Part shown: positions 1 to 64,000 of the stretch, one piece after another
How positions within the stretch are numbered: position 1 is the first letter of the stretch
Layout of the letters: the number at the start of each line of letters is the position of its first letter
Assembly (NCBI GenBank): GCA_030681515.1
Contig: JAUXSE010000014.1
Coordinates: forward strand, 1-64,000
Reading direction: 5' to 3'
From: Geothrix sp.
Lineage (GTDB): Bacteria; Acidobacteriota; Holophagae; Holophagales; Holophagaceae
Length of the DNA: 64,000 nucleotides
Notes under the pieces: generated by a model
What the model was told of the DNA's origin: nothing
Databases searched by the model: none
Seen by the model: the letters and a program-made list of their open reading frames with translations, nothing else
Made by a program: the position numbers and the translations under genes

Positions 1-125
1 GCAGGCTGGCCACCCATAACTGCCACTTCCCCACTTTGGCAATGCTCATCGAAACCGTTGAGGAATGCTTCGCTGGTTGGCACAAGCCCAACATCATCCT
101 TCGGCGATTATGCGGCATGAATTAG
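1..125 (+). pseudogene. C-terminal end of an IS630-type DDE transposase (runs in from the left edge)
   Basis: An open frame enters from the left edge and ends at TAG 123-125. Its 40 residues (RLATHNCHFPTLAMLIETV...RRLCGMN) resemble the tail of IS630-family transposases, in which a THN-(aromatic)-F-x-T motif follows the last catalytic acidic residue and an alpha helix closes the protein. Only the tail is visible, so I cannot tell whether the element is intact upstream. It lies 7 bp before the ATG of the beta-propeller gene, which suggests that an insertion set the 5' end of that gene. The family assignment rests on a short stretch and is tentative. Confidence 0.5.
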
Positions 126-131
126 GACGCT

Positions 132-2252
132 ATGTTTAGAACCCTGAACCTCGTAGCGATGGACATGGTTTTCAGTCCCCTCACAAATCGTCTATACGCC
201 AGCATTCCAGACCTTTCTGGGGGTTCGTCGGATGCCATCGTCGTTATCGATCCAGACACTACAGCCATCGTGGGCAGGGTTCCCGTGGGAAGGGGAGCAA
301 ACGCCATGGCCCTTTCCAGTGATGGTGGAACGCTATACGTGGAACTGGCCAATCTTTCCTCCATCCAGAAAATTGACCTTCGAACGAACGTGGTCTCTGC
401 CCCCTTTCCCATTTGGGGAGGTGACTCGACGCAGTCTGTCGGATCCATGGTGGTGCTACCGGGCCTGGCCGATTCCCTCGCGGTTGCAAGGGTCTTCAGA
501 GGGCCGGCGGGCGGAGCGCCCCTCGGTGTGACCATCTATGACAACGGAATTCCCCGACCTGTTTCCTTCTCCGATAACAACCATCTCGTCGGCGTAATCC
601 AGGTGGGAACCAACCCCGACCTGCTGTACGGCTACAACAACTATTCAGGGGAATTCGGACTCTGCACCCTCGATGTGAAGCCTACTGGTGTGACTCTCCT
701 GGATAGCATGCCTCAAGCGGCGGGTGGCTTCTTCCAGGAGATGACCTACTCGGAGGGCAATCTCTACTTCACCACGGGGGAAGTCGTCGATGCCATGGAC
801 CTCACCCGCAAAGCCTCGTTCTACGGGGGTGGCGCTGTATTGCCTGACCCAGCCTCAGGCCTCACCTATTTCGCAACCACCGATGGCAGGCTCAACCTCT
901 TTGATTCTGCAAGCCATACGCCTGCTGGCTACATCGAGCTCAACTTCACGGCTTATAAGCTGGCCCTGACAGGAACCTCGGGACTTGCCCTCCTCGGAGA
1001 CGGCCAGATCCTGTTCCTACGAACCCCGCTTCCCCGAATTCCCAGCTTCTCAGCTTCTCGCGGCGAAGTGGCCCCTGGCCAATCCGTGTCACTGCAATTT
1101 GAAACCATTGGGGCATCCTCACTTTCCATGAACTGGATGGGCACTTCTGGCAACTGGGGGCTCCTGGGTCCCATGCCAATGAACGGCATGACCCAAGTAC
1201 AACCCGCCCAAAACACCAGCTACATTCTTAGGGCCTCCAATGGAGAAATCTGTGCGAGCGCTCGGATGAACATCGTGGCACAACCTGGATTGGCCCAAGC
1301 CAGCATGGGCCTGAATGCGAACGACATCGTCTACAGCCCACTGACGCAACGATTCTATGCCTCGATTCCAAGTCGCGCCGGAAAGGGCGGAAACACTCTG
1401 GCCACCATCGATCCATCAACTGGCGAAGTCATCTCACGCCTTTCGGTGGGGTGCGAGCCGGGCCAGCTGGCTTTGGCAGACGACGACCGGACTCTTTATG
1501 TGGCCCTTGGATCTGTGGGAGCCATTCAGCAGGTGGATGTGGTAACCAACACATTAGGCCCCCTGTTGAGGCTCGAGGCCGACCCAACCCGCGGGCCGAG
1601 GTACCCCTTGGCCCTCGCAGCTATGCCGGGTTCTCCAAACTCGCTTCTGGTGTCCAGAGTCTTCGCTGGAATTTATTCACCCGCCGGCGTGGCCATTTAT
1701 GATGCCGGCGTGGCCAGACCAATTGTGGCGAGCGAGAATGCACCCATTGATTGGTTCCAGTTCTCTGCCAATGGAAAAACCATCTATGGCGTTGAGGAGG
1801 AAGCCGGCAGTCGTACCAACTTTATGAGCTACTCTCCCTCAGGGGTCATCATCGAAAGCGGCATCACTACGCCCCCCTACCACTGCATCTACGCCTCAAA
1901 CCGCCTCTATTTCCCATTCGGGTACATCTATGACGCCACCACCGGCAATCAGCTCCAGGCGAATCAACCACCCCTGACCAATGCACCAGCGGGAGCCGTC
2001 CTTCCGAATGTCGCGGCCGGGCTGATCTATTACGCCTCGAATGGCTCGCTCCAGGCCTTTGATGTGAATGGTTTTGCACCCAGAGGAAGCTATCCGCTCG
2101 GCTATCAGTTCATCAGCAATGAAGTCGGTGATCGACTGCTTCGTTGGGGCCAGGATGGCCTCCTCCTCTTGAAGCAGGGTGGTCTCTCGTTCCCGGGCGT
2201 ATTGGACCGGAGTGGTCAAATTTTCATTTTCAAAACCACCGACATCAAATAG
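132..2252 (+). CDS. YncE-like beta-propeller repeat protein, probably 5'-truncated
   Basis: A 706-residue protein made of two similar halves (about residues 5-300 and 393-700). Each begins with a -SPLT-R-YASIP- motif and has blades such as VVIDPDTTAIVGRVPVG and ATIDPSTGEVISRLSVG, typical of seven-bladed propeller proteins of the YncE/YVTN type. Between them (about 302-385) lies an Ig-like stretch. There is no signal peptide: the first codon falls inside the first blade, and an in-frame TAG sits 9 bp upstream at the end of the transposase fragment. Family members are normally secreted, so the real N-terminus was probably lost to the insertion element. The 3' end overlaps the broken IS91 transposase by 8 bp. 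Substrate or partner unknown. Confidence 0.7.
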   Translation: MFRTLNLVAMDMVFSPLTNRLYASIPDLSGGSSDAIVVIDPDTTAIVGRVPVGRGANAMALSSDGGTLYVELANLSSIQKIDLRTNVVSAPFPIWGGDSTQSVGSMVVLPGLADSLAVARVFRGPAGGAPLGVTIYDNGIPRPVSFSDNNHLVGVIQVGTNPDLLYGYNNYSGEFGLCTLDVKPTGVTLLDSMPQAAGGFFQEMTYSEGNLYFTTGEVVDAMDLTRKASFYGGGAVLPDPASGLTYFATTDGRLNLFDSASHTPAGYIELNFTAYKLALTGTSGLALLGDGQILFLRTPLPRIPSFSASRGEVAPGQSVSLQFETIGASSLSMNWMGTSGNWGLLGPMPMNGMTQVQPAQNTSYILRASNGEICASARMNIVAQPGLAQASMGLNANDIVYSPLTQRFYASIPSRAGKGGNTLATIDPSTGEVISRLSVGCEPGQLALADDDRTLYVALGSVGAIQQVDVVTNTLGPLLRLEADPTRGPRYPLALAAMPGSPNSLLVSRVFAGIYSPAGVAIYDAGVARPIVASENAPIDWFQFSANGKTIYGVEEEAGSRTNFMSYSPSGVIIESGITTPPYHCIYASNRLYFPFGYIYDATTGNQLQANQPPLTNAPAGAVLPNVAAGLIYYASNGSLQAFDVNGFAPRGSYPLGYQFISNEVGDRLLRWGQDGLLLLKQGGLSFPGVLDRSGQIFIFKTTDIK

Positions 2253-2982
2253 CCAGACCGCGGAACGGGGCCTTGGAATAGACCACCCAGGACTTGTGAG
2301 TGGCGAGGCTGGCCATGAGGCGGTTGAAGGCCTCCTGGTTCAGTTCGGGGAACACACCCTTCCGGTAGAGCTTCCGCAGGGCGTCCAACATCTTCCCCCG
2401 CAGAAGTTGGCCCATCACCTTCACGGGGAACAGGAAGTCCTTGCGGGTATGGACGAACCTCTGCCCATCGAGCGAAAGCCCGCCTGCTGTGACCAACACG
2501 TGGATGTGCGGATGGAAGTGCAGTTCCCGTGTCCAGGTGTGCAGCACCATGGTCTGGCCCAGGGTGGCCCCGAGGTGGGTCCGGCCCAGTTCCAGCAGCA
2601 GCTCACTGACGGAGCGGAACAGCGCGGTATAGACCTCCGTCGGGTGCCGCATCGCCAGGGGCCGCAGCTCCGATGGCGGGGTGAACACCACATGGAAGTG
2701 CCGGACCGGCAGGATCCGCTCGGCCCAGGCATCAATCCACTTCTGCTGGGCCAGGGCCTGGCATTTGGGACAGTGGCGGTTTCGGCAGGAGTTGTAGACT
2801 GGATGCTCCCGCCCGCAGCCCGTACAGACCTCCAGATGGCCGCCGAGGGCGGCGGTGCGACAGCGGCTGATGGCCGTGAGGACGCGCTTCTGTGACCGGG
2901 TCAGGCGATGCTCCGCCTCCAGTGCCCTTCGGTGCAGCCTCACGATGCCCGCGATGTCGAAGCGTGGACGGGCAAAGCCCAC
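2245..2982 (-). pseudogene. IS91-family (HUH) transposase, 3'-truncated
   Basis: This 245-residue protein has the N-terminal zinc-binding domain of IS91 transposases (C53, C56, C66, C71, C74) and the metal-binding HUH motif HPHIH (H159, H161). Homologues continue past WVVY-K-PFGG into a YLGRYTHR-like region that holds the catalytic tyrosines. Here the frame ends at WVVYSKAPFRGLAI, so those residues are missing and the protein should be inactive. Family members are about 370-400 residues. It begins with GTG at 2982, 5 bp after the integrase stop, the usual paired layout. The break coincides with the end of the beta-propeller gene. Confidence 0.85.
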
Positions 2983-2986
2983 GGCA

Positions 2987-3829
2987 TTACATGGTCAGAT
3001 CCTCCAGGGGGCTTCGCACGGCGGCGATCTGGCTGGGCGACACCTGGGTGTAGATCGTCGTGGAGCGGATGCTCTCGTGGCTCAGCACCACCTGGATCTT
3101 TCGCAGGTCCGTGCCGTGCTCCAGCAAGTTCGTGGCAAAGGAGTGCCGGAGCATGTGGGGCGTCACCACCTTCCCAATGCCCGCCACGGCGGAGGCGCAG
3201 AGCAGCGCCCGGCGGGCCGTCTCGTGGCAGAGGGGCCGACCGCCTTTCGTGGTGAACAGCCATGGGCGAGGCGGACGCTCATGCTTGTAGTAGGCCTTCA
3301 GAAGCCCGTAGAGCTTCGAATGCATAGGCACCAGCCGCTCCCGGCCACCCTTGCCATGCCGCACGTGGATGACCTGCTGCATCGAGTCGATGTCGGAGGT
3401 CTGAAGTTGCGTCGCCTCGGAGATCCGTAGGCCCGTGGCGTAGATCAGGGCAAAGAACACGCGGTACTTGGCCACAGTGAATCCGTCCAGCACCCGCTGG
3501 ACCTCGGCGGGACTCAGCACTGTGGGTAGGGGCGAGTCCTTCCTCGGCATCGAGATGAAGGCCACCTTCTCCGGCTGCCCCAGCGTCAGCCCGTAGAGGA
3601 ACTTCAGCGCCGAGTAGTGGCAGCGCAGCCGCTCCGGCCCGATGGGCTGGGTCCGGAGGTGGTCAACCCAGCGCCGGATGGCCTCTTGCTCCACCTCCGC
3701 CAGGTCCGCCCCGAGGAACTCCTCGAAACGCCGGACCGATGCCAGGTATTGCTGAATGGTCCCTTTGGCTCGGTCTGCCATTTGCAGATCCCCTTCCAGC
3801 CGGGACAAAGATAGACTGACTGCCTTCAT
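2987..3829 (-). CDS. Tyrosine recombinase/integrase (IS91-associated type)
   Basis: 280 residues. The N-terminal SAM-like core-binding domain covers about residues 15-95. The catalytic domain carries the full set R135 (TGLRISEA), K160 (GKGGRER), H225 and R228 (HMLRHSFA), H251 (LSHES) and the nucleophile Y260 (TTIYTQ). It lies directly upstream of the IS91 transposase on the same strand, a pairing common in IS91-type elements. It lacks the extra alpha-helical insert between patches II and III that marks integron integrases, so it is not IntI. The active site looks intact although its partner is broken. A hairpin lies just upstream of its ATG. Confidence 0.88.
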   Translation of the reverse strand: MKAVSLSLSRLEGDLQMADRAKGTIQQYLASVRRFEEFLGADLAEVEQEAIRRWVDHLRTQPIGPERLRCHYSALKFLYGLTLGQPEKVAFISMPRKDSPLPTVLSPAEVQRVLDGFTVAKYRVFFALIYATGLRISEATQLQTSDIDSMQQVIHVRHGKGGRERLVPMHSKLYGLLKAYYKHERPPRPWLFTTKGGRPLCHETARRALLCASAVAGIGKVVTPHMLRHSFATNLLEHGTDLRKIQVVLSHESIRSTTIYTQVSPSQIAAVRSPLEDLTM

Positions 3830-3836
3830 GCATTAC

Positions 3837-3881
3837 CCCCTTGGTCATGGGCGGTGCTCATTCACCGCGATGACCAAGGGG
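3837..3881. repeat. Large imperfect palindrome upstream of the integrase, possible element terminus
   Basis: CCCCTTGGTCAT (3837-3848) pairs perfectly with ATGACCAAGGGG (3870-3881). Inside it GCGGTG (3851-3856) pairs with CACCGC (3863-3868) around the loop CTCATT. It sits 8 bp upstream of the integrase ATG. IS91-type elements end in hairpin-containing ori and ter sites, so this may be one boundary of the element. An operator of the integrase promoter is the alternative. From here to 4002 I see nothing else. Confidence 0.55.
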
Positions 3882-4002
3882 CCTGCTTTTACCCTTCCGC
3901 GCTGGCCGTCTTTATCGACCGGCCTGCCGATACGACCGTCCCCCGCCGCGGAGCGGCTTCGTTCAACTGGCCGCGTTGAGTCCATCCGTACTTTTCTGTG
4001 TT

Positions 4003-5916
4003 TTATTTCTGCATTTCGGACCACACTCCAACCCCAATGCCGCTCGGTCTCGCCGCGTCGTGAAACACGGTATGGGTGGCCTTTTTGTAGTCACCGATTC
4101 CCGCTTTGTTGATATCCATGAAGACCTGGGGATTGCGGTCCATGAGGGGGAACCAGGTGCTTTGGAGCTGCACCATGATGCGGTGGCCCTTCTGGAAGGT
4201 GTGGAAGATATCGTTCATGGACCAGGCCACGCGGGTGGGCTGGCCGGGGGTGAAGGGCGTGGGGGCCTCCAGGCTGTCGCGGAACTTGCCGCGCATGACT
4301 TCGCCGCGCACCAGCTGCTGGTAGCCGCCCATGGGGTTGGGGGCGCGGTTCCAGGGCGAACCGCCCTCCTTGAAATCCGGGTTCTTGAACTCGTCCGGAT
4401 AGACATCAATGAGCTTGACCACCCAGTCGGCGTCGGTGCCCGTGGTGGCCACGAAGAGTTCGGGACGCAGGGGACCGGCGAAGGTCAGATCCTCCGCCAG
4501 GGGTTCCGTCTGGAACACCAACACGTCCGTGCGCCGCCCGGCGAAGCGCTGATCGGCGGTCATGTATTCCTTGGGCATGCCGATGGCGATCTGTTCGATG
4601 AAGGGGACGGGCTTGGCGGGGTCGGAGAGGAAGGTGTCGGCGCCGCCCTCTGGCGAAGGCGGCGTGAGGGAAAGACTCCCGTTGGGTTGGAAGAAGAGCT
4701 TGGCGTCCCTGGCTTGTTTCGGGGGCCAGGCATCGAGCTTATGCCAGCAGTTGGCGCCGGTTTCGAAGACGGTGGCCTTGGCGAGATCAGCATTCTTCGC
4801 TTCCTTCAGGTGGTGCATGAAGAACGGAAACAGCACCTCGGCCTGGAACCAATCGGAGGTATCGGCCCCGAACTGAACGGGGCCCAGATGGTCGCCCTTG
4901 CTGCGTTCCCAGCCCCCGTGGAACCAGGGGCCCATGACCAGCCGGCTGTCCGTGGCGGGGCTTTGGCGGCCCAGGGTCTGGAACACCTGGAGGGCGCCGA
5001 AGAGGTTCTCCGCGTCGAACCAGCCGCCCACGGTGAGCACGGCGGGCTGCACGGCCTTCAGTTGGGGGCGCAGGTCGCGGGTCTGCCAGAAGGCGTCGTA
5101 GTTGGGATGGTCCAGCATCTCGTTCCAGAAGGGCACCTCCTTCGTGTACTGCCGGGTGGCGGCGGTGCTGCCGAGGCGCAGGAACCATTCGTAGCCATCC
5201 GAGGTGCCGTGCTTGAACCCGGTGGGCCACGCCTTGGTGGGGGCGGGCCGGGGCCGGCCGAAGCTCGCCATGAAGTTGAAGGCGTGGGGCAGCCAGAGGG
5301 CGCCGTTGCGATGGAAATCGTCCCCCTGGAACCAGTCCACGATGGGCGCCTGGGGGGATACCGCCTTGAGGGCCGGGTGACCCGATAGCGCGCCCAGGGC
5401 AGCGTAGAAGGCGGGGTAGCTGATGCCCCACTGGCCCACGCGACCGTTGTTCCCATCCACATGCTTGAGCAGCCAGTCCAGGGTGTCGAAGGTATCGGTG
5501 CTTTCGTCCACGGCCGCGCCGCTCACGGCCCGCTGGGGCCGCATGTTCACGAACTCGCCCTCGGACATCATCCGGCCCCGCACATCCTGGTAGACGAAGA
5601 TGAAGCCCTCCTCCTGGAACCGCGGGGAGGGCCCCAGGTGCGAGGGGTAGGCCGTCTCGCCGTAGGGCCAGACGCTGTAGGGCGTGCGCTGCATGAGGAT
5701 GGGATGGGTGCGGCCGGTGTCCTTCGGGGTGTAGATGGCCGTGAAGAGCTTCACGCCATCCCGCATGGGGATGAGGACCTCGCGCTTGGTGTAGTGTTCG
5801 CGGAGCCCCTCGGTCGGGGCCTCCGCCTGGGCCCGCGGGGCCGGCAGGAGGGGACCCCCCCAGCCCAGCAGCGCGAACAGCAGGACCGGGACGCGCAGGA
5901 TGCGAAGGGAGGTCAT
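4003..5916 (-). CDS. CocE/NonD-family S15 hydrolase (X-Pro dipeptidyl-peptidase-like)
   Basis: A 637-residue protein with a signal peptide (positive start, then VLLFALLGWGG) and an alpha/beta-hydrolase domain of the S15/CocE type. Visible motifs are VLIPMRDGVKLFTAIYTPK near residue 50, the QRTPY strand, the YQDVRGR motif and the nucleophile elbow GISYPAF, here GxSYPA rather than the common GxSYGG. The C-terminal jelly-roll domain (about residues 390-620) includes FAGPLRPELFVATTGTDADWVVK. Family members hydrolyse peptides, acyl esters or antibiotic esters; the substrate cannot be read from sequence. A GGAG site precedes the ATG. It is divergent from aguA with about 160 bp between them. Confidence 0.85.
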   Translation of the reverse strand: MTSLRILRVPVLLFALLGWGGPLLPAPRAQAEAPTEGLREHYTKREVLIPMRDGVKLFTAIYTPKDTGRTHPILMQRTPYSVWPYGETAYPSHLGPSPRFQEEGFIFVYQDVRGRMMSEGEFVNMRPQRAVSGAAVDESTDTFDTLDWLLKHVDGNNGRVGQWGISYPAFYAALGALSGHPALKAVSPQAPIVDWFQGDDFHRNGALWLPHAFNFMASFGRPRPAPTKAWPTGFKHGTSDGYEWFLRLGSTAATRQYTKEVPFWNEMLDHPNYDAFWQTRDLRPQLKAVQPAVLTVGGWFDAENLFGALQVFQTLGRQSPATDSRLVMGPWFHGGWERSKGDHLGPVQFGADTSDWFQAEVLFPFFMHHLKEAKNADLAKATVFETGANCWHKLDAWPPKQARDAKLFFQPNGSLSLTPPSPEGGADTFLSDPAKPVPFIEQIAIGMPKEYMTADQRFAGRRTDVLVFQTEPLAEDLTFAGPLRPELFVATTGTDADWVVKLIDVYPDEFKNPDFKEGGSPWNRAPNPMGGYQQLVRGEVMRGKFRDSLEAPTPFTPGQPTRVAWSMNDIFHTFQKGHRIMVQLQSTWFPLMDRNPQVFMDINKAGIGDYKKATHTVFHDAARPSGIGVGVWSEMQK

Positions 5917-6076
5917 GGGGACTCCGGGAAGGTAGCCTCATAATAAGGGGTATCTCCGGAAAGGCGCAGCTCGAAGCGGCTCCCGTTCCCCTTCCCCTCG
6001 ACGGGGAGACCGGCTTTTGGTGAACTGGAGGATGCGCCCCGTGCGGGCCCCCATCCCCACCCTGGAAAAGCACCCC

Positions 6077-7102
6077 ATGACCCTTCCCGATGTCCGCCAG
6101 CCTGCCGAATGGGAGATCCACAGCCGCTGCTGGCTGGCCTGGCCCAGCCACGGCCACCTCTGGGGGGTCAACCTGGCCCCGGCCCAGGCGGAATTCGCGG
6201 CACTGGGCCGGGCCATTGCCGAGGACGGTGGCGAGGCCCTCGATCTGCTGGTGCAGGACGCCGCGGCCGAAGCCGAAGCCCGGGCGGCCCTGGCGCCGGT
6301 GATCGGGCAGGCGCGGTGCCATCGCGTGCCCGTGGGGGATATCTGGCTGCGGGACACGGCGCCGATCTTCGTGAAGGATGGAACAGGTTCCCTCCAGGCC
6401 GCCTGCTTCCGGTTCAACGGCTGGGGCGGCAAGCATGTGCTCGCTGGCGATGAGCAGGTCGCGGATCGCGTGGCGGGACTGAGCGGCATGCCCCGCCGCG
6501 ACCATGGCTGGATCCTGGAAGGCGGTTCCGTGGAGGGGGATGGCGAAGGCACCGTCCTCACCACCCGCCAATGCCTGCTCAACCCCAACCGCAATCCCGG
6601 CATGGATCAGGCCGATGTCGAGGCGGCCCTGCGCCGGGACCTCGGCGCCGAGAAGGTGCTGTGGCTGGACGAGGGCCTGATCAACGATCACACGGACGGC
6701 CATGTGGACACCCTGGCCCGCTTCGTGGCGCCCGGCGTGGTGGTGTGCATGGAGGCCCGGGCTCCCGGCGATCCCAATGCCGCCACCCTGGACCGCATCG
6801 CCGCGGATCTGGCGGCCTTCACCGATGCGCGGGGCCGGAAGCTCCAGGTGGTGCGCATCCCTTCGCCGGGCCTGGTGCGGGACGAAGCTGGCGAGCCCAT
6901 GCCCGCCAGCTTCGTGAACTTCTACATCGGCAACCGCAGCGTGGTGGTGCCCACCTACGGCACGTCCCATGACGGGGCCGCCGTGGCGGCCCTGGCACCC
7001 CTGTTCCCGGGGCGCCGGGTGGTGGGCCGCTCCGCCCGGGCCATCCTCAGCGGGGGCGGCGCCTTCCACTGCATCACCCAGCAGCAGCCGGAGGTTCTGT
7101 GA
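6077..7102 (+). CDS. aguA: Agmatine deiminase
   Basis: 341 residues of the peptidyl-arginine deiminase fold. It hydrolyses agmatine to N-carbamoylputrescine and ammonia in the cytoplasm. Key motifs are W-(A/S)-WP (CWLAWPSHG), the WLRDTAP motif, FNGWGGK, EGGSVEGDGEGT, NDHTDGHVDTLARF and the catalytic cysteine in GGGAFHCITQQ (C332). The start at 6077 was chosen because the protein begins at the conserved PAEWE segment and a GGAAAAG ribosome site precedes it. The stop overlaps the GTG start of the amidase gene by 4 bp, so the two enzymes of one pathway are translationally coupled. Confidence 0.93.
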   Translation: MTLPDVRQPAEWEIHSRCWLAWPSHGHLWGVNLAPAQAEFAALGRAIAEDGGEALDLLVQDAAAEAEARAALAPVIGQARCHRVPVGDIWLRDTAPIFVKDGTGSLQAACFRFNGWGGKHVLAGDEQVADRVAGLSGMPRRDHGWILEGGSVEGDGEGTVLTTRQCLLNPNRNPGMDQADVEAALRRDLGAEKVLWLDEGLINDHTDGHVDTLARFVAPGVVVCMEARAPGDPNAATLDRIAADLAAFTDARGRKLQVVRIPSPGLVRDEAGEPMPASFVNFYIGNRSVVVPTYGTSHDGAAVAALAPLFPGRRVVGRSARAILSGGGAFHCITQQQPEVL

Positions 7103-7953
7103 ACCCGACGAACAGCGTCCGCGTTGCCGCCACCCAGTGCGCCTTCACCAGCAGCCTTGATGAAAACGTGGCCCGGGTCGAGGCCCTGGTGCGAGAGGCC
7201 GCCGCCCGGGGCGCCCAGGTGATCCTGCCCTCGGAGCTGTTCGAGGGGCTCTACTTCTGCCGCGAAGAAAAGGACGCCTTCTTCGACTGGGCGCGACCAG
7301 CCGAGGGCCATCCCACCATCACCCGGTTCCAGAAGCTGGCCCAGGAGCTGGGCGTGGTGATCCCGGTCTCCTTCTTCGAGCGGGATGGCCACGCCTTCTA
7401 CAACAGCCTGGCCATGGTGGACGCGGATGGCGCCGTGCTCGGCGTCTACCGCAAGAGCCACATCCCGGACGGACCCGGCTACGAGGAGAAGTTCTACTTC
7501 CGGCCCGGCAACACGGGCTTCAAGGTGTGGGACACGCGCTTCGGCAAGCTGGGCGTGGGCATCTGCTGGGACCAGTGGTACCCCGAATGCGCCCGGGCCA
7601 TGCTGCTCCTGGGCGCGGAGATCCTGCTGTATCCCACGGCCATCGGCACCGAGCCCGAGAACCCTGGCCTGGATACCAAGGATCTGTGGCAGCGGGCCAT
7701 GATCGGCCACGCGGTCTCCAACGTGGTGCCCGTGGTGGCCTCCAACCGCGTGGGCCTGGAAGGCGGCCAGACCTTCTACGGCCATTCCTTCATCGCGGAC
7801 CACCGCGGCGACAAGGTGGCCGAACTGGGGCGGACGGAATCGGGCGTGATCACGGCGGAACTGGATCTCGACGAGATCCGGCGGAACCGGGCCTCCTTCG
7901 GCTTTTTCCGGGACCGGCGGCCGGACCTCTACGGGATCATCTCCCGGGCCTGA
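7099..7953 (+). CDS. aguB: N-carbamoylputrescine amidase
   Basis: 284-residue carbon-nitrogen hydrolase with the Glu-Lys-Cys triad: E46 (LPSELFEG), K119 (YRKSHIPDG) and C156 (GICWDQWYPE). It hydrolyses N-carbamoylputrescine to putrescine, CO2 and ammonia, completing the agmatine route to putrescine. It starts with GTG at 7099 in a GTGA overlap with the agmatine deiminase stop. Length and the YEEKFYF-PG segment agree with the plant and Pseudomonas AguB type. No arginine decarboxylase gene is in the window. Confidence 0.93.
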   Translation: MNPTNSVRVAATQCAFTSSLDENVARVEALVREAAARGAQVILPSELFEGLYFCREEKDAFFDWARPAEGHPTITRFQKLAQELGVVIPVSFFERDGHAFYNSLAMVDADGAVLGVYRKSHIPDGPGYEEKFYFRPGNTGFKVWDTRFGKLGVGICWDQWYPECARAMLLLGAEILLYPTAIGTEPENPGLDTKDLWQRAMIGHAVSNVVPVVASNRVGLEGGQTFYGHSFIADHRGDKVAELGRTESGVITAELDLDEIRRNRASFGFFRDRRPDLYGIISRA

Positions 7954-8279
7954 GCCTCGGGGACTCACCACGGAGGCACGGAGATACGGAGACACGGAGA
8001 CACGGAGGACACAGCGGAATCTCAGCGCGGCCCGGGCTGCAACCAAAGAACTGATTCACCGCCAGGAGGCACCCGGCCACGGAATGACCCTCGAAGTTAG
8101 AGCAAGGCAGCTCCCCGACGAATCGGTTGTCATGCGGGGCCAACCCGCGAATATCAGACTGATCAACCGTCAGAAAGCCGTCCGTTCTGCTCCCCACACA
8201 CTGCTGAACAAAAAAAATGGCTGGCAACCTTGACTGGCCAACACATATCAGCTTCATTCGGAGCCATCAGGAGCACGCC
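7954..8279. other. Non-coding stretch between aguB and the first cassette-like gene
   Basis: 326 bp without a convincing gene. The first part holds the CACGGAG repeat described separately. After about 8040 the base composition drops towards that of the cassette-like genes. A GTTAGAG at 8096-8102 resembles an attC core (GTTRRRY) but fails at the last position and has no convincing left half, so I do not call a site there. Confidence 0.5.
7968..8012 (+). repeat. Short tandem CACGGAG repeat
   Basis: Five closely spaced CGGAG units (CCACGGAGG, CACGGAGAT, ACGGAGACA, CGGAGACA, CGGAGGAC) run for about 45 bp just after the aguB stop. Similar CACGGAGA tracts recur between genes in many unrelated bacterial genomes. 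No function is evident. Confidence 0.7.
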
Positions 8280-8516
8280 ATGTTCGCAACGTTCTTCCTG
8301 GCCATTGGAGCACTGTTCTTCTGGATGGTTTTCAAAGGTTTCTCCGAACAGGAAATCAAAGGCCGTGGATGGGGGCTCAACATTCGGATATACCACCGGG
8401 ACAGTGAACCCATCATGTATTGGGTAACATTTGCGTCTTATCTGGTCTGCGCCATCTGGTCCACAGTATTCGGCATTCTCATGGCACTAAAACTGCTTTC
8501 CAATCATGCCGCCTAA
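8280..8516 (+). CDS. Small two-helix membrane protein, cassette-like gene
   Basis: 78 residues starting at ATG 8280, 7 bp after AGGAG. There are two hydrophobic segments: residues 3-18 (TFFLAIGALFFWMVF) and about 46-70 (YWVTFASYLVCAIWSTVFGI). No known family is recognised. Its stop codon (8514-8516) lies inside the first arm of the attC-like repeat that begins at 8511, the usual arrangement of an integron gene cassette. GC content is clearly lower than in the flanking aguB and epimerase genes. Confidence 0.6.
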   Translation: MFATFFLAIGALFFWMVFKGFSEQEIKGRGWGLNIRIYHRDSEPIMYWVTFASYLVCAIWSTVFGILMALKLLSNHAA

Positions 8517-8634
8517 CCTTCCGCTCAACTCGGACCCCGTCTGCATGGCCTTCCGCTTTTTCTTTTCATTCGTCTTTCTCGGCTTCGTTCGGCGCCTCGG
8601 TGCAGGTTGGGCCGGTTTACGGTATTCGTTGGCC
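8511..8634 (+). repeat. attC-like site 1 (124 bp)
   Basis: The left end GCCTAAC (8511-8517) fits the RYYYAAC consensus and is followed by a 5-bp spacer and GCTCAAC, a second-box pattern typical of attC. The right end GTTGGCC (8628-8634) differs from GTTRRRY at one position. TCTGCA (8540-8545) and TGCAG (8601-8605), with GGACCCC and GGGCCGG, form the inner stem. It is about 80% identical to the 124-bp repeat at 30176-30299, which ends in a perfect GTTAGGC. Confidence 0.65.
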
Positions 8635-8658
8635 GCCGTCAATCACTCAGGAGTTCTC

Positions 8659-9117
8659 TTGCTCAAGGCACTTCTGCAAATCACATTCTGCTTTGTCCTG
8701 CTCGACGGTTGCGTTTCGAATCCGAAGAGTCAGAGTGACCCGGTTCCAACTGTCCGGTTGGGTGATCCTTTGTTCGCAAAAGACGCGCCTAGGCTCGTTT
8801 CCTATCGAGACATAGAGCTTTCATACCAGCCACCAACTCCTCCCTACCCACAACAGGCTTTGGGTGAGGGTATCCAAGGTGAGGTGCTCGTAGAGGTCTG
8901 GGTGGATGCGAAGGGTACCCCTACGAGATCCACAGCACTTCTTGGGCCGAAAGAGCTTCGCCTGGTCGCAGCTGACTACATCCTCGGATGGCGCTTCAAA
9001 CCGTATCCTTTTGAAGGCTCACCTATCCCTACGAGGTTCCGCGTCTCGATGCCGTTCCGCCTGTTTCGTGGCGATGTGGGTCCGTTCCGACGTCTTCCCA
9101 AAGGGCTCGAATATTGA
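8659..9117 (+). CDS. Lipoprotein with TonB C-terminal-like domain, cassette-like gene
   Basis: From TTG 8659 (5 bp after AGGAG) the product is 152 residues with a lipoprotein signal (LKALLQITFCFVLLDGC, lipobox cysteine about residue 18). The C-terminal half has the TonB-C pattern: PPYPQQALGEGIQGEVLVEV, WVDAKGTPTRS, and AADYILGWRFKPYP. Proteins with only this domain occur in many Gram-negatives and are not necessarily TonB. Longer in-frame starts lie inside the attC-like repeat and would give a nonsense leader, so the TTG is preferred. It sits between an attC-like site and a half site, as a cassette gene would. Confidence 0.65.
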   Translation: MLKALLQITFCFVLLDGCVSNPKSQSDPVPTVRLGDPLFAKDAPRLVSYRDIELSYQPPTPPYPQQALGEGIQGEVLVEVWVDAKGTPTRSTALLGPKELRLVAADYILGWRFKPYPFEGSPIPTRFRVSMPFRLFRGDVGPFRRLPKGLEY

Positions 9118-9126
9118 CATCCGTGC

Positions 9127-9150
9127 GGCTAACCTCCCGCTGAACCGGGC
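9127..9150 (+). repeat. Left half of an attC-like site
   Basis: GGCTAACCTCCCGCTGAAC (9127-9145) aligns with the first arm of the 8511 repeat, with four mismatches. No matching right arm or GTTRRRY core follows before the epimerase gene, so the site is truncated and marks the right edge of this cassette-like patch. The rest of the gap to 9248 holds only the ribosome site (GGAG) of the next gene. Confidence 0.45.
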
Positions 9151-9248
9151 CAGTAGGGCTGCCCATATGCTGATGGACCCAGGAACCATTCTTTTTCTCC
9201 TTCCACCCAACAGACAATGGGACAGAACTCGCGCCCTGGAGCCTCGCC

Positions 9249-10730
9249 GTGCTAAAGCCCCTCGCCCTTCTCGCAGCCCTGGCGTTGGTCATGATCAGCC
9301 ATCCGGCGAAGGCCCAGGTGGCGTCGGTGGTTTCCACCTCCCGTGTCCCGGCGGAGCTGCCCACGGGCGAACGCTGGCTGAGGCATTTCCGGGAGGATCT
9401 GCTGCCCTTCTGGAATGTGGCGGACGCCTGGGGTTCGCCCCGGGGGGATTTCCCCACCTTCCGGGGCAACGATGGCAAGGCCGTGGACTGGATGCAGCCG
9501 CCGGACGAACTCGCCACGGCGCCGGGCTGGATCAAGGAGAACTTCGGTCGCGAGTACGTGCGCATGAAGTCCCGCCAGACCTACTTCTACGGCGTGGCCT
9601 ACCACCTGACGGGCGATCCCAGGATGCTCGAACTGGCCCGGGATGGCGCGGCCTTCATCCGGAAGCAGGCCCTGGATCCGGCCACCGGCAGTGCCGTGTC
9701 CTACTGGGAGAAGGGGGTGCCGCAACCGGAAGTCCTGGCCCGCACCAGCCAGGATCTGGCCTACGCCCAGCTGGGCCTGGCCATGTACTACTACCTCACC
9801 CGCGACGAGGCCGTGCTGCGGGATATCAAGAGGTTGAAGCGGCACATCTTCACCCGGTACTGGAATCCCGAGTGGCAGGCCCTGCGCTGGGTGGTGAAGG
9901 AGAACCCCCAGGACGAGCACCGGCGTCAGGAACTGGTGGCCCAGCTGGATCAGATCAACGCCTACCTGCTGCTGCTCGCGCCCATCCTGCCCGAACGCGA
10001 CCGGAAGGCTTGGACCACCGATCTGAAGCGCCTCGCCCGGGCGATGGTGCGCGACTACCACGACGTGGATCGCCACCTCTTCTGGGGCACCCTCCACGAT
10101 CCCGCCCAGAAGAAGCTGGGCTCCCGCCACACGGATTTCGGCCACAGCGCCAAGGCCTACTGGATGCTCGAACGCGTGGGGCGGCTCACCAGGGATCCGG
10201 CCCTGGTGGCCCTCGCCACCACCGGCGCCCAGGCGGTGCTCAAGCAGGCCTACCTGCCGGATTCCGGCACCTGGGGATCGCGGTTGCGGCCGGACGGCTC
10301 GGTGGACACCGGCAAAGAGTGGTGGATCTACGCGGAGCTGGATCAGTTGGCGGCGACGCTGGCCCTGCTGGATCCGGCCCAGGCCATGCCCCTGCCCCGC
10401 ACCGCGGACTTCTGGTTCCGCCGCATGGTGGACCCGGTGAACCACGAGGTCTGGGGCGGCGCGGGCGGCCCGGAGTTCAAACCCTGGAGCGGGCCCAAGA
10501 TCCACCAGTGGAAGAGTGGCTACCACTCCGCCGAGCACGCCCTGGTGGGCTACCTCACGGCCCAGGCCCTGCACGGCGAACCGGCCATCCTCTACTTCGC
10601 GCCCCGCGATGCCCGGGCGCTCCTGCGGCCCTACGTCTTCGAGGGAACCATCGCGAGCCGCAGCAGCCAGCCTCTGCCCGGATTCCCGGGGCGGCGGCAG
10701 GTGGCGGTGGCCTTCACGGGGCTGCGCTGA
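9249..10730 (+). CDS. Secreted N-acylglucosamine 2-epimerase-superfamily protein
   Basis: 493 residues starting with GTG at 9249, 7 bp after GGAG. A signal peptide (LALLAALALVMISHPAKAQ) precedes an (alpha/alpha)6-barrel of the AGE superfamily. Recognisable motifs are MKSRQTYFYGVAYHLTGD near residue 100, HTDFGHSAKAYWML near 295, EWWIYAELDQLAATLALLD near 355 and QWKSGYHSAEHALVGYL near 420, which carry the usual barrel-lining histidines and glutamates. Substrate unknown: cytosolic relatives isomerise GlcNAc, mannose or cellobiose, while this one is predicted periplasmic. It converges on the maltodextrin locus and may act on its sugars, but that is conjecture. Confidence 0.75.
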   Translation: MLKPLALLAALALVMISHPAKAQVASVVSTSRVPAELPTGERWLRHFREDLLPFWNVADAWGSPRGDFPTFRGNDGKAVDWMQPPDELATAPGWIKENFGREYVRMKSRQTYFYGVAYHLTGDPRMLELARDGAAFIRKQALDPATGSAVSYWEKGVPQPEVLARTSQDLAYAQLGLAMYYYLTRDEAVLRDIKRLKRHIFTRYWNPEWQALRWVVKENPQDEHRRQELVAQLDQINAYLLLLAPILPERDRKAWTTDLKRLARAMVRDYHDVDRHLFWGTLHDPAQKKLGSRHTDFGHSAKAYWMLERVGRLTRDPALVALATTGAQAVLKQAYLPDSGTWGSRLRPDGSVDTGKEWWIYAELDQLAATLALLDPAQAMPLPRTADFWFRRMVDPVNHEVWGGAGGPEFKPWSGPKIHQWKSGYHSAEHALVGYLTAQALHGEPAILYFAPRDARALLRPYVFEGTIASRSSQPLPGFPGRRQVAVAFTGLR

Positions 10731-10748
10731 ACGGGCCCCGGAGGGGGG

Positions 10749-11096
10749 TCACTTCCGGAAGATGGCCGAGGTCAGGGGCTGGAGCGTGACGGTGCTGCCG
10801 GTGACGGATACGCCGGTGGCCGTGGTGATGGGGGTGAGGCCGGCCGTGGCGCCGTCCGCCAGCAGGGTGGCGGTGGAAAGGTCCGTGTCCGCCGTGAAGG
10901 ACCGGGTTCGGCTGTCGGCGTTGTGGAAGACATAGTAGGTGGCATCGGCGCCCACGGACTTGTAGCCGTAGGCCAGGGTGGCATCGCCGGGCAGGGTGGC
11001 GCTGTCTCCGCCGCCCCCGCCGCCGCAGGCCCCCGCGAGGGCCACGAGGACAAGGGCGGAGCCGAGAACCAGGGCGCGCATGGGATGGATCGTCAT
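10749..11096 (-). CDS. Lipoprotein matching the C-terminal beta domain of type I pullulanase
   Basis: 115 residues. It has a lipoprotein signal with lipobox LAGAC, followed by a poly-glycine linker (GGGGGG). The mature part, LAYGYKSVGADATYYVFHNADS...TATLLADGATAGLTPI...GVSVTGSTVTLQPLTSAIFRK, looks like the beta-sandwich that normally closes a pullulanase polypeptide after the GH13 barrel. It lies 11 bp downstream of the pullulanase stop on the same strand, in another frame, and that pullulanase ends early at TLIKPN, where this domain would start. So the domain appears to have been split off and given its own export signal. No catalytic residues are expected. Confidence 0.65.
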   Translation of the reverse strand: MTIHPMRALVLGSALVLVALAGACGGGGGGDSATLPGDATLAYGYKSVGADATYYVFHNADSRTRSFTADTDLSTATLLADGATAGLTPITTATGVSVTGSTVTLQPLTSAIFRK

Positions 11097-11107
11097 GGCC
11101 GCTCCGC

Positions 11108-13084
11108 TCAGTTGGGCTTGATGAGGGTGACGCTGCCGGGGATGGCCGCGTCCAGGAGGCGGAAGGCGTCGGTGCTCTTCCGGAGGGCGATGAGGCCCTG
11201 CACATACTGGTAGAGCTGGCCCCCGGGCCTGGCGGGATCGAGGTTGGCGAAGCCCGCGGCCACGGGATCGGCGGAATAGGCATTGCCCCAGCGGATCATG
11301 TTGATGGCGTCCGAGGCGTTGTAGGAGTTGTGGCAGAAGTAGCGCCCCGTCGTCCCGTTGGAGGTGACATTGCTGGAACCGCTGCTGGGGGGGCCCGACA
11401 GCTCCTTCGAGCGGAACATCTCATCGCCGCCATGGAGGAAGACCGCCCCCTGGGAGGTGAGCAGCGCCGCGTAGCCCACCTTCATGCGGGCCAGGGCCGT
11501 GGCGTGATCCGCCGCGGTGGCCCGCAGGTTCATGGACATGGCCAGGACATCGTACAGGCAGAGGTTGTCATGGGCCGTCAGGTAGTTCATGACGCCATTG
11601 GTCGAGCCCGCGTTGAAATTCGTGGGCCGGCCGAGGGTATTGGAGAAGAGTGCCGCCACGCTCTGCGCCAGGCCGGAGATGAAGCCCGGCTTGCCATCGT
11701 TGTACCCGCCCGATTTCATCATGTCCCGGTAGCTATCGGAGAACATGGACAGGTTCATGCCCTGGCTGGCGAACCAGGCGGCATTCGCCTGCTGGGATCC
11801 GAAGATCGCCTGCCCGGTGTAGTCCGAGGTGGCGCCGTTGTACATGTTCCAGCCTTCGCCCTCGAAGATCACCTTCGGGTTGAGGGCCTTGGCGCGGGCG
11901 TAGGCGGCGGCGATGGTCTGGTTGTCCACCAGGCCCATGAGGTCGAAGCGGAAGCCGTCCACCCGGTAGGTCCGGACCCAGAACTCCGTGGATTCCACGA
12001 TGAGCTTGCGCATCATCATGGCCTCGGAGCGGGTGTCGTTGCCCGTGCCGGAATTGTTCGTGCCCCGGTAGTAGTAGGCCGGATTGGCGGTGGAATCCAG
12101 GACCGCGGTGTTGGCCGTGTGGTTGTAGACCACGTCCAGGATGACGCCCATACCCGCCTTGTGGATCTCGTTGATCAGGGTCTTGAGTTCCTGCACCCGC
12201 GACTGGGGGTCGTTGGGCGCGGCGGAGTACATGCCCGTGGGCGTGAAGTAGTTCTGGGGATCGTAGCCCCAGTTGTAGTTGGCCCCGCCCGCCTGGGTGC
12301 CGTCGAGTTCCCGGATGCCGACGCGGGTCTGGTCGTAGAAGTAGTTCTCGGTGGGGACCATCAGCTGAACGTGGGTGACGCCCAGCTTCTGGATGTGTGG
12401 CAGCGCCTCCACCATGGCCCGGTAGGTGCCGAAGGGGTTCTGGAGACCCGCCAGGAGCGGGTCCACCGTGAAGTCGCGGATGCTGGCCTCGTAGATGACC
12501 GCATCCCGGTTGCCCCGGTAGGCGTAGGGCGCGATCCCCCCGGAAGGGGCGCGCATCTGGGAACCATCGAAGTAGGCGCCGGCCCCGTAGTCGGTCCATC
12601 CGCCGTCCGGAAGGGGCAGGGCGGGATCGAGGATGTACCCCTTGCCGATGGTGTCACTGGGGGTGCGGTTGGACCACTGGCCCATGGCCTTGGCATAGGG
12701 ATCGAGCAGATAGGCGCTGTTCACCTGGTAGGTGTAGAGCCCGTTGGCCGGGGTGGTGGTGCCGCTCCAGAGTCCACTGGCCCCCCTGGTCAGGGAGAAG
12801 GTGGCCGTGGGCGCGCTGAGGGCATCGTTCCAGTTCGCGTAGAAGTGGGCCTTCACGGACGTGGCGAAGGGGCTCCAGACCGTGAAGGTGGCCGTTCCAT
12901 CGGCGTTGGGCCTGGCGCCCAGCGCCGCGCCCGGAATGTTCTGGGCGGTGGTGTCTGGCGCCGGGGACAGGTTCCGGTCCGCGTCCGTGGTCGTGTAGGG
13001 CGTGATCTGGGCGGCCAAGGGTGCCGCCGGGGGCGCGCCCAGGAAGGCGGCGATCAGGACTGGGAACAGGCGCCAGGAATTCAT
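11108..13084 (-). CDS. pulA: Type I pullulanase (GH13), lacking the C-terminal domain
   Basis: 658 residues with a signal peptide (LFPVLIAAFLGAPPAAPLAAQ), an N-terminal CBM48-like domain (about 60-170) and a GH13 barrel. The pullulanase signature YNWGYDP is present. The catalytic residues sit in GFRFDLMGL (nucleophile Asp), VIFEGEGWN (acid Glu) and TAHDN (Asp). It debranches alpha-1,6 links of pullulan and maltodextrins, probably in the periplasm. The protein stops at SVTLIKPN, before the C-terminal beta domain, which is encoded by the next gene. Its ATG overlaps the phosphorylase stop by 4 bp. Confidence 0.9.
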   Translation of the reverse strand: MNSWRLFPVLIAAFLGAPPAAPLAAQITPYTTTDADRNLSPAPDTTAQNIPGAALGARPNADGTATFTVWSPFATSVKAHFYANWNDALSAPTATFSLTRGASGLWSGTTTPANGLYTYQVNSAYLLDPYAKAMGQWSNRTPSDTIGKGYILDPALPLPDGGWTDYGAGAYFDGSQMRAPSGGIAPYAYRGNRDAVIYEASIRDFTVDPLLAGLQNPFGTYRAMVEALPHIQKLGVTHVQLMVPTENYFYDQTRVGIRELDGTQAGGANYNWGYDPQNYFTPTGMYSAAPNDPQSRVQELKTLINEIHKAGMGVILDVVYNHTANTAVLDSTANPAYYYRGTNNSGTGNDTRSEAMMMRKLIVESTEFWVRTYRVDGFRFDLMGLVDNQTIAAAYARAKALNPKVIFEGEGWNMYNGATSDYTGQAIFGSQQANAAWFASQGMNLSMFSDSYRDMMKSGGYNDGKPGFISGLAQSVAALFSNTLGRPTNFNAGSTNGVMNYLTAHDNLCLYDVLAMSMNLRATAADHATALARMKVGYAALLTSQGAVFLHGGDEMFRSKELSGPPSSGSSNVTSNGTTGRYFCHNSYNASDAINMIRWGNAYSADPVAAGFANLDPARPGGQLYQYVQGLIALRKSTDAFRLLDAAIPGSVTLIKPN

Positions 13085-14748
13085 TTCGACTCCCGCTTCG
13101 AGGGGGGCTTGAGGTACATCCGTTCATAGTACTCGTCGAGCATGCGCTGGACGCCGAAGGCGTCGCGGGTGCTTTGGATGGAGGCCGCCATCATGTCCAC
13201 CCAGGCGCCCGGGCGGTCGTAGTAGGTGGGCAGCAGCTCGTCCGCCAGCACTTTCTTGAAGGCCTTGAAGTCGTGTTTGTCGAGCACGGCCTCGTCCTCG
13301 CTCTCGAAACCATCACCGAACTGCCAGCCGTTCACGCCGTGCTGACAGGCCTCGGGCCACCAGCCATCCAGGATGGAGAGGTTCAGCACGCCGTTCATGG
13401 CGGCCTTCATGCCCGAGGTGCCGGAGGCCTCCTTGGGGCGGCGCGGGTTGTTCAGCCAGACATCGGAGCCTCGGGTGAGCATCCGGCCAATCTCCATATC
13501 GTAGTTTTCAAGGAAGACGACCCGGCCCGGGTACTTCCGGGTCATCTCCAGGATGTTCTCCACGATGCGCTTGCCGTTATCGTCCAGGGGATGGGCCTTG
13601 CCGGAGAAGGCGATCTGCAGCTTGCCGGTCTTGAGCAGGGGCTCGATGAACTTGCGTTCGGTGAAGATGAAGTTGGAGCGCTTGTAGGGCGCGGCGCGGC
13701 GCGAGAAGCCGATGAGCAGCTGATCAGCATCGAGCCTGACGCCGGTGCGCGCCTCCACGAACTGGATGAGCTTTTTCTTGTTGTCCATGTGCGCCTTCCA
13801 CAGCGCGTCCTTGGCCTTCTTTGAGCCGTCGCAGGCCGCCGCCAGATCGAGCATCCGCGGGTCCACCCAGGTGGGGCGGTGGATGGCGTTGGTGATGCCG
13901 ATGATCTCGCAGCGGCCCTCCACTTTCTTCCACATGCCGTTGGCGGTGACGCGGTGGAGATCGGCCACGGCGTTGGCGATGCGGGACAGCCGCAGGGCGC
14001 CCACGGTCATATTGAAGGGGCTGCCCCCCAGCTGTTTGAGTTGGGCTCTGGTCATGCCGAGGTTGGCGCCCAGGTACATGAACCGGGCGATGGGATGGGA
14101 TTCGTTGCCCTGCAGGATGGGCGTATGGGTGGTGAAGACCACCTCCTCGCGGGTCTTGGCCCAGGCGGTTTCGAAGGTGGCACCCTTGGCCATGCGCTGG
14201 TTCATCAGCTCGAAGCCAGCGAAGAGCGCGTGGCCTTCGTTGAAGTGATAGACGTCCGGCTTGATGCGCAGGGCCTGCAGGGCCCGCACACCACCGATGC
14301 CCAGCACCATCTCCTGGGCCACCCGCTCCTCGCCGAACCAGCCGTAGAGCTGGCCCGTGATCCAGCGGGATTCGCCATCGTTCTCCTTGACGTCCGTGTC
14401 CAGCAGGTAGAGGGAATCCACGCCGAAGCTGTTCACCCGCCAGACCTTGATCTTCACGGGCTTGCCCTTGATCTCGATCTCGACGGTGACGCCGGTATCT
14501 TCGAGGAACTCGTGGTTGCCGCTTCGGTAGGCGTCGTAGACCTTGCCGGACTCCGCGTCCACCATCTGCTCGCCGTAGCCCTGCTTCCAGCGGATGCCGA
14601 TGCCCACCAGGGGATAGCCGTGATCCTTCACGCCCTTGAGATAGTCGCCGGCCAGGATGCCCAGGCCCCCCGCATAGATCTTGAAGGCGCTGTCGAGGGC
14701 GTATTCCATGCAGAAATAGGCGACCCGGGGCAGCTTCTTGGTGGACAT
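13081..14748 (-). CDS. glgP: Alpha-glucan (maltodextrin) phosphorylase, short GT35 type
   Basis: 555 residues, the short form (Thermotoga/archaeal type) of GT35 phosphorylase. It releases glucose 1-phosphate from alpha-1,4-glucans in the cytoplasm. Motifs are AYFCMEYAL at the N-terminus, YAGGLGILAGD, FNEGHALF, TTHTP, GFSRRAAPYKR and the pyridoxal-phosphate lysine region EASGTSGMKAAMNG. It lacks a signal peptide, unlike the GH13 enzymes around it, so it should process imported maltodextrin. It overlaps the pullulanase start by 4 bp and follows the amylase gene after a 71-bp gap containing a perfect hairpin. Confidence 0.92.
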   Translation of the reverse strand: MSTKKLPRVAYFCMEYALDSAFKIYAGGLGILAGDYLKGVKDHGYPLVGIGIRWKQGYGEQMVDAESGKVYDAYRSGNHEFLEDTGVTVEIEIKGKPVKIKVWRVNSFGVDSLYLLDTDVKENDGESRWITGQLYGWFGEERVAQEMVLGIGGVRALQALRIKPDVYHFNEGHALFAGFELMNQRMAKGATFETAWAKTREEVVFTTHTPILQGNESHPIARFMYLGANLGMTRAQLKQLGGSPFNMTVGALRLSRIANAVADLHRVTANGMWKKVEGRCEIIGITNAIHRPTWVDPRMLDLAAACDGSKKAKDALWKAHMDNKKKLIQFVEARTGVRLDADQLLIGFSRRAAPYKRSNFIFTERKFIEPLLKTGKLQIAFSGKAHPLDDNGKRIVENILEMTRKYPGRVVFLENYDMEIGRMLTRGSDVWLNNPRRPKEASGTSGMKAAMNGVLNLSILDGWWPEACQHGVNGWQFGDGFESEDEAVLDKHDFKAFKKVLADELLPTYYDRPGAWVDMMAASIQSTRDAFGVQRMLDEYYERMYLKPPSKRESK

Positions 14749-14783
14749 CCGGACTCCTTGCCTGCTTGGTCATGGTGGCTTTG

Positions 14784-14808
14784 CGCGCCATTCGTGCCGA
14801 ATGGCGCG
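14784..14808. repeat. Intercistronic hairpin between amylase gene and glgP
   Basis: CGCGCCATTCG (14784-14794) pairs perfectly with CGAATGGCGCG (14798-14808) around a TGC loop. There is no T tract, so it more likely stabilises or processes the mRNA than terminates transcription. Confidence 0.6.
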
Positions 14809-14819
14809 AGATGGAACAA

Positions 14820-16535
14820 TCAATGGTTGGCAACCGCTACGCGCTCAAGCAGGACGTACTCATCTGCTTGAAGAGTGACTTTGCCGCCCGCGACCGTGGC
14901 GGTACGACCGGTGTAGGCGTCCCGCAGCACCTGGCCATCCTCGAAGACGCCGGCCACGGAGAGGCTGACCTGGCCCCTGGCGCCCATGGCCACCACCACG
15001 CGGTCGCCACTGACGGGCTCCACGCGGCTGAAGGTGTAGGGGGACTCGCTGAGCTGCTGGTGCCCGCCGGTGGCCAGGGCCCGGTGCCGGGCGCGGAAGG
15101 CCCCCAGCTTGCGCCAGTGGGCCAGGACCTTTTCGTCGGGACTCGCCCAGTTCATGTCCGAGCGGGTAGCCTGCTGCGGATCCGTGCGGGGCACGGGCCC
15201 CAGGGGCCGGGCCGTTTCGTCGCCGTAGAAGATCTGCACGCCGCCGGGGGCCAGCATCAGCGCCGCGCCACCTTCGATGAGCCGATCGCGCTCGAAGATC
15301 TCCGTATCGTGGGAGGACAGGTAGTTCAGCATGTGGACGGGTTTGCCGGCCTGGGCCAGGGCGTAGCTCTTGAAGAGCTTTTCCGGCTTGGCGTAGGCGT
15401 CCTCCTGCTGCTGGAAGTCGAAGTTGATCATGGCGTCGAAGCCGAAGCCCGTCAGCTTGTGCTTCCCGGGCCCCACGCCCCAGTACTCGCCCACCATCCA
15501 GAAGGGCGCATCGTCCACCTGGCGGGAGGGATGCTTGGCCTTGAAGTCCGCCAGGGCCTTCACGGCTTCCGCCTTGAGGGCGACCCAGGCCTCGGGCTCG
15601 ACATGCTTCACGGTATCGGCGCGGAAGCCGTCAATGCCGTACTCGCGCACCCAATCCGTGAGCCACTGGACGAGGTAGCCGCGCACAGTGGTGTTGGGGC
15701 GATCCACGGCCCGGGTGTCCGCCTTCTCTTTCAGGAACTGGGGGAGCTTCACGAAGTCGGTGCTTTCCGTGCGGAAGTCCGGCAGGTAGGCCAGCTGCAT
15801 GGTGAGGTCATCGCGACCGCCGTCCATGTAGCCCGGCAGGCCCGCCCGCACCCAGGGTCGGCCCCACCAGTCGCCGAACTTGAAGCTGTTGTAGTCAATG
15901 TAGTTGTGGTAGTTCCGCAGGAGGTTGGGATCCTTTTCCCAGTCCGGCCACAGCACATCTATCTTCAGATCCTTGGCGGTCTGGATATCCAGATAGCCAG
16001 GGTGGTTCATGACGATGTCGAAGAGGATGCGGATGCCCTGGCCGTGGGCCGTGTCCACCAGCTCGCGCAGCTCCTCGGGGGTGCCCATGTTCTTGTCGAG
16101 CACCGTGTAGTCCAGGGCGTAGTAGCCGTGGTAGGCGTAGTGCTTGAACTCCTTCTGGCCGCCCTGGACCCAGCCGTGGATCTGCTCGTAGGGGGCCGTG
16201 ATCCACAGGGCGTTCACGCCGAGAGCCTTGAACCAGCCCTCCTTCAGCTTCACGGTGAGGCCCTTGAGGTCGCCGCCATGGAAGGTGCCCACATCGGCCT
16301 TCGGAGCGTTCTCCCGCTGGCGGCCATAGCTCTGATCGTTGGCCGGATTGCCGTTGTAGAACCGGTCCGTCATCACGAAGTAGACGATGGGATTCTCGGC
16401 AAAGGTGCCGGGCACGGAGACTGGCGCGGGCACCGGCGCGAGCGCCTGGCCACCCACGGGCTGGCTGGCCGCGAAAAGGCCCGCGGCCAGGTACAGGGCA
16501 CGAGTGACAGTGGAAAGGCTAAACGGCTGGCTCAT
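14820..16535 (-). CDS. Secreted alpha-amylase (GH13)
   Basis: 571 residues from ATG 16535, which begins a clear signal peptide (ALYLAAGLFAASQPVGGQA). The GH13 barrel starts at NPIVYFVMTDRFYNGNP. Catalytic motifs are DIVMNH, GFRADTVKHV (nucleophile Asp), MVGEYWG (acid Glu) and LSSHDTE (Asp), with a short C-terminal beta domain. The layout resembles periplasmic alpha-amylases of the MalS/cyclomaltodextrinase kind; exact specificity cannot be told. Upstream in-frame codons give an atypical leader and were rejected as starts. It lies between the CBM41 gene and glgP on the same strand. Confidence 0.88.
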   Translation of the reverse strand: MSQPFSLSTVTRALYLAAGLFAASQPVGGQALAPVPAPVSVPGTFAENPIVYFVMTDRFYNGNPANDQSYGRQRENAPKADVGTFHGGDLKGLTVKLKEGWFKALGVNALWITAPYEQIHGWVQGGQKEFKHYAYHGYYALDYTVLDKNMGTPEELRELVDTAHGQGIRILFDIVMNHPGYLDIQTAKDLKIDVLWPDWEKDPNLLRNYHNYIDYNSFKFGDWWGRPWVRAGLPGYMDGGRDDLTMQLAYLPDFRTESTDFVKLPQFLKEKADTRAVDRPNTTVRGYLVQWLTDWVREYGIDGFRADTVKHVEPEAWVALKAEAVKALADFKAKHPSRQVDDAPFWMVGEYWGVGPGKHKLTGFGFDAMINFDFQQQEDAYAKPEKLFKSYALAQAGKPVHMLNYLSSHDTEIFERDRLIEGGAALMLAPGGVQIFYGDETARPLGPVPRTDPQQATRSDMNWASPDEKVLAHWRKLGAFRARHRALATGGHQQLSESPYTFSRVEPVSGDRVVVAMGARGQVSLSVAGVFEDGQVLRDAYTGRTATVAGGKVTLQADEYVLLERVAVANH

Positions 16536-16568
16536 GGCGAACTCGGCATCCTGAGTGGGATGAGAATG

Positions 16569-16631
16569 CCAGGGTCGGGCTTCACCCGGCCCTGGCGCAG
16601 AAAGGTAACCCCGGGGCGGAGGCCCCGGGGC
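16569..16631. repeat. Two hairpins between the CBM41 and amylase genes
   Basis: CCAGGG...CCCTGG (16570-16595) forms one stem around GGGCTTCACCC. Next to it, CCCCGGGGC-GGA-GGCCCCGGGG (about 16609-16630) forms a very GC-rich second stem immediately after the CBM41 stop codon. Neither has a T tract. They probably set differential mRNA stability within the operon. Confidence 0.5.
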
Positions 16632-16641
16632 CGGCTGCGGA

Positions 16642-17073
16642 CTACTTCTTGCAGACGTGGTCCTTGAGGGCCTCTTCCTTGGAGAAGTAGATGGTGCGGT
16701 CATTGGTCATGACCCAGATCGCCTTGTGGGCATTGCCGTCGAAGGCCATGTCCTTGGCGCCCTGCTCCTTGATGTCGCCCTTGTGGATGATGTAGTTCAC
16801 CTGCATCTTGGCGCCGGTCTTGAACTCCTCCTGATCCGCGTGCCAGTAGACGCCGAAGTCGTTGGTGCCCGTGGGCTTCATGGGGTTGGGCCATTCGATA
16901 TCGGGCAGCGGCATGTTGGGGCTCTTCCAGAGATGCACGCCCCACTTCGCGTAGTTGCCGTCGCAGCGGTGGTAGTTGATCTCGATCATGCCCGCGGGGG
17001 GCGCGGCGAGGGCGGGGGCGAGGACCAGGGCGAACATGGCGATCGCCTTGAGGACGGTCGTGCGGAGGCTCAT
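16642..17073 (-). CDS. Free-standing CBM41 (pullulanase-associated domain) secreted protein
   Basis: 143 residues from ATG 17073. A signal peptide (AIAMFALVLAPALAAPPA) is followed by one domain: MIEINYHRCDGNYAKWGVHLW, the aromatic-rich NDFGVYWHADQ, NYIIHKGD and TIYFSKEEAL. This is the pattern of bacterial pullulanase-associated domains (CBM41), which bind alpha-glucans and are normally fused N-terminally to pullulanase. Here the domain stands alone, and the pullulanase in this locus lacks it. Two cysteines (in HRCDG and DHVCKK) could form a disulphide. It sits between malG and the amylase gene. Confidence 0.8.
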   Translation of the reverse strand: MSLRTTVLKAIAMFALVLAPALAAPPAGMIEINYHRCDGNYAKWGVHLWKSPNMPLPDIEWPNPMKPTGTNDFGVYWHADQEEFKTGAKMQVNYIIHKGDIKEQGAKDMAFDGNAHKAIWVMTNDRTIYFSKEEALKDHVCKK

Positions 17074-17129
17074 GCGTGACTCCTTGTGGGGGAAGGGAGG
17101 GCATCGGCCCTCGGGTGGGAGAAGCGTGT

Positions 17130-18020
17130 TCAGCCCTTGTTGGCGCCGGAGGTGAGGCCCGAGATCATCCAGCGCTGGGCGAGGATGAAGACGATGGAAA
17201 TGGGGAGGCCGGACAGGATGGCGGCCGCGGCGAAGTCGCCCCAGAGGTACTTCTGGGCGTACAGGAACTGCTTCATGCCCGCGGCCAGGGTGAGCTTGTC
17301 CTGGCTGCGCAGCAGGATGGAGGCCTGGGGGTATTCGATGATCGCGCCGATGAAGGCCAGCAGGAAGATGACCATGAGGATGGGCAGTGACATGGGCAGG
17401 AGCACCCGCCAGAAGGCCTGCCAGGGGGTGGCGCCATCCACGGTGGCCGCTTCCTCGATCTCGATGGGGATGGTTTCGTAGAAGCCCTTGATGGTCCAGA
17501 TGTGCAGGGCAATGCCGCCGGAATAGGCCAGCACCAGGGCCCAGTGGCTGTCCACGCCGAAGAGGGGGAAGACGTGGCCGATGCGGGAGAAGATGGCGTG
17601 GATGGCGATGAGGGCCAGCACCGTGGGGAACATCTGCATGAGCATCAGGCCCAGGAGGGCGGCCTTCTTTCCGGCGAACTTCATGCGGGCGAAGGCGTAG
17701 GCGGCGGTGGTGGAGAGGAACAACGCCACGGTGGCGGAGAGGGTCGCCACCTTCACGGAATTCCACAGCCAGAGCAGCACCGGCAGGTCCGGCTTGATCA
17801 TCTGGCCATCCGGTCCCGCGGAGGGAATGCCCAGGGCGAACCGCCAATGCTCAAGGCTGATGGTTTCCGGGATCAGTGTTCCGGTCGCGAAGTTTCCGGG
17901 GCGGAGCGAGATCGAGATGACCATCAAGAGTGGAAAGATCACCAGCACACAGAGAAACACCAGGAAGGCGTGGGCGGCGAGAACGCGCCAGCGCTGGGAT
18001 TTGTCAATGACGATGGCCAT
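17130..18020 (-). CDS. malG: Maltodextrin ABC transporter permease, MalG type
   Basis: 296-residue inner-membrane permease with about six transmembrane segments, the first at AFLVFLCVLVIFPLLMVISI. The EAA loop that contacts the ATPase is EIEEAATVDGATPWQAFWRVLLP. It pairs with the MalF-type permease 12 bp upstream to form the channel of the maltose/maltodextrin importer. The C-terminus (QRWMISGLTSGANKG) is a typical MalG ending. Confidence 0.93.
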   Translation of the reverse strand: MAIVIDKSQRWRVLAAHAFLVFLCVLVIFPLLMVISISLRPGNFATGTLIPETISLEHWRFALGIPSAGPDGQMIKPDLPVLLWLWNSVKVATLSATVALFLSTTAAYAFARMKFAGKKAALLGLMLMQMFPTVLALIAIHAIFSRIGHVFPLFGVDSHWALVLAYSGGIALHIWTIKGFYETIPIEIEEAATVDGATPWQAFWRVLLPMSLPILMVIFLLAFIGAIIEYPQASILLRSQDKLTLAAGMKQFLYAQKYLWGDFAAAAILSGLPISIVFILAQRWMISGLTSGANKG

Positions 18021-18032
18021 GGCGGGCTCCTT

Positions 18033-19562
18033 TCAGCGCTTGTCGTCCTGGGTGATCTTGGTGGCCCGGATCTGTACGATGGTGATCACCGCCACCATGA
18101 GGAAGATCACGGTGGAAATGGCCGCGGCCAGGCCAAACTGCTGGCCTGAATCCTCGAAGGCGATGCGGTAGGTGTAGGTGGCCAGGAGGTCGGTGGTGCC
18201 CGCCGGGATGCTGGTGTTGAGGATGTCCGGCCGGCCGCCCGTGAGGAGGCTGATGAGGACGAAGTTGTTGAAGTTGAACGCGAAGGAAGAGATGAGCAGG
18301 GGGGTCAGGGGCTTGATGATCAGCGGCAGCGTGATCTTGAAGAAGTTGGTGATGGGGCCCGCCCCCGCCACCGCCGAAGCCTCGTAGAGGTCCAGGGGGA
18401 TGGCCTTGATGAGCCCCATGCAGATCACCATCATGTAGGGGAAACCCAGCCAGGTGTTGACGATGAGGATCATTGTCCTGGCTAGGAAGGGGTCCGAGAA
18501 CCAGGCTGGCTTGATGCCAAAGAGCGCCCCGAGCACGATGTTGATCTCGCCCAGGTTGTTGTTGAAGAGCCCCTTGAAGACCAGGATCGAGATGAAGCCG
18601 GGGATGGCGTAGGGCAGGAACAGCAGCAGGCGGTACACACTGCGGAAGCGCAGATTCTCCCAGCTCAGGAGGACGGCCAGCACCATGCCCAGGCTGAGGG
18701 TGAAGAGCACCGACAGGGCCGCGAAGGACACCGTCCAGGCGAAGATCCGCACGAAGGGCTCACGGATGCTCGCATCCGTGAAGATCTCGACGTAGTGCTG
18801 CCAGCCGATGTCCACCTGGAAGCCCGGATCCACGGCTTCCCCGCTGGGTGTCTCGTAGAACCCGGTCTTCGGGTTGGGACGGAGGAGGCTCTGGTCCTGA
18901 TGGTTGGTGAGGCTGCCGTCCTGGTTGCGCGTGTACTGGAGACGCGACGGGGCGAATTCCCGCAGGCCCGTCATGCGCACCTGGCCCCCATCGGGCATCA
19001 GCACCGTGAGTCCCTTGAGGAAGGTCTGATGCCCGATCAGATCCTTCATGGGCATTTCGCCGTCCAGTGGAGACGTGCCCGCCGGTTCGGCCTTCAGGGC
19101 CAGGTGCCCGTCCTTCCCCAGGGCGAACGGCTCCGTGTGGAAGGCGGTGCCATGCTCCTCGTCCTCCAGCCGCAACCGCCAGCGGCCGCCTTCCGCATGG
19201 AGGGTCGAGGTGTAGGTGGGGCCCTCGGCCCGGTAGGTCTCCTCTAGAAGGTACTGGGTGGCCCGGTTGAAGGTCAGGAGGTTCTTCGAGCTGTAGTTGG
19301 TGAATCCGATGCGCACGGTGTACAGCATCGGAAAGATCACGAAGACCAGGGCCGCGCCGATCCCCGGAAAGAGGTAGCGGTAGGCGTAGGTCTTCGGGGA
19401 GGTGTAGATCCAGAGGAAGCAGGCCAGGGTCACCAGCATCACGCCCGCCAGCAGGCTTTCGCCGGTGGCGTAGACCAGGGTGACGATGTAGAGCCCCACC
19501 CCGCCCAACAGAATCATGAGGACGGGATGGAGGAATCGCTTCAGGGCCTGAGGCATCGACAT
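18033..19562 (-). CDS. malF: Maltodextrin ABC transporter permease, MalF type
   Basis: 509 residues from ATG 19562; another ATG lies two codons later. The protein has N-terminal transmembrane helices and a large periplasmic P2-like loop (about residues 90-260), which is typical of enterobacterial MalF and absent from the shorter Gram-positive proteins. The C-terminal permease domain contains the EAA loop DLYEASAVAGAGPITNFFKITLPL. It is separated from malE by a strong hairpin. Confidence 0.93.
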   Translation of the reverse strand: MSMPQALKRFLHPVLMILLGGVGLYIVTLVYATGESLLAGVMLVTLACFLWIYTSPKTYAYRYLFPGIGAALVFVIFPMLYTVRIGFTNYSSKNLLTFNRATQYLLEETYRAEGPTYTSTLHAEGGRWRLRLEDEEHGTAFHTEPFALGKDGHLALKAEPAGTSPLDGEMPMKDLIGHQTFLKGLTVLMPDGGQVRMTGLREFAPSRLQYTRNQDGSLTNHQDQSLLRPNPKTGFYETPSGEAVDPGFQVDIGWQHYVEIFTDASIREPFVRIFAWTVSFAALSVLFTLSLGMVLAVLLSWENLRFRSVYRLLLFLPYAIPGFISILVFKGLFNNNLGEINIVLGALFGIKPAWFSDPFLARTMILIVNTWLGFPYMMVICMGLIKAIPLDLYEASAVAGAGPITNFFKITLPLIIKPLTPLLISSFAFNFNNFVLISLLTGGRPDILNTSIPAGTTDLLATYTYRIAFEDSGQQFGLAAAISTVIFLMVAVITIVQIRATKITQDDKR

Positions 19563-19591
19563 GGGGTGTTCCAAATTAAAGGCTTTTCAAA

Positions 19592-19631
19592 CTCCAGATC
19601 GGACGGGCCCTGGGGCCCGCCCGATCTGGAG
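19592..19631. repeat. malE-malF intercistronic hairpin
   Basis: The 19-nt arms at 19592-19610 (CTCCAGATCGGACGGGCCC) and 19613-19631 pair with a single mismatch. It lies 5 bp after the malE stop. In enterobacteria a palindrome between malE and malF keeps malE mRNA in excess over malF; the position here suggests the same role. It could also be a leaky terminator, but no T tract follows. Confidence 0.65.
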
Positions 19632-19636
19632 AAGGA

Positions 19637-20842
19637 CTACTTCAGGATCCGCTTGGCGGCGGCGTCCAGGGCTTCCTTGGGGGTCTGCCGGCCTTCGGTC
19701 ATGTTGTTCAGGGCGGACACCATGGCGGCCCAGAAGCGCCCCATCTGGGGGTTGTTGGGCATGACGACGCCATCCTTGGCGCTGGCCATGGCGACCTGGA
19801 TGAAGGGATCGGATTTCATCTTGGCGAAGGCCGCCTTGCTGGCGGGGGTGCCAATGGCCACGTCGGCGTTGATGGTTTCCAGGCCTTTCAGGCTCAGCAT
19901 GTGGTTCTCGATGAACTCGCGGGCGATGTCCACGTTGCCCGCGCCGGTAGCGGCCTTGGTGATCATGGCGCCCAGGTAGCCCACGAAGGGGGACGCCGCC
20001 TTGCCGCCCACGCTGGGGATCTTGGCCACGCCGAAGTTGATCTTGGCCTTCTTGAGGTTGTCCCAGGCCCAGGGGCCGCTGATCATCATGGCCAGCTTGC
20101 CCTGGGCCATGCCCGCTTCCATATCGGCGTAGGTGGCGCCCTTGGGCATCACGCCCTCCTTCACCAGCCGCGTGAGCATCTCGGCGCCCACCAGGGCCCC
20201 GGCGTTGTTCACGCCCGTATCCTTGGCGTCGTAGGTGCCGTCCGCCTTCATCTTGAAGGCGTAGCCGCCGTTGGCGGCCAGCATCGGCATGGTGAAGTAG
20301 GTATTGGTGTAGTCCCAGAGGATGGCCTTCTTGCCCTGGGCGGCCAGCTTCTTGTCGAGGGCGAAGATCTCTTCGAAGGTTTTCGGTGGCGTCTTCACCA
20401 GGGCCTTGTTGTAGATCAGGGAGACCGCCTCGATGGCCACGGGATAGGCCCAGACCTTGCCCTTGAGGGTGAAGGCCTGCCAGGCGGTGGCGTCAATGTC
20501 GTCCTTGATCTTCTTGCCGGGGGTCACGGCGTTGATGACACCGCTTTCCGCCCACTCGCCCACGCGATCATGGGCCCACATCCAGATGTCGGGGCCCTTG
20601 CCCTCTTCGGCGGCCTGCTGGAACTTGCCCGGGGCGTCCTCGGGATGCTCGACGATGACCTTGATGCCGGTCTTCTTGGCGAATTCGTCGCCCACCTTCT
20701 GAAGGCCGTTGTAGCCCTTGTCGCCGTTGATCCAGATGAGCAGTTTGCCCTTCTCGGCGGCCTGGGCCAGCGTCAGGGCGCCGGCGACGAGGAACATGGC
20801 GGTGGTCGTCGCCAGCTTGCGGAAGTTGGATGGATGGCTCAC
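19637..20842 (-). CDS. malE: Maltose/maltodextrin-binding protein
   Basis: 401 residues from a GTG at 20842, preceded by AGGAG at 6-bp spacing. A signal peptide ([21 protein letters not shown]) precedes a mature protein clearly of the E. coli MalE type: [28 protein letters not shown]-like [31 protein letters not shown], and the C-terminal [30 protein letters not shown]. It is the periplasmic receptor that delivers maltodextrins to MalFGK. Confidence 0.95.
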
Positions 20843-20892
20843 GTCTGACTCCTTTTGGGGGTGGCCCGAGGGCCCTGTTGAACAAAGGGCTG

Positions 20893-21990
20893 CTAGGAAA
20901 TGCGGGGAAGGGTCTGCTCGTCCGGGCCGAAGAGCAGGCAGTGCTTGGCGGGGAAGCCGAGGTGCGTCTCGTCGCCCGTCCGGAGGGGATTCTCGGGCTT
21001 GGCTTTGACGGTCAACTGCCCGGTGCCACCCGGCGCCCGCACATACAGGAAGACCGTGTCCCCCAGGTGTTCGGCCACGATCACCGAGGTCTTGGCCGTG
21101 CCCTCCCCGGCGACTGTGTCGGCCAGGAGGCGCTCGGGACGGATGCCCAGCGTGAGATCCGTGCCCTCCGCCAGTCCCCGGGCGTCGGCGCCCGCGGACA
21201 GGACCGTCCCGTCCTCCAGTCGCACCCTGGCGCCGGCTTCCGTCGCCGAGACCAGGGCGCAGGGCAGGAAGTTCATCCTGGGCGATCCGATGAAGCCCGC
21301 CACGAACCGGTTCGCGGGGTGGTGGTACAGCTCCAGCGGCGCCCCCACCTGCTCGATGCGGCCCTGGTTGATCACCACGATGCGGTGGGCCAGGGTCATG
21401 GCCTCCACCTGGTCGTGGGTGACGTAGACCATGGTGGTGGCCAGGTCCGTGTGCAGGCGGGCCAGCTCGACACGCATCTGCACGCGGAGTCCGGCGTCCA
21501 GATTGGAGAGGGGTTCGTCGAAGAGGAAGACCCCCGGCTTGCGGACAATGGCCCTGCCGATCGCCACCCGCTGGCGCTGCCCCCCCGACAGCGCTTTCGG
21601 ACGGCGATCGAGCAGGGATTCGATCTGGAGGATCTGGGCGGCCCGCAAAACGGCCGCGGCGATCTCCGGCTTCGAATGTCCGGCGAGCTTGAGGCCGAAG
21701 GCCATGTTCTCGGCCACGGTCATGTGCGGATACAGGGCGTAGCTCTGGAACACCATGGCGATGCCCCGCTTGGAGGGCGGCACCTCGTTCACCTTCTGCC
21801 CGCCGATGAACAACTCCCCGCTGGTGATCTCCTCCAACCCGGCGATGCAGCGCAGCAGGGTGGACTTCCCGCAGCCCGAGGGTCCCACGAACACGATGAA
21901 TTCGCCGTCCTGGATCTCGAGGTCTATCCCGTGAAGGATCTCCAAGTCTCCGAAGGACTTGCGCAAGGCTTTGAACTGAAGGTTGGCCAT
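20893..21990 (-). CDS. malK: Maltodextrin ABC transporter ATP-binding protein (MalK/UgpC type)
   Basis: 365 residues from ATG 21990. The Walker A motif is GPSGCGKST, the signature is [14 protein letters not shown], the Walker B is [12 protein letters not shown] and the switch histidine is in [12 protein letters not shown]-terminal TOBE/regulatory region (about 240-365) includes LGIRPERL. It energises MalFG. The gene is part of the malK-malE-malF-malG run on the minus strand, so the locus encodes a complete importer. Confidence 0.94.
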
Positions 21991-22067
21991 GGGTGGGTCC
22001 AGGGAAAGGCGGGAAGGGCGGGAAGGGCGGAGTCTGATGGATAGGCCGTGGGGCCCGGAGGGCAAGG

Positions 22068-23756
22068 TCAGGGAAGGTCGCCATGCAGGGTGGTCTGGAA
22101 GCCCGGACCCGCGACGTACAGCACGCGAACGCCGTAGGCAGGGATGCTGGCGGCGGTGTAGAGGTCCCCGGTCAGGGCGTTCACGCCCCGAAGATCGCCC
22201 AGGATGGCCTGCACGGGCCCCCCCGAGGGCACACCCCGGCTCGTCAAGCCTGAGACGATCACGGTTTGGGGTGCGGCACCGAGGTTCGCCACCACGAGCA
22301 CCCGCTCGGTACCGGCATCGCGCAGGTAGGCGATGGCCTTGGCGGGTCCGATATCCGTGGCGAGTGTGGCATAGCCGCCCCGAAGGGCTGGATAGGTCTT
22401 CCGGGCCTGGATGAGGTACTTGCACCAGCTGAGGATGGAATCCGGCTGGCCCGTCTGGGCGGCAACGGCGGCCCAGTCCATGGGCTGACGCAGGTTGAGA
22501 TCCGTGCCCGACGCCCCCGTCATGCCGACCTCGTTCCCGTAGTAGAGGATGGGCGTGCCCGGGGACAGCAGGTTCAGGGCCTCGGCCAGGATGATCTTGG
22601 CCTTGCTGCCGCCGTACTGGGTGCCGGGACGGGAGATCAGATTGTCGTGGTTGGAATCGAAGGTGGCCGACCGGTACCCCGCGGGGTAGGTGCGCTGCTC
22701 GAATTCCCAAAGCGAGGTCAGCTGCGTGGCGTCGCCCCGGGTGATGGTGTTGGAGATGGCCCAGGGCGCGCTGAAGTCCAGGCACAGGTGGAACTCGTCG
22801 GCGCCGTTGCCGTAGTAGGGCGTGACGCCCGCTGCATCGTTGGTCCAGGCCTCGGCGATCATGACCTTGCTGCTGTGCTTCAAGGGGTCGCCACCGGGAT
22901 GGGGATGCCGATCGCCGCTGTCGTACTCGTCCAGCAGGGCGCGGAAGGCCTTCAGCCGCGCGTGGGTATCGGGCTGGTCCGCCTGCTGGCCCGGGCCGGA
23001 TTCGCAGAGGTAGCGCACGGCATCCATCCGCATGCCGTCGAAGCCGCGGTCCAGCCAGTGGGCCTGCACGTTCTGGATCTCCGCCTGCACGGCCGGGTTG
23101 TAGACATTCAGATCCGCGAGGGAATCCGTCGCGAAGGCGGTGTAGAAGTAGCCGGAAGCGCCCGGCTTCCACACATCCTGCGGCGTGCCGCCCCCCCAGG
23201 GGAGGCCCCATCCGGCAGGCTGCCCCGTGTTCCAGATGTACCAGCTGTCCCGGGTGGCGGCATTCGTGAACCAGGGATGCTTCGTGGAGGTGTGGTTGGG
23301 CACGAAATCCAGGAGGATCCGCATCCCCCGGGCATGCACCGCGTCAATCAAGGCCTTCAGGTCGGCGCGGGTGCCGAAGCGGTCGTTCACGGCGTAGTAG
23401 TCCGTCGTGTCGTAGCCGTGCATGTTCTCGCCCTTGTAGCCGCACTCGAAAATCGGAGAGAGCCACAGGGTGTTCACGCCCAGGGACTGGAGGTGGTCCA
23501 GCTTGCCCTGAATGCCGGGCAGGTCGCCGATGCCGTCCCCGTAGACGCCATCGGCGAAGGCCTTCACCCACAGGTGGTAGATCACCGCATCGCCGTACCA
23601 GCCAGGCGCGCTTTCCAACTGCTGGCCGGGCGCGATGGTGGTGGTGTCCACGGGATAGCGGCTGGGGGCCCCCGTCTCCGGGCCATGGCAGCCCAGCCCG
23701 CCCAGGAACAGGGGGGCCAGCAGGGTGGCGAGGGTCAGAATGGGGCGGAGTATCAC
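22068..23756 (-). CDS. Lipoprotein alpha-amylase-family enzyme (GH13)
   Basis: 562 residues with a lipoprotein signal ([15 protein letters not shown]). The GH13 barrel starts at [28 protein letters not shown]. Catalytic motifs are [21 protein letters not shown] (nucleophile Asp), [10 protein letters not shown] (acid Glu) and FDSNHDN (Asp). The [32 protein letters not shown] segment is typical of neopullulanase- or oligosaccharide-hydrolysing members. Probably membrane-anchored and facing the periplasm. Exact substrate unclear. Located between malK and the maltoporin gene. Confidence 0.87.
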
Positions 23757-23788
23757 ATCGGATCCTTGGCGAACCTCAGCCAGGAAGC

Positions 23789-23810
23789 GGCCCGTCCCGG
23801 GGGACGGGCC
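23789..23810. terminator. Strong hairpin downstream of the maltoporin gene
   Basis: GGCCCGTCCC (23789-23798) pairs with GGGACGGGCC (23801-23810), extended by flanking GGAA and TTCC. It lies between the lamB stop and the next operon gene. It lacks a T tract, so it may be a partial terminator or an mRNA 3' stabiliser that keeps porin mRNA abundant. Confidence 0.5.
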
Positions 23811-23827
23811 GTTCCATCAAGCGAGCC

Positions 23828-25186
23828 TTACCACCAGGCCTCGATCTGGGCCCCGAAGGTCAGGCCCTGCAAGGCGGTGCCGAAGTGGCCCTCGCCCACC
23901 TTGTTCCAGTTGTTGGCGTTCTTGTTCCAGTCCGCGCGGGTGGCGAAGAGGCGGATCACCGGACGGCTCCAGAAGGAGGCCTGGGGGCTCCACTGCAGCG
24001 CGATGGTGTTCTTCAGGAGCTTCCGGTCCTCGGTCTCGTTGTCGAACTTCAGCTTGTCCATGCCGACTTCATAGGCCACGGAGAAGTGCTTGGTGAAGAA
24101 GTAGACCGGGCGGACGCCCACGGAAGTCCAGGTGTTGGTCGTCCCCAACATGCTGCCCTCGCCGTTCTGCTTCCGGTACTGGACCACACCCTGCATTTCC
24201 AGGTTGGCCATGGGCTTGATGTAGAAGATGTCCATGATGTGCCACCAGTTGTTCTCGGTCTTCACATCGGGGTTGTACCAGTTCCAGTAGGTGGATCCGT
24301 TGCCCCAGGTGGCGTAGACGCGGTTGTCGCCGCCCAGGAACCCCGCCTGATTGACGATCAGGTTGTACTGGGTGCCCTTGTTTTCGTTGCCAGGGGTCTC
24401 CTGGCCGGAGGTCGGGCGGGCGTCGTTGTACTGCACGCCGAAGGTCAGCGAACCACCTTCCCACAGCTTGATGTCCGACAGGCGGAGGTCGTGCGAGGCG
24501 ACGATGCTGTGGCCGGACCCCCCCACCCACTGGCTGTAGGGATTGAGCACGCCCTGGATGGCGCCGTTGTTCCAGTCGCTGCTCACGTTGCCGGTGTCGT
24601 GCTGGATGTAGGCGTAGTGGAGCTTGCCGAAGCCCAGGTCAATGTTCTCGAGGCCCACGCCATCGCCGCTGTTGTTCCAGTACCACTGATCGCGGAGGTG
24701 GAGATCCTGGCGCATGTAGAAGCGGCGGCCCGCCCACAGGGAGGCATCCTTGAAGGCGCCGGTGGTGCCGAAGATGCCGGTGGCCTCGCCCCAGGCTTCG
24801 CGGATCCAGATCTGCTGGTTGGGGCTGGGGCTCTTGCTGCCGTCCACATCGCCGCCCGCGTCGGCGGAGGCATCGCGCACCTGGTAGTACTGGCGGAAGG
24901 CGGGCCGGAAGTGCAGCTTGAAGGTGGTGTTGCCCTTCTCGTAGGCGCGCACGTCCACGGCCAGTTCGAGGTAGTTGTCGGTCTCGTTCCCCAGCCGGTA
25001 GCCGGGTCCGCCCGTGGGGCTTCCACCGGTATTGGCCATGAAGAAGGACACCTGCTCGCCGCCGTTCGAGGAACGGCCGACGCCGGCGCGCATGTAGCCG
25101 TGGATTTCGACCACATCCTGGGCGAGGAGGGGTCCGCAGACCAGCGCCATGGGCAGCGCGGCCTTGAGTAGGGAGAGACGATTCAT
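23828..25186 (-). CDS. lamB: Maltoporin (LamB-type outer-membrane porin)
   Basis: 452 residues from ATG 25186. A signal peptide (LLKAALPMALVCGPLLAQ) is followed by EIHGYMRAGVGRSSNGGEQVSF, matching the LamB start (FHGYARSGIG-type), and by RLGNETDNYLEL. Alternating amphipathic strands follow, with the C-terminal FGAQIEAWW ending in an aromatic residue as outer-membrane barrels do. It should let maltodextrins cross the outer membrane to the MalE system. Confidence 0.93.
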   Translation of the reverse strand: MNRLSLLKAALPMALVCGPLLAQDVVEIHGYMRAGVGRSSNGGEQVSFFMANTGGSPTGGPGYRLGNETDNYLELAVDVRAYEKGNTTFKLHFRPAFRQYYQVRDASADAGGDVDGSKSPSPNQQIWIREAWGEATGIFGTTGAFKDASLWAGRRFYMRQDLHLRDQWYWNNSGDGVGLENIDLGFGKLHYAYIQHDTGNVSSDWNNGAIQGVLNPYSQWVGGSGHSIVASHDLRLSDIKLWEGGSLTFGVQYNDARPTSGQETPGNENKGTQYNLIVNQAGFLGGDNRVYATWGNGSTYWNWYNPDVKTENNWWHIMDIFYIKPMANLEMQGVVQYRKQNGEGSMLGTTNTWTSVGVRPVYFFTKHFSVAYEVGMDKLKFDNETEDRKLLKNTIALQWSPQASFWSRPVIRLFATRADWNKNANNWNKVGEGHFGTALQGLTFGAQIEAWW

Positions 25187-25262
25187 GGTCTTGCCTCCAG
25201 TGGGAGATGCCGCGGCGCGGCGGGGTGAGTGGGGGGTGGAAGAGCGGGGCGGGCGCATGGGG

Positions 25263-26984
25263 TCAGGCCAGGCGGCCGAAGAACCCTCCCCAGGGGGGAA
25301 GGTGAAGGTCCCGGCCGTTCAGCCGGCCGGCGTCGAGACCATGCCCTTCGAGGGGCTGGACCGGGGCCGGAAGGGTGTACTGGACGGGGTTTGGACTGAG
25401 GTTGAAGACCGCCAGCAGCCGCTCCTGGCCTTCCTCACCCTCACGCCGCACGCCCTGTGCGGCGCCCTTCGGGCCTGCCTGCGGCAGGTGGCCCTCCGCT
25501 CCTGCTCCGGCCTCACGGCGCAGGGCCAGGATCGGTTCGGCGGTCTTGTAGAAGTGGATGGTGCCGCGGCAGAGGGCTTCTGAGGCCTTCCGCCAGGGGA
25601 GGAACCGCCGATAGAAGCGCAGCACCGAATCCGGATCGGCAGCCTGGGTGGCCACGGAACGGTCCAGGTGCCCCGGGGACATGGGCAGCCAGGGCTCCAC
25701 CGCGGAGAAGCCGCCCCGGGGCCGTTCCGGCGTCCAGGGCATGGGCGTGCGGCAGCCGTCCCGCCCCTTGTAGTCGGGCCAGAAGGCGATGCCGTAGGGA
25801 TCAATGAGGCGGTCGAAGGGCACTTCGCCTTCGGGCAGGCCCAGTTCCTCGCCCTGATAGATGCAGAAGCTTCCGCGCAGCGATCCCAGCATGGCCACCA
25901 GGAGCTTGGCGAAGGCGGGATCGTCCACGCCCTTGCCCCAGCGGGTGACCACGCGCACGCAATCGTGGTTGGACAGCGACCAGCAGCCCCAGCCGCCGCC
26001 CCGGCGGATGTGCTTTTCGAATTCCTGGACCACGGAGCGGATCCGCTCGGCGCTGAACTCCTCGGTGAAGAGGCTGAACCCGTAGGCCATGTGCAGCTTG
26101 TCGCCGTGGGCCGAATACTCCGCCATGGTGGCCAGGGCGCCTTCGTCCCCCACCTCGCCCACGCTCATGGCGCCGAATTCGTTCATGAGGGTCCGCAGCC
26201 GCTGGAGGAATCCCAGGTTCTCGGGCCGGCTCTTGTCGTAGCGGTGGATCTGGAGTCCGTAGGGATTGCCCTCCCGGACCGAGGTCAGCTCCACCTTGCC
26301 GGGCCGCGCGGGCGGGTTGTTGCGAAGCCTCTTGTCGTGGAAATGGAAGTTGCAGGCGTCGAAGCGGAAGCCGTCCACGCCGCGCTCCATCCAGAACCGG
26401 ACCTCTTCGAGCAGCTGGGCCTGCACGGGCTCGTGATGGAAGTTCAGGTCGGGCTGGGATTCCAGGAAATTGTGGAGGAAATACTGACGCCGCCGGGGCT
26501 CCCAGGACCAGGCGGAGCCCCCGAAGACCGACTGCCAGTTGTTGGGCGGCGAGCCATCCGGGCGCGCATCGGCCCAGACGTACCAATCCGCCTTGTCATT
26601 GGTGCGGTTGAGGCGGCTTTCCTTGAACCAGGCATGCTGATCCGAGGAGTGGGACAGCACCTGGTCAATGAGCACCCTCAGGCCCAGACGATGCGCCTCC
26701 ACCACCAGGCGGTCGAAATCCGCCAGGGTGCCGAAGGTGGGGTCCACATCCCGGTAGTTCGAAACGTCGTAGCCGAAATCCTTCATGGGCGACGGGAAGA
26801 AGGGCGAGATCCAGATGGCGTCCACCCCCAGGCCGGCCACATGGGACAGGTGCGCCGTGATCCCGGGCAGATCGCCCACGCCATCCCCGTTGGTGTCCTG
26901 GAAACTCCGGGGATAGATCTGGTAGATCGCCGCCCCGCGCCACCATTCGGCGGCCCGGCGGTCGTCTGGATCCAGGGCGGGCAT
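25263..26984 (-). CDS. Alpha-glucosidase / oligo-1,6-glucosidase (GH13), cytoplasmic
   Basis: 573 residues from ATG 26984 (8 bp after AAGGAA), with no signal peptide. It starts WWRGAAIYQIYPRSFQDTNGDGVGDLPGI, typical of GH13 subfamilies with alpha-glucosidase or glucan-1,6-glucosidase activity. Catalytic motifs are GFRFDACNF (nucleophile Asp), SVGEVGDE (acid Glu) and SNHD. Near residues 485-515, between LALRRE and RLLAVFNL, is an extra Gly/Ala-rich stretch. Its DNA (25456-25518) belongs to a repeat family also found at 48.6 kb, so it looks like a repeat inserted in frame. First gene of the minus-strand operon, just after the operator region. Confidence 0.9.
   Translation of the reverse strand: MPALDPDDRRAAEWWRGAAIYQIYPRSFQDTNGDGVGDLPGITAHLSHVAGLGVDAIWISPFFPSPMKDFGYDVSNYRDVDPTFGTLADFDRLVVEAHRLGLRVLIDQVLSHSSDQHAWFKESRLNRTNDKADWYVWADARPDGSPPNNWQSVFGGSAWSWEPRRRQYFLHNFLESQPDLNFHHEPVQAQLLEEVRFWMERGVDGFRFDACNFHFHDKRLRNNPPARPGKVELTSVREGNPYGLQIHRYDKSRPENLGFLQRLRTLMNEFGAMSVGEVGDEGALATMAEYSAHGDKLHMAYGFSLFTEEFSAERIRSVVQEFEKHIRRGGGWGCWSLSNHDCVRVVTRWGKGVDDPAFAKLLVAMLGSLRGSFCIYQGEELGLPEGEVPFDRLIDPYGIAFWPDYKGRDGCRTPMPWTPERPRGGFSAVEPWLPMSPGHLDRSVATQAADPDSVLRFYRRFLPWRKASEALCRGTIHFYKTAEPILALRREAGAGAEGHLPQAGPKGAAQGVRREGEEGQERLLAVFNLSPNPVQYTLPAPVQPLEGHGLDAGRLNGRDLHLPPWGGFFGRLA
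25456..25518. repeat. Dispersed GC-rich repeat inside the GH13 alpha-glucosidase gene
   Basis: About 63 bp starting TGTGCGGCGCCCTTCGGGCC and ending CTCCGCTCCTGCTCCGGCCT align with the tandem copies at 48566-48628 and 48640-48702 at roughly 80% or better. The element lies in frame and adds about 21 residues (around 490-511) to the enzyme without a stop. Confidence 0.7.
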
Positions 26985-27095
26985 GGTCTGGGTTCCTTGG
27001 GCTGGGGTGAGGAGCGGCATGGGAAGGGCCATCGGAAGGGCGGGGTGGACAAAGGGGTGGGGCCTGGGGCACCGGAAAGAACCCTGGATCATTCT

Positions 27096-27109
27096 TGTAA
27101 CCGGTTACA
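27096..27109. promoter_or_regulatory. LacI-family operator 1
   Basis: TGTAACCGGTTACA is a perfect 14-bp palindrome with a central CG step, as bound by MalR/CcpA-type LacI repressors. It lies 112 bp upstream of the first gene of the glucan operon. The LacI-type regulator encoded at 28593-29561 is the obvious candidate ligand. Confidence 0.75.
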
Positions 27110-27186
27110 CGTCTTGGCCTTGAAGCGCGTTCCTGCCTTGGTCAAATGGAAGAAGAAAGGGGCAGGGGGTGGTGCGGTGGGTTGAA

Positions 27187-27200
27187 TGTAAACGGTTACA
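27187..27200. promoter_or_regulatory. LacI-family operator 2
   Basis: TGTAAACGGTTACA differs from operator 1 at one position. Centres are 91 bp apart, a spacing that would allow looping or separate control of the operon and of glk. Confidence 0.72.
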
Positions 27201-27469
27201 AGAAGGTCGCAGGTATGGTCAACCGGCGTCACGGGTCTGTCAAGCCGGGATTCGCGGAAGTCGGGAACTTTTTCACGGATCACATGAAACCCAACGATTC
27301 AGGCATCTTCAAGAGAGTGGCCCGTCCAGAAACCGGCCTCTCGCCCCGGTGGACACCCGGGGATCCAGTGGACGCCCGCCCCGGGACCGGGGACCATCTC
27401 CCCACGGGCTGGGCCCTGGGCGGATGCCCCCTGCTGCGGCCCCTTTCGTCCTGCGGAGGGGATGTTCCA

Positions 27470-28504
27470 GTGAATGCAAGCGTTGACAATGCCGTTCTGG
27501 CCGCCGATGTGGGCGGCACCAACCTCAACCTGGCCCTCCTGACCCCGGAGGGGGGCCGGTACCGCCTGCTCCGCAAGGCCCGCTTCAGCACCCAGGAGGA
27601 GCGGTCCCTGCTCGGCCCCATCCAGCGGTTCCTTGCTTCGGATCCCTCCCTCCGCCCGGGGCGGGCCTGCCTTTCCGGCGCGGGCCCCGTCCTGGATCGC
27701 CGTATCCACCTCACCAACGCGCCCTGGGACATTGACGGGGCCGGGCTGGAACGGGCCCTCGGCATTCCCGTCCACCTGGTCAACGACTTCACGGCCCTGT
27801 CCTGCGGCGTGCTCCAGTTGGATCTGGGGGATGCCCGCCAGGTGACAGCCCTCCCCCACGGGGACGGCCGCCTGCCCGCCGCGGACCCCCGGGGGCTTTC
27901 CCTGGTGGTGGGGGCTGGCACGGGCCTCGGCGTGGGCTTCGTCGTGCCCACGCCCCATGGCCCCCGCGCCTTCCCCAGCGAGGGGGGGCACATCGGCCTG
28001 CCCGTCTTCGACGAGGACACCCTTGCCCTCTGGCGGCATCTGCAGGCGGGCCTTCCGGGGCCCCCGGGGGCCGAGATGGCGGTGTCGGGCCCGGGGCTCG
28101 CCCTCCTCTTCCGCTTCCTGCTGGATTCGCAGCGCGTGCCCTGGACGCCGGTCGCCTCCACCCTCCTGGCCCTCCCCGCCACCGACCAGCCCACCGCCAT
28201 CGCCGCCCAGGCCGCCTCGGATCCCGCCTGCGGCCGCGCCATGGCGATGTTCGTGGATCTCTACGCGCGGGTGTGTGCCGAGCTCTGCGCGGTGTTCCTG
28301 CCCACGGGCGGGATCTTCCTGGCCGGCGGCATCGCCTCCAAGAACGCGCCCCGCTTCCTGGAGGGGGGCCGGTTCATGGCCCGGTTCGAGCGGAATTACC
28401 GCGCCCACCTGGACCAGCTCACCGGAGCGACGCCCGTCTACCTGGTCCACGACTACGATCTGAGCCTCTACGGCGCCGCCCACGCCCCGGACTGCACTCC
28501 CTGA
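27470..28504 (+). CDS. glk: Glucokinase (Glk family)
   Basis: 344 residues from GTG 27470, about 8 bp after GGAGGGG. The N-terminal phosphate-binding motif is LAADVGGTNLNLALL. LVNDFTALS carries the catalytic aspartate, VVGAGTGLGVGFV is the second glycine loop, and SEGGHIGLPV and IFLAGGIASKNAPRFLEGG are the further Glk signatures. It phosphorylates glucose released from maltodextrins to glucose 6-phosphate, feeding glycolysis beside the phosphorylase product. Divergent from the glucan operon and followed by the lacI-type gene. Confidence 0.93.
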   Translation: MNASVDNAVLAADVGGTNLNLALLTPEGGRYRLLRKARFSTQEERSLLGPIQRFLASDPSLRPGRACLSGAGPVLDRRIHLTNAPWDIDGAGLERALGIPVHLVNDFTALSCGVLQLDLGDARQVTALPHGDGRLPAADPRGLSLVVGAGTGLGVGFVVPTPHGPRAFPSEGGHIGLPVFDEDTLALWRHLQAGLPGPPGAEMAVSGPGLALLFRFLLDSQRVPWTPVASTLLALPATDQPTAIAAQAASDPACGRAMAMFVDLYARVCAELCAVFLPTGGIFLAGGIASKNAPRFLEGGRFMARFERNYRAHLDQLTGATPVYLVHDYDLSLYGAAHAPDCTP

Positions 28505-28592
28505 TCCAGCCTTGCATTGACGCCCCTGGAGCCGGCCGGTATTCATGGGGAGCAGACATCCTCTTTCCGTTCCCCACCCACCCGCGGTCCCC

Positions 28593-29561
28593 ATGAAGAT
28601 CACCATCGGCGAGATCGCCCGTCAGGCCGGCGTTTCCACGGGCACGGTGAGCCGCGTCATCAATGACCGGCCCACCGTGGCCTCCGGAACCCGCGCCACG
28701 GTCCTCGCCGTGATGAAGAAGCTCGGCTACGAGCCCGATCCCGTGGCCCGGGAGCTGTCGCGGCGCACCCGGCACACCCTCGGCATCTGGGTGGGCGCGG
28801 GCGAGAACCGGCTATCGCCCTACTTCAACGTCATCTGGCGCGCCCTGCTTCACGAGATGCAGCTCCATGCCACGCAGTTCATCGAGCTGCCCGTGGACAT
28901 CACGCCCGTGCGCCGGCGTCTGGACGCGGTGCTGATGTTCCACTGCGCCGATATTGACCAGCGCCTGGCCACCCTGTGGCGGCGCGGTGTGCCCGGCGCC
29001 CTCATCGGCCATCATCCGGGGGTTTCCTGTGTGGCGCCCGACGATATCGGCGGCGGCCGTCTCGCCGCGGCCCGGCTCCTGTCCCTGGGCCACCGGGATC
29101 TGCTGCACCTCACCGTATCCGACGAACATCAGTGGGCCGTGGACCGCGCCGCCGGGTTCATGGCATCCATCGCCGAAAGCGCGGGCGCCTCCCTGGCCCC
29201 CGTGATCCTGCGTGGCGGCGGGTCCGTGCTGGGCGGCTATCGGCTCATGCGCGACGCCTGGCAACGGGGCCATCGGCCCACGGGCATCTTCTGCGCCACG
29301 GACGAGATGGCCGTGGGCGTCCTGGGCGCCCTGGCCGATCTCGGCGTGCCCGTGCCCGGCCAGGTGTCCGTGCTGGGCTTCGACGGGCTCGTGGATCTCT
29401 ACCCGGGCCTGGCCTCCGTGGCCCAGGATATCCCCGCCATCGCCCACGAGGCCGTCACCCTCGCCCTCGCCGCCATCGAGCGCGACGCCGTCCGGCACAT
29501 CGTGGTCCCCGTGAAGATCGTCGAGGGCGCCACCCTGGGGCCCGCGCCGGGGAAGGGCTGA
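28593..29561 (+). CDS. LacI-family transcriptional regulator of the glucan locus
   Basis: 322 residues. The N-terminal helix-turn-helix TIGEIARQAGVSTGTVSRVINDRPTVA is followed by the hinge helix YEPDPVARELSRRT and a periplasmic-binding-protein-like effector domain (HRPTGIFCATDEMAVGVLGAL, VSVLGFDGL). Its position after glk and next to two palindromic operators suggests it controls maltodextrin use, probably as a repressor relieved by a sugar. The effector is unknown. Start ATG 28593 places the HTH at the N-terminus as in all family members. Confidence 0.92.
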   Translation: MKITIGEIARQAGVSTGTVSRVINDRPTVASGTRATVLAVMKKLGYEPDPVARELSRRTRHTLGIWVGAGENRLSPYFNVIWRALLHEMQLHATQFIELPVDITPVRRRLDAVLMFHCADIDQRLATLWRRGVPGALIGHHPGVSCVAPDDIGGGRLAAARLLSLGHRDLLHLTVSDEHQWAVDRAAGFMASIAESAGASLAPVILRGGGSVLGGYRLMRDAWQRGHRPTGIFCATDEMAVGVLGALADLGVPVPGQVSVLGFDGLVDLYPGLASVAQDIPAIAHEAVTLALAAIERDAVRHIVVPVKIVEGATLGPAPGKG

Positions 29562-29591
29562 GGCCAGCTCGGCGGCTTCGCCGAATTCAAG

Positions 29592-29598
29592 GTTGGGC
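29592..29598 (+). repeat. Possible attC core at the left edge of cassette patch 2
   Basis: GTTGGGC fits the GTTRRRY core exactly and lies between the regulator gene and the toxin gene, where the composition changes from about 70% GC to much lower. A left arm is not convincing, so this may be a remnant or chance. Confidence 0.3.
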
Positions 29599-29601
29599 GC
29601 C

Positions 29602-29856
29602 TCAGTAATGGAATCGCAGCTGAGCAATCAACAGAGCATTGCCTTCAACTCGATACACCATGCGGTGCTCATCAGTTAAGCGGCGTGACCAGAATCCTGC
29701 CAATGCATGTTTCAATGCTTCTGGCTTTCCAATTCCAGAAAAAGGTTCGCGTTGAACCTCTTTTATCAGCTTGTTGATCCGTTCGACCATCTGCTTATCG
29801 TGCTTTTGCCAATACAGGTGGTCTTCCCATGCATCGTCCGCGAAAATCAACCTCAC
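29602..29856 (-). CDS. yoeB: YoeB-type toxin (RelE/ParE superfamily mRNA interferase)
   Basis: 84 residues, the same length as E. coli YoeB, with its active-site set in the same positions: E46, R65 and the C-terminal H83-Y84 (RFHY). It cuts mRNA on the ribosome when free of antitoxin. The start overlaps the antitoxin stop by 4 bp (ATGA). The pair lies on the minus strand, opposite to the attC-like site that follows it. Toxin-antitoxin cassettes with their own promoter are known to stabilise integron arrays. Confidence 0.93.
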   Translation of the reverse strand: MRLIFADDAWEDHLYWQKHDKQMVERINKLIKEVQREPFSGIGKPEALKHALAGFWSRRLTDEHRMVYRVEGNALLIAQLRFHY

Positions 29857-30104
29857 TTGACCAGCTTCCGCTCAACGCCTTTCCCGGCGTTCAGTTGTGT
29901 GACAGCCGCGAGAAGGCGCTTAGCGTTAGCGGGTGTACGCAGCAAGTAGGCCGTTTCCTCAAGCGCGTTGAAGTCTTCAAGCGAGAGCATAACCACGGCC
30001 TGCTCGCCGTTGCGGGTAATGATCAATGCTTCGTGGTCGTTGCAAACTCGGTTCATGGTGCTGGCAAGGTTTGCTCGTGCGGTCGTGTAGGTCACTGCGT
30101 TCAT
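29853..30104 (-). CDS. yefM: YefM-type antitoxin (Phd/YefM family)
   Basis: 83 residues beginning MNAVTYTTARANLASTMNRV, the Phd/YefM DNA-binding fold, then ALIITRNGEQAVVMLSLEDFNALEETAYLL. The flexible C-terminus wraps the toxin. It neutralises YoeB and represses the operon by binding TGTACA-type boxes, which are present just upstream. Translationally coupled to yoeB. Confidence 0.93.
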   Translation of the reverse strand: MNAVTYTTARANLASTMNRVCNDHEALIITRNGEQAVVMLSLEDFNALEETAYLLRTPANAKRLLAAVTQLNAGKGVERKLVK

Positions 30105-30120
30105 GAGAGTCCTCCCGACG

Positions 30121-30138
30121 TGTACCGTTTAATGTACA
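30121..30138. promoter_or_regulatory. YefM operator boxes
   Basis: TGTAC (30121-30125) and TGTACA (30133-30138) flank CGTTTAA, 17-34 bp upstream of the yefM ATG. E. coli YefM recognises palindromes with a TGTACA core, so this is the expected autoregulation site and shows that the module carries its own promoter. Confidence 0.65.
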
Positions 30139-30175
30139 GCTCAAGCTCCTGCCTGTCAAGTCCGCGGGCGGCGGC

Positions 30176-30299
30176 GCCCAGCCCTCCGCTCAACTCAGAC
30201 CCCGCCTGCATGGCCTTCCGCTCTTTCTCTTGTCCCGTCTTCCTCGGCTTCGTTCAACGCCTCGGTGCAGGCGGGGCCGGTCAGCTGCTTTCGTTAGGC
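30176..30299 (+). repeat. attC-like site 2 (124 bp)
   Basis: Left end GCCCAGC, spacer, then GCTCAAC. The right end is TTTCGTTAGGC with a perfect GTTAGGC core at 30293-30299. Inner arms GGACCCC-like AGACCCCGCCTGCA (30199-30212) and TGCAGGCGGGGCCGG (30266-30280) pair well. Length is identical to site 1 at 8511-8634 and identity is about 80%, including the loop. Host-specific attC sites of uniform length are a hallmark of chromosomal integron arrays. Confidence 0.72.
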
Positions 30300-30327
30300 A
30301 CCCCACATGTTTCCCTGAGGAGATTCA

Positions 30328-30951
30328 ATGAAAGCCCTCGTTCAACGCCTAGCCTTGCTTCTCTCCTGCTCGGCCTTCCTTGGCGCCCAAGACATCAGTT
30401 GGGGCATTCAGCTTTCTACAGGATCTCCACTCGGTGGTCTGTCGAATGATCAGTACGCGGGCACACATAAAACATTCAACGGAGCTGGGGGCATCGGCCT
30501 CAATCTGAGTTATCAGGTTTCCGGTCTTGACGACATAAGAGCAACAGTCAACTCAATCGGATTCACGGGTGAATTTGAAAATATTGATCCCTCGACGGCC
30601 TTCCGAAATGAGTATCACTACTTTCAAGTTGGCGTCGAATGGTGCCATTACTTCAACTCGCGAAATCATGGATGGAATGCTGGATTCGGCATTAATACTA
30701 CTGAACTCTATCGAGACGTAACTGTAATGACTCCTTCTCCCTTTGGCGGTACATGGGGTTCGACCTCACGCTTTCAGCAATATAGAAAACTCGGCATCAG
30801 TGCCAATGGTGGTTATCAATTCAAGCCCTGGCTTGGCATTGTTGGCTCAATTCATCATGTGAACCTTGGTGACGATCAGGGCGAACCACTGCCCCTGAAA
30901 AGCGCGCAATGGCTACAACTTGGCGTCCTGTTTCATTTTGGTCGTAAGTGA
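30328..30951 (+). CDS. Probable outer-membrane beta-barrel protein, cassette-like gene
   Basis: 207 residues. A signal peptide (VQRLALLLSCSAFLGAQ) is followed by amphipathic strands such as GGIGLNLSYQV, YFQVGVEWCHYF, GWNAGFGINTTEL and LGISANGGYQF, and the end WLQLGVLFHFGRK, with an aromatic residue close to the C-terminus as in small outer-membrane barrels. No named family recognised. GAGGAG precedes the ATG. Codon use and GC are lower than in neighbouring chromosomal genes. It directly follows an attC-like site. Confidence 0.65.
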   Translation: MKALVQRLALLLSCSAFLGAQDISWGIQLSTGSPLGGLSNDQYAGTHKTFNGAGGIGLNLSYQVSGLDDIRATVNSIGFTGEFENIDPSTAFRNEYHYFQVGVEWCHYFNSRNHGWNAGFGINTTELYRDVTVMTPSPFGGTWGSTSRFQQYRKLGISANGGYQFKPWLGIVGSIHHVNLGDDQGEPLPLKSAQWLQLGVLFHFGRK

Positions 30952-30971
30952 AGGGGTACCCTCCGCTCATC

Positions 30972-31105
30972 CGTGAGAACGGATTCACCATCCCCAATGC
31001 TTCAGGCGATGCCATTCTGTTCTCCAACACCGTTCCGCTTTTCAAGGGCTCTGCAACATCCTTGATCTTTTCCAACCCCAAGGCCTGTCTTTCTCCGTTC
31101 TCACG
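30972..31105. repeat. 12-bp perfect inverted repeat spanning 134 bp
   Basis: CGTGAGAACGGA (30972-30983) and TCCGTTCTCACG (31094-31105) are perfect complements. Flanking CCCTC and GAGGGG extend the pairing. It lies between the outer-membrane-protein gene and the attC-like site at 31122. It could be a small non-autonomous element or the outer arms of a second long attC-like fold. Confidence 0.55.
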
Positions 31106-31121
31106 TTGAGGGGAGCAAGCG

Positions 31122-31195
31122 GTCCAACCCATCATTCAACCCGGACGCTGCCTCTGCGAGTCATCGGCCGCCCCGTCGCGCAGCTTTCGTTAGGA
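31122..31195 (+). repeat. attC-like site 3 (about 74 bp)
   Basis: GTCCAAC (31122-31128) fits RYYYAAC, followed by a spacer and ATTCAAC. The right end CAGCTTTCGTTAGGA repeats the end of site 2, with core GTTAGGA (last base off consensus). The size is that of a classical 59-base element. The left arm CCCTCCGCTCATC at 30959-30971 also matches site 1, so this may be a hybrid of two sites. Confidence 0.5.
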
Positions 31196-31200
31196 CTTCT

Positions 31201-31653
31201 ATGAACCCTCGGTTCCTCGTCCTGCCCATTCTTCTAGCCACCGACCTGATTTCACAGGCCCGTCCGACGGCGAAAATCAGTCGCCCCGAGTTGATGACGT
31301 TGATTGGCCTGAACGATTCATCGAAGAACCCAGATCTACAGCCGGGCCTTCACGCTGCAAAGCCCCAAGGCCACCCGGGCCTGTTCAAACTGGACCCCTC
31401 GGAATTCCCCCATGGATTCAGAGGACAAATCATCTGCCAGCTGTTCATCAACACTGCTGGCAAGGTTGACCGTGTCGAAACACTGTATGGTCCCCCATCT
31501 CTGAAAAATCATGCTGTTGCCTATGCACACCGTTGGGACTTTGCCCCTGAACCTACTCCCAGCAGCCTTTATCCTGTTTTCCTTTACATTGATGTTCGCT
31601 TCAAAGACACAAGGGCATACAGTGCCGATGCCATGATCTCGGTTGCGCCCTGA
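31201..31653 (+). CDS. Exported protein with TonB C-terminal-like domain, cassette-like gene
   Basis: 150 residues. A hydrophobic start (FLVLPILLATDLISQA) suggests export. The domain HGFRGQIICQLFINTAGKVDRVETLYGPPSLKNHAVAYAHRWDFAPEP...YPVFLYIDVRF follows the TonB-C pattern (G-V-x-hydrophobic, D/NxxGKV, A--W-F-P). It is the second such gene in cassette context; the first is at 8659. Its ATG is 5 bp after the attC core of site 3, which leaves little room for a ribosome site. Lower GC than flanking genes. Confidence 0.6.
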   Translation: MNPRFLVLPILLATDLISQARPTAKISRPELMTLIGLNDSSKNPDLQPGLHAAKPQGHPGLFKLDPSEFPHGFRGQIICQLFINTAGKVDRVETLYGPPSLKNHAVAYAHRWDFAPEPTPSSLYPVFLYIDVRFKDTRAYSADAMISVAP

Positions 31654-31710
31654 CCCTTCCGCTCATCGCCTCGGCGCAGGCGGGGCCGGTTTGACATCAT
31701 TCGGTAAAGC
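31648..31710 (+). repeat. Degenerate, shortened attC-like site 4
   Basis: CCTTCCGCTCA is joined directly to TCGCCTCGGCGCAGGCGGGG and then CCGGTTTGAC...CGGTAAAGC. It has the same two arms as sites 1 and 2 with the central 60 bp or so deleted. The core (GGTAAAGC) is decayed. It closes the second cassette-like patch. Confidence 0.5.
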
Positions 31711-31722
31711 GAGGAGCGCGGG

Positions 31723-32085
31723 ATGACCATGCCACTCAGGATCGGCGACATGGCCGAGTACGGGTCCGGCGGGACGGCGACCGCCGTCCAGAATGCCTCC
31801 GGTATCCGGCTGCTGGGCATCAGCCCCCGATTCCGCCAGCTGGGGGCGGGCCGGGCGCTGACCAACGCCTGCATCCAGCTGGCCCGGGACAAGGGCCATG
31901 CCCAGGTGATCCTGCACACGACCCAGGCGATGCAGGTCGCCTGGCGGCTCTACGAGCAGCTGGGCTTCGCCCGTTCCGAGGACCTGGACTTCCTGCAGCA
32001 GGGCTTCCCGGTGTTCGGCTTCAGGCTTCCCTTGGCCCCGGGCGGCATCCCAGGTTCTGGATGTCTCCCCGGGGGTACCGCATGA
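31723..32085 (+). pseudogene. GNAT acetyltransferase, N-terminally truncated
   Basis: 120 residues. From DMAEYGSGGTATAVQNASGIRLLGI onward it matches a GNAT family in which this segment is the middle of the protein: acetyl-CoA loop PRFRQLGAGRALTNACI, then AMQVAWRLYEQLGFARSEDLDF and GFPVFGFRLPL. The first 60 or so residues of the fold are absent, and the coding stretch starts just after a decayed attC-like site, so the gene was probably cut when the cassette region formed. A GAGGAG site precedes the ATG, so it may still be translated. Its stop overlaps the next start by ATGA. Confidence 0.6.
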
Positions 32086-32534
32086 CCATTCCAGCCCTCT
32101 GCCTTTGCCTGCTGCTCCAGCAGCCCCAGGCTCCGCTGCCCGCTTCGGCTTCCCTTTCCGGGACCACCGGCGGCATCAAGGCGGCGGTCCAAACCCCGGG
32201 CGGCACCCCGGTGGCTGGGGTCGAGGTTCGCCTCAGGCACCGGGATGGCCGGGTATGGACCACCCTCACGAACGAGAAGGGGCATTTCCAGGCCGGTGGC
32301 CTGCCCCCGGGCGAGTACCAGATCGAATCGCGCCGGGCGGGATTCAGGGGGGAGGTCTGCCCCATCCAGATCAAGGCCCAGGCCTGGCTGCTGGGGGTGC
32401 CGAAACAGGCGGGCGCCCGGCGGGAACCGGGCACCAAGACGCTGCGCTTCCACGGCCCGGCCATCTACGAGTCCGGCCCTGGCCTGCTCCTGTCCCCGAA
32501 GCGCCCGGAGCGGGGCAAGATCCCCATGCATTGA
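32082..32534 (+). CDS. Secreted carboxypeptidase-regulatory-like (CarboxypepD_reg) domain protein
   Basis: 150 residues from ATG 32082, with a signal peptide (IPALCLCLLLQQPQAPLPASA). One beta-sandwich domain follows: GGIKAAVQTPGGTPVAGVEVRLRHRDGRVWTTLTNEKGHFQAGGLPPGEYQIESRRAGF, the standard CarboxypepD_reg pattern. The C-terminal tail is basic and without known motif. Probably a periplasmic or surface protein, role unknown. Convergent with rsmB, 11 bp apart. Confidence 0.7.
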   Translation: MTIPALCLCLLLQQPQAPLPASASLSGTTGGIKAAVQTPGGTPVAGVEVRLRHRDGRVWTTLTNEKGHFQAGGLPPGEYQIESRRAGFRGEVCPIQIKAQAWLLGVPKQAGARREPGTKTLRFHGPAIYESGPGLLLSPKRPERGKIPMH

Positions 32535-32545
32535 GCCCGGTCCCC

Positions 32546-33829
32546 TCAGCTCCGCTGGACGGCGAAGCCCTGGAAGCCCTCGCCCTCCCAGGTGAGGGGA
32601 TGGGGCCTGAATACCGCTGTGGCACCACCTTCAGTGTCCTGGGCAGCCCCCATGGCCGCAGGCCACACCGCGGCCGGATGCAAGTCCGGCCGCGCTTGCT
32701 CCAACCATTCCCGGTGGGAACAACCCTCTTCGGGCAGCCAGGAGCACACGGCGTAGATGAGCAGGCCGCCGGGGGCCAGACGATCCCCGGCGGCGGCGAG
32801 CAGGCGGCGCTGGAGGCCGGTCAGCCGGGGCAGATCGTCGTGCTTGAGCCAGGGCCACTCCGGGTGTTTCTGCAGGGTGCCGCTGCCGGTGCAGGGGGCG
32901 TCCAGCAGGATGAGGTCGAAGGTGGTGCCGCAGACCTCCAGCCATTCCGCCGCGTCGGCCTGGATCACCTGGGCCTCGACGCCCCGCTGCTGAAGGGTCT
33001 GGCGCAGGCGGGCGGCCCGCCTGGGATGCACTTCCAGGGCCGTGATGGCGGCCCCGGGATGGCGCAGGGCCAGGGTCGTGGTCTTGCCGCCGGGGGCGGC
33101 GCAGGCGTCCATGACGCGGGTGACCGGCCGGTCCCAGCGGTAGGCCAGCAGGGCCTGGGAGCTGCGGTCCTGCACCATGCCGCCCGAGGCTTCCAGCCAG
33201 GGACGGGGGAAGGGGGCGCCTTCGTCAAGGCAGAGGCAACCGGGCAGGCCGGCCACGGGCACCAGGCCTTCGGGCAGCTCCCCCTTCAGCCGGCGGAAGT
33301 CGGGGCGGGGCGGCTGCTGGAGGCGCGCCCAGAGGGTTTCGAGCTCACCCTCGGCGTGATGGGGCCGGAGCGCCTCCTTCAGGGCGCGCTCCGTCGCAGG
33401 GCCGCGGTCCAGGGCCGCGGGCAGGGCCTCCAGCTCCGCGGCCAGGGCCGCGCGGTCCTTGGCCGCGCGCCGCAGCAGGGCGTTCACCAGGCCCTTGTGG
33501 GGGACGAAGCCCAGGTCGCGGCTCGCGGCGAGCTCCACGGCTTCGTTCACGGCGGCATGATCGCTCACGCCCGGCAGCCAGGCCAACTGGGCGAGGCCCA
33601 TGGCCAGGGCCACGCGGGTGCCCAGGGGCACGCCGCGATCGGGATCCTTGAGCTTCGGTTTCACCCAGGCCTGGAGGCGGCCCCAGCGGCGCAGGCACAG
33701 CCCCAGCAGGGCCTGGGCCAGATGGGCGTCCTCGCCCAGATCCCGGTCCCAGATATCGGGCACCCGGCCCCCCTCCCCGAACACCTCGTGCAGGGCGTGG
33801 GCGACATGGAGGCGGGCGGGCGTGGGCAT
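32546..33829 (-). CDS. rsmB: 16S rRNA (cytosine-967-C5)-methyltransferase
   Basis: 427 residues from ATG 33829. An N-terminal NusB-like RNA-binding domain (about residues 1-140, including PKLKDPDRGVPLGTRVALAMGLAQLAWLPGV) is followed by a SAM-dependent methyltransferase domain: motif I VMDACAAPGGKTTTLAL, motif IV LLDAPCTGSGTLQKHPEWPW with one active cysteine, and YAVCSWLPEEG with the second. It modifies C967 of 16S rRNA. An in-frame extension upstream has no family similarity. Confidence 0.92.
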   Translation of the reverse strand: MPTPARLHVAHALHEVFGEGGRVPDIWDRDLGEDAHLAQALLGLCLRRWGRLQAWVKPKLKDPDRGVPLGTRVALAMGLAQLAWLPGVSDHAAVNEAVELAASRDLGFVPHKGLVNALLRRAAKDRAALAAELEALPAALDRGPATERALKEALRPHHAEGELETLWARLQQPPRPDFRRLKGELPEGLVPVAGLPGCLCLDEGAPFPRPWLEASGGMVQDRSSQALLAYRWDRPVTRVMDACAAPGGKTTTLALRHPGAAITALEVHPRRAARLRQTLQQRGVEAQVIQADAAEWLEVCGTTFDLILLDAPCTGSGTLQKHPEWPWLKHDDLPRLTGLQRRLLAAAGDRLAPGGLLIYAVCSWLPEEGCSHREWLEQARPDLHPAAVWPAAMGAAQDTEGGATAVFRPHPLTWEGEGFQGFAVQRS

Positions 33830-33887
33830 GGAATTCCAATCACTCGAAGAACGAAAAACCGCTAAAGGCGCGATATGGGCGGTGAGC

Positions 33888-33947
33888 GGCTCCGTGGTGG
33901 ATCCGCCGATCAACCCAAGCTTAGCGGGTCACCACCGACCGGGAGCC
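33888..33947. repeat. Inverted repeat upstream of rsmB
   Basis: GGCTCCGTGGTG (33888-33899) pairs with CACCAC (33930-33935) and GGAGCC (33942-33947), with a 6-bp bulge. It lies between the epoxide hydrolase stop and the rsmB start and may act as a terminator for the hydrolase gene. Confidence 0.4.
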
Positions 33948-33981
33948 GTTGCGGGGTGCCACCGGGTCTCTGAGCGCGGCG

Positions 33982-35124
33982 TCAGATCTCTGCAAAGAAG
34001 GCTGCGATATCACGCGCAAGACGCTCGGGCTCCTCGGCGGCGCCAAAGTGCCCGCCGCTCGGCATGGGGGTCCACCGACGAACATCGTAAAGCCGCTCCG
34101 CCCATTCCCGTGGCGGGCTTCCTTCTGACACATGGTTATTGTCGAAGTTGGCAAATCCCGCAGGCACCCGCACGCGATCGCCGGGTGGAATGCCCGCCCC
34201 ATGCCACCGGTTGTCGTAATAGTCGCGCATCGAAGGGGTGATGGTCTCCGTGACCCAGTAAAGCGTGAGCATCGTGAGGAGAAAATCCGGCGAAAAGTGC
34301 CCTTCGAGGTCGCCGTTCGAGTCGCTCCACGCACGCCACTTTTCAAGCAGCCAAGCCGCGAGTCCGGCTGGCGAATCGTTCAGCGCATAGCCGAGGGTTT
34401 GTGGCCGCGTCGACTGGATGGCGGAATAACCCCGTTCGACCTCATCCCATTGGCGCACCTGGGCCACATAGGCGCTTTCGGCTTCGGTCAATGGCCGCGT
34501 CCCTTCACCTGTGGGCGGCCAGAGTTCCATCGTTGTCAGATGGATGCCGATCATGGGCGCCGGATTCTCGATGGCCATGTACGTGGCGACCCCCGCACCA
34601 AAATCTCCGCCTCCGGCCCCATATCGTTCGTAGCCGAGTCCGTGCATGAGCCCATGCCACATTCGCGCGACGGTGCGGTAGCTTGCCTGTGCCGGTCGTT
34701 CCGAGAAGCCGTACCCCGGAAGCGAGGGAATGACGATGTCGAAGGCCGGAGCGTTGATGCCGTGGGCCTTCGGGTCGGTCAAGAGGGGCACAAGCGGCAG
34801 AAATTCAAGAAATGAGCTGGGCCAACCATGGGTCAGGATCAGAGGGATGCCACTTCCCTCCCGTGCTCGTTCGTGTACGAAGCGAATGTGGATGTCACCA
34901 AGCTCAGCGCGAAAGTGCTTGAACGCGTTCAGCCGGCGCTCCTGTGCTCGCCAGTCGAAACCATGGGCCCAGTAGCTAAGCAGGCGCTTCAGGTACTCGA
35001 GGTCTGTCCCCTGCGCCCAAGCAGTTCCGGGCGCCTGATCAGGCCAGCGCGTGTGAAGGATGCGCGCCCTGAGGTCGGATAGAACATCATCTGGAACACT
35101 GATTGTAAACGGGGTGATCTGCAT
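33982..35124 (-). CDS. Epoxide hydrolase (microsomal EHN type)
   Basis: 380 residues from ATG 35124; ATGs at 35139 and 35145 are also possible. The N-terminal EHN domain begins MQITPFTISVPDDVLSDLRARI. The alpha/beta-hydrolase core has the oxyanion motif HGWPSSFLEF, the nucleophile in GGGDFGAG (Asp) and the C-terminal catalytic histidine in SGGHFGAAEEPE. It hydrolyses epoxides to diols in the cytoplasm. Codon use is less GC-rich than in rsmB and the CsgG-like gene beside it, which suggests recent acquisition. A reading frame that continues much further upstream is antisense or out-of-frame noise. Confidence 0.88.
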   Translation of the reverse strand: MQITPFTISVPDDVLSDLRARILHTRWPDQAPGTAWAQGTDLEYLKRLLSYWAHGFDWRAQERRLNAFKHFRAELGDIHIRFVHERAREGSGIPLILTHGWPSSFLEFLPLVPLLTDPKAHGINAPAFDIVIPSLPGYGFSERPAQASYRTVARMWHGLMHGLGYERYGAGGGDFGAGVATYMAIENPAPMIGIHLTTMELWPPTGEGTRPLTEAESAYVAQVRQWDEVERGYSAIQSTRPQTLGYALNDSPAGLAAWLLEKWRAWSDSNGDLEGHFSPDFLLTMLTLYWVTETITPSMRDYYDNRWHGAGIPPGDRVRVPAGFANFDNNHVSEGSPPREWAERLYDVRRWTPMPSGGHFGAAEEPERLARDIAAFFAEI

Positions 35125-35258
35125 CGGCTTGCTTTCCATGCTCATGAAATCGGCTGCACTCCCGTTGCTTGTGGGTGCTGCCCAGGACATCCTCTGCCGC
35201 AGGCCGACCGCCCATCTCCTTGTCTCACGCCCGAGGGGCGTTTTCGCGCTTTTCGCGG

Positions 35259-36437
35259 TTACAGCTCCTTCAGGATCTCGGCCTTCTTGGTGTCGTAATC
35301 CTTCTTGTCCAGCAGGCCCTTCTTGTAGAGCTCCTGGAGTTTCTGCAGGCGCTCCTCGGGGCCGGATCGGGCCGCCGGCGCGGTTTCGGCGTTCGGATGG
35401 GGCCGTGGCTCCGGCCGCGCCTCGGGGCGCACGGCGGGTTCGCTGCGGCTTTCGGACCGGCGCAGGGCCTCCTGTAGTTCGATGGCCTCCCGGCATTCCC
35501 GCAGGGCGGTCTGGAAGATGCTGGCGTCGGGCTGCATGTCCAGGGCGGTGCGCAGGTAGGGCAGGGCCTCTTCGTACTGGCCCTGGATGAAGCGGATGAT
35601 GCCCACGTTGTACTGGGCCCTTGGGTAGTACTTGGGCTTCTGGCCCTTGTCGCGCTTGGATTGGTCGAGGCCGTCCAGGGCCAAGTCCATGGCCCCCCGC
35701 AGATCGCCGGAGCGGAGCCGCTGATGGGCCTTGGCCATGCCGAAGACCTCGTCGTCGAAGAAGGTGAGCTTGCGGACCTCGCTCCAGGCCAGGAGCATGC
35801 GCAGCACCTTCACCTTGGCGGTTTCGAAGGCCAGGCGCCGCACATCGGAATCCCGGGGGTAGGCGGGGAAGCCCTCGTACGAGGTGTTGCTCAGGCTGGG
35901 GCTGTCCTCTAGGCGCTGGGCGCCGAAGACGCGGCCCGTGCTGAGGTCCACCACCTGCACGGTGGCGCTGAAATCCAGGCTGGTGATGCTGGTGCGCTTG
36001 AGGCGGACCACGTCCTGCTTGGTCTTGTAGTCGCGGCTGCGCTCTTCCTTGGTGGACTGGTTGCGCGAGAGATCCGAGCGGTTCACGTTCACGATCACCA
36101 GCACGCTGGGGCCCAGCAGTTTGCCCAGGCGGGCGATGGTGGCGGGCTCGATGTAGCCGCTGGCCCCCAGTTCCTGTTCCTTCAGCACGGCATCCAGGTG
36201 GGCCCGGTCCACCACCTCCACCTGGCGGCTCTGCACCAGATCGGCGGTGAGGGCGTCCGCCAGCTCCCGGGAATTCAAATCGCGGGCGGGGGCGAAGGCC
36301 AGGCGCTCCACCTTGAGGCCCATGCCCGGGGGATGGATGACGGTCACCTCCACCTTGGGATTGGCGAGTTCGCTCCAGAACTGGGCCTGGACGGGCAGCG
36401 ACAGGCTGGCCAGAGTGATGGGAATCAGCGGACGCAT
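35259..36437 (-). CDS. Exported CsgG/curli-assembly-like protein with TPR-like and SHOCT segments
   Basis: 392 residues with a short signal peptide (LIPITLASLSLPVQAQ). The central part resembles the CsgG/lipoprotein nucleotide-binding-like fold: ADALTADLVQSRQVEVVDRAHLDAVLKEQELGASGYIEPATIARLGKLLGPSVLVIVNVNR and TSLDFSATVQVVDLSTGRV. A TPR-like region (about 270-315) contains YYPRAQYNVGIIRFIQGQYEEALPYLRTAL. After a Pro/Arg-rich linker the C-terminus is a SHOCT domain (LQKLQELYKKGLLDKKDYDTKKAEILKEL). Role unknown. GGAG precedes the ATG. Confidence 0.72.
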   Translation of the reverse strand: MRPLIPITLASLSLPVQAQFWSELANPKVEVTVIHPPGMGLKVERLAFAPARDLNSRELADALTADLVQSRQVEVVDRAHLDAVLKEQELGASGYIEPATIARLGKLLGPSVLVIVNVNRSDLSRNQSTKEERSRDYKTKQDVVRLKRTSITSLDFSATVQVVDLSTGRVFGAQRLEDSPSLSNTSYEGFPAYPRDSDVRRLAFETAKVKVLRMLLAWSEVRKLTFFDDEVFGMAKAHQRLRSGDLRGAMDLALDGLDQSKRDKGQKPKYYPRAQYNVGIIRFIQGQYEEALPYLRTALDMQPDASIFQTALRECREAIELQEALRRSESRSEPAVRPEARPEPRPHPNAETAPAARSGPEERLQKLQELYKKGLLDKKDYDTKKAEILKEL

Positions 36438-36511
36438 GGAGACTCCGGGGGCGGATCCAGGCTAGCAGGCCATGCTGTCCAGGGGGGCCGTCTGGCCCCC
36501 CTGGGGGCCCC

Positions 36512-36544
36512 GCATCGAAGGCGGGCAAAGCCCGCCTTCGATGC
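36512..36544. repeat. Perfect 15-bp hairpin in a divergent intergenic region
   Basis: GCATCGAAGGCGGGC (36512-36526) and GCCCGCCTTCGATGC (36530-36544) pair perfectly around AAA. A second stem GGGGGGCC...GGCCCCCC (about 36482-36501) lies beside it. The flanking genes diverge, so this is not at the end of either; it may insulate the two promoters or bind a regulator. Confidence 0.65.
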
Positions 36545-36588
36545 CTCCCCCCTCGCGTTAACCTGTCCCAAGTCTTCCAAGGAATCCC

Positions 36589-37035
36589 ATGGCCCACCGC
36601 TATCCCCTCACCCTTTCCTGGACCGGCAACAGCCTGGACGCCCCCTACAACCGGAACGCCACGCTCTCCAACGGCCAGAAGACCGCCATTCCCGTCAGCA
36701 GCGCGCCGGAGTACGCGGGCGACGGCTCGTGCTGGAATCCCGAGGACCTGCTGGGCTCGGCGCTGGCCACCTGCCACATGCTCACCTTCCTGGCCCTGTG
36801 CGCGAAGGCCAAGGTGGAGGTGGTGGGCTACGAGGACCACGCGGAGTCCCTGCTGGACACCGTGGACAAGGTCACCCGCATCACCCACGTGTACCTGCGT
36901 CCCGTCATCCGCGTGACGCGCGGCACCAGCATGGCCAAGGTGATCACGCTGTTCGAGAAGGCCCACAAGTACTGTTTCGTGGCGAGTTCCGTCACCTGCG
37001 AGGCCGTGATGGAACCGCGGGTAGTCGAAGTCTAG
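36589..37035 (+). CDS. OsmC-family peroxiredoxin-like protein
   Basis: 148 residues. The two redox cysteines of the OsmC/Ohr family are at C62 (ATCHMLTFL) and C129 (HKYCFVASSV). The central segment NPEDLLGSALATCHM is the usual signature. Members reduce organic hydroperoxides; this one is closer to the general OsmC/YhfA group than to Ohr. The start ATG has AAGGAA 8 bp upstream. It is followed after 19 bp by nrdR. Confidence 0.87.
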   Translation: MAHRYPLTLSWTGNSLDAPYNRNATLSNGQKTAIPVSSAPEYAGDGSCWNPEDLLGSALATCHMLTFLALCAKAKVEVVGYEDHAESLLDTVDKVTRITHVYLRPVIRVTRGTSMAKVITLFEKAHKYCFVASSVTCEAVMEPRVVEV

Positions 37036-37054
37036 GACTTCTCCGGGAGCCAGA

Positions 37055-37615
37055 GTGCATTGTCCCTTCTGTGGGCACATCGAGGACAAGGTGGTGGATT
37101 CCCGGGAGTCCCGCGAGGGGGATTCCATCCGCCGGCGCCGGGAGTGTCTTTCCTGCGGCCGCCGCTTCACCAGCTACGAGCGCGTGGAGGAGGTGCCCCT
37201 GGTGATCCTCAAGAAGGATGGCCGCCGGGAGCCCTTCGAGCGCCAGAAGCTCATGAAGGGACTCCTGGCTGCCTGCCAGAAGCGGCCGGTGTCGCTGGCC
37301 CGCATCGAGGAGCTGGTGGGCGACCTGCATGCCCGGCTCATGGAGCGGCCCGATCGCGAGATCCGCAGCCGCGAACTGGGGGAGCTGGTCATGGACGAGC
37401 TGAAGGGCCTCGACCAGGTGGCCTATGTCCGCTTCGCCAGCGTCTACCGGGACTTCAAGGACCTGCCGGATTTCGTGAAGGCCCTGGAGGGCCTCATGCA
37501 CAAGGAGGCCGCCCCGGGACGCGCCCCATCGCCGGAATCCATCAAGCCGCTGCCCCAGGCTCTGTTCCCCGACGAGACGGTGGATGTCGCGGCGCTGAAG
37601 GGGCGGAAGAAGTAG
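37055..37615 (+). CDS. nrdR: Transcriptional repressor NrdR
   Basis: 186 residues from a GTG at 37055. The N-terminal zinc ribbon has C3, C6, C31 and C34 (HCPFCGHIEDKVVDSRESREG, RRRECLSCGRRFTSYER). It is followed by an ATP-cone (LVILKKDGRREPFERQKLMKGLLAACQKRPV). It senses ATP/dATP and represses ribonucleotide reductase genes. The protein is longer than usual (about 150 residues) because of a Pro-rich tail after residue 150. 21 bp before lon. Confidence 0.95.
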   Translation: MHCPFCGHIEDKVVDSRESREGDSIRRRRECLSCGRRFTSYERVEEVPLVILKKDGRREPFERQKLMKGLLAACQKRPVSLARIEELVGDLHARLMERPDREIRSRELGELVMDELKGLDQVAYVRFASVYRDFKDLPDFVKALEGLMHKEAAPGRAPSPESIKPLPQALFPDETVDVAALKGRKK

Positions 37616-37636
37616 GGGTATCCTGAAGGCCGAGGT

Positions 37637-40042
37637 TTGTCCGTGGCCGATGATGTCCTGCTCCCCCCCCCACCCGATGAGCAGCCCAAGCTGCCAGAAG
37701 AGCTGCCAGTGCTGCCGCTGCGGGATGTGGTGGTCTATCCCTACGTGATCCTGCCCCTGAGCATCAGCCGCGAGAAGTCCATCCGCGCCGTGGACACGGC
37801 CCTGGTGGAGAACCGGATGATCCTGCTGCTGTCGCAGAAGCAGGTGGAGATGGACAACCCCCGGCCCGAGGACCTCTACCAGGTGGGCACGGCGGCCCTC
37901 ATCATGCGGGTGCTGAAGCTGCCGGACGGCCGCATCCGGGCCCTGGTGCAGGGCCTGCAGCGCGTCCGCGTGGAGTACTTCACGGAGACGGACGCCTTCT
38001 TCAAGGCCCGGGTGGAACCCCTGACCGAGCCCGAGATGGATTCGCCGGACCTGGAGCAGGACGCGCTCATGCGCAGCGTGAAGCAGACCCTGGAAAAGGC
38101 CGTGGCCCTGGGCAAGACCCTGCCCCAGGAGGTGCTGGTCATCGCGGGGAACCTGGACAATCCCGGCCGCCTGGCGGACCTGGTGGCTTCCAACCTGGAC
38201 CTGAAGCTGCAGCAGACCCAGGAAATCCTGGAGATCGCCCACCCGGGCCTGCGCCTCAAGCGCGTCAACGAGCTGCTCACGCGGGAGATCCAGCTGCTGG
38301 AGGTGCAGCAGAAGATCACGATGGAAGCCCGCGGCGAGATGGACAAGAGCCAGCGGGACTACTACCTCCGCCAACAGCTCAAGGCCATCCAGCAGGAGCT
38401 GGGCGAGGGCTCGGAACTATCGGAGGAGATCACGGCCTTCCGCGACCGGCTGGCCAAACTGAAGGTGCCCGAGGAGCCCCTCGTCGAGATCGAGCGCAAC
38501 CTCAAGAAGCTCGAACGCATGCACCCGGATTCCAGTGAAACCGCCGTGACGCGCACCTACCTGGAATGGATGACCGAACTGCCCTGGGGCCAGATGACCG
38601 AGGACAATCTCGACCTCAAGCAGGCCCAGACCGTGCTGGACGAGGATCACTTCGGGCTGGCCAAGATCAAGGACCGCCTGCTGGAGTTCCTGGCGGTGCG
38701 CAAGCTGAAGCCCGATCTGCGGGGCACCATCCTCTGCTTCGTGGGGCCCCCGGGCGTGGGGAAGACCTCCCTGGGCAAGTCCATCGCCCGGGCCCTGGGC
38801 CGCAAGTACGCGCGCATCTCCCTGGGCGGCGTGCACGACGAAAGCGAGATCCGAGGCCACCGCCGCACCTACGTGGGCGCCATGCCGGGCCGCATCGTGC
38901 AGGCCCTGCATCAGATCAAGAGCATGAACCCCGTGATCATGCTGGACGAGGTGGACAAGATCGGCCGCGATATGCGCGGGGATCCCAGCGCGGCCCTGCT
39001 GGAGGTGCTGGATCCCGAGCAGAACCACACCTTCCGCGACCACTACCTGAACGTGCCGCTGGATCTCAGCCAGGTGCTCTTCCTGGCCAACGCCAACGAG
39101 CTGGAGCCCATCCACCCGGCCTTCCGGGACCGCATGGAGATCATCTACCTCAACAGCTACACGCTGGAGGAGAAGCTGGGCATCGCCGAGCAGCACCTGA
39201 TCCCCAAGCAGTTGGAGAAGCACGGCGTCACGCGACAGCAGGTGTCCATTCCCCGGAAGGCCCTGAAAGCCATCATCACGGGCTACACGCGGGAGGCCGG
39301 GCTGCGCCAGCTGGAGCGCGAGATCGGGGCCGTCTGCCGCAAGGTGGCCCGCCGCGTGGCGGAGAACAGCCTGAAGAAGATGCTCACCCTGAATGACGCG
39401 AGCCTTCACGAGCTGCTGGGCCCCGTGAAGTTCCTGCAGGACGAGCGCCTGAAGGCCCCCCGCGTGGGCGTGGTGACCGGCCTGGCCTGGACCGCCGTGG
39501 GCGGCGACGTGCTCTTCGTCGAGGCCCTGAAGATGCCCGGCAAGGGCCTGCTCACCCTCACGGGGCAGCTGGGCGACGTGATGAAGGAAAGCGCCCAGGC
39601 GGCCCTCAGCTACATCCGCAGCCGGGGCGAGGCCTTCCAGATTGATCCCGAGGTCTTCCAGAAGCAGGACATCCACATCCACTTCCCCGAGGGCGCCATC
39701 CCCAAGGACGGCCCCAGCGCGGGTCTGGCCATCGCCACGGTGCTGCTCTCGGTGCTGAAGGGTGTCCCCGTGCGGAACACCCTGGCCATGACCGGCGAGA
39801 TTGATCTGCGCGGCGAGGCCCTGGCCATCGGCGGGCTCAAGGAGAAGGCCCTGGCGGCCCTGCGGGTGGGCATCAAGGACATCCTCATCCCCCACGCCAA
39901 CCTGAAGGATCTCGAAGAGATTGACCCTGAGCTGCGCAAACAGCTCCGCTTCCACCCCGTGAAGCACGTGGAGGAGGTCTTCGAGCACGCCCTGGTGGGC
40001 TGGAAACGGCCCGAGGCCGCGAAGGCCGCGCGAAAACGCTGA
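37637..40042 (+). CDS. lon: ATP-dependent Lon protease
   Basis: 801 residues. The N-terminal LON substrate-binding domain begins ELPVLPLRDVVVYPYVILPLSI. The AAA+ module has Walker A GPPGVGKTS and Walker B VIMLDEVDK. The protease domain has the Ser-Lys dyad S694 (PKDGPSAGLA) and K737 (GGLKEKALAALR). It degrades misfolded and regulatory proteins in the cytoplasm. Two starts are possible: TTG 37637 (7 bp after GAAGG) and GTG 37643 (7 bp after GAGG). They differ by two residues. Confidence 0.96.
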   Translation: MSVADDVLLPPPPDEQPKLPEELPVLPLRDVVVYPYVILPLSISREKSIRAVDTALVENRMILLLSQKQVEMDNPRPEDLYQVGTAALIMRVLKLPDGRIRALVQGLQRVRVEYFTETDAFFKARVEPLTEPEMDSPDLEQDALMRSVKQTLEKAVALGKTLPQEVLVIAGNLDNPGRLADLVASNLDLKLQQTQEILEIAHPGLRLKRVNELLTREIQLLEVQQKITMEARGEMDKSQRDYYLRQQLKAIQQELGEGSELSEEITAFRDRLAKLKVPEEPLVEIERNLKKLERMHPDSSETAVTRTYLEWMTELPWGQMTEDNLDLKQAQTVLDEDHFGLAKIKDRLLEFLAVRKLKPDLRGTILCFVGPPGVGKTSLGKSIARALGRKYARISLGGVHDESEIRGHRRTYVGAMPGRIVQALHQIKSMNPVIMLDEVDKIGRDMRGDPSAALLEVLDPEQNHTFRDHYLNVPLDLSQVLFLANANELEPIHPAFRDRMEIIYLNSYTLEEKLGIAEQHLIPKQLEKHGVTRQQVSIPRKALKAIITGYTREAGLRQLEREIGAVCRKVARRVAENSLKKMLTLNDASLHELLGPVKFLQDERLKAPRVGVVTGLAWTAVGGDVLFVEALKMPGKGLLTLTGQLGDVMKESAQAALSYIRSRGEAFQIDPEVFQKQDIHIHFPEGAIPKDGPSAGLAIATVLLSVLKGVPVRNTLAMTGEIDLRGEALAIGGLKEKALAALRVGIKDILIPHANLKDLEEIDPELRKQLRFHPVKHVEEVFEHALVGWKRPEAAKAARKR

Positions 40043-40095
40043 ATGTGTGGCCCCGGGGGGACGGGGGCGGTACCTTGGACTCCGGGGAGCGCCCC

Positions 40096-40473
40096 ATGCT
40101 GACCGAAGCCTTCACGCTGCTGATCCAACTCCCGCCCCTGGCCTTCGGGCCGGCCCTGCCTTCGGGGGCCTTCCTGGTCCCCCGAGCGCTGGTCTGCGAG
40201 ATCCGGGAGCTGGGACGGATTCAGGAACCCTCCCGGGCCCCGTGGCCTGCCGCCGTGGCCACCTCCCTGGATCCCCGCAGCCTCAGACCGGCCCGGGCAC
40301 CCCACCTGGTGAACCCGGTCGTGGATGGACTGCTGCTGATGGCGGCGGCCTACGGAACCCACGCCACCTGGGACGACCGCACCTGGTCCACCAGGGCCTG
40401 GCAGGCCGCGGGCGCCATGACACCCGTGCTCTTCCCGCCCCAGGTGCCGCCCATGTGGGCGCTGGGGCGTTAG
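40096..40473 (+). CDS. Hypothetical protein
   Basis: 125 residues from ATG 40096, 6 bp after GGGGAG. No signal peptide or known motif. Composition is rich in Pro, Ala and Leu with a hydrophobic stretch VVDGLLLMAAAYG near residue 80. It follows lon by 53 bp and converges with the cytochrome gene. The ribosome site supports expression; function not recognised. It may be lineage-specific. Confidence 0.5.
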   Translation: MLTEAFTLLIQLPPLAFGPALPSGAFLVPRALVCEIRELGRIQEPSRAPWPAAVATSLDPRSLRPARAPHLVNPVVDGLLLMAAAYGTHATWDDRTWSTRAWQAAGAMTPVLFPPQVPPMWALGR

Positions 40474-40486
40474 GGTCGGTGGAACA

Positions 40487-41806
40487 CTACTTGCCGTTCA
40501 GGCTGCTGAGGTATTTCCCCACCCACTCCGCTTCCTGTTCGGTGCCGGCGAAGGGGGGCATGCGGTCCAGGTAGGGGTTTAGGGCCGGATCCAATTCCCG
40601 CAGGCCCTGGATGAGCAGCACATTGTCCTCCGCCGTGTTGCTGGCGGTGAGGACCTTCAGGCTGCGGTAGCCGTCCCGGGTGTGGCAGGCCAGGCACTGG
40701 CTGCGCAGGAGCGCCTCGCCCTTGGCCAGGTCCGTGTCCCCCTTCGAGGCGGCGAAGGTCCGGGCCCAGGCGTTCTGGGGCAGGAAGCCGTCCTTCTGGT
40801 AGCCCGCCACCTGCTCCACCCGGATGCCGTTGGAGTACATCACGTCCCGGATGACGAAGGGCTTGCGGGCCACCTCCCGGATCCACTCGAAGCCGCCGAA
40901 GCCCCAGCAGGCCAGCAGCAGGCCCAGAAGCGCCACGGGGCGCCGGAAGGTGGCGGGCCTGAAGACCCCCCACAGGACCAGCAGGGCCGGCAGCAGGTAG
41001 GCCCCCAGTCCCAGCAGGGCCCAGCGGAAGCCCTGGGCCAGGCCCGTGGCGCCCTTCAGGTTGCCCAGGACCAGCTCCCGGGCGGCCGGCGGGAAGCTCT
41101 GGAAGTAGTACCAGCCCGCCGGGACCGTCAGCAGCACCCCGGCCAGGGTGAACAGGGCCGTAGGCTTGAGGATCCTCGGCTTCAGCGCCGGAGGGGCCAC
41201 CCCACCCGCCGCCAGGGCCCACAGGCCCCCCAGGGCCAGGGACACGAAGCTGCGCAGCAGCACGCTCGGCAGGTAGGTGGCGTTGAAGAAGCCGTCCCCC
41301 ATGGCGTGGGTGGTGGTCCAGCCCGCGCCGGGGCTCAGCATGAAGGCCACGATGCCGCTGATGACCACGAGGCTCAGCCAGGCGCAGAGGGCGTAGAGCC
41401 CGTAGAGGATCAGGCGCTGCCGGGGCCTCAGCCGGTCGTAGGCGCGGACCAGCACGATGAGCGTGGCCATCTCGCCCGCGAAGAGCAGCCATTCGATGGC
41501 CCAGCCCATGACGAAGGCGCGGATGAGGTGCTGGGTGGCGGTGGGATTCACGAGACCGATGGCCACCCAGATGCCCACGCCGGTGCCCGCCCCGAAGATC
41601 GCGGACAACCAGAGCAGGGCCTTGGCCCGGCCCCGCAGCCAGGCCTGCAGTTCCCGGTCCCCGGCGCGCTGGGCGCGATCCTCCAGGAACGCCAGCCAGA
41701 TGCCGGCCCCCACCACCAGGTGGGCGATGGAGACGTGGATGATGCTGATGATGCCGATGATCCAGCCGCTGCCAAGCAGGGGAAGATCCCACACGGGATG
41801 GTTCAT
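40487..41806 (-). CDS. CydA-like membrane protein with C-terminal cytochrome c domain
   Basis: 439 residues with about nine transmembrane segments. The first helix holds histidines H24 and H29 (IIHVSIAHLVVGAG). WAIEWLLFAGEMATLI has two glutamates seven residues apart (E105, E112), like the haem-proximal glutamates of cytochrome bd subunit I. The C-terminal 90 residues form a periplasmic c-type cytochrome with CLACH near residue 370 and a likely Met ligand in DRMPPFAGTEQE. The long Q-loop and the GRQPW motif of true CydA are not seen. Probably moves electrons between the quinone pool and periplasmic carriers. Its ATG overlaps the upstream gene by ATGA. Confidence 0.72.
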   Translation of the reverse strand: MNHPVWDLPLLGSGWIIGIISIIHVSIAHLVVGAGIWLAFLEDRAQRAGDRELQAWLRGRAKALLWLSAIFGAGTGVGIWVAIGLVNPTATQHLIRAFVMGWAIEWLLFAGEMATLIVLVRAYDRLRPRQRLILYGLYALCAWLSLVVISGIVAFMLSPGAGWTTTHAMGDGFFNATYLPSVLLRSFVSLALGGLWALAAGGVAPPALKPRILKPTALFTLAGVLLTVPAGWYYFQSFPPAARELVLGNLKGATGLAQGFRWALLGLGAYLLPALLVLWGVFRPATFRRPVALLGLLLACWGFGGFEWIREVARKPFVIRDVMYSNGIRVEQVAGYQKDGFLPQNAWARTFAASKGDTDLAKGEALLRSQCLACHTRDGYRSLKVLTASNTAEDNVLLIQGLRELDPALNPYLDRMPPFAGTEQEAEWVGKYLSSLNGK

Positions 41807-42897
41807 GGGGCCTCCTCCCCGGCGGCGGGAACGGGCTGGACCGCCCAGCGCAGGATGACGATCAACAGAATGGCCAGCCCCGCGAAGGTGAGCGCGAAGA
41901 CGCCCAGGGAAAGCCAGTCTGTCTTGTGGGGCAGGGCGCCGGGATGGAATCCGAAGGCCGCGAGGCTGGCATCCCGCGCCTGATCGCGCAGCAGGATCAT
42001 CCCCAGGGTCGAGCCCAGACCCAGCCAGAAGGGCGCCCACACGGCCCTGGCCGGGGCGCCCCCCTGGCTGGCGGGGATGGCCATGAACAGGGCCAGGGCG
42101 CCCATGCCCGTGGAGATCCACATCGTGAGGCTGGCCGCGGAGCGGCCGTCCAGCAGCAGGTCCAGCACGGGCGCGGGCTGCTGCACCAGCAGCCAGGTGC
42201 CCCAGACCAGTTGACTGGCGGTGGCCGCGATGAACCAACGCAGGCCGGCGCGGCGGGCGTAGGCGTGGTCGCGCCAGGCGCCCCAGCCGGCCAGGAGGAG
42301 GCCCGCCATGGCGGCAAAGCCCACCACCATGTGCAGGTACCGCGACCAGAGGGTGGGATCCGCCGTGTTCATGCGCAGGCCCTGGGGCGAGGCTGCCGCC
42401 TGGGCGGCCCAGAGGTCCGGCCGCAGCGAAAGGGTGGTGACATTCACCAGCATCAGGCCCACGGACAGCAGCAGCAGGGCCCCCGCGATGCCGCTGAAGG
42501 CGTGGAGGGATTCCGAGCCCGCCGATCCCACGAAGCGGTAGAGCAGGGTGTAGCCCGCCATCAGCAGGAAGATGAGCGCCAGCCAAGGAACGGCCATCAG
42601 CACCGAGGCCGTGTAGAAGAACGGGCCATAGATCAACTGGACGAAGAGCAGGGGCGCGATGCCCAGGGTGATGGCAAAGGTCACGGCGGCGGGCAGCATG
42701 GGCGCCAGGCGGCGCACCAGGTCGCGATCCTCGGGCTTCCCGCGCAGCGCGTGCACGGCGGCGATGAGGCTTCCGCCCACGCCGAGGTTCACGGCCAGGA
42801 GGTGCAGCGTGAAGGTGACCAGCAGCAGCGCCTTCAGGGCGGAGGGCGGCATCGGCAGGAGCAGGGGGTCCGGGGCCGGTATGGGCAGGGGCGTCAT
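41803..42897 (-). CDS. Multi-helix membrane protein, partner of the CydA-like cytochrome
   Basis: 364 residues, about nine hydrophobic helices, no signal peptide cleavage site. VTFTLHLLAVNLGVGGSLIAAVHAL contains a candidate haem-ligand histidine and resembles the first helix of CydA-like proteins (H---A---G-G). Further histidines lie in SRYLHMVVGFAAM and near SESLHAFSG. With the overlapping downstream gene it probably forms a two-subunit cytochrome bd-like quinol-oxidising complex. Whether it reduces oxygen cannot be read from sequence. Divergent from ftsY. Confidence 0.6.
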   Translation of the reverse strand: MTPLPIPAPDPLLLPMPPSALKALLLVTFTLHLLAVNLGVGGSLIAAVHALRGKPEDRDLVRRLAPMLPAAVTFAITLGIAPLLFVQLIYGPFFYTASVLMAVPWLALIFLLMAGYTLLYRFVGSAGSESLHAFSGIAGALLLLSVGLMLVNVTTLSLRPDLWAAQAAASPQGLRMNTADPTLWSRYLHMVVGFAAMAGLLLAGWGAWRDHAYARRAGLRWFIAATASQLVWGTWLLVQQPAPVLDLLLDGRSAASLTMWISTGMGALALFMAIPASQGGAPARAVWAPFWLGLGSTLGMILLRDQARDASLAAFGFHPGALPHKTDWLSLGVFALTFAGLAILLIVILRWAVQPVPAAGEEAP

Positions 42898-43016
42898 GGG
42901 TACTCCGGTTCTTCGATGCCGCGTCGGGGGATACCCGCCCAGGGTACCGCCATCCCGGGATTCCCTCGCGGGGGAACCTCCGAAGCCCCGGTAGACTGGA
43001 CCTTCGCGAGGTATCC

Positions 43017-43928
43017 GTGGGTCTGCTCGGCGGCTTGTTCAACCAGTTCAGGAAGGGCCTGAAGCGCACCCAGGAGCTGGTGCTGGCCCCCATGGGCCGC
43101 CTGCTGGGCCTGGGGCGGCTGGACGAGGCCCAGCTCCAGGAACTGGAGGATCTGCTGCTTCAGGCGGACCTGGGCGTGAGGGCTGTGGATCAGCTCCTGG
43201 CACGGCTTCGGGCCGAGCTGAAGGGTGGCGCCGACATTGATCCCAAGGCCCTGCTGAAGGACGAGCTGCTGAAGCTGCTGCGCCGGCGGCCCGCCCGGGC
43301 ATTCCTCGCCAACGGCACCCAGGTGGTGCTGCTGGTGGGTGTGAACGGCGTGGGCAAGACCACCACCCTGGGCAAGCTGGCGGCCCATTTGAAGGCCCGG
43401 GGCGAAGGCGTGCTGGTGGTGGCGGGGGATACCTTCCGCGCCGCCGCCATTGATCAACTGGAGCGCTGGGGCGAGCGGGCCGGGGTGCCGGTCCTCCGCA
43501 ACCAGATGGGGGGCGACCCGGCGGCCATCGCCTTTGATGGCGCCGCCAGCGCCCAGGCCAAGGGCACGCCCTGGGTGCTCATAGACACCGCGGGGCGCCT
43601 GCACACCAAGGACCACCTCATGAAGGAGCTGGACAAGATCCGCCGCAGCCTCCAGAAGGTAATCCCCGGGGCCCCCCACCGGGTGCTGCTGGTGCTGGAT
43701 GCCACCACGGGCCAGAACGGCCTGGTGCAGGCCGAGGCCTTCGCCCGGGCCGCGGGGGTCACGGATCTGGTACTCACCAAGCTGGATGGCAGTGCCAAGG
43801 GGGGCGTGGTGGTGCCCATCCTGGCTCGGTTGAATCTCCCCATCGCCTTCGTGGGCGTGGGCGAGGGCCTGGAGGACCTCCTCCCTTTCGACGCCGAAGC
43901 CTTCGTGGATGGCCTGCTCGATGTCTGA
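43017..43928 (+). CDS. ftsY: Signal recognition particle receptor FtsY
   Basis: 303 residues from GTG 43017. The acidic A domain of E. coli FtsY is absent; the protein starts directly with the N domain (FNQFRKGLKRTQELV). GTPase motifs are GVNGVGKTTTLGKLA (G1), DTFRAAAIDQLE (G2), DTAGR (G3), TKLDGSAKGG (G4) and a closing GVGEGLEDLLPFDAEAFV. It docks SRP-ribosome complexes at the membrane. It overlaps ribD by 8 bp. Confidence 0.96.
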   Translation: MGLLGGLFNQFRKGLKRTQELVLAPMGRLLGLGRLDEAQLQELEDLLLQADLGVRAVDQLLARLRAELKGGADIDPKALLKDELLKLLRRRPARAFLANGTQVVLLVGVNGVGKTTTLGKLAAHLKARGEGVLVVAGDTFRAAAIDQLERWGERAGVPVLRNQMGGDPAAIAFDGAASAQAKGTPWVLIDTAGRLHTKDHLMKELDKIRRSLQKVIPGAPHRVLLVLDATTGQNGLVQAEAFARAAGVTDLVLTKLDGSAKGGVVVPILARLNLPIAFVGVGEGLEDLLPFDAEAFVDGLLDV

Positions 43929-45048
43929 CTTGGACCTCAGCCCCGAGGTGGCCTGGACCCTGGCCACGGGCGGCCCCTGGCCCGATCCGGCGCTCCTGGA
44001 GGGCGATGCCCGCTTCATGGCCCTGGCGATCCGGGAAGGCCTGAAGGGCGTGGGCCTCTCCAGCCCCAACCCCCCCGTGGGCTGCGTGCTGGTGAAGGCG
44101 GGCCGGGTCATCGGATGCGGCGCCCACACCCGGGCCGGCGATCCCCATGGCGAGGTCCTGGCCCTGCGCGATGCCGAAGCCCGGGGCGAGGATGTCCGTG
44201 CCGCCACGGCCTATGTGACGCTGGAACCCTGCTGCCACCACGGACGCACGCCCCCTTGCTCCCAGGCCCTCATCCAGGCGGGGGTGGCCCGCGTGGTGGT
44301 GGGGGTGCGGGACCCCAACCCCCGGGTGGACGGCGGTGGCCTCGCCATCCTCCGGGCCCAGGGGGTCGCCGTGGACGAGGGCCTGCTGGGCGTGGCCTGC
44401 ACCCGGTTCCATGCCCCCTTCTTCAAGTTGATCCGCACGGGCCTGCCCTGGGTGAGCCTCAAGCTGGCCCTGGGGTCGGACGGGGCCCTGGGGCCCGCAG
44501 GACAGACCACCCCGATCACCCCCCCCGAGGTCCAGCGCCTGGCCCACGCCCTGCGGCGGGCCTCGGAGGCCATCGTGGTGGGCCGCCCCACCGCCGAGCT
44601 GGACGATCCCCAGCTCACGGACCGGTGGCCCGCGCCCACCGCGCCCCACCGGATCTTCCACCGGGTGGTCCTGGACCACGGGGGCCAGGTACCGGCCCAG
44701 GCCCGGGTCTGGCGGCCCGTGGCCGGCCAGCCCGCCCTCCGGGCCGTCACGGGAGATCCCCAGCCTTTGCGGGGGGTGGAGGATCTCCGCCTGCCTCCGG
44801 GGCCCGGGGGATGCAGTTTGCGTCACCTGTTGCACGAACTGGCGGCCCGGGGCGTGGGACGGGTGCTCGTGGAGGGCGGGGCCACCCTGGTCAGTGCCTT
44901 CCTCGATCAGGGACTCGGCGACGAGTTCCACCGCTTCCAGGGGGATCGGCCCGCCGGGGGAACCCCACCGGTCCTGCTCTTTCCGCCCTCCTGGCAGCTC
45001 CAGGCCGGCGCCCGGTGGCCCGGTGGGCGCTGGGAAGTCTGGCGCTAG
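43921..45048 (+). CDS. ribD: Riboflavin biosynthesis protein RibD (deaminase-reductase)
   Basis: 375 residues from ATG 43921; ATG 43909 is an alternative. The N-terminal pyrimidine deaminase has the zinc site H76-A/G-E78 (PHGEVLAL) and PCCHHGRTPPC (C104, C113), plus GLSSPNPPVGCVLV. The C-terminal reductase half starts at PWVSLKLALGSDGAL and is more divergent and shorter than usual, but retains RVLVEGGATLVSAFL. It makes 5-amino-6-ribitylamino-uracil phosphate in riboflavin synthesis. No other rib gene is in the window. Confidence 0.92.
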   Translation: MSDLDLSPEVAWTLATGGPWPDPALLEGDARFMALAIREGLKGVGLSSPNPPVGCVLVKAGRVIGCGAHTRAGDPHGEVLALRDAEARGEDVRAATAYVTLEPCCHHGRTPPCSQALIQAGVARVVVGVRDPNPRVDGGGLAILRAQGVAVDEGLLGVACTRFHAPFFKLIRTGLPWVSLKLALGSDGALGPAGQTTPITPPEVQRLAHALRRASEAIVVGRPTAELDDPQLTDRWPAPTAPHRIFHRVVLDHGGQVPAQARVWRPVAGQPALRAVTGDPQPLRGVEDLRLPPGPGGCSLRHLLHELAARGVGRVLVEGGATLVSAFLDQGLGDEFHRFQGDRPAGGTPPVLLFPPSWQLQAGARWPGGRWEVWR

Positions 45049-45114
45049 GCTGGACTTCCTCCCCCCCTGGCACGACCCTTGAGTCCTGAATCGGTCCCTC
45101 CCCCTGGAGTCCCC

Positions 45115-46773
45115 ATGCGCCCGCGAACCTGGCAATGCCTCACCGGCCTGATGGCCCTGACCCTGCTCATGGCCTGCCGCAGCAGCGATGTCCTGCTTTC
45201 CGATGCCCGAATCACCCTCCAGGCCCAGTTTGAAAAGAAGCCCCTGACCGCCACGGGCTTCGGCCCCCTCACCATCCGCCCCGCCCGCTACTGCTATGCC
45301 GAGGTGCGGGATGCCGGTTCCAATGCCCTGCTGACGTCGGGCTACCTGGGCAGCGATGGCACCGGCACGGCCATCGTGCCCAAGGGGCTTTCGGTCTACG
45401 TGCAGGTCTACGCCGATTACCAGGTGCCCAGCGCCGATCCCACCAGCTTCTTCCTGCGGGGCAGCGTGAAGAACGCGCCCCTGCCGGCCACCTACATCTC
45501 CGGCACGGCCTTCGACGCCATCGCCACCTGGTCCGTCACCAGCGCCACCTTCCTGGCGGATCGGGACGGCACCCTGGGGGTCACCGCCCTCGCCGGCAAC
45601 CGCATCGCCGGGGCCTTCAACATCGCCGACCAGGCCGTGACCTTCGGGGCCGCCGTGCGGGATATGGACGGTTCCACCACCCTGCGCCTGCCCAGCCTCC
45701 ACACCTTCTGGACCACCAGCGCCAATCTGGCGGACCAGGAACGCACCTACCCCGCCCTCACCTACGACTCCCCGACCACCTACCTCGTCTCCGGTGGCCG
45801 GGCCCTCTTCAGCCACACGGTCTGGGGCCTGGGCAGCGGCGCCGCCAATACCGAAACCGACGAATGGGATGACGGCGTGCTCCAGGAAACCTTCGCCCGC
45901 CTGCTCTTCGCCGACGGCAGCTACAAGGCCGATGGCAGCAGCGCCCTCTCCCTGCTGCGCCGGGACAACGACAACGTCTGGGTGGATCGCACTGTGCAGA
46001 GTGAATCCACCGCCGCCTTCGTGGCCGGCTTCTCGGACTTCCTCTCCGCCACCACCCGCAACAACAGCCAGATCCTCGACAGCTATGTGGACGCCGGCGG
46101 CGTGGCCCAGGTCTACGCCTTCGACCTGGCCAGCCACGCCTCCGTGCCCACCGCCAAGAGCGAATTCACCCGCGGTTCCATCGCCGTGAGCCTATGGGGC
46201 CTCTGGAAGAACACGCTGGGCGGCACGCCGGCCGGCCTGAACACCCTGTGGGCCGCCGCGCGCTCCACCACCGCTCTCACCAATGGCACCGGCGAATACG
46301 AACAGGCCACCCTGGGCTGCTACCCCAGCTACCTGCTGGGCGTGCAAAGCCGCGTGACCGCCCCCATCTGGACCACCGCCCTCAACGAACTGGCCCTGGA
46401 GGCCATTCCCAATCCCGATGCCACCTACTTCGTGGGCACGGCGCTCTGGCAGACCCGCCCCGTCGGCTTCTCGGAATCCGGCCTCCTCCAGACCTATGCC
46501 TCGACCTACTACTACGACCGCAACCAGAGCCAAGCCTACCGCTTCACCCACGGGGGCGGGGCCCGCACCATCACCATGACGCCCACCAGCGGCCAGGACT
46601 TCTACCTGGAGCTCATCGGCCCCGGCGGCCTGGTGGACTGGAGCTACAGCGCCCCCGGCAGCACCCGCGTCCTGAGCCTCAGCGCCCTCCCCGCGGGCGT
46701 CTACGCCGCCCGGGTCCGGGCGGGCGCCACCACGGCCACGGGACTGAACACCTACACCATCAGCGTGAACTGA
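45115..46773 (+). CDS. Large lipoprotein of unknown function
   Basis: 552 residues from ATG 45115, 7 bp after GGAG. A lipoprotein signal (LTGLMALTLLMAC, lipobox cysteine about residue 21) precedes a Thr/Ser/Ala-rich beta-strand-like protein. The C-terminal 90 residues (about 465-552: YDRNQSQAYRFTHGGGARTITMTPTSGQDFYLELIGPGG...LPAGVYAARVRAG) look like a pre-peptidase C-terminal-like beta-sandwich, which often mediates secretion or surface display. No catalytic motif is recognised. An in-frame ATG further upstream would mask the signal and was rejected. Confidence 0.68.
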   Translation: MRPRTWQCLTGLMALTLLMACRSSDVLLSDARITLQAQFEKKPLTATGFGPLTIRPARYCYAEVRDAGSNALLTSGYLGSDGTGTAIVPKGLSVYVQVYADYQVPSADPTSFFLRGSVKNAPLPATYISGTAFDAIATWSVTSATFLADRDGTLGVTALAGNRIAGAFNIADQAVTFGAAVRDMDGSTTLRLPSLHTFWTTSANLADQERTYPALTYDSPTTYLVSGGRALFSHTVWGLGSGAANTETDEWDDGVLQETFARLLFADGSYKADGSSALSLLRRDNDNVWVDRTVQSESTAAFVAGFSDFLSATTRNNSQILDSYVDAGGVAQVYAFDLASHASVPTAKSEFTRGSIAVSLWGLWKNTLGGTPAGLNTLWAAARSTTALTNGTGEYEQATLGCYPSYLLGVQSRVTAPIWTTALNELALEAIPNPDATYFVGTALWQTRPVGFSESGLLQTYASTYYYDRNQSQAYRFTHGGGARTITMTPTSGQDFYLELIGPGGLVDWSYSAPGSTRVLSLSALPAGVYAARVRAGATTATGLNTYTISVN

Positions 46774-46783
46774 GGCTCCGCCC

Positions 46784-46984
46784 TCAGCCCCCCCCCACCA
46801 GCCGCACCACCTCCAGCCGGTCGCCGTCGTTCAGGACGGCGGTCGCGTGGTCGGCCCGGCGGATGACTTCGCCATTGAGCTCGATGGCGCTGCCGAAGGC
46901 GGGGAGCTCCAGCCAGAGCGCCAGGTCCGCCAGGGTCGCCAGAGGCGGGGTTTCGCGGGCCTGGCCGTTGAGCTGGAGCCTCAC
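46784..46984 (-). CDS. thiS: ThiS-family sulfur carrier protein
   Basis: 66 residues of the ubiquitin-like ThiS/MoaD fold, ending in the Gly-Gly needed for thiocarboxylation (RLVGGG). [27 protein letters not shown] is the standard ThiS C-terminus. No thiamine genes are nearby. Instead it overlaps, by 4 bp, a Cys/Met-metabolism PLP enzyme upstream. ThiS-like proteins can donate sulfur for thiazole formation or, as the HcyS system of Wolinella shows, for homocysteine synthesis. Which applies here is open. Confidence 0.85.
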
Positions 46985-48174
46985 CGGGCCTCCGCGGCGG
47001 CCTGGAAGCCCTTCTCCAGATCGGCGATGAGATCGGGCTGATCCTCGATGCCCACAGAGAAGCGCAGCAGACCATCCGTGATGCCCAGGCGGGCCTTCAC
47101 CTCGGGGGCCGTCTTCAGGTGGCTCATGCTGGCGGGATGCTGGATGAGGCTTTCCACGCCGCCCAGGCTCACGCCCCGGGTGATGATCTCCAGGGCCTCA
47201 CAGAAGGCCTGACCCGCCCGGAGGCCCGCCCCCAGCTCGAAGCCGATCATGGCGCCGAAGCCCGTTTCCATCTGGCGCAGGGCGATCTCGTGGCCGGGAT
47301 GGGTGGGCAGGCCCGGGTAGTCCACCCGCGCCACATGGGGCTGCCAGAGCAGCCACTGGGCCAGGGCCTGGGCGTTGTCCGAGGCGCGGCGCACGCGCAG
47401 GGCCAGGGTCTTCAGGCCCCGGTGCAGCAGCCAGGCCGCCATGGGATCCAGGGTGGGACCCATGACCTTGGTGAGCTGCCAGCAGGCCACCACATCGGCG
47501 TCTGAGCCCGCGATGACGCCGGCCACCACATCCGAGTGGCCCGCCAGGTACTTGGTGGCCGAAGCCACGCTGAGGTCCATGCCGAAAGCCAGGGGCCGGG
47601 TGTGGATGGGGCTGGAGAAGGTGTTATCGGCCACGGTGCGGATGCCGTGCCGCTTTCCGAGGGCCGCCACGGCCGCCAGGTCCGTCAGGGCCAGGGTGGG
47701 ATTGGAGGGGGTCTCCACCCAGATCATGCGGGTCTCTGGGCGGAGGGCGGCTTCCCATTCACCCAGGTCCAGGGTGTCCTGCACCCAGGTCACCTTCAGC
47801 CCGCGGGTGGCTTCCCAGCGGCGGATGAGCTGCTCCGTGCCCAGGTAGATGGCGGCGGGAGCCACCATATGATCGCCCTGCTTCAGGAAGGCTTCGAAGA
47901 CCAGGGCGAAGGCCGCCATGCCGGAAGCCGCCACCAGGGCCCGTTCGGCGCCCTCCAGCTCCGCCAGCACGGCCTCGACCTCGCTGGTGTTGGGATTGCC
48001 CCAGCGGGTGTAGAAGGCCGGGGGCTCGATGCTGGACGCGAACTCGGCGCCCTCGCGGTTCTCCAGGAGCTGGAACACCGAGGTCTGGAAGATGGGCGTG
48101 GTCACGGCCCGGGTGGGATTGAAGCGCTTCCCGGCGTGGATGGCGGTGGTGGTAGGTCCCCAGGGTTTGGGCAT
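46981..48174 (-). CDS. Cys/Met metabolism PLP-dependent enzyme (cystathionine gamma-synthase or sulfhydrylase type)
   Basis: 397 residues from ATG 48174, 8 bp after GGAG. Motifs include [50 protein letters not shown], the ASGMAAF phosphate-binding turn, ADNTFSSP and the PLP lysine in [13 protein letters not shown]. The end [19 protein letters not shown]...LRFSVGIED is universal in the family. Cystathionine gamma-synthase, gamma-lyase and O-acetylhomoserine sulfhydrylase cannot be separated by eye. The overlap with thiS favours a biosynthetic sulfhydrylase that takes sulfide from a protein thiocarboxylate, as an inference. Confidence 0.87.
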
Positions 48175-48209
48175 CGGCAACTCCGGTCCCAAGGATAGGC
48201 CCGTCGGGC

Positions 48210-48497
48210 CTATCGCTTCCAGAACACGATGGCGAGGGCCACCACGGCGAAGGTGATGACCACGATCAGGCGCCAGACCGTGGGCCGGTCGTCCGGCAGG
48301 TCATAGGGCCCGCGGTCCTCCAGGGCCGCCCGGGTGAGATCATCCTCCGAGGCCGGGACCAGGCCCCGGCAGTCCACGCAGCGGAAGGGCTCCCCGGGGG
48401 TCAACACCGCGGCCACGACCGAACAACCGCAGCCCTGGCACACATGCACCACGCCGGGATGGTAGGCCTCAAGGGCGGGGGGGATCTCGTTCGTCAT
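48210..48497 (-). CDS. Small zinc-ribbon protein with a C-terminal membrane anchor
   Basis: 95 residues. Two CxxC pairs (VCQGCGCSVV and FRCVDCRGL) form a likely zinc ribbon in residues 18-45. The C-terminus is one transmembrane helix (TVWRLIVVITFAVVALAIVFWKR). No known family. It sits 35 bp upstream of the PLP-enzyme gene on the same strand and downstream of a repeat-containing gap. Confidence 0.6.
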   Translation of the reverse strand: MTNEIPPALEAYHPGVVHVCQGCGCSVVAAVLTPGEPFRCVDCRGLVPASEDDLTRAALEDRGPYDLPDDRPTVWRLIVVITFAVVALAIVFWKR

Positions 48498-48565
48498 GCG
48501 TCACCTCCGCCTAATGCACGCTGCGCGTGCTCCGGCTCGCTCTGCTCACCGAGGCGGAGCCTCCC

Positions 48566-48702
48566 TGTGCCGCACCCTTCGGGCCTCGGCTTCGCCAAGG
48601 TGGTCCTTTGCTCCTGCTTCGGACTCATGCGTCACCTCCTGTGCCGCACCCTTCGGGCCTCGGCTTCGCCAAAGTGGCCCTCCGCTCCTGCTTCGGGCTC
48701 AT
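48566..48702. repeat. Tandem copies (74-bp period) of a dispersed GC-rich repeat
   Basis: Two copies of about 63 bp, at 48566-48628 and 48640-48702, start TGTGCCGCACCCTTCGGGCC and end in CTCATG, separated by CGTCACCTCC-like sequence. A third copy lies inside the GH13 gene at 25456. They carry small internal palindromes (CTTCGG, CGGCTTCGCC). The rest of the gap 48498-48723 holds no gene. Confidence 0.75.
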
Positions 48703-48723
48703 GGGGTCAGAATGGGGCTGGAA

Positions 48724-50184
48724 TCAGGGTTTGGCTAGGGCTTCCGCCAGCATCTCGTTGACGAGCCTCGCATCCAGCCGGCCCTGGCCTGCCTTGAGGA
48801 TCTGGCCCACCAGGAACCCCTTGAGGCCTTCCTTCCCATCCCGGATCTGGGCCACGGGGCCCGGGTTCGCCGCCAGGACCTGGGCCACCAGGGCCTCGAT
48901 GGCGCCGCGGTCGCTGACCTGGGCCAGCCCCTTCTGGGCCACGATGGTCCTGGCGCTCCCCTCCCCCGCCAGCAGGGCGGGGAAGACCTGATCCCTGGCG
49001 GTGCCGAGGGCGAGGGTCCGGGCCTCCACCAGGCGCACCAGTTCCCCCAGGGCCTCCGGCGCCAGGGGGAAGGCTTCGATGCTGATTCCGCGCTCGTTCA
49101 GGGTGCGGCTGACCTCCCCCAGCATCCAGGCCGCGGCGCCCCGGCCGGAGCCGCACGCCCGCGCCAGGGCCTCGAAGTAGGCCGCGAAGGCGGGGCTCTG
49201 GGCCAGGGCCTGGGCCTCGTCCATGCCCAGTCCGTGGGCCTCGCGCCAGCGGCGGATCTGCTGGTCGGGCAGTTCGGGCAGGGCCGCCCGGGCAGCCTCG
49301 ATCTCCGCGGGATCCACCCTCAGGGGAGGAAGGTCGGGCTCGGGGAAATAGCGGTAGTCCATGGCCGCTTCCTTGGTGCGCTGGCTCCGGGTCTCACCGG
49401 CGGAGGCGTCCCAGCCCCGGGTCTCCATCCGCACCGGCTCGCCCCCTTCGAGCAGGGCCGCCTGCCGGTCCATTTCGTGCTCCAGGGCCTGCCGCACGAA
49501 GCGGAAGGAGTTCAGGTTCTTCACCTCGACCCGGGTGCCGAAGGCCGGATCACCCGTCCGCCGGAGGCTCACATTGGCGTCGCAGCGGAAGCTGCCCGCC
49601 TCCATGTTCCCGTCACAGATGCCCAGGGCCACCACCAGCCGGTGGAGGGACTTGAGGCAGTCCGAGGCCTCCTGGGGGCTGCGGAGATCCGGGGCGCCCA
49701 CGATCTCCAGGAGGGGCACCCCGGCCCGGTTCAGATCCACGTGGCTGGCCATCCCGTCCAGATCGTGGTGGCTCTTCCCGGCGTCCTCCTCCAGGTGGGC
49801 CCGCTCCAGGCGGATCCGCACGGGAGCGTCCGTGCCCCGGACCCGGGCATCGCCGGGGATGTCCAGATGGCCATCCTCCACGAGGGCCACGGGGCCCTGG
49901 GTGATCTGGTAGCCCTTGGGCAGGTCCGGGTAGAAGTACTGCTTCCGGTAGAAGGCGCTCTGGGGCTGGATCCGGGCCTCCACCGCCAGGCCCAGGGTGA
50001 GGGCCAAGCGGACCGCTTCGCCGTTCAGGACGGGCAGGGCACCCGGCAGCCCCAGGCACACGGGGCAGGTGTGCGTATTCGGAGCCGCCCCATAGGCATT
50101 CCGGCAGGCGCAGAACAGTTTGGACCGCGTCCGCAGCTGGACATGCACCTCCAGGCCGATCACCGCTTCATAGCCAGGCTTCAT
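48724..50184 (-). CDS. gatB: Aspartyl/glutamyl-tRNA amidotransferase subunit B
   Basis: 486 residues. It begins YEAVIGLEVHVQLRTRSKLFCAC with the zinc cysteines (FCAC, CPVC). KQYFYPDLPKGYQITQ, DLNRAGVPLLEIVGAPDLRSP and MDYRYFPEPDLPPL are GatB signatures, and the C-terminal YqeY-like helical tail contacts tRNA. With GatA and GatC it converts Glu-tRNA(Gln) or Asp-tRNA(Asn) to the amide. GatA and GatC are not in the window. 35 bp downstream of mnmE. Confidence 0.96.
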   Translation of the reverse strand: MKPGYEAVIGLEVHVQLRTRSKLFCACRNAYGAAPNTHTCPVCLGLPGALPVLNGEAVRLALTLGLAVEARIQPQSAFYRKQYFYPDLPKGYQITQGPVALVEDGHLDIPGDARVRGTDAPVRIRLERAHLEEDAGKSHHDLDGMASHVDLNRAGVPLLEIVGAPDLRSPQEASDCLKSLHRLVVALGICDGNMEAGSFRCDANVSLRRTGDPAFGTRVEVKNLNSFRFVRQALEHEMDRQAALLEGGEPVRMETRGWDASAGETRSQRTKEAAMDYRYFPEPDLPPLRVDPAEIEAARAALPELPDQQIRRWREAHGLGMDEAQALAQSPAFAAYFEALARACGSGRGAAAWMLGEVSRTLNERGISIEAFPLAPEALGELVRLVEARTLALGTARDQVFPALLAGEGSARTIVAQKGLAQVSDRGAIEALVAQVLAANPGPVAQIRDGKEGLKGFLVGQILKAGQGRLDARLVNEMLAEALAKP

Positions 50185-50219
50185 CCGCGACTCCCCGGGC
50201 CAGTCTACTTCGCCCCGCG

Positions 50220-51539
50220 CTACTTACCGAGGCAGAAGCCGCTGAACAGCGCGTCCAGGGCGCTTTCGGCCCGATCCTCGCCCGTGAGCCGGGCCAGCAG
50301 TCCCCAGGCCCCCTGGAGCAGGGAGGCCGGCAGTTCCGGCGGACATCCGCGATCCAGGCCCACCAGGAGATCCAACTGTCCCGCCAGGTCATCCAGCAGC
50401 GCCCCCTGCCGATCCGTGGCCAGGGCGCCGAGGCAGGCGTCCGGCGCTAGGCCGCCGAGGAAACGATCCTTCAGGGCCGCTTCCAGCGCGTCGAGGTCGC
50501 CCCGGTGGGCGGCGATGGCCACGCCGGGGGCCTCGGCCCAGTCCGCGAAGGTGCGGACCTCCAGGACCTTGCCGGCGAAGGGGGCCAGGGCGTCGCGGAT
50601 CACCGGATCCAGCCCCGGATCCGGGGCCGGCCAAAGGTGGAGCACCAGATCGGCGGCCTCCAGGACGGGGCCCACCCGGGCCACGCCCAGACGCTCGATG
50701 GGATCCTCCGTATCCCGCAGGCCCGCCGTATCAAACAGGCGCAGGGGCAGACCCCGCCATTCGCAGCGCACCTCCAGCACATCCCGAGTGGTGCCGGGGA
50801 TCTCGGTGACGATGGCCCGATCCTCTCCCGCCAGGGCATTGAACAGGGTGCTCTTGCCGGCATTGGGCCGCCCCACCAGGGCCAGCCGGAGGCCGCCCCG
50901 CAGGTGCCGGGCGGCCCGGGCCCGGGTTTGTTCCACGTGGAACCGCGCCCGGAGCGGCGCCAGATCCAAGGCCAAGTCCTCCAGATTCAGTGTTATTCCT
51001 TCTTCCTCGCCGTAGTCCACCGCCGCCTCGGCCCGGGCCATCCAGGGGGCCAGTGCCCGGCGGGCCTCGGCAATCCAGTCCGGCTGGGCTCCGGCCCGCG
51101 CCTGGGCCAGCCGGATCTGGGTATCGGTTTCCGCGGCGATCAGGTCCCGCAGGGCCTCCGCCGCCAGGAGATCCTGCTTGCCGTTCAGGAGGGCCCGCCG
51201 GGTGAACTCGCCCGGTTCCGCCAGGCGGATGCCCAGGGTGCCCAGGTGACCCAGCAGGCGCCGCACCAGCCGGGGATTGCCGTGGACCTGGAACTCGACC
51301 ACATCCTCGCCCGTGTAGCTGGCGGGAGCCGGGAAGAACAGCACCAGGGCCCGCTCGCGGAAGCCATCCCAGCTCAGCGTGCGCAGCGAGGCCACCCGCG
51401 GCTCCGGCAGGGCCACCAGGGGCGCGAGCCTGGCCGTCAAATCCCCTCCCGAGACCCGCACCAACGCCACCGCCGAGGGCAGCAGCGGCGTGGCGGGGGC
51501 GCAGATGGGGGGCTGGGACAACGTGGGCAAGCCAATCAC
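50220..51539 (-). CDS. mnmE: tRNA modification GTPase MnmE
   Basis: 439 residues. The N-terminal tetrahydrofolate-binding domain contains SYTGEDVVEFQVHGNP and AEPGEFTRRALLNGKQDLLAAEAL. The inserted G domain has GRPNAGKSTLFNAL (G1), DTAGL (G3) and a weak G4. The C-terminus is FCLGK, the CxGK motif with the functional cysteine. With MnmG it makes the 5-carboxymethylaminomethyl group of U34 in tRNAs. mnmG, which usually follows, is not here. A parS-like palindrome lies inside the gene. Confidence 0.95.
   Translation of the reverse strand: MIGLPTLSQPPICAPATPLLPSAVALVRVSGGDLTARLAPLVALPEPRVASLRTLSWDGFRERALVLFFPAPASYTGEDVVEFQVHGNPRLVRRLLGHLGTLGIRLAEPGEFTRRALLNGKQDLLAAEALRDLIAAETDTQIRLAQARAGAQPDWIAEARRALAPWMARAEAAVDYGEEEGITLNLEDLALDLAPLRARFHVEQTRARAARHLRGGLRLALVGRPNAGKSTLFNALAGEDRAIVTEIPGTTRDVLEVRCEWRGLPLRLFDTAGLRDTEDPIERLGVARVGPVLEAADLVLHLWPAPDPGLDPVIRDALAPFAGKVLEVRTFADWAEAPGVAIAAHRGDLDALEAALKDRFLGGLAPDACLGALATDRQGALLDDLAGQLDLLVGLDRGCPPELPASLLQGAWGLLARLTGEDRAESALDALFSGFCLGK
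50929..50944. promoter_or_regulatory. parS-like site 1 (in mnmE)
   Basis: TGTTCCACGTGGAACC contains the perfect 14-bp palindrome GTTCCACGTGGAAC, two base changes from the ParB target TGTTTCACGTGAAACA. The same 16-mer recurs at 59780-59795. Such sites load ParB near the origin for chromosome segregation. Confidence 0.8.
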
Positions 51540-51556
51540 CCCTTCTGTTTTTCCAA

Positions 51557-51575
51557 CTCCGGGCGCAGCCCGGAG
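51557..51575. terminator. Hairpin between jag and mnmE
   Basis: CTCCGGGC (51557-51564) pairs with GCCCGGAG (51568-51575) around GCA, 26 bp downstream of the jag stop. No T tract follows in the direction of transcription, so read-through into mnmE is likely. Confidence 0.4.
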
Positions 51576-51600
51576 CCAGGCAAGGTCCCCACGGGAACCC

Positions 51601-52065
51601 CTACTTCCGGAACACCTTCACCGGCTTGAAGGCGCCCTCGCCTTCGCTTTCGGTGCCCAGGCCCGGTTCGCGGCTCACCACAAGGTGCACCCAGCGGCGT
51701 TCGCGGGCGCTGAGGGCGCCCAGGGTGTGGCTGCCCAGCTCGCGGGCCTTCCCGGCGGCGAACTGGCCCATGGCCATGACCTCCTGCATGCGGAAGAGGC
51801 GGGCGCCCTTCACATCCAGGTAGGCCAGCTTCGAGTCTTCGCGCTCGCCCTGGGCTTCGTGGATCAGGAACTGCAGCGCATCCAGGGCCACGCCCCGGTT
51901 GGCGCCCAGGTGGGACGCGTCAGGACCAGAAATGGCCACGCGGTTGGGAAAGGCCTCTTCGTCGCCGGAGGGCGCGAAGCGGGCCTCCAGGGTCAGCCCC
52001 AGGTGGGCACCCCAGCGGGCGATGAGTTCGGGCACGGATTCCAGGCTGGCGCCGCTTTTCCGCAT
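51601..52065 (-). CDS. jag: Jag/KhpB-type R3H RNA-binding protein
   Basis: 154 residues. A short KH-like region (DASHLGANRGVALDALQFLIHEAQ) is followed by an R3H domain (LDVKGARLFRMQEVMAMGQFAAGKARELG) and SARERRWVHLVVSREPGLGTESEGEG, the usual Jag ending. It lacks the N-terminal Jag_N domain. In other bacteria KhpB/Jag binds RNA and affects cell division. Position between yidC and mnmE is the standard one in the origin operon. Confidence 0.88.
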   Translation of the reverse strand: MRKSGASLESVPELIARWGAHLGLTLEARFAPSGDEEAFPNRVAISGPDASHLGANRGVALDALQFLIHEAQGEREDSKLAYLDVKGARLFRMQEVMAMGQFAAGKARELGSHTLGALSARERRWVHLVVSREPGLGTESEGEGAFKPVKVFRK

Positions 52066-52074
52066 GACGAGCTC

Positions 52075-53622
52075 CTACACCGTGATGGGCTGGGGCTGGT
52101 AGGACCGCATGACCCACCAGGTCTGGAAGAGGCCGATCATGTTGAACGCGAAGTAGTAGATCGTAAGCCCGGCGGGGCTCGACGCGAAGAAGAAGGTCAT
52201 CATGGCGGGCATGAGCACCAGCATCATCTTCCGCTGGGCCGGGTCACCCACGGCGGGCGTGATGTACTGCTGGACGAACATGGAGGCGCCCATGAGCACC
52301 GGAAAGATGTAGTAGGGATCCTTGGCGGACAGATCGGTGATCCAGCCGAAGAAGGGGGCGTGGCGCAGCTCGAAGACCGCGTTCAGCATGGACCAGAGGG
52401 CGAGGAAGATGGGCATCTGCAGCAGCATGGGCAGGCAGCCGCCCATGGGGTTGTGGCCGTTCTTCTTGTAGAGGGCCATCAGCTCTTTCTGCATCTCGGC
52501 CTTCTTGGTCATATCGCCGCCGAACTTTTCGTACTTGGCCTGGAGGGCCTTCTGGTGCGGCTCGAAATCCTTCATGCGCAGCATGGAGATGGTCTGCTTG
52601 GTGTTCAGGTGCCAGGTGGCCAGGCGGATGATCACCGTGAAGATCACGATGGCCCAACCCCAGTTGCCCACCAGGGCGTGGACCTTCTTGAGGATCCAGA
52701 AGAGCAGGTGGGCCACGGCGCCGAAGAAACCATAGTCAATGACCCGGGTGAAGGGCTTTTCGAAGGCCAGGAGGTATTCCGCCTGCTTGGGCCCCAGGTA
52801 CAGGGAGGCCTCCATGCGGCCGTTCTCCGGCAACAGCTCATAACCCGCGGTGTCCCGGCCCGCCAGGCGGGGCAGCTTCCAGAGGGCGGCAAAGTAGTGG
52901 CTGTGCTGGTCCTTGGCGTTCTTGTCGAGGCCGGCGTCCAGGCCCAGGCGTTCCGACGAGGGCGGCAGCCCCTTGCGCTTGGCGCCCACGAAGCTGAAGA
53001 AGGGGTCGTGCAGCATCTCGGACCAGGTCACGGCCTCGATGCTCTTGTCCGTCAGGGTGAACACGCGGCCCAGCTGCTTCACGGGCTCGTCGGTCGTGGG
53101 GTTCGCGATCAGCACCAGGGGGGCGTTGCGCGGCGAGGCGGCCTCGACCTTCAGGATGTGGCCCTGGGCCGGCACGAGGTAGCTGAGCCGCTCTCCGGCG
53201 GCGCTTTCGAAGATGACCGCGGTGCCCGTGGCGCCGCGCTCCTCGCGTACCGTCTCGAACCCGGCGCCCGTCAGCGCGCCGAGCCCGGCGAAGGCGTCCG
53301 GGAAGAACTGCGTGCCATCCTGGCGCCAGATGACCTGCTTGAGGGCGCCGGTGGCCACCTGCCAGGTGAGGGTGAGCTCCCCGGAGGACAAGGTGTGGAG
53401 GGCGGCCGGATCGGCGGGCTTCGTACCGCCCGCGGCCAGGGCCTCCGCCGGGGGCGCCACCGGGGGCGCCGGCGCCGGAACAGGCGCATCCGCCGCCCGG
53501 GGGACGGGCTGCTGGGCCTCGATCCTGGGCGCGGGCTTGGCGTACCGGGATGATAGCCAGAACTGGGCGCCGAGCAGGATCATGCTGCCGATGACGAAGA
53601 GAAGGATGTTGCGATTGTTCAT
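52075..53622 (-). CDS. yidC: Membrane protein insertase YidC
   Basis: 515 residues. An N-terminal transmembrane helix (ILLFVIGSMILLGAQFWL) is followed by a Pro/Ala-rich linker and the large periplasmic beta domain of Gram-negative YidC. The conserved insertase core follows from FTRVIDYGFFGAVAHLLFWILKKVHALVGNWGWAIVIFTVIIRL through MGGCLPMLLQMPIFLALW. It inserts and folds inner-membrane proteins. Its ATG overlaps the rnpA stop by 4 bp; yidD, often between them, is missing. Confidence 0.95.
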   Translation of the reverse strand: MNNRNILLFVIGSMILLGAQFWLSSRYAKPAPRIEAQQPVPRAADAPVPAPAPPVAPPAEALAAGGTKPADPAALHTLSSGELTLTWQVATGALKQVIWRQDGTQFFPDAFAGLGALTGAGFETVREERGATGTAVIFESAAGERLSYLVPAQGHILKVEAASPRNAPLVLIANPTTDEPVKQLGRVFTLTDKSIEAVTWSEMLHDPFFSFVGAKRKGLPPSSERLGLDAGLDKNAKDQHSHYFAALWKLPRLAGRDTAGYELLPENGRMEASLYLGPKQAEYLLAFEKPFTRVIDYGFFGAVAHLLFWILKKVHALVGNWGWAIVIFTVIIRLATWHLNTKQTISMLRMKDFEPHQKALQAKYEKFGGDMTKKAEMQKELMALYKKNGHNPMGGCLPMLLQMPIFLALWSMLNAVFELRHAPFFGWITDLSAKDPYYIFPVLMGASMFVQQYITPAVGDPAQRKMMLVLMPAMMTFFFASSPAGLTIYYFAFNMIGLFQTWWVMRSYQPQPITV

Positions 53623-54023
53623 GGGGTATCCGGGGTATCCAGGGTGCCCTGGTTGTCCTGGGTGTCCAGGGCGGGAAGACGGCGCAGGGCCAGCCGGAGC
53701 TGGTTTTCAATCTCCTGGAGGCTGATGGTATCGAGGGGCGGGGCGGTCCGGCCCGGGCGCACCCACACCACCCAGGGTTGGTCCAGCAGGGGCGCCACCC
53801 CGGCCAGGAAAGCCATCCTCACGCGGCGGCGGAACTGGTTGCGGCGCACGGCGCGACCCGTCTTGCGGGGCGAGGTCACCAGCAGCATCGGCCCTCCGGT
53901 CTCGGCCCGGCGCCAGGCGCGGATATCCAGGGACGACGCCTGCCCCAGCAGGGGCCGGGGCGGGGGGGTGGGAACCGCGTGGTCCTTGTGGCGAACCGTG
54001 CGGAAGCGGCCCTTGAAGATCAC
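53619..54023 (-). CDS. rnpA: Ribonuclease P protein component
   Basis: 134 residues. The RNR motif region KTGRAVRRNQFRRRVRMAFLAG and the later strand PWVVWVRPGRTAPPL identify RNase P protein, which helps the RNA subunit mature tRNA 5' ends. The N-terminus is divergent. The last 18 residues (ALDTQDNQGTLDTPDTP) are encoded by 9-bp tandem repeats and look dispensable. It lies 23 bp after rpmH and overlaps yidC. Confidence 0.9.
   Translation of the reverse strand: MIFKGRFRTVRHKDHAVPTPPPRPLLGQASSLDIRAWRRAETGGPMLLVTSPRKTGRAVRRNQFRRRVRMAFLAGVAPLLDQPWVVWVRPGRTAPPLDTISLQEIENQLRLALRRLPALDTQDNQGTLDTPDTP
53623..53667. repeat. 9-bp minisatellite at the rnpA 3' end
   Basis: Five consecutive 9-mers: GGGGTATCC, GGGGTATCC, AGGGTGCCC, TGGTTGTCC and TGGGTGTCC. 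They lie within the last codons of rnpA, abutting the yidC start codon. Each unit is three codons (D-T-P type), so copy-number change would keep the frame while altering the RnpA tail and the yidC ribosome-binding region. Confidence 0.75.
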
Positions 54024-54046
54024 GGGGCGGGGCCTGATCCGCCCGC

Positions 54047-54181
54047 CTAGAGCGCCAGGACGTGGCGGCCCTTGGCGCGGCGGCGTTTGAGCACCAGACG
54101 GCCGTTCTTGGTCTTCATGCGGGTCAGGAAACCGTGGGTCTTGGCACGGCGGCGGTTGTTGGGCTGAAAGGTGCGCTTCAT
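54047..54181 (-). CDS. rpmH: 50S ribosomal protein L34
   Basis: 44 residues: [19 protein letters not shown], then [25 protein letters not shown]. This is the canonical small basic L34. It heads the minus-strand rpmH-rnpA-yidC-jag-mnmE-gatB run, divergent from dnaA with a 215-bp gap that must hold both promoters; no clear -10/-35 pair was found there. Confidence 0.97.
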
Positions 54182-54396
54182 GGTTCCACCTCAGGAGTCC
54201 CCTCCCGGGGAGGAGGACGAACCTTCGAGGGTATCAGCGAGGGCCTGCGCGCTCAAGGGCATTTCCGTCCTTCCATCCCCGCCACGGGGTGCTAGATTGG
54301 GATCCCCCCTCGCGAGCCAGGCGCGGCCGGAGTGTGCGCCGCACCCTCCGCCGACGGCCCGTGCCCGCGTTCCGCCCCACCGATGCTGGTGAACCC

Positions 54397-55773
54397 ATGC
54401 GATCCACCGATCCCGCCGCCCTTTGGGACACCCTCCGGCTCGGCCTATCCAAGCTGCTGCCCGAGGCCAGCTTCAGGGAGTGGATCGCGCCCTGCGAGCC
54501 CGTGAAGATGGAGGATGGCACCCTGTGGATCCAGGTGCCCAGCGCCGCTGCGAAACTCTGGATCGAGCAGCAGCTCCCCGAGGAGTTCAACGACGCCCTG
54601 GCCCAGGGCGGCCTCGGGGATCTGCGCCTGGAGTTCCAGATCAACGGCTCCCCGGTTCCCGCCGCCAAACCGCCCCCGAAAAAGATGCTCCACTCGACCC
54701 CGGGCGCGGCGGAGTCCAGCATCTCCTTCCCGCACCTGTTCAACCGCTACACCCTCGACCGCTTCGTGGTGGGACCCGGCAGCCAGCTGGCCTTTGCCGC
54801 GGCGAAGGCCGTGGTGGACAGCTATGGCAAGGCGGCCACGCCCCTCAGCATGAATCCGCTGTTCATCTACGGCGGCGCGGGGCTGGGAAAGACGCACCTG
54901 ATGGTGGGCATCGGAAAGGGCTTGCTGGAGCGCAATCCCGGGCTTCGCGTGGTCTACATCAAGGTGGACAACTTCTTCAACGAGCTGACCGTGGCGATCC
55001 GGGCGAAGAACACGGAGCCCATGCGCAAGAAGTACCAGCAGAACGATGTGCTGCTCCTGGACGACGTACAGACCCTGGGAAAGATGGAACGCACCCAGGA
55101 GGAGATCTTCCACATCCTGGAACACCTGCTCCAGCACGGGCGGCAGATCGTCATCACCTCCGACAAACCGCCCCAGCGGCTGGAGGGCTGCCACGAACGG
55201 CTCATCACGCGATTCAAGTGGGGGCTCACCGCCGATATCCAGCCGCCGGACTTCGAAACGCGCATCGCCATCCTGAGGAAGAAGCTGGAAGACGCCGATT
55301 TCCACGGCGTCCCCCCGATCCCGGAGGAGGTCCTGACCTTCATCGCCCACAAGGCCAAGGGCAGCGTGCGGGACCTGGAGGGCTTCCTCACCCGGGTGAT
55401 CTTCCAGGCCAGCCTCATCGGAGTGCCTCCCACCCTGGAGGTGGCCCACGCGGCCTTCCTGGGCCAGAGTGGCGAGGAACCCACCGCGGCGATCCCCCCC
55501 GATCGCATCTACCGCATGACCGCCGAAACCTTCAATGTCTCCTTCGTGGACCTCATGAAGAAGCGGTCCCGCCAGCAGGTGATCCTGGTGCCCCGGCAGG
55601 TGGCGATGTACCTCGCCCGGGAGATCGCCTCCCAGCCCTTTGCCGATATCGGGCGAGCCTTCGCCATGCATCACTCGACCGTCATGAACGCCATTGATTC
55701 CGTTCGGGAGCGCATGAAGCGCGATCCGGAATTCCACAGGATGGTCCAGGCCCTCCTCAATAGCATCCATTGA
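54397..55773 (+). CDS. dnaA: Chromosomal replication initiator DnaA
   Basis: 458 residues from ATG 54397. Domain I is DPAALWDTLRLGLSKLLPEASFREWIAPCEP; domain II is short. The AAA+ domain III has SFPHLFNRYTLDRFVVGPGSQLA, Walker A GGAGLGKTH and Walker B VLLLDDVQTL. Domain IV ends with the DNA-binding signature HHSTVMNAI, a variant of DHTTV. It opens oriC and recruits the helicase. An in-frame upstream ATG at 54289 would add 36 residues of arginine-rich non-homologous sequence and was rejected. Confidence 0.97.
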   Translation: MRSTDPAALWDTLRLGLSKLLPEASFREWIAPCEPVKMEDGTLWIQVPSAAAKLWIEQQLPEEFNDALAQGGLGDLRLEFQINGSPVPAAKPPPKKMLHSTPGAAESSISFPHLFNRYTLDRFVVGPGSQLAFAAAKAVVDSYGKAATPLSMNPLFIYGGAGLGKTHLMVGIGKGLLERNPGLRVVYIKVDNFFNELTVAIRAKNTEPMRKKYQQNDVLLLDDVQTLGKMERTQEEIFHILEHLLQHGRQIVITSDKPPQRLEGCHERLITRFKWGLTADIQPPDFETRIAILRKKLEDADFHGVPPIPEEVLTFIAHKAKGSVRDLEGFLTRVIFQASLIGVPPTLEVAHAAFLGQSGEEPTAAIPPDRIYRMTAETFNVSFVDLMKKRSRQQVILVPRQVAMYLAREIASQPFADIGRAFAMHHSTVMNAIDSVRERMKRDPEFHRMVQALLNSIH

Positions 55774-55987
55774 TTCCGCAGGATCTATGTCGTTTTCCAC
55801 AGACCTGCGTTCAAGTCATTCCACAGGAGATCCTTCCGGGGGCTCCGGGGGTCCTTGGCGGTCCCGAATCCACGCCGTCCCGGGGGCTTTCCACAGCCTG
55901 TCCCGGGCGGGGAAACTCCGGTAGGATAGGGCTTTGAGACACGTTTCCACAGCTCGCACCGCTTCTCAGCATCATCAAGGGTGATTC
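55774..55987. other. Candidate oriC with DnaA boxes (dnaA-dnaN intergenic region)
   Basis: Four TTCCACA motifs in the same orientation: TTTTCCACA (55793-55801, fits TTWTNCACA), CATTCCACA (55817-55825), CTTTCCACA (55887-55895) and GTTTCCACA (55943-55951), each of the last three off by one. A fifth CATTCCACA is just before gyrB (57141-57149). No strong AT-rich unwinding element is visible. Given the gene order this is the best origin candidate in the window, but the gap may instead carry only dnaN regulation. Confidence 0.55.
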
Positions 55988-59732
<3,745 letters not shown>

Positions 59733-59734
59733 GG

Positions 59735-59765
59735 CTCAGGATTCGGCCCTCGACCGAATCCTGAG
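59735..59765 (+). terminator. Hairpin after gyrB
   Basis: CTCAGGATTCGG (59735-59746) pairs perfectly with CCGAATCCTGAG (59754-59765) around CCCTCGA, 3 bp past the gyrB stop, followed by TTGGAAAAAG rather than a T tract. Probably a weak terminator or mRNA 3' stabiliser separating gyrB from gyrA. Confidence 0.6.
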
Positions 59766-59779
59766 TTGGAAAAAGCGTT

Positions 59780-59795
59780 TGTTCCACGTGGAACC
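59780..59795. promoter_or_regulatory. parS-like site 2 (gyrB-gyrA intergenic)
   Basis: TGTTCCACGTGGAACC is identical over all 16 positions to the site in mnmE. It is intergenic, so coding constraint cannot explain it. Confidence 0.82.
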
Positions 59796-59839
59796 CTCCA
59801 CATGACTCCCACCCCTCTCCACCATTCATTAGCTCTAAC

Positions 59840-59868
59840 GCGGAAATTGGCCGCAGGCCGATTTCCGC
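59840..59868 (+). promoter_or_regulatory. Hairpin in the gyrA leader
   Basis: GCGGAAATTGGCC (59840-59852) pairs with GGCCGATTTCCGC (59856-59868), with one T-G wobble and a GCA loop. It ends 13 bp before the gyrA ATG, just upstream of the AGGA ribosome site. It could modulate gyrA translation. Confidence 0.55.
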
Positions 59869-59881
59869 GCCCCAGGACCCC

Positions 59882-62488
59882 ATGAATCAGAACCGTATCG
59901 AACCCCTCGAAATCGAAAAAGAAATGCGGAAGTCCTACCTGGACTACGCCATGAGCGTCATCGTGGGCCGGGCCCTGCCCGATGTCCGCGACGGCCTCAA
60001 GCCCGTGCACCGCCGGGTGCTGTTCGCCATGAAGGAGGCGGGCAACGACTGGAACCGGGCCTACAAGAAGTCCGCCCGCACCGTGGGCGATGTGATGGGC
60101 AAGTACCATCCCCACGGCGATTCGGCCATCTACGACACCCTCGTCCGCATGGCCCAGCCCTTTTCCATGCGCCACGTGCTCGTGGACGGCCAGGGCAACT
60201 TCGGGTCCATTGACGGCGATTCCGCGGCGGCCATGCGCTACACCGAGGCCCGCCTGTCGCGCCTCGCCAACGAAATGATGGGCGACATAGATCAGGACAC
60301 GGCGGATTTCGTTCCCAACTACGACGGCAGCATGGAGGAGCCCGTCGTCCTCCCCGCGCGCTTCCCCAACCTGCTGGTGAACGGATCCCAGGGCATCGCC
60401 GTGGGCATGGCCACCAGCATCCCCCCCCACAACCTCCGGGAGTGCTGCCGCGCCCTGGTGGACCTCATTGATCACCCGGGCCTGGCCCTCGACGGCCTCA
60501 TGGCCCACATCAAGGGGCCAGACTTTCCTGGCGGTGGCCTCATGCTGGGCACCGAGGGGGTGCTGGACGCCTACCGCACGGGCCGTGGCCGCTGCGTGGT
60601 GCGCGCCAAATCCCACGTGGAACAGATCAAGCGGGCGGGGGATCGCGAACAGCTGGTCTTCACGGAACTGCCCTACCAGGTGAACAAGGCCACCCTCATC
60701 GAGAAGATCGCCGAGCTGGTGCGCGACAAGAAGATGGATGGCATCAGCGATCTGCGGGACGAAAGCGATCGCGAGGGCATCCGCCTCGTGGTCGAGCTGA
60801 AGAAGAACGAGCCCAGCGATATCGTGCTGAACCAGCTCTACCAGCAGACCCCGCTCCAGAACAGCTTCCCCATCACCATGCTGGCCATCGTGAACGGCCA
60901 GCCGCGCGTCTGCACCCTCCGGGAGGTGCTGCAGGAGTTCATCGGCTTCCGGCGCGAGGTGGTGACCCGCCGCACCCTGTTCCAGCTGCGGAAGGCCGAG
61001 GAGCGCTACCACATCCTGCTGGGCCTGAAGATCGCGCTGGATCACCTGGATGCCGTCATCAAGCTCATCCGCGCCGCCAAGAGCCCCGAGGAAGCCAAAG
61101 CGGGCCTCATGGCTGGCGCCTTCGCCACCGCCGCGGCGATCAAGAAGGATCCCCGGCTGTGCCTCTCCGCCCTCCAGGCCCAAGCCATCCTGGATATGCG
61201 CCTCCAGCGCCTCACTGGCCTGGAGCGGGAGAAGATCCTCGATGAACTGGCCGAGATCGAGAAGACCATGGCCAAGCTCCGGGCCATCCTGGCCGACGAG
61301 AAGCTGCTCCTGAAGGTGATCAAGGAGGAGCTGCAGCAGGTGGCCGATCAGTTCGGCAATGACCGCCGCACCGAGATCGTGGGCTACTCCGGCGAGATCC
61401 GCATGGAGGACGTGGTGCCGGACGATCCCATGGTCGTCACCATGTCCAAGGCGGGCTACATCAAGCGCACCGACCTCAATGCCTACCGCCGCCAGCGGCG
61501 CGGGGGCAGGGGCAAGGTGGGCATGAAGACCAAGGACGAGGATTTCGTCGAGCAGCTCTTCATGACCAAGGCCCACGATACCCTCATGGCCTTTACCGAC
61601 AAGGGCATCGTCTACGCGCTCAAGGTCTACGATCTGCCCGAGGCCGCCGCCTCCACCCGGGGCAAGCACATCCGCAACCTCATCTCCCTGAAGGACGGGG
61701 AGAACGTGGTGACCCTCATGGCCCTGCGGGACTTCCCCGAAGGGGAGACCCTGGTCTTCGCCACCAGCGACGGCACCGTGAAGAAATCCAGCCTGGCGGC
61801 CTACGCCAACATCCGGGTCAACGGCCTCATTGCCCTCAACATTGATGACGGCAACAGCCTGGTGGCCGTGCGGCGCTCCACGGGGGCCCAGCAGATCGTC
61901 CTGGCCACCGCCCAGGGCAAGGCCATCCGGTTCCCGGAAGAGGATGTCCGCGCCACCGGCCGCGCCACCTCCGGGGTGCGCGGCATGAAGCTGGCCAAGG
62001 GCGACCATATCGTGGACATGGAGGTGGCCGAGCCCCTGCCGGATCTGCCGGAAGGCGTGGAGCCGGACGAAAGCACCGAGGACCACGGCATGCTGCTCAC
62101 GGTCTGCGAAAAGGGCTACGGCAAGCGCAGCCTCCTTCAGGACTACCGGCTCCAGGGCCGGGGCGGCACCGGCGTCATCAATATCCGGGCCGGGGTCCGC
62201 AACGGCCACGTGGTGGGCTTCAAGCTCGTCAAGCCCGGGGAAGGCTGCCTGCTCATCAGCCAGGAGGGCATGGTCATCCGCTTCCTCATTGACGAGGTGC
62301 GCAAGACCGGCCGCAACGCCCAGGGTGTCGGCCTCCTCAAGCTGGCCAGCGCCCAGGACCGCGTCGTGGGCCTCGCCAAGATTGACGCCAGCGCCATGGC
62401 CCTGGACGAGGAGGATGATCTGGTCGAGGCCGACCTGGCCCATCCCGGTCCCGATGAAAGCGGCGAGCAGCCCAAGTTGGGGTTGTAG
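59882..62488 (+). CDS. gyrA: DNA gyrase subunit A
   Basis: 868 residues. The breakage-reunion domain has [30 protein letters not shown], the quinolone region [19 protein letters not shown] and the catalytic tyrosine in [11 protein letters not shown] (Y120). The C-terminal pinwheel carries the gyrase box QRRGGRGK (about residue 538), which marks it as gyrase rather than topoisomerase IV. The quinolone-determining serine is present (HGDSAIYD), so wild-type susceptibility is expected there. Closes with a bidirectional terminator. Confidence 0.97.
60609..60624. promoter_or_regulatory. Weak parS-like site in gyrA
   Basis: AATCCCACGTGGAACA keeps the CCACGTGGAACA half but loses the left end of the palindrome. 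It lies in coding sequence and may be chance. Confidence 0.3.
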
Positions 62489-62508
62489 CGGACGATCTGT
62501 TCGACTTG

Positions 62509-62544
62509 CGCAAAACGGTGCGGGCCAGCCCGCGCCGTTTTGCG
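62509..62544. terminator. Bidirectional terminator after gyrA
   Basis: CGCAAAACGG (62509-62518) pairs with CCGTTTTGCG (62535-62544), with an inner GCGGG/CCCGC stem. It has A-rich and T-rich stretches on both sides and lies between the convergent gyrA and the gamma-glutamylcyclotransferase-like gene. Confidence 0.8.
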
Positions 62545-62973
62545 TTAGAGGTAGGGCGTCCAGTCGCCATCGGGAAGCTCCGTGGCTTCCTGCTCCAGCC
62601 GGGGCAGGCGTTCCACGTGGAACACGTAGACCCAGGCGTGGTACTGCGAGCCCCCTTCGAGGGTGACGGGCCGGATTTCGCGGGTGAAGACGCCCTCTTC
62701 CACGCCTTCGATGGGATCCAGATCCGCCAGGGCGGCATCGAGGTCACCCTCGTCTTCGTAGCCCGCGAAATCGCCCCGCACCCAGCCGGGGCCAGGGGGC
62801 GGTTCCGCGGGTTCGGCGCCGGGCACCAGGGCCGGGTAGCCCGCGGGCAGGTGGAAGAGGCGTCCCGCCACCCAGGCCCGGGTCAGGCCCTCGGGGTGGG
62901 TGCGCAGCAGCCAGGCATGGCTCGACCCACCCTCCCGCAGCGTTCCATACACGAAGAGGCCGTCAGCATCCAT
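62545..62973 (-). CDS. Gamma-glutamylcyclotransferase-like (AIG2/GGCT) protein
   Basis: 142 residues from ATG 62973. The family motif YGTLREG is at residues 8-14 (FVYGTLREGGSSHAWLL). It continues with RLFHLPAGYPALVPG, VRGDFAGYEDEGDLDAALADLDPIEGVEE with the catalytic-type glutamate, and HAWVYVFHVERLP. Members act on gamma-glutamyl amines or peptides; the exact substrate is unknown. A parS-like palindrome lies near its 3' end. Confidence 0.85.
   Translation of the reverse strand: MDADGLFVYGTLREGGSSHAWLLRTHPEGLTRAWVAGRLFHLPAGYPALVPGAEPAEPPPGPGWVRGDFAGYEDEGDLDAALADLDPIEGVEEGVFTREIRPVTLEGGSQYHAWVYVFHVERLPRLEQEATELPDGDWTPYL
62609..62624. promoter_or_regulatory. parS-like site 3
   Basis: CGTTCCACGTGGAACA contains the same perfect 14-bp palindrome as sites 1 and 2 and has the consensus A at the last position. 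It lies within the gamma-glutamylcyclotransferase-like gene. Confidence 0.75.
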
Positions 62974-62990
62974 TCCGCCAGTATGCCCTG

Positions 62991-63015
62991 CTCCAAAACG
63001 CACAGCGTTTTGGAG
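62991..63015 (-). terminator. Terminator of glyA
   Basis: CTCCAAAACGC (62991-63001) pairs perfectly with GCGTTTTGGAG (63005-63015), loop ACA, 4 bp downstream of the glyA stop on the minus strand. Confidence 0.72.
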
Positions 63016-63019
63016 CCTG

Positions 63020-64000
<981 letters not shown>

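Follow-up and report, generated by a model that had tools for sequence, protein, structure and literature searches.

Gene cassettes outside the chromosomal integron of a Geothrix genome and their probable origin by off-target insertion

Introduction

Off-target insertion of integron cassettes at attG sites was reportedly described by Loot et al. in 2024 in Nat Microbiol 9:228. In the citing passages of PMC12444791, attG insertion is reported from experiments in E. coli, and Loot et al. are also cited in PMC12901181. Clusters of attC sites lacking an integrase (CALINs), which under the default setting of IntegronFinder 2.0 comprise at least two attC sites (PMC9024848), have been given three proposed origins, two of them being off-target insertion and rearrangement (PMC8618304). 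We analyzed a window of 64,000 nucleotides from a Geothrix genome (assembly GCA_030681515.1, contig JAUXSE010000014.1, positions 1 to 64,000), in which a preliminary description had pointed to an integron-like cassette patch around position 8511 (patch 1). It had added that no integron was known from Holophaga-like Acidobacteriota. At the level of the phylum this does not hold, as Acidobacteriota are among the listed integron phyla (PMC8618304) and an attC model for Acidobacteria exists (PMC8352920); for the genera themselves, a search of the open-access literature, with incomplete coverage, turned up no publication dealing with integrons of Geothrix or Holophaga.

Results

The 124-bp repeat with an RYYYAAC-type left end, paired inner arms and a near-GTTRRRY right end was recovered at exactly the positions that had been claimed for it, its R'' box reading GCCTAAC (8511-8517) and its R' box GTTGGCC (8628-8634), one base off GTTRRRY. 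Equally confirmed were the small membrane-protein gene directly before the repeat, with its TAA stop codon inside the R'' box, and the lipoprotein gene behind it, followed at 9127 by a left half-repeat that ranks third among the left arms across the whole window (0.23% of 50-nt stretches score equally high). Since the covariance model R1 was built with both attC sites of the window, its scores for these two are circular, so that the position matrix made without them provides the independent check. This matrix, trained for the left arm on 15 copies all lying outside the window, gives the left arm of the 8511 site a score of 52.6, compared to 4.2 for the best of 60 shuffled windows, while the right arm reaches 34.7 versus a shuffled-window best of 5.3. 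The 8511 repeat is a true attC, the site at which integron cassettes recombine.

Folding of the bottom strand, which had been suggested as a check, gave a divided answer: an intact attC copy from the array described below folds well compared to shuffled sequences (z -3.31), whereas the 8511 copy alone folds no better than its shuffles (z +0.31). The poor fold is due to three mismatched positions in the inner arms, which resemble slightly different subtypes, and it indicates that this copy is somewhat degraded. The 8511 site also has a hybrid-like appearance, with a left arm of the main-array type and a right arm (GCAGGTTGGGCC, GTATTCG) resembling the subtype found on contig C21 (compare locus L033, 6106-6229).

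Table 1. Features of the two cassette patches and their flanks (window coordinates; the slash marks the crossover point).
Feature	Position	Strand	Remarks
Nitrilase / N-carbamoylputrescine amidase-like gene, left flank of patch 1	7099-7953	+	host backbone
Putative left crossover G/TTAGAG, start of cassette 1	8096-8102	+	inferred
Gene cassette 1	8097-8628	+	ends: GTTAGAG left, G of attC R' box right; GC about 0.53
Cassette-1 gene, 78-aa membrane protein	8280-8516	+	weak, sub-threshold DUF4064 resemblance
attC site 1	8511-8634	+	124 nt; folding strand is the bottom strand
Gene cassette 2, right end truncated	8629-9148	+	from TTGGCC of preceding R' box to left attC half
Cassette-2 gene, lipoprotein with TonB C-terminal domain	8659-9117	+	TTG start; lipobox LLDGC; Pfam TonB_C 5.2e-11
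Left half of second attC (GGCTAACCTCCCGCTGAACCGG)	9127-9148	+	15.0 bits; right half missing
Glycosidase gene, first of carbohydrate cluster, right flank of patch 1	9249-10730	+	cluster extends to lacI-type gene at 29561
Patch 2, three dispersed cassettes	29592-31712	+	left crossover GTTGGGC at 29592
YefM-YoeB toxin-antitoxin pair, first cassette of patch 2	29605-30104	-	Pfam YoeB_toxin 1.6e-37, PhdYeFM_antitox 6.4e-24
attC of patch 2	30176-30299	+	R'' mutated to GCCCAGC; 132.8 bits; 85% identity to 8511 site
Second cassette gene of patch 2, 207 aa	30328-30951	+	no Pfam match
Short attC, GTCCAAC ... GTTAGGA	31122-31195	+	74 nt; both end boxes; weak covariance match, 11.7 bits
Third cassette gene of patch 2, TonB_C-like	31201-31653	+	Pfam TonB_C 0.0054, below cut-off

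The two cassettes of patch 1 are, as had been noted, lower in GC than their neighbors (0.528 for cassette 1 and 0.559 for 8629-9150, compared to 0.675 and 0.688 for the left-hand and right-hand genes and 0.663 for the window). The putative left crossover at 8096, which coincides with the drop in GC, is the best GTTRRRY-like heptamer among only three GTT sites in 7954-8279. Contig C1 of this genome bears another dispersed cassette, which encodes a 71% identical paralog of the 78-aa membrane protein, and homologs in five congeners (G058, G062, G059, G003 and G022) are ordinary chromosomal genes without attC directly after them. It is from such an ordinary chromosomal source, judging by these homologs, that the membrane-protein gene was probably captured into a cassette.

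A lack of further copies in the genome was among the points that, in the preliminary description, would together have spoken against its reading. We found 19 others, the family thus comprising 20 copies on eight contigs, ten of which form a single array on contig C11 (C11:132-5817), in one orientation and with cassette spacing, beside an integron integrase gene (intI). In the alignment the intact sites are of the same length, the inner arms pair on the bottom strand and leave three extrahelical bases, 95.5% of cells are paired and three pairs show double changes. Dispersed, structured and about 120 nt long, the repeat could on these properties also be a different kind of element, REP/MITE-like or an RNA gene, rather than attC; the ten-copy array beside IntI with its cassette spacing and single orientation, together with the conserved R boxes, argues against this, as does an Rfam search of the repeat that returned no match, and we give this reading a vanishingly small chance.

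The search for an integrase elsewhere in the genome was successful: the C11 protein, encoded in one open frame, matches the full IntI profile TIGR02249 with 458.2 bits (cut-off 265 bits) and aligns over nearly its full length with the solved structure of VchIntIA, 2A3V (286 bits, 3e-84). This tyrosine recombinase possesses both the insertion specific to IntI and the R-H-R-H-Y residues, of which R144, H275, R278, H301 and Y310 are invariant in an alignment of Geothrix, Comamonas and other Acidobacteria IntI. The gene diverges from the attC array, which is the canonical layout, and a GTTAGGC crossover between intI and the first attC forms an attI-like site, which, recognized by the crossover alone, is likely the attI. 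Judged by these sequence features, contig C11 holds a complete sedentary chromosomal integron; in the draft assembly the contig breaks off at ten attC sites, and the ends of contigs C38 and C21 likewise fall within or close to attC arrays. The integron-like nature proposed for patch 1 is thereby borne out. The statement that it lacks an integrase is accurate for the locus, as no intI scores over the cut-off on its contig, but not for the genome. An M28 peptidase gene beside the C11 intI is kept within 1.5 kb at only one of 29 congeneric intI loci, and no sign of a fixed position of the integron in the genus was found.

The Geothrix-type IntI (locus L029, 6437-7420) shares 74% identity with a Comamonas IntI, a likeness which suggests an old transfer between phyla. 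At the three intI loci of proteobacteria that were tested, no neighboring attC of the Geothrix family turned up.

Across 47 Geothrix genomes, intI was counted in 32 (E <= 1e-60) and attC in 44. Close IntI proteins are present in G. fermentans DSM 14018, G. limicola, G. campi, G. paludis, G. oryzisoli, G. terrae, G. rubra and G. fuzhouensis, and attC sites of the same family adjoin intI in all of them but G. terrae, for which the stretch searched around intI yielded none; complete integrons are carried by cultured, named species. Genome G044, a single contig, has, among the matches listed, about 31 attC beside intI, an array of about 34 at a distance of 0.95 Mb and eight further ones at four other places. 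In the closed genome G055, five places outside the intI locus have attC singles or pairs, while G019, also closed, has two large attC arrays far from its intI genes and one more adjoining one intI. As attC sites lie up to megabases from intI in these closed genomes, the dispersal, which is common in the genus, is not an artifact of assembly.

Two dispersed loci of the present genome have a readable context. On contig C1, a 451-bp cassette with the paralog mentioned above separates gpmI from an NTPase gene, two genes which in six congeners (G052, G005, G022, G059, G062 and G011) are 7-58 bp apart, or nearly so as judged by alignment ends. When the C1 flanks are joined at one G (...GCACTGCGTGCG/ATAGGTGGAGGCG...), they match an unoccupied repeat unit in G015 with the junction unbroken; they also align to another unit in the C1 locus itself, where two positions beside the junction mismatch. 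No base of the target was lost or duplicated, and the empty site is rejoined at one G, as for attG-type insertion. The second locus is patch 2, flanked by lacI (29561) and rsmB (32546), two genes that are only 38-58 bp apart, without patch 2, in G042, G016 and G004. From these comparisons, the cassettes at C1 and at patch 2 are plain insertions, and synteny is maintained to the left and right of each. Patch 2, with one strong and two weak attC sites, is the better CALIN candidate. Patch 1, which had been called a CALIN, has attC without intI nearby, but as its one complete site and a half contrast with the default minimum of two, its assignment to this class is borderline.

Further observations concern the sequence around these loci. 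The insertion on contig C1 (locus L035, 6459-6916) is base-precise within a GC-rich tandem repeat whose copy number varies among congeners. On contig C5 (locus L031, 5730-7396), dispersed cassettes encode a TIR/SEFIR-domain protein, possibly a defense gene, as well as a toxin-antitoxin pair of the Gp49/HI1420 type; the start of the first C5 cassette, GTTAGGCAGCA, is an 11-nt perfect complement of the left end of its attC.

The flanks of patch 1 do not show such synteny. The left-hand nitrilase is 85-91% identical at the amino acid level in 18 congeners, the DNA homology ending at or just past its stop codon, and in two of those checked a MeaB-type convergent gene starts about 10 bp downstream; a DNA-level search of this genome did not find MeaB. 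The left flank reads ...GACCCTCGAAG. Of the 47 congeners, 16 carry the right-hand glycosidase gene, and all those inspected have a GAPDH gene upstream of it, with the exception of G054. An empty site was sought beside the nitrilase (18 congeners) and beside the glycosidase gene (16 genomes) and none was found, because the two flanks are not neighbors in any congener examined. With the nitrilase lacking its usual right neighbor and the glycosidase its usual left one, patch 1 sits at a rearrangement breakpoint, and since this breakpoint has no counterpart in the congeners examined, insertion at patch 1 cannot be proven.

It follows that patch 1 could also be a fragment of an attC array moved by chromosomal rearrangement, perhaps through recombination between dispersed attC sites. 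Consistent with this, it lies exactly at the joint of nitrilase and glycosidase, which are separate in congeners, its right attC is truncated, and GAPDH, the usual neighbor of the glycosidase, is found 77 kb away on the same contig (C34:86.7-87.3 kb); rearrangement is, besides, one of the proposed CALIN origins (PMC8618304). Yet no attC is present at the other visible end, by GAPDH (C34:87 kb), and C1 and patch 2, the other patches with readable context, are plain insertions, so that we consider a rearranged array fragment possible though rather unlikely. Still less probable, and speculative, is a broader reading in which off-target integration by Geothrix IntI would be frequent, seeding single cassettes and secondary arrays and creating breakpoints, and in which patch 1 would mark an attC-mediated joining of the nitrilase and the glycosidase cluster.

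In a further alternative, patch 1 would be the relic of a second integron that lost its own intI. Gene loss is among the proposed CALIN origins (PMC8618304) and three Geothrix genomes (G011, G012 and G019) have two IntI genes each, but there is no intI remnant near patch 1, whose attC is of the same family as the C11 array, and this origin appears highly improbable. The only IntI-like matches on the contig fall on a gene at 2987-3829, which encodes a 281-aa XerC/D-like tyrosine recombinase; it was rejected as IntI, as profile positions 180-238 are unaligned and the score is under the cut-off.

Discussion

Patch 1 is a pair of cassettes outside the integron of its own genome. By analogy with C1 and patch 2, off-target insertion is the best explanation for it, and the C11 IntI probably placed the cassettes there in an attG-type event. 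In such a scheme, the C11 IntI would recombine the folded bottom strand of attC and would mostly put circular cassettes into attI, though from time to time one would enter an unrelated stretch of the chromosome that offers a usable G. The dispersed cassette would remain as a single attC, at which a second cassette might be added, and would slowly decay. Patch 1 would have arrived by the same reaction as C1, with the crossover at G8096, and its second attC would have been truncated later. Counting against this, the left crossover GTTAGAG is a poorer match to R'' than those at C5 or patch 2, no empty site was found, and the second attC consists of a half.

With these findings, Geothrix, an Acidobacteriota genus that is free-living and has cultured type strains, joins those having genus-wide chromosomal integrons. 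C1 would provide a case from nature in which a cassette was inserted elsewhere than at attI, fixed and precise to the base, and the attC sites scattered over closed genomes of a single genus would make the target preference and the rate of off-target insertion measurable in nature.

With regard to known systems, patch 1 resembles CALINs in having attC far from intI and differs from them by its one and a half sites and by the presence of intI in the genome. The CALINs of Xanthomonas outside the ilvD locus (PMC12444791) are alike in that dispersed attC sites occur in genomes keeping intI at a fixed locus; their positions are fairly conserved between species (PMC12444791), whereas at the three places tested here (patch 1, patch 2 and C1) the cassettes are not common to the congeners examined. 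The C1 case resembles attG insertion, as summarized in the citing passages, in that a cassette sits in chromosomal DNA other than an attI or attC site, with the crossover at one G; there the process is known from experiments in E. coli, whereas here it would be naturally fixed in Acidobacteriota, as deduced from sequence alone. The integron itself is comparable to the sedentary chromosomal integrons of Vibrio and Xanthomonas, sharing with them an intI with divergent array, an attI-like site, attC sites of high mutual similarity, cassettes that carry toxin-antitoxin genes and a presence throughout the genus, and differing in its host, Geothrix (Acidobacteriota), and in its own family of 124-nt attC sites. 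Integrons in Acidobacteriota and off-target insertion being already known, the Geothrix case adds to a known kind.
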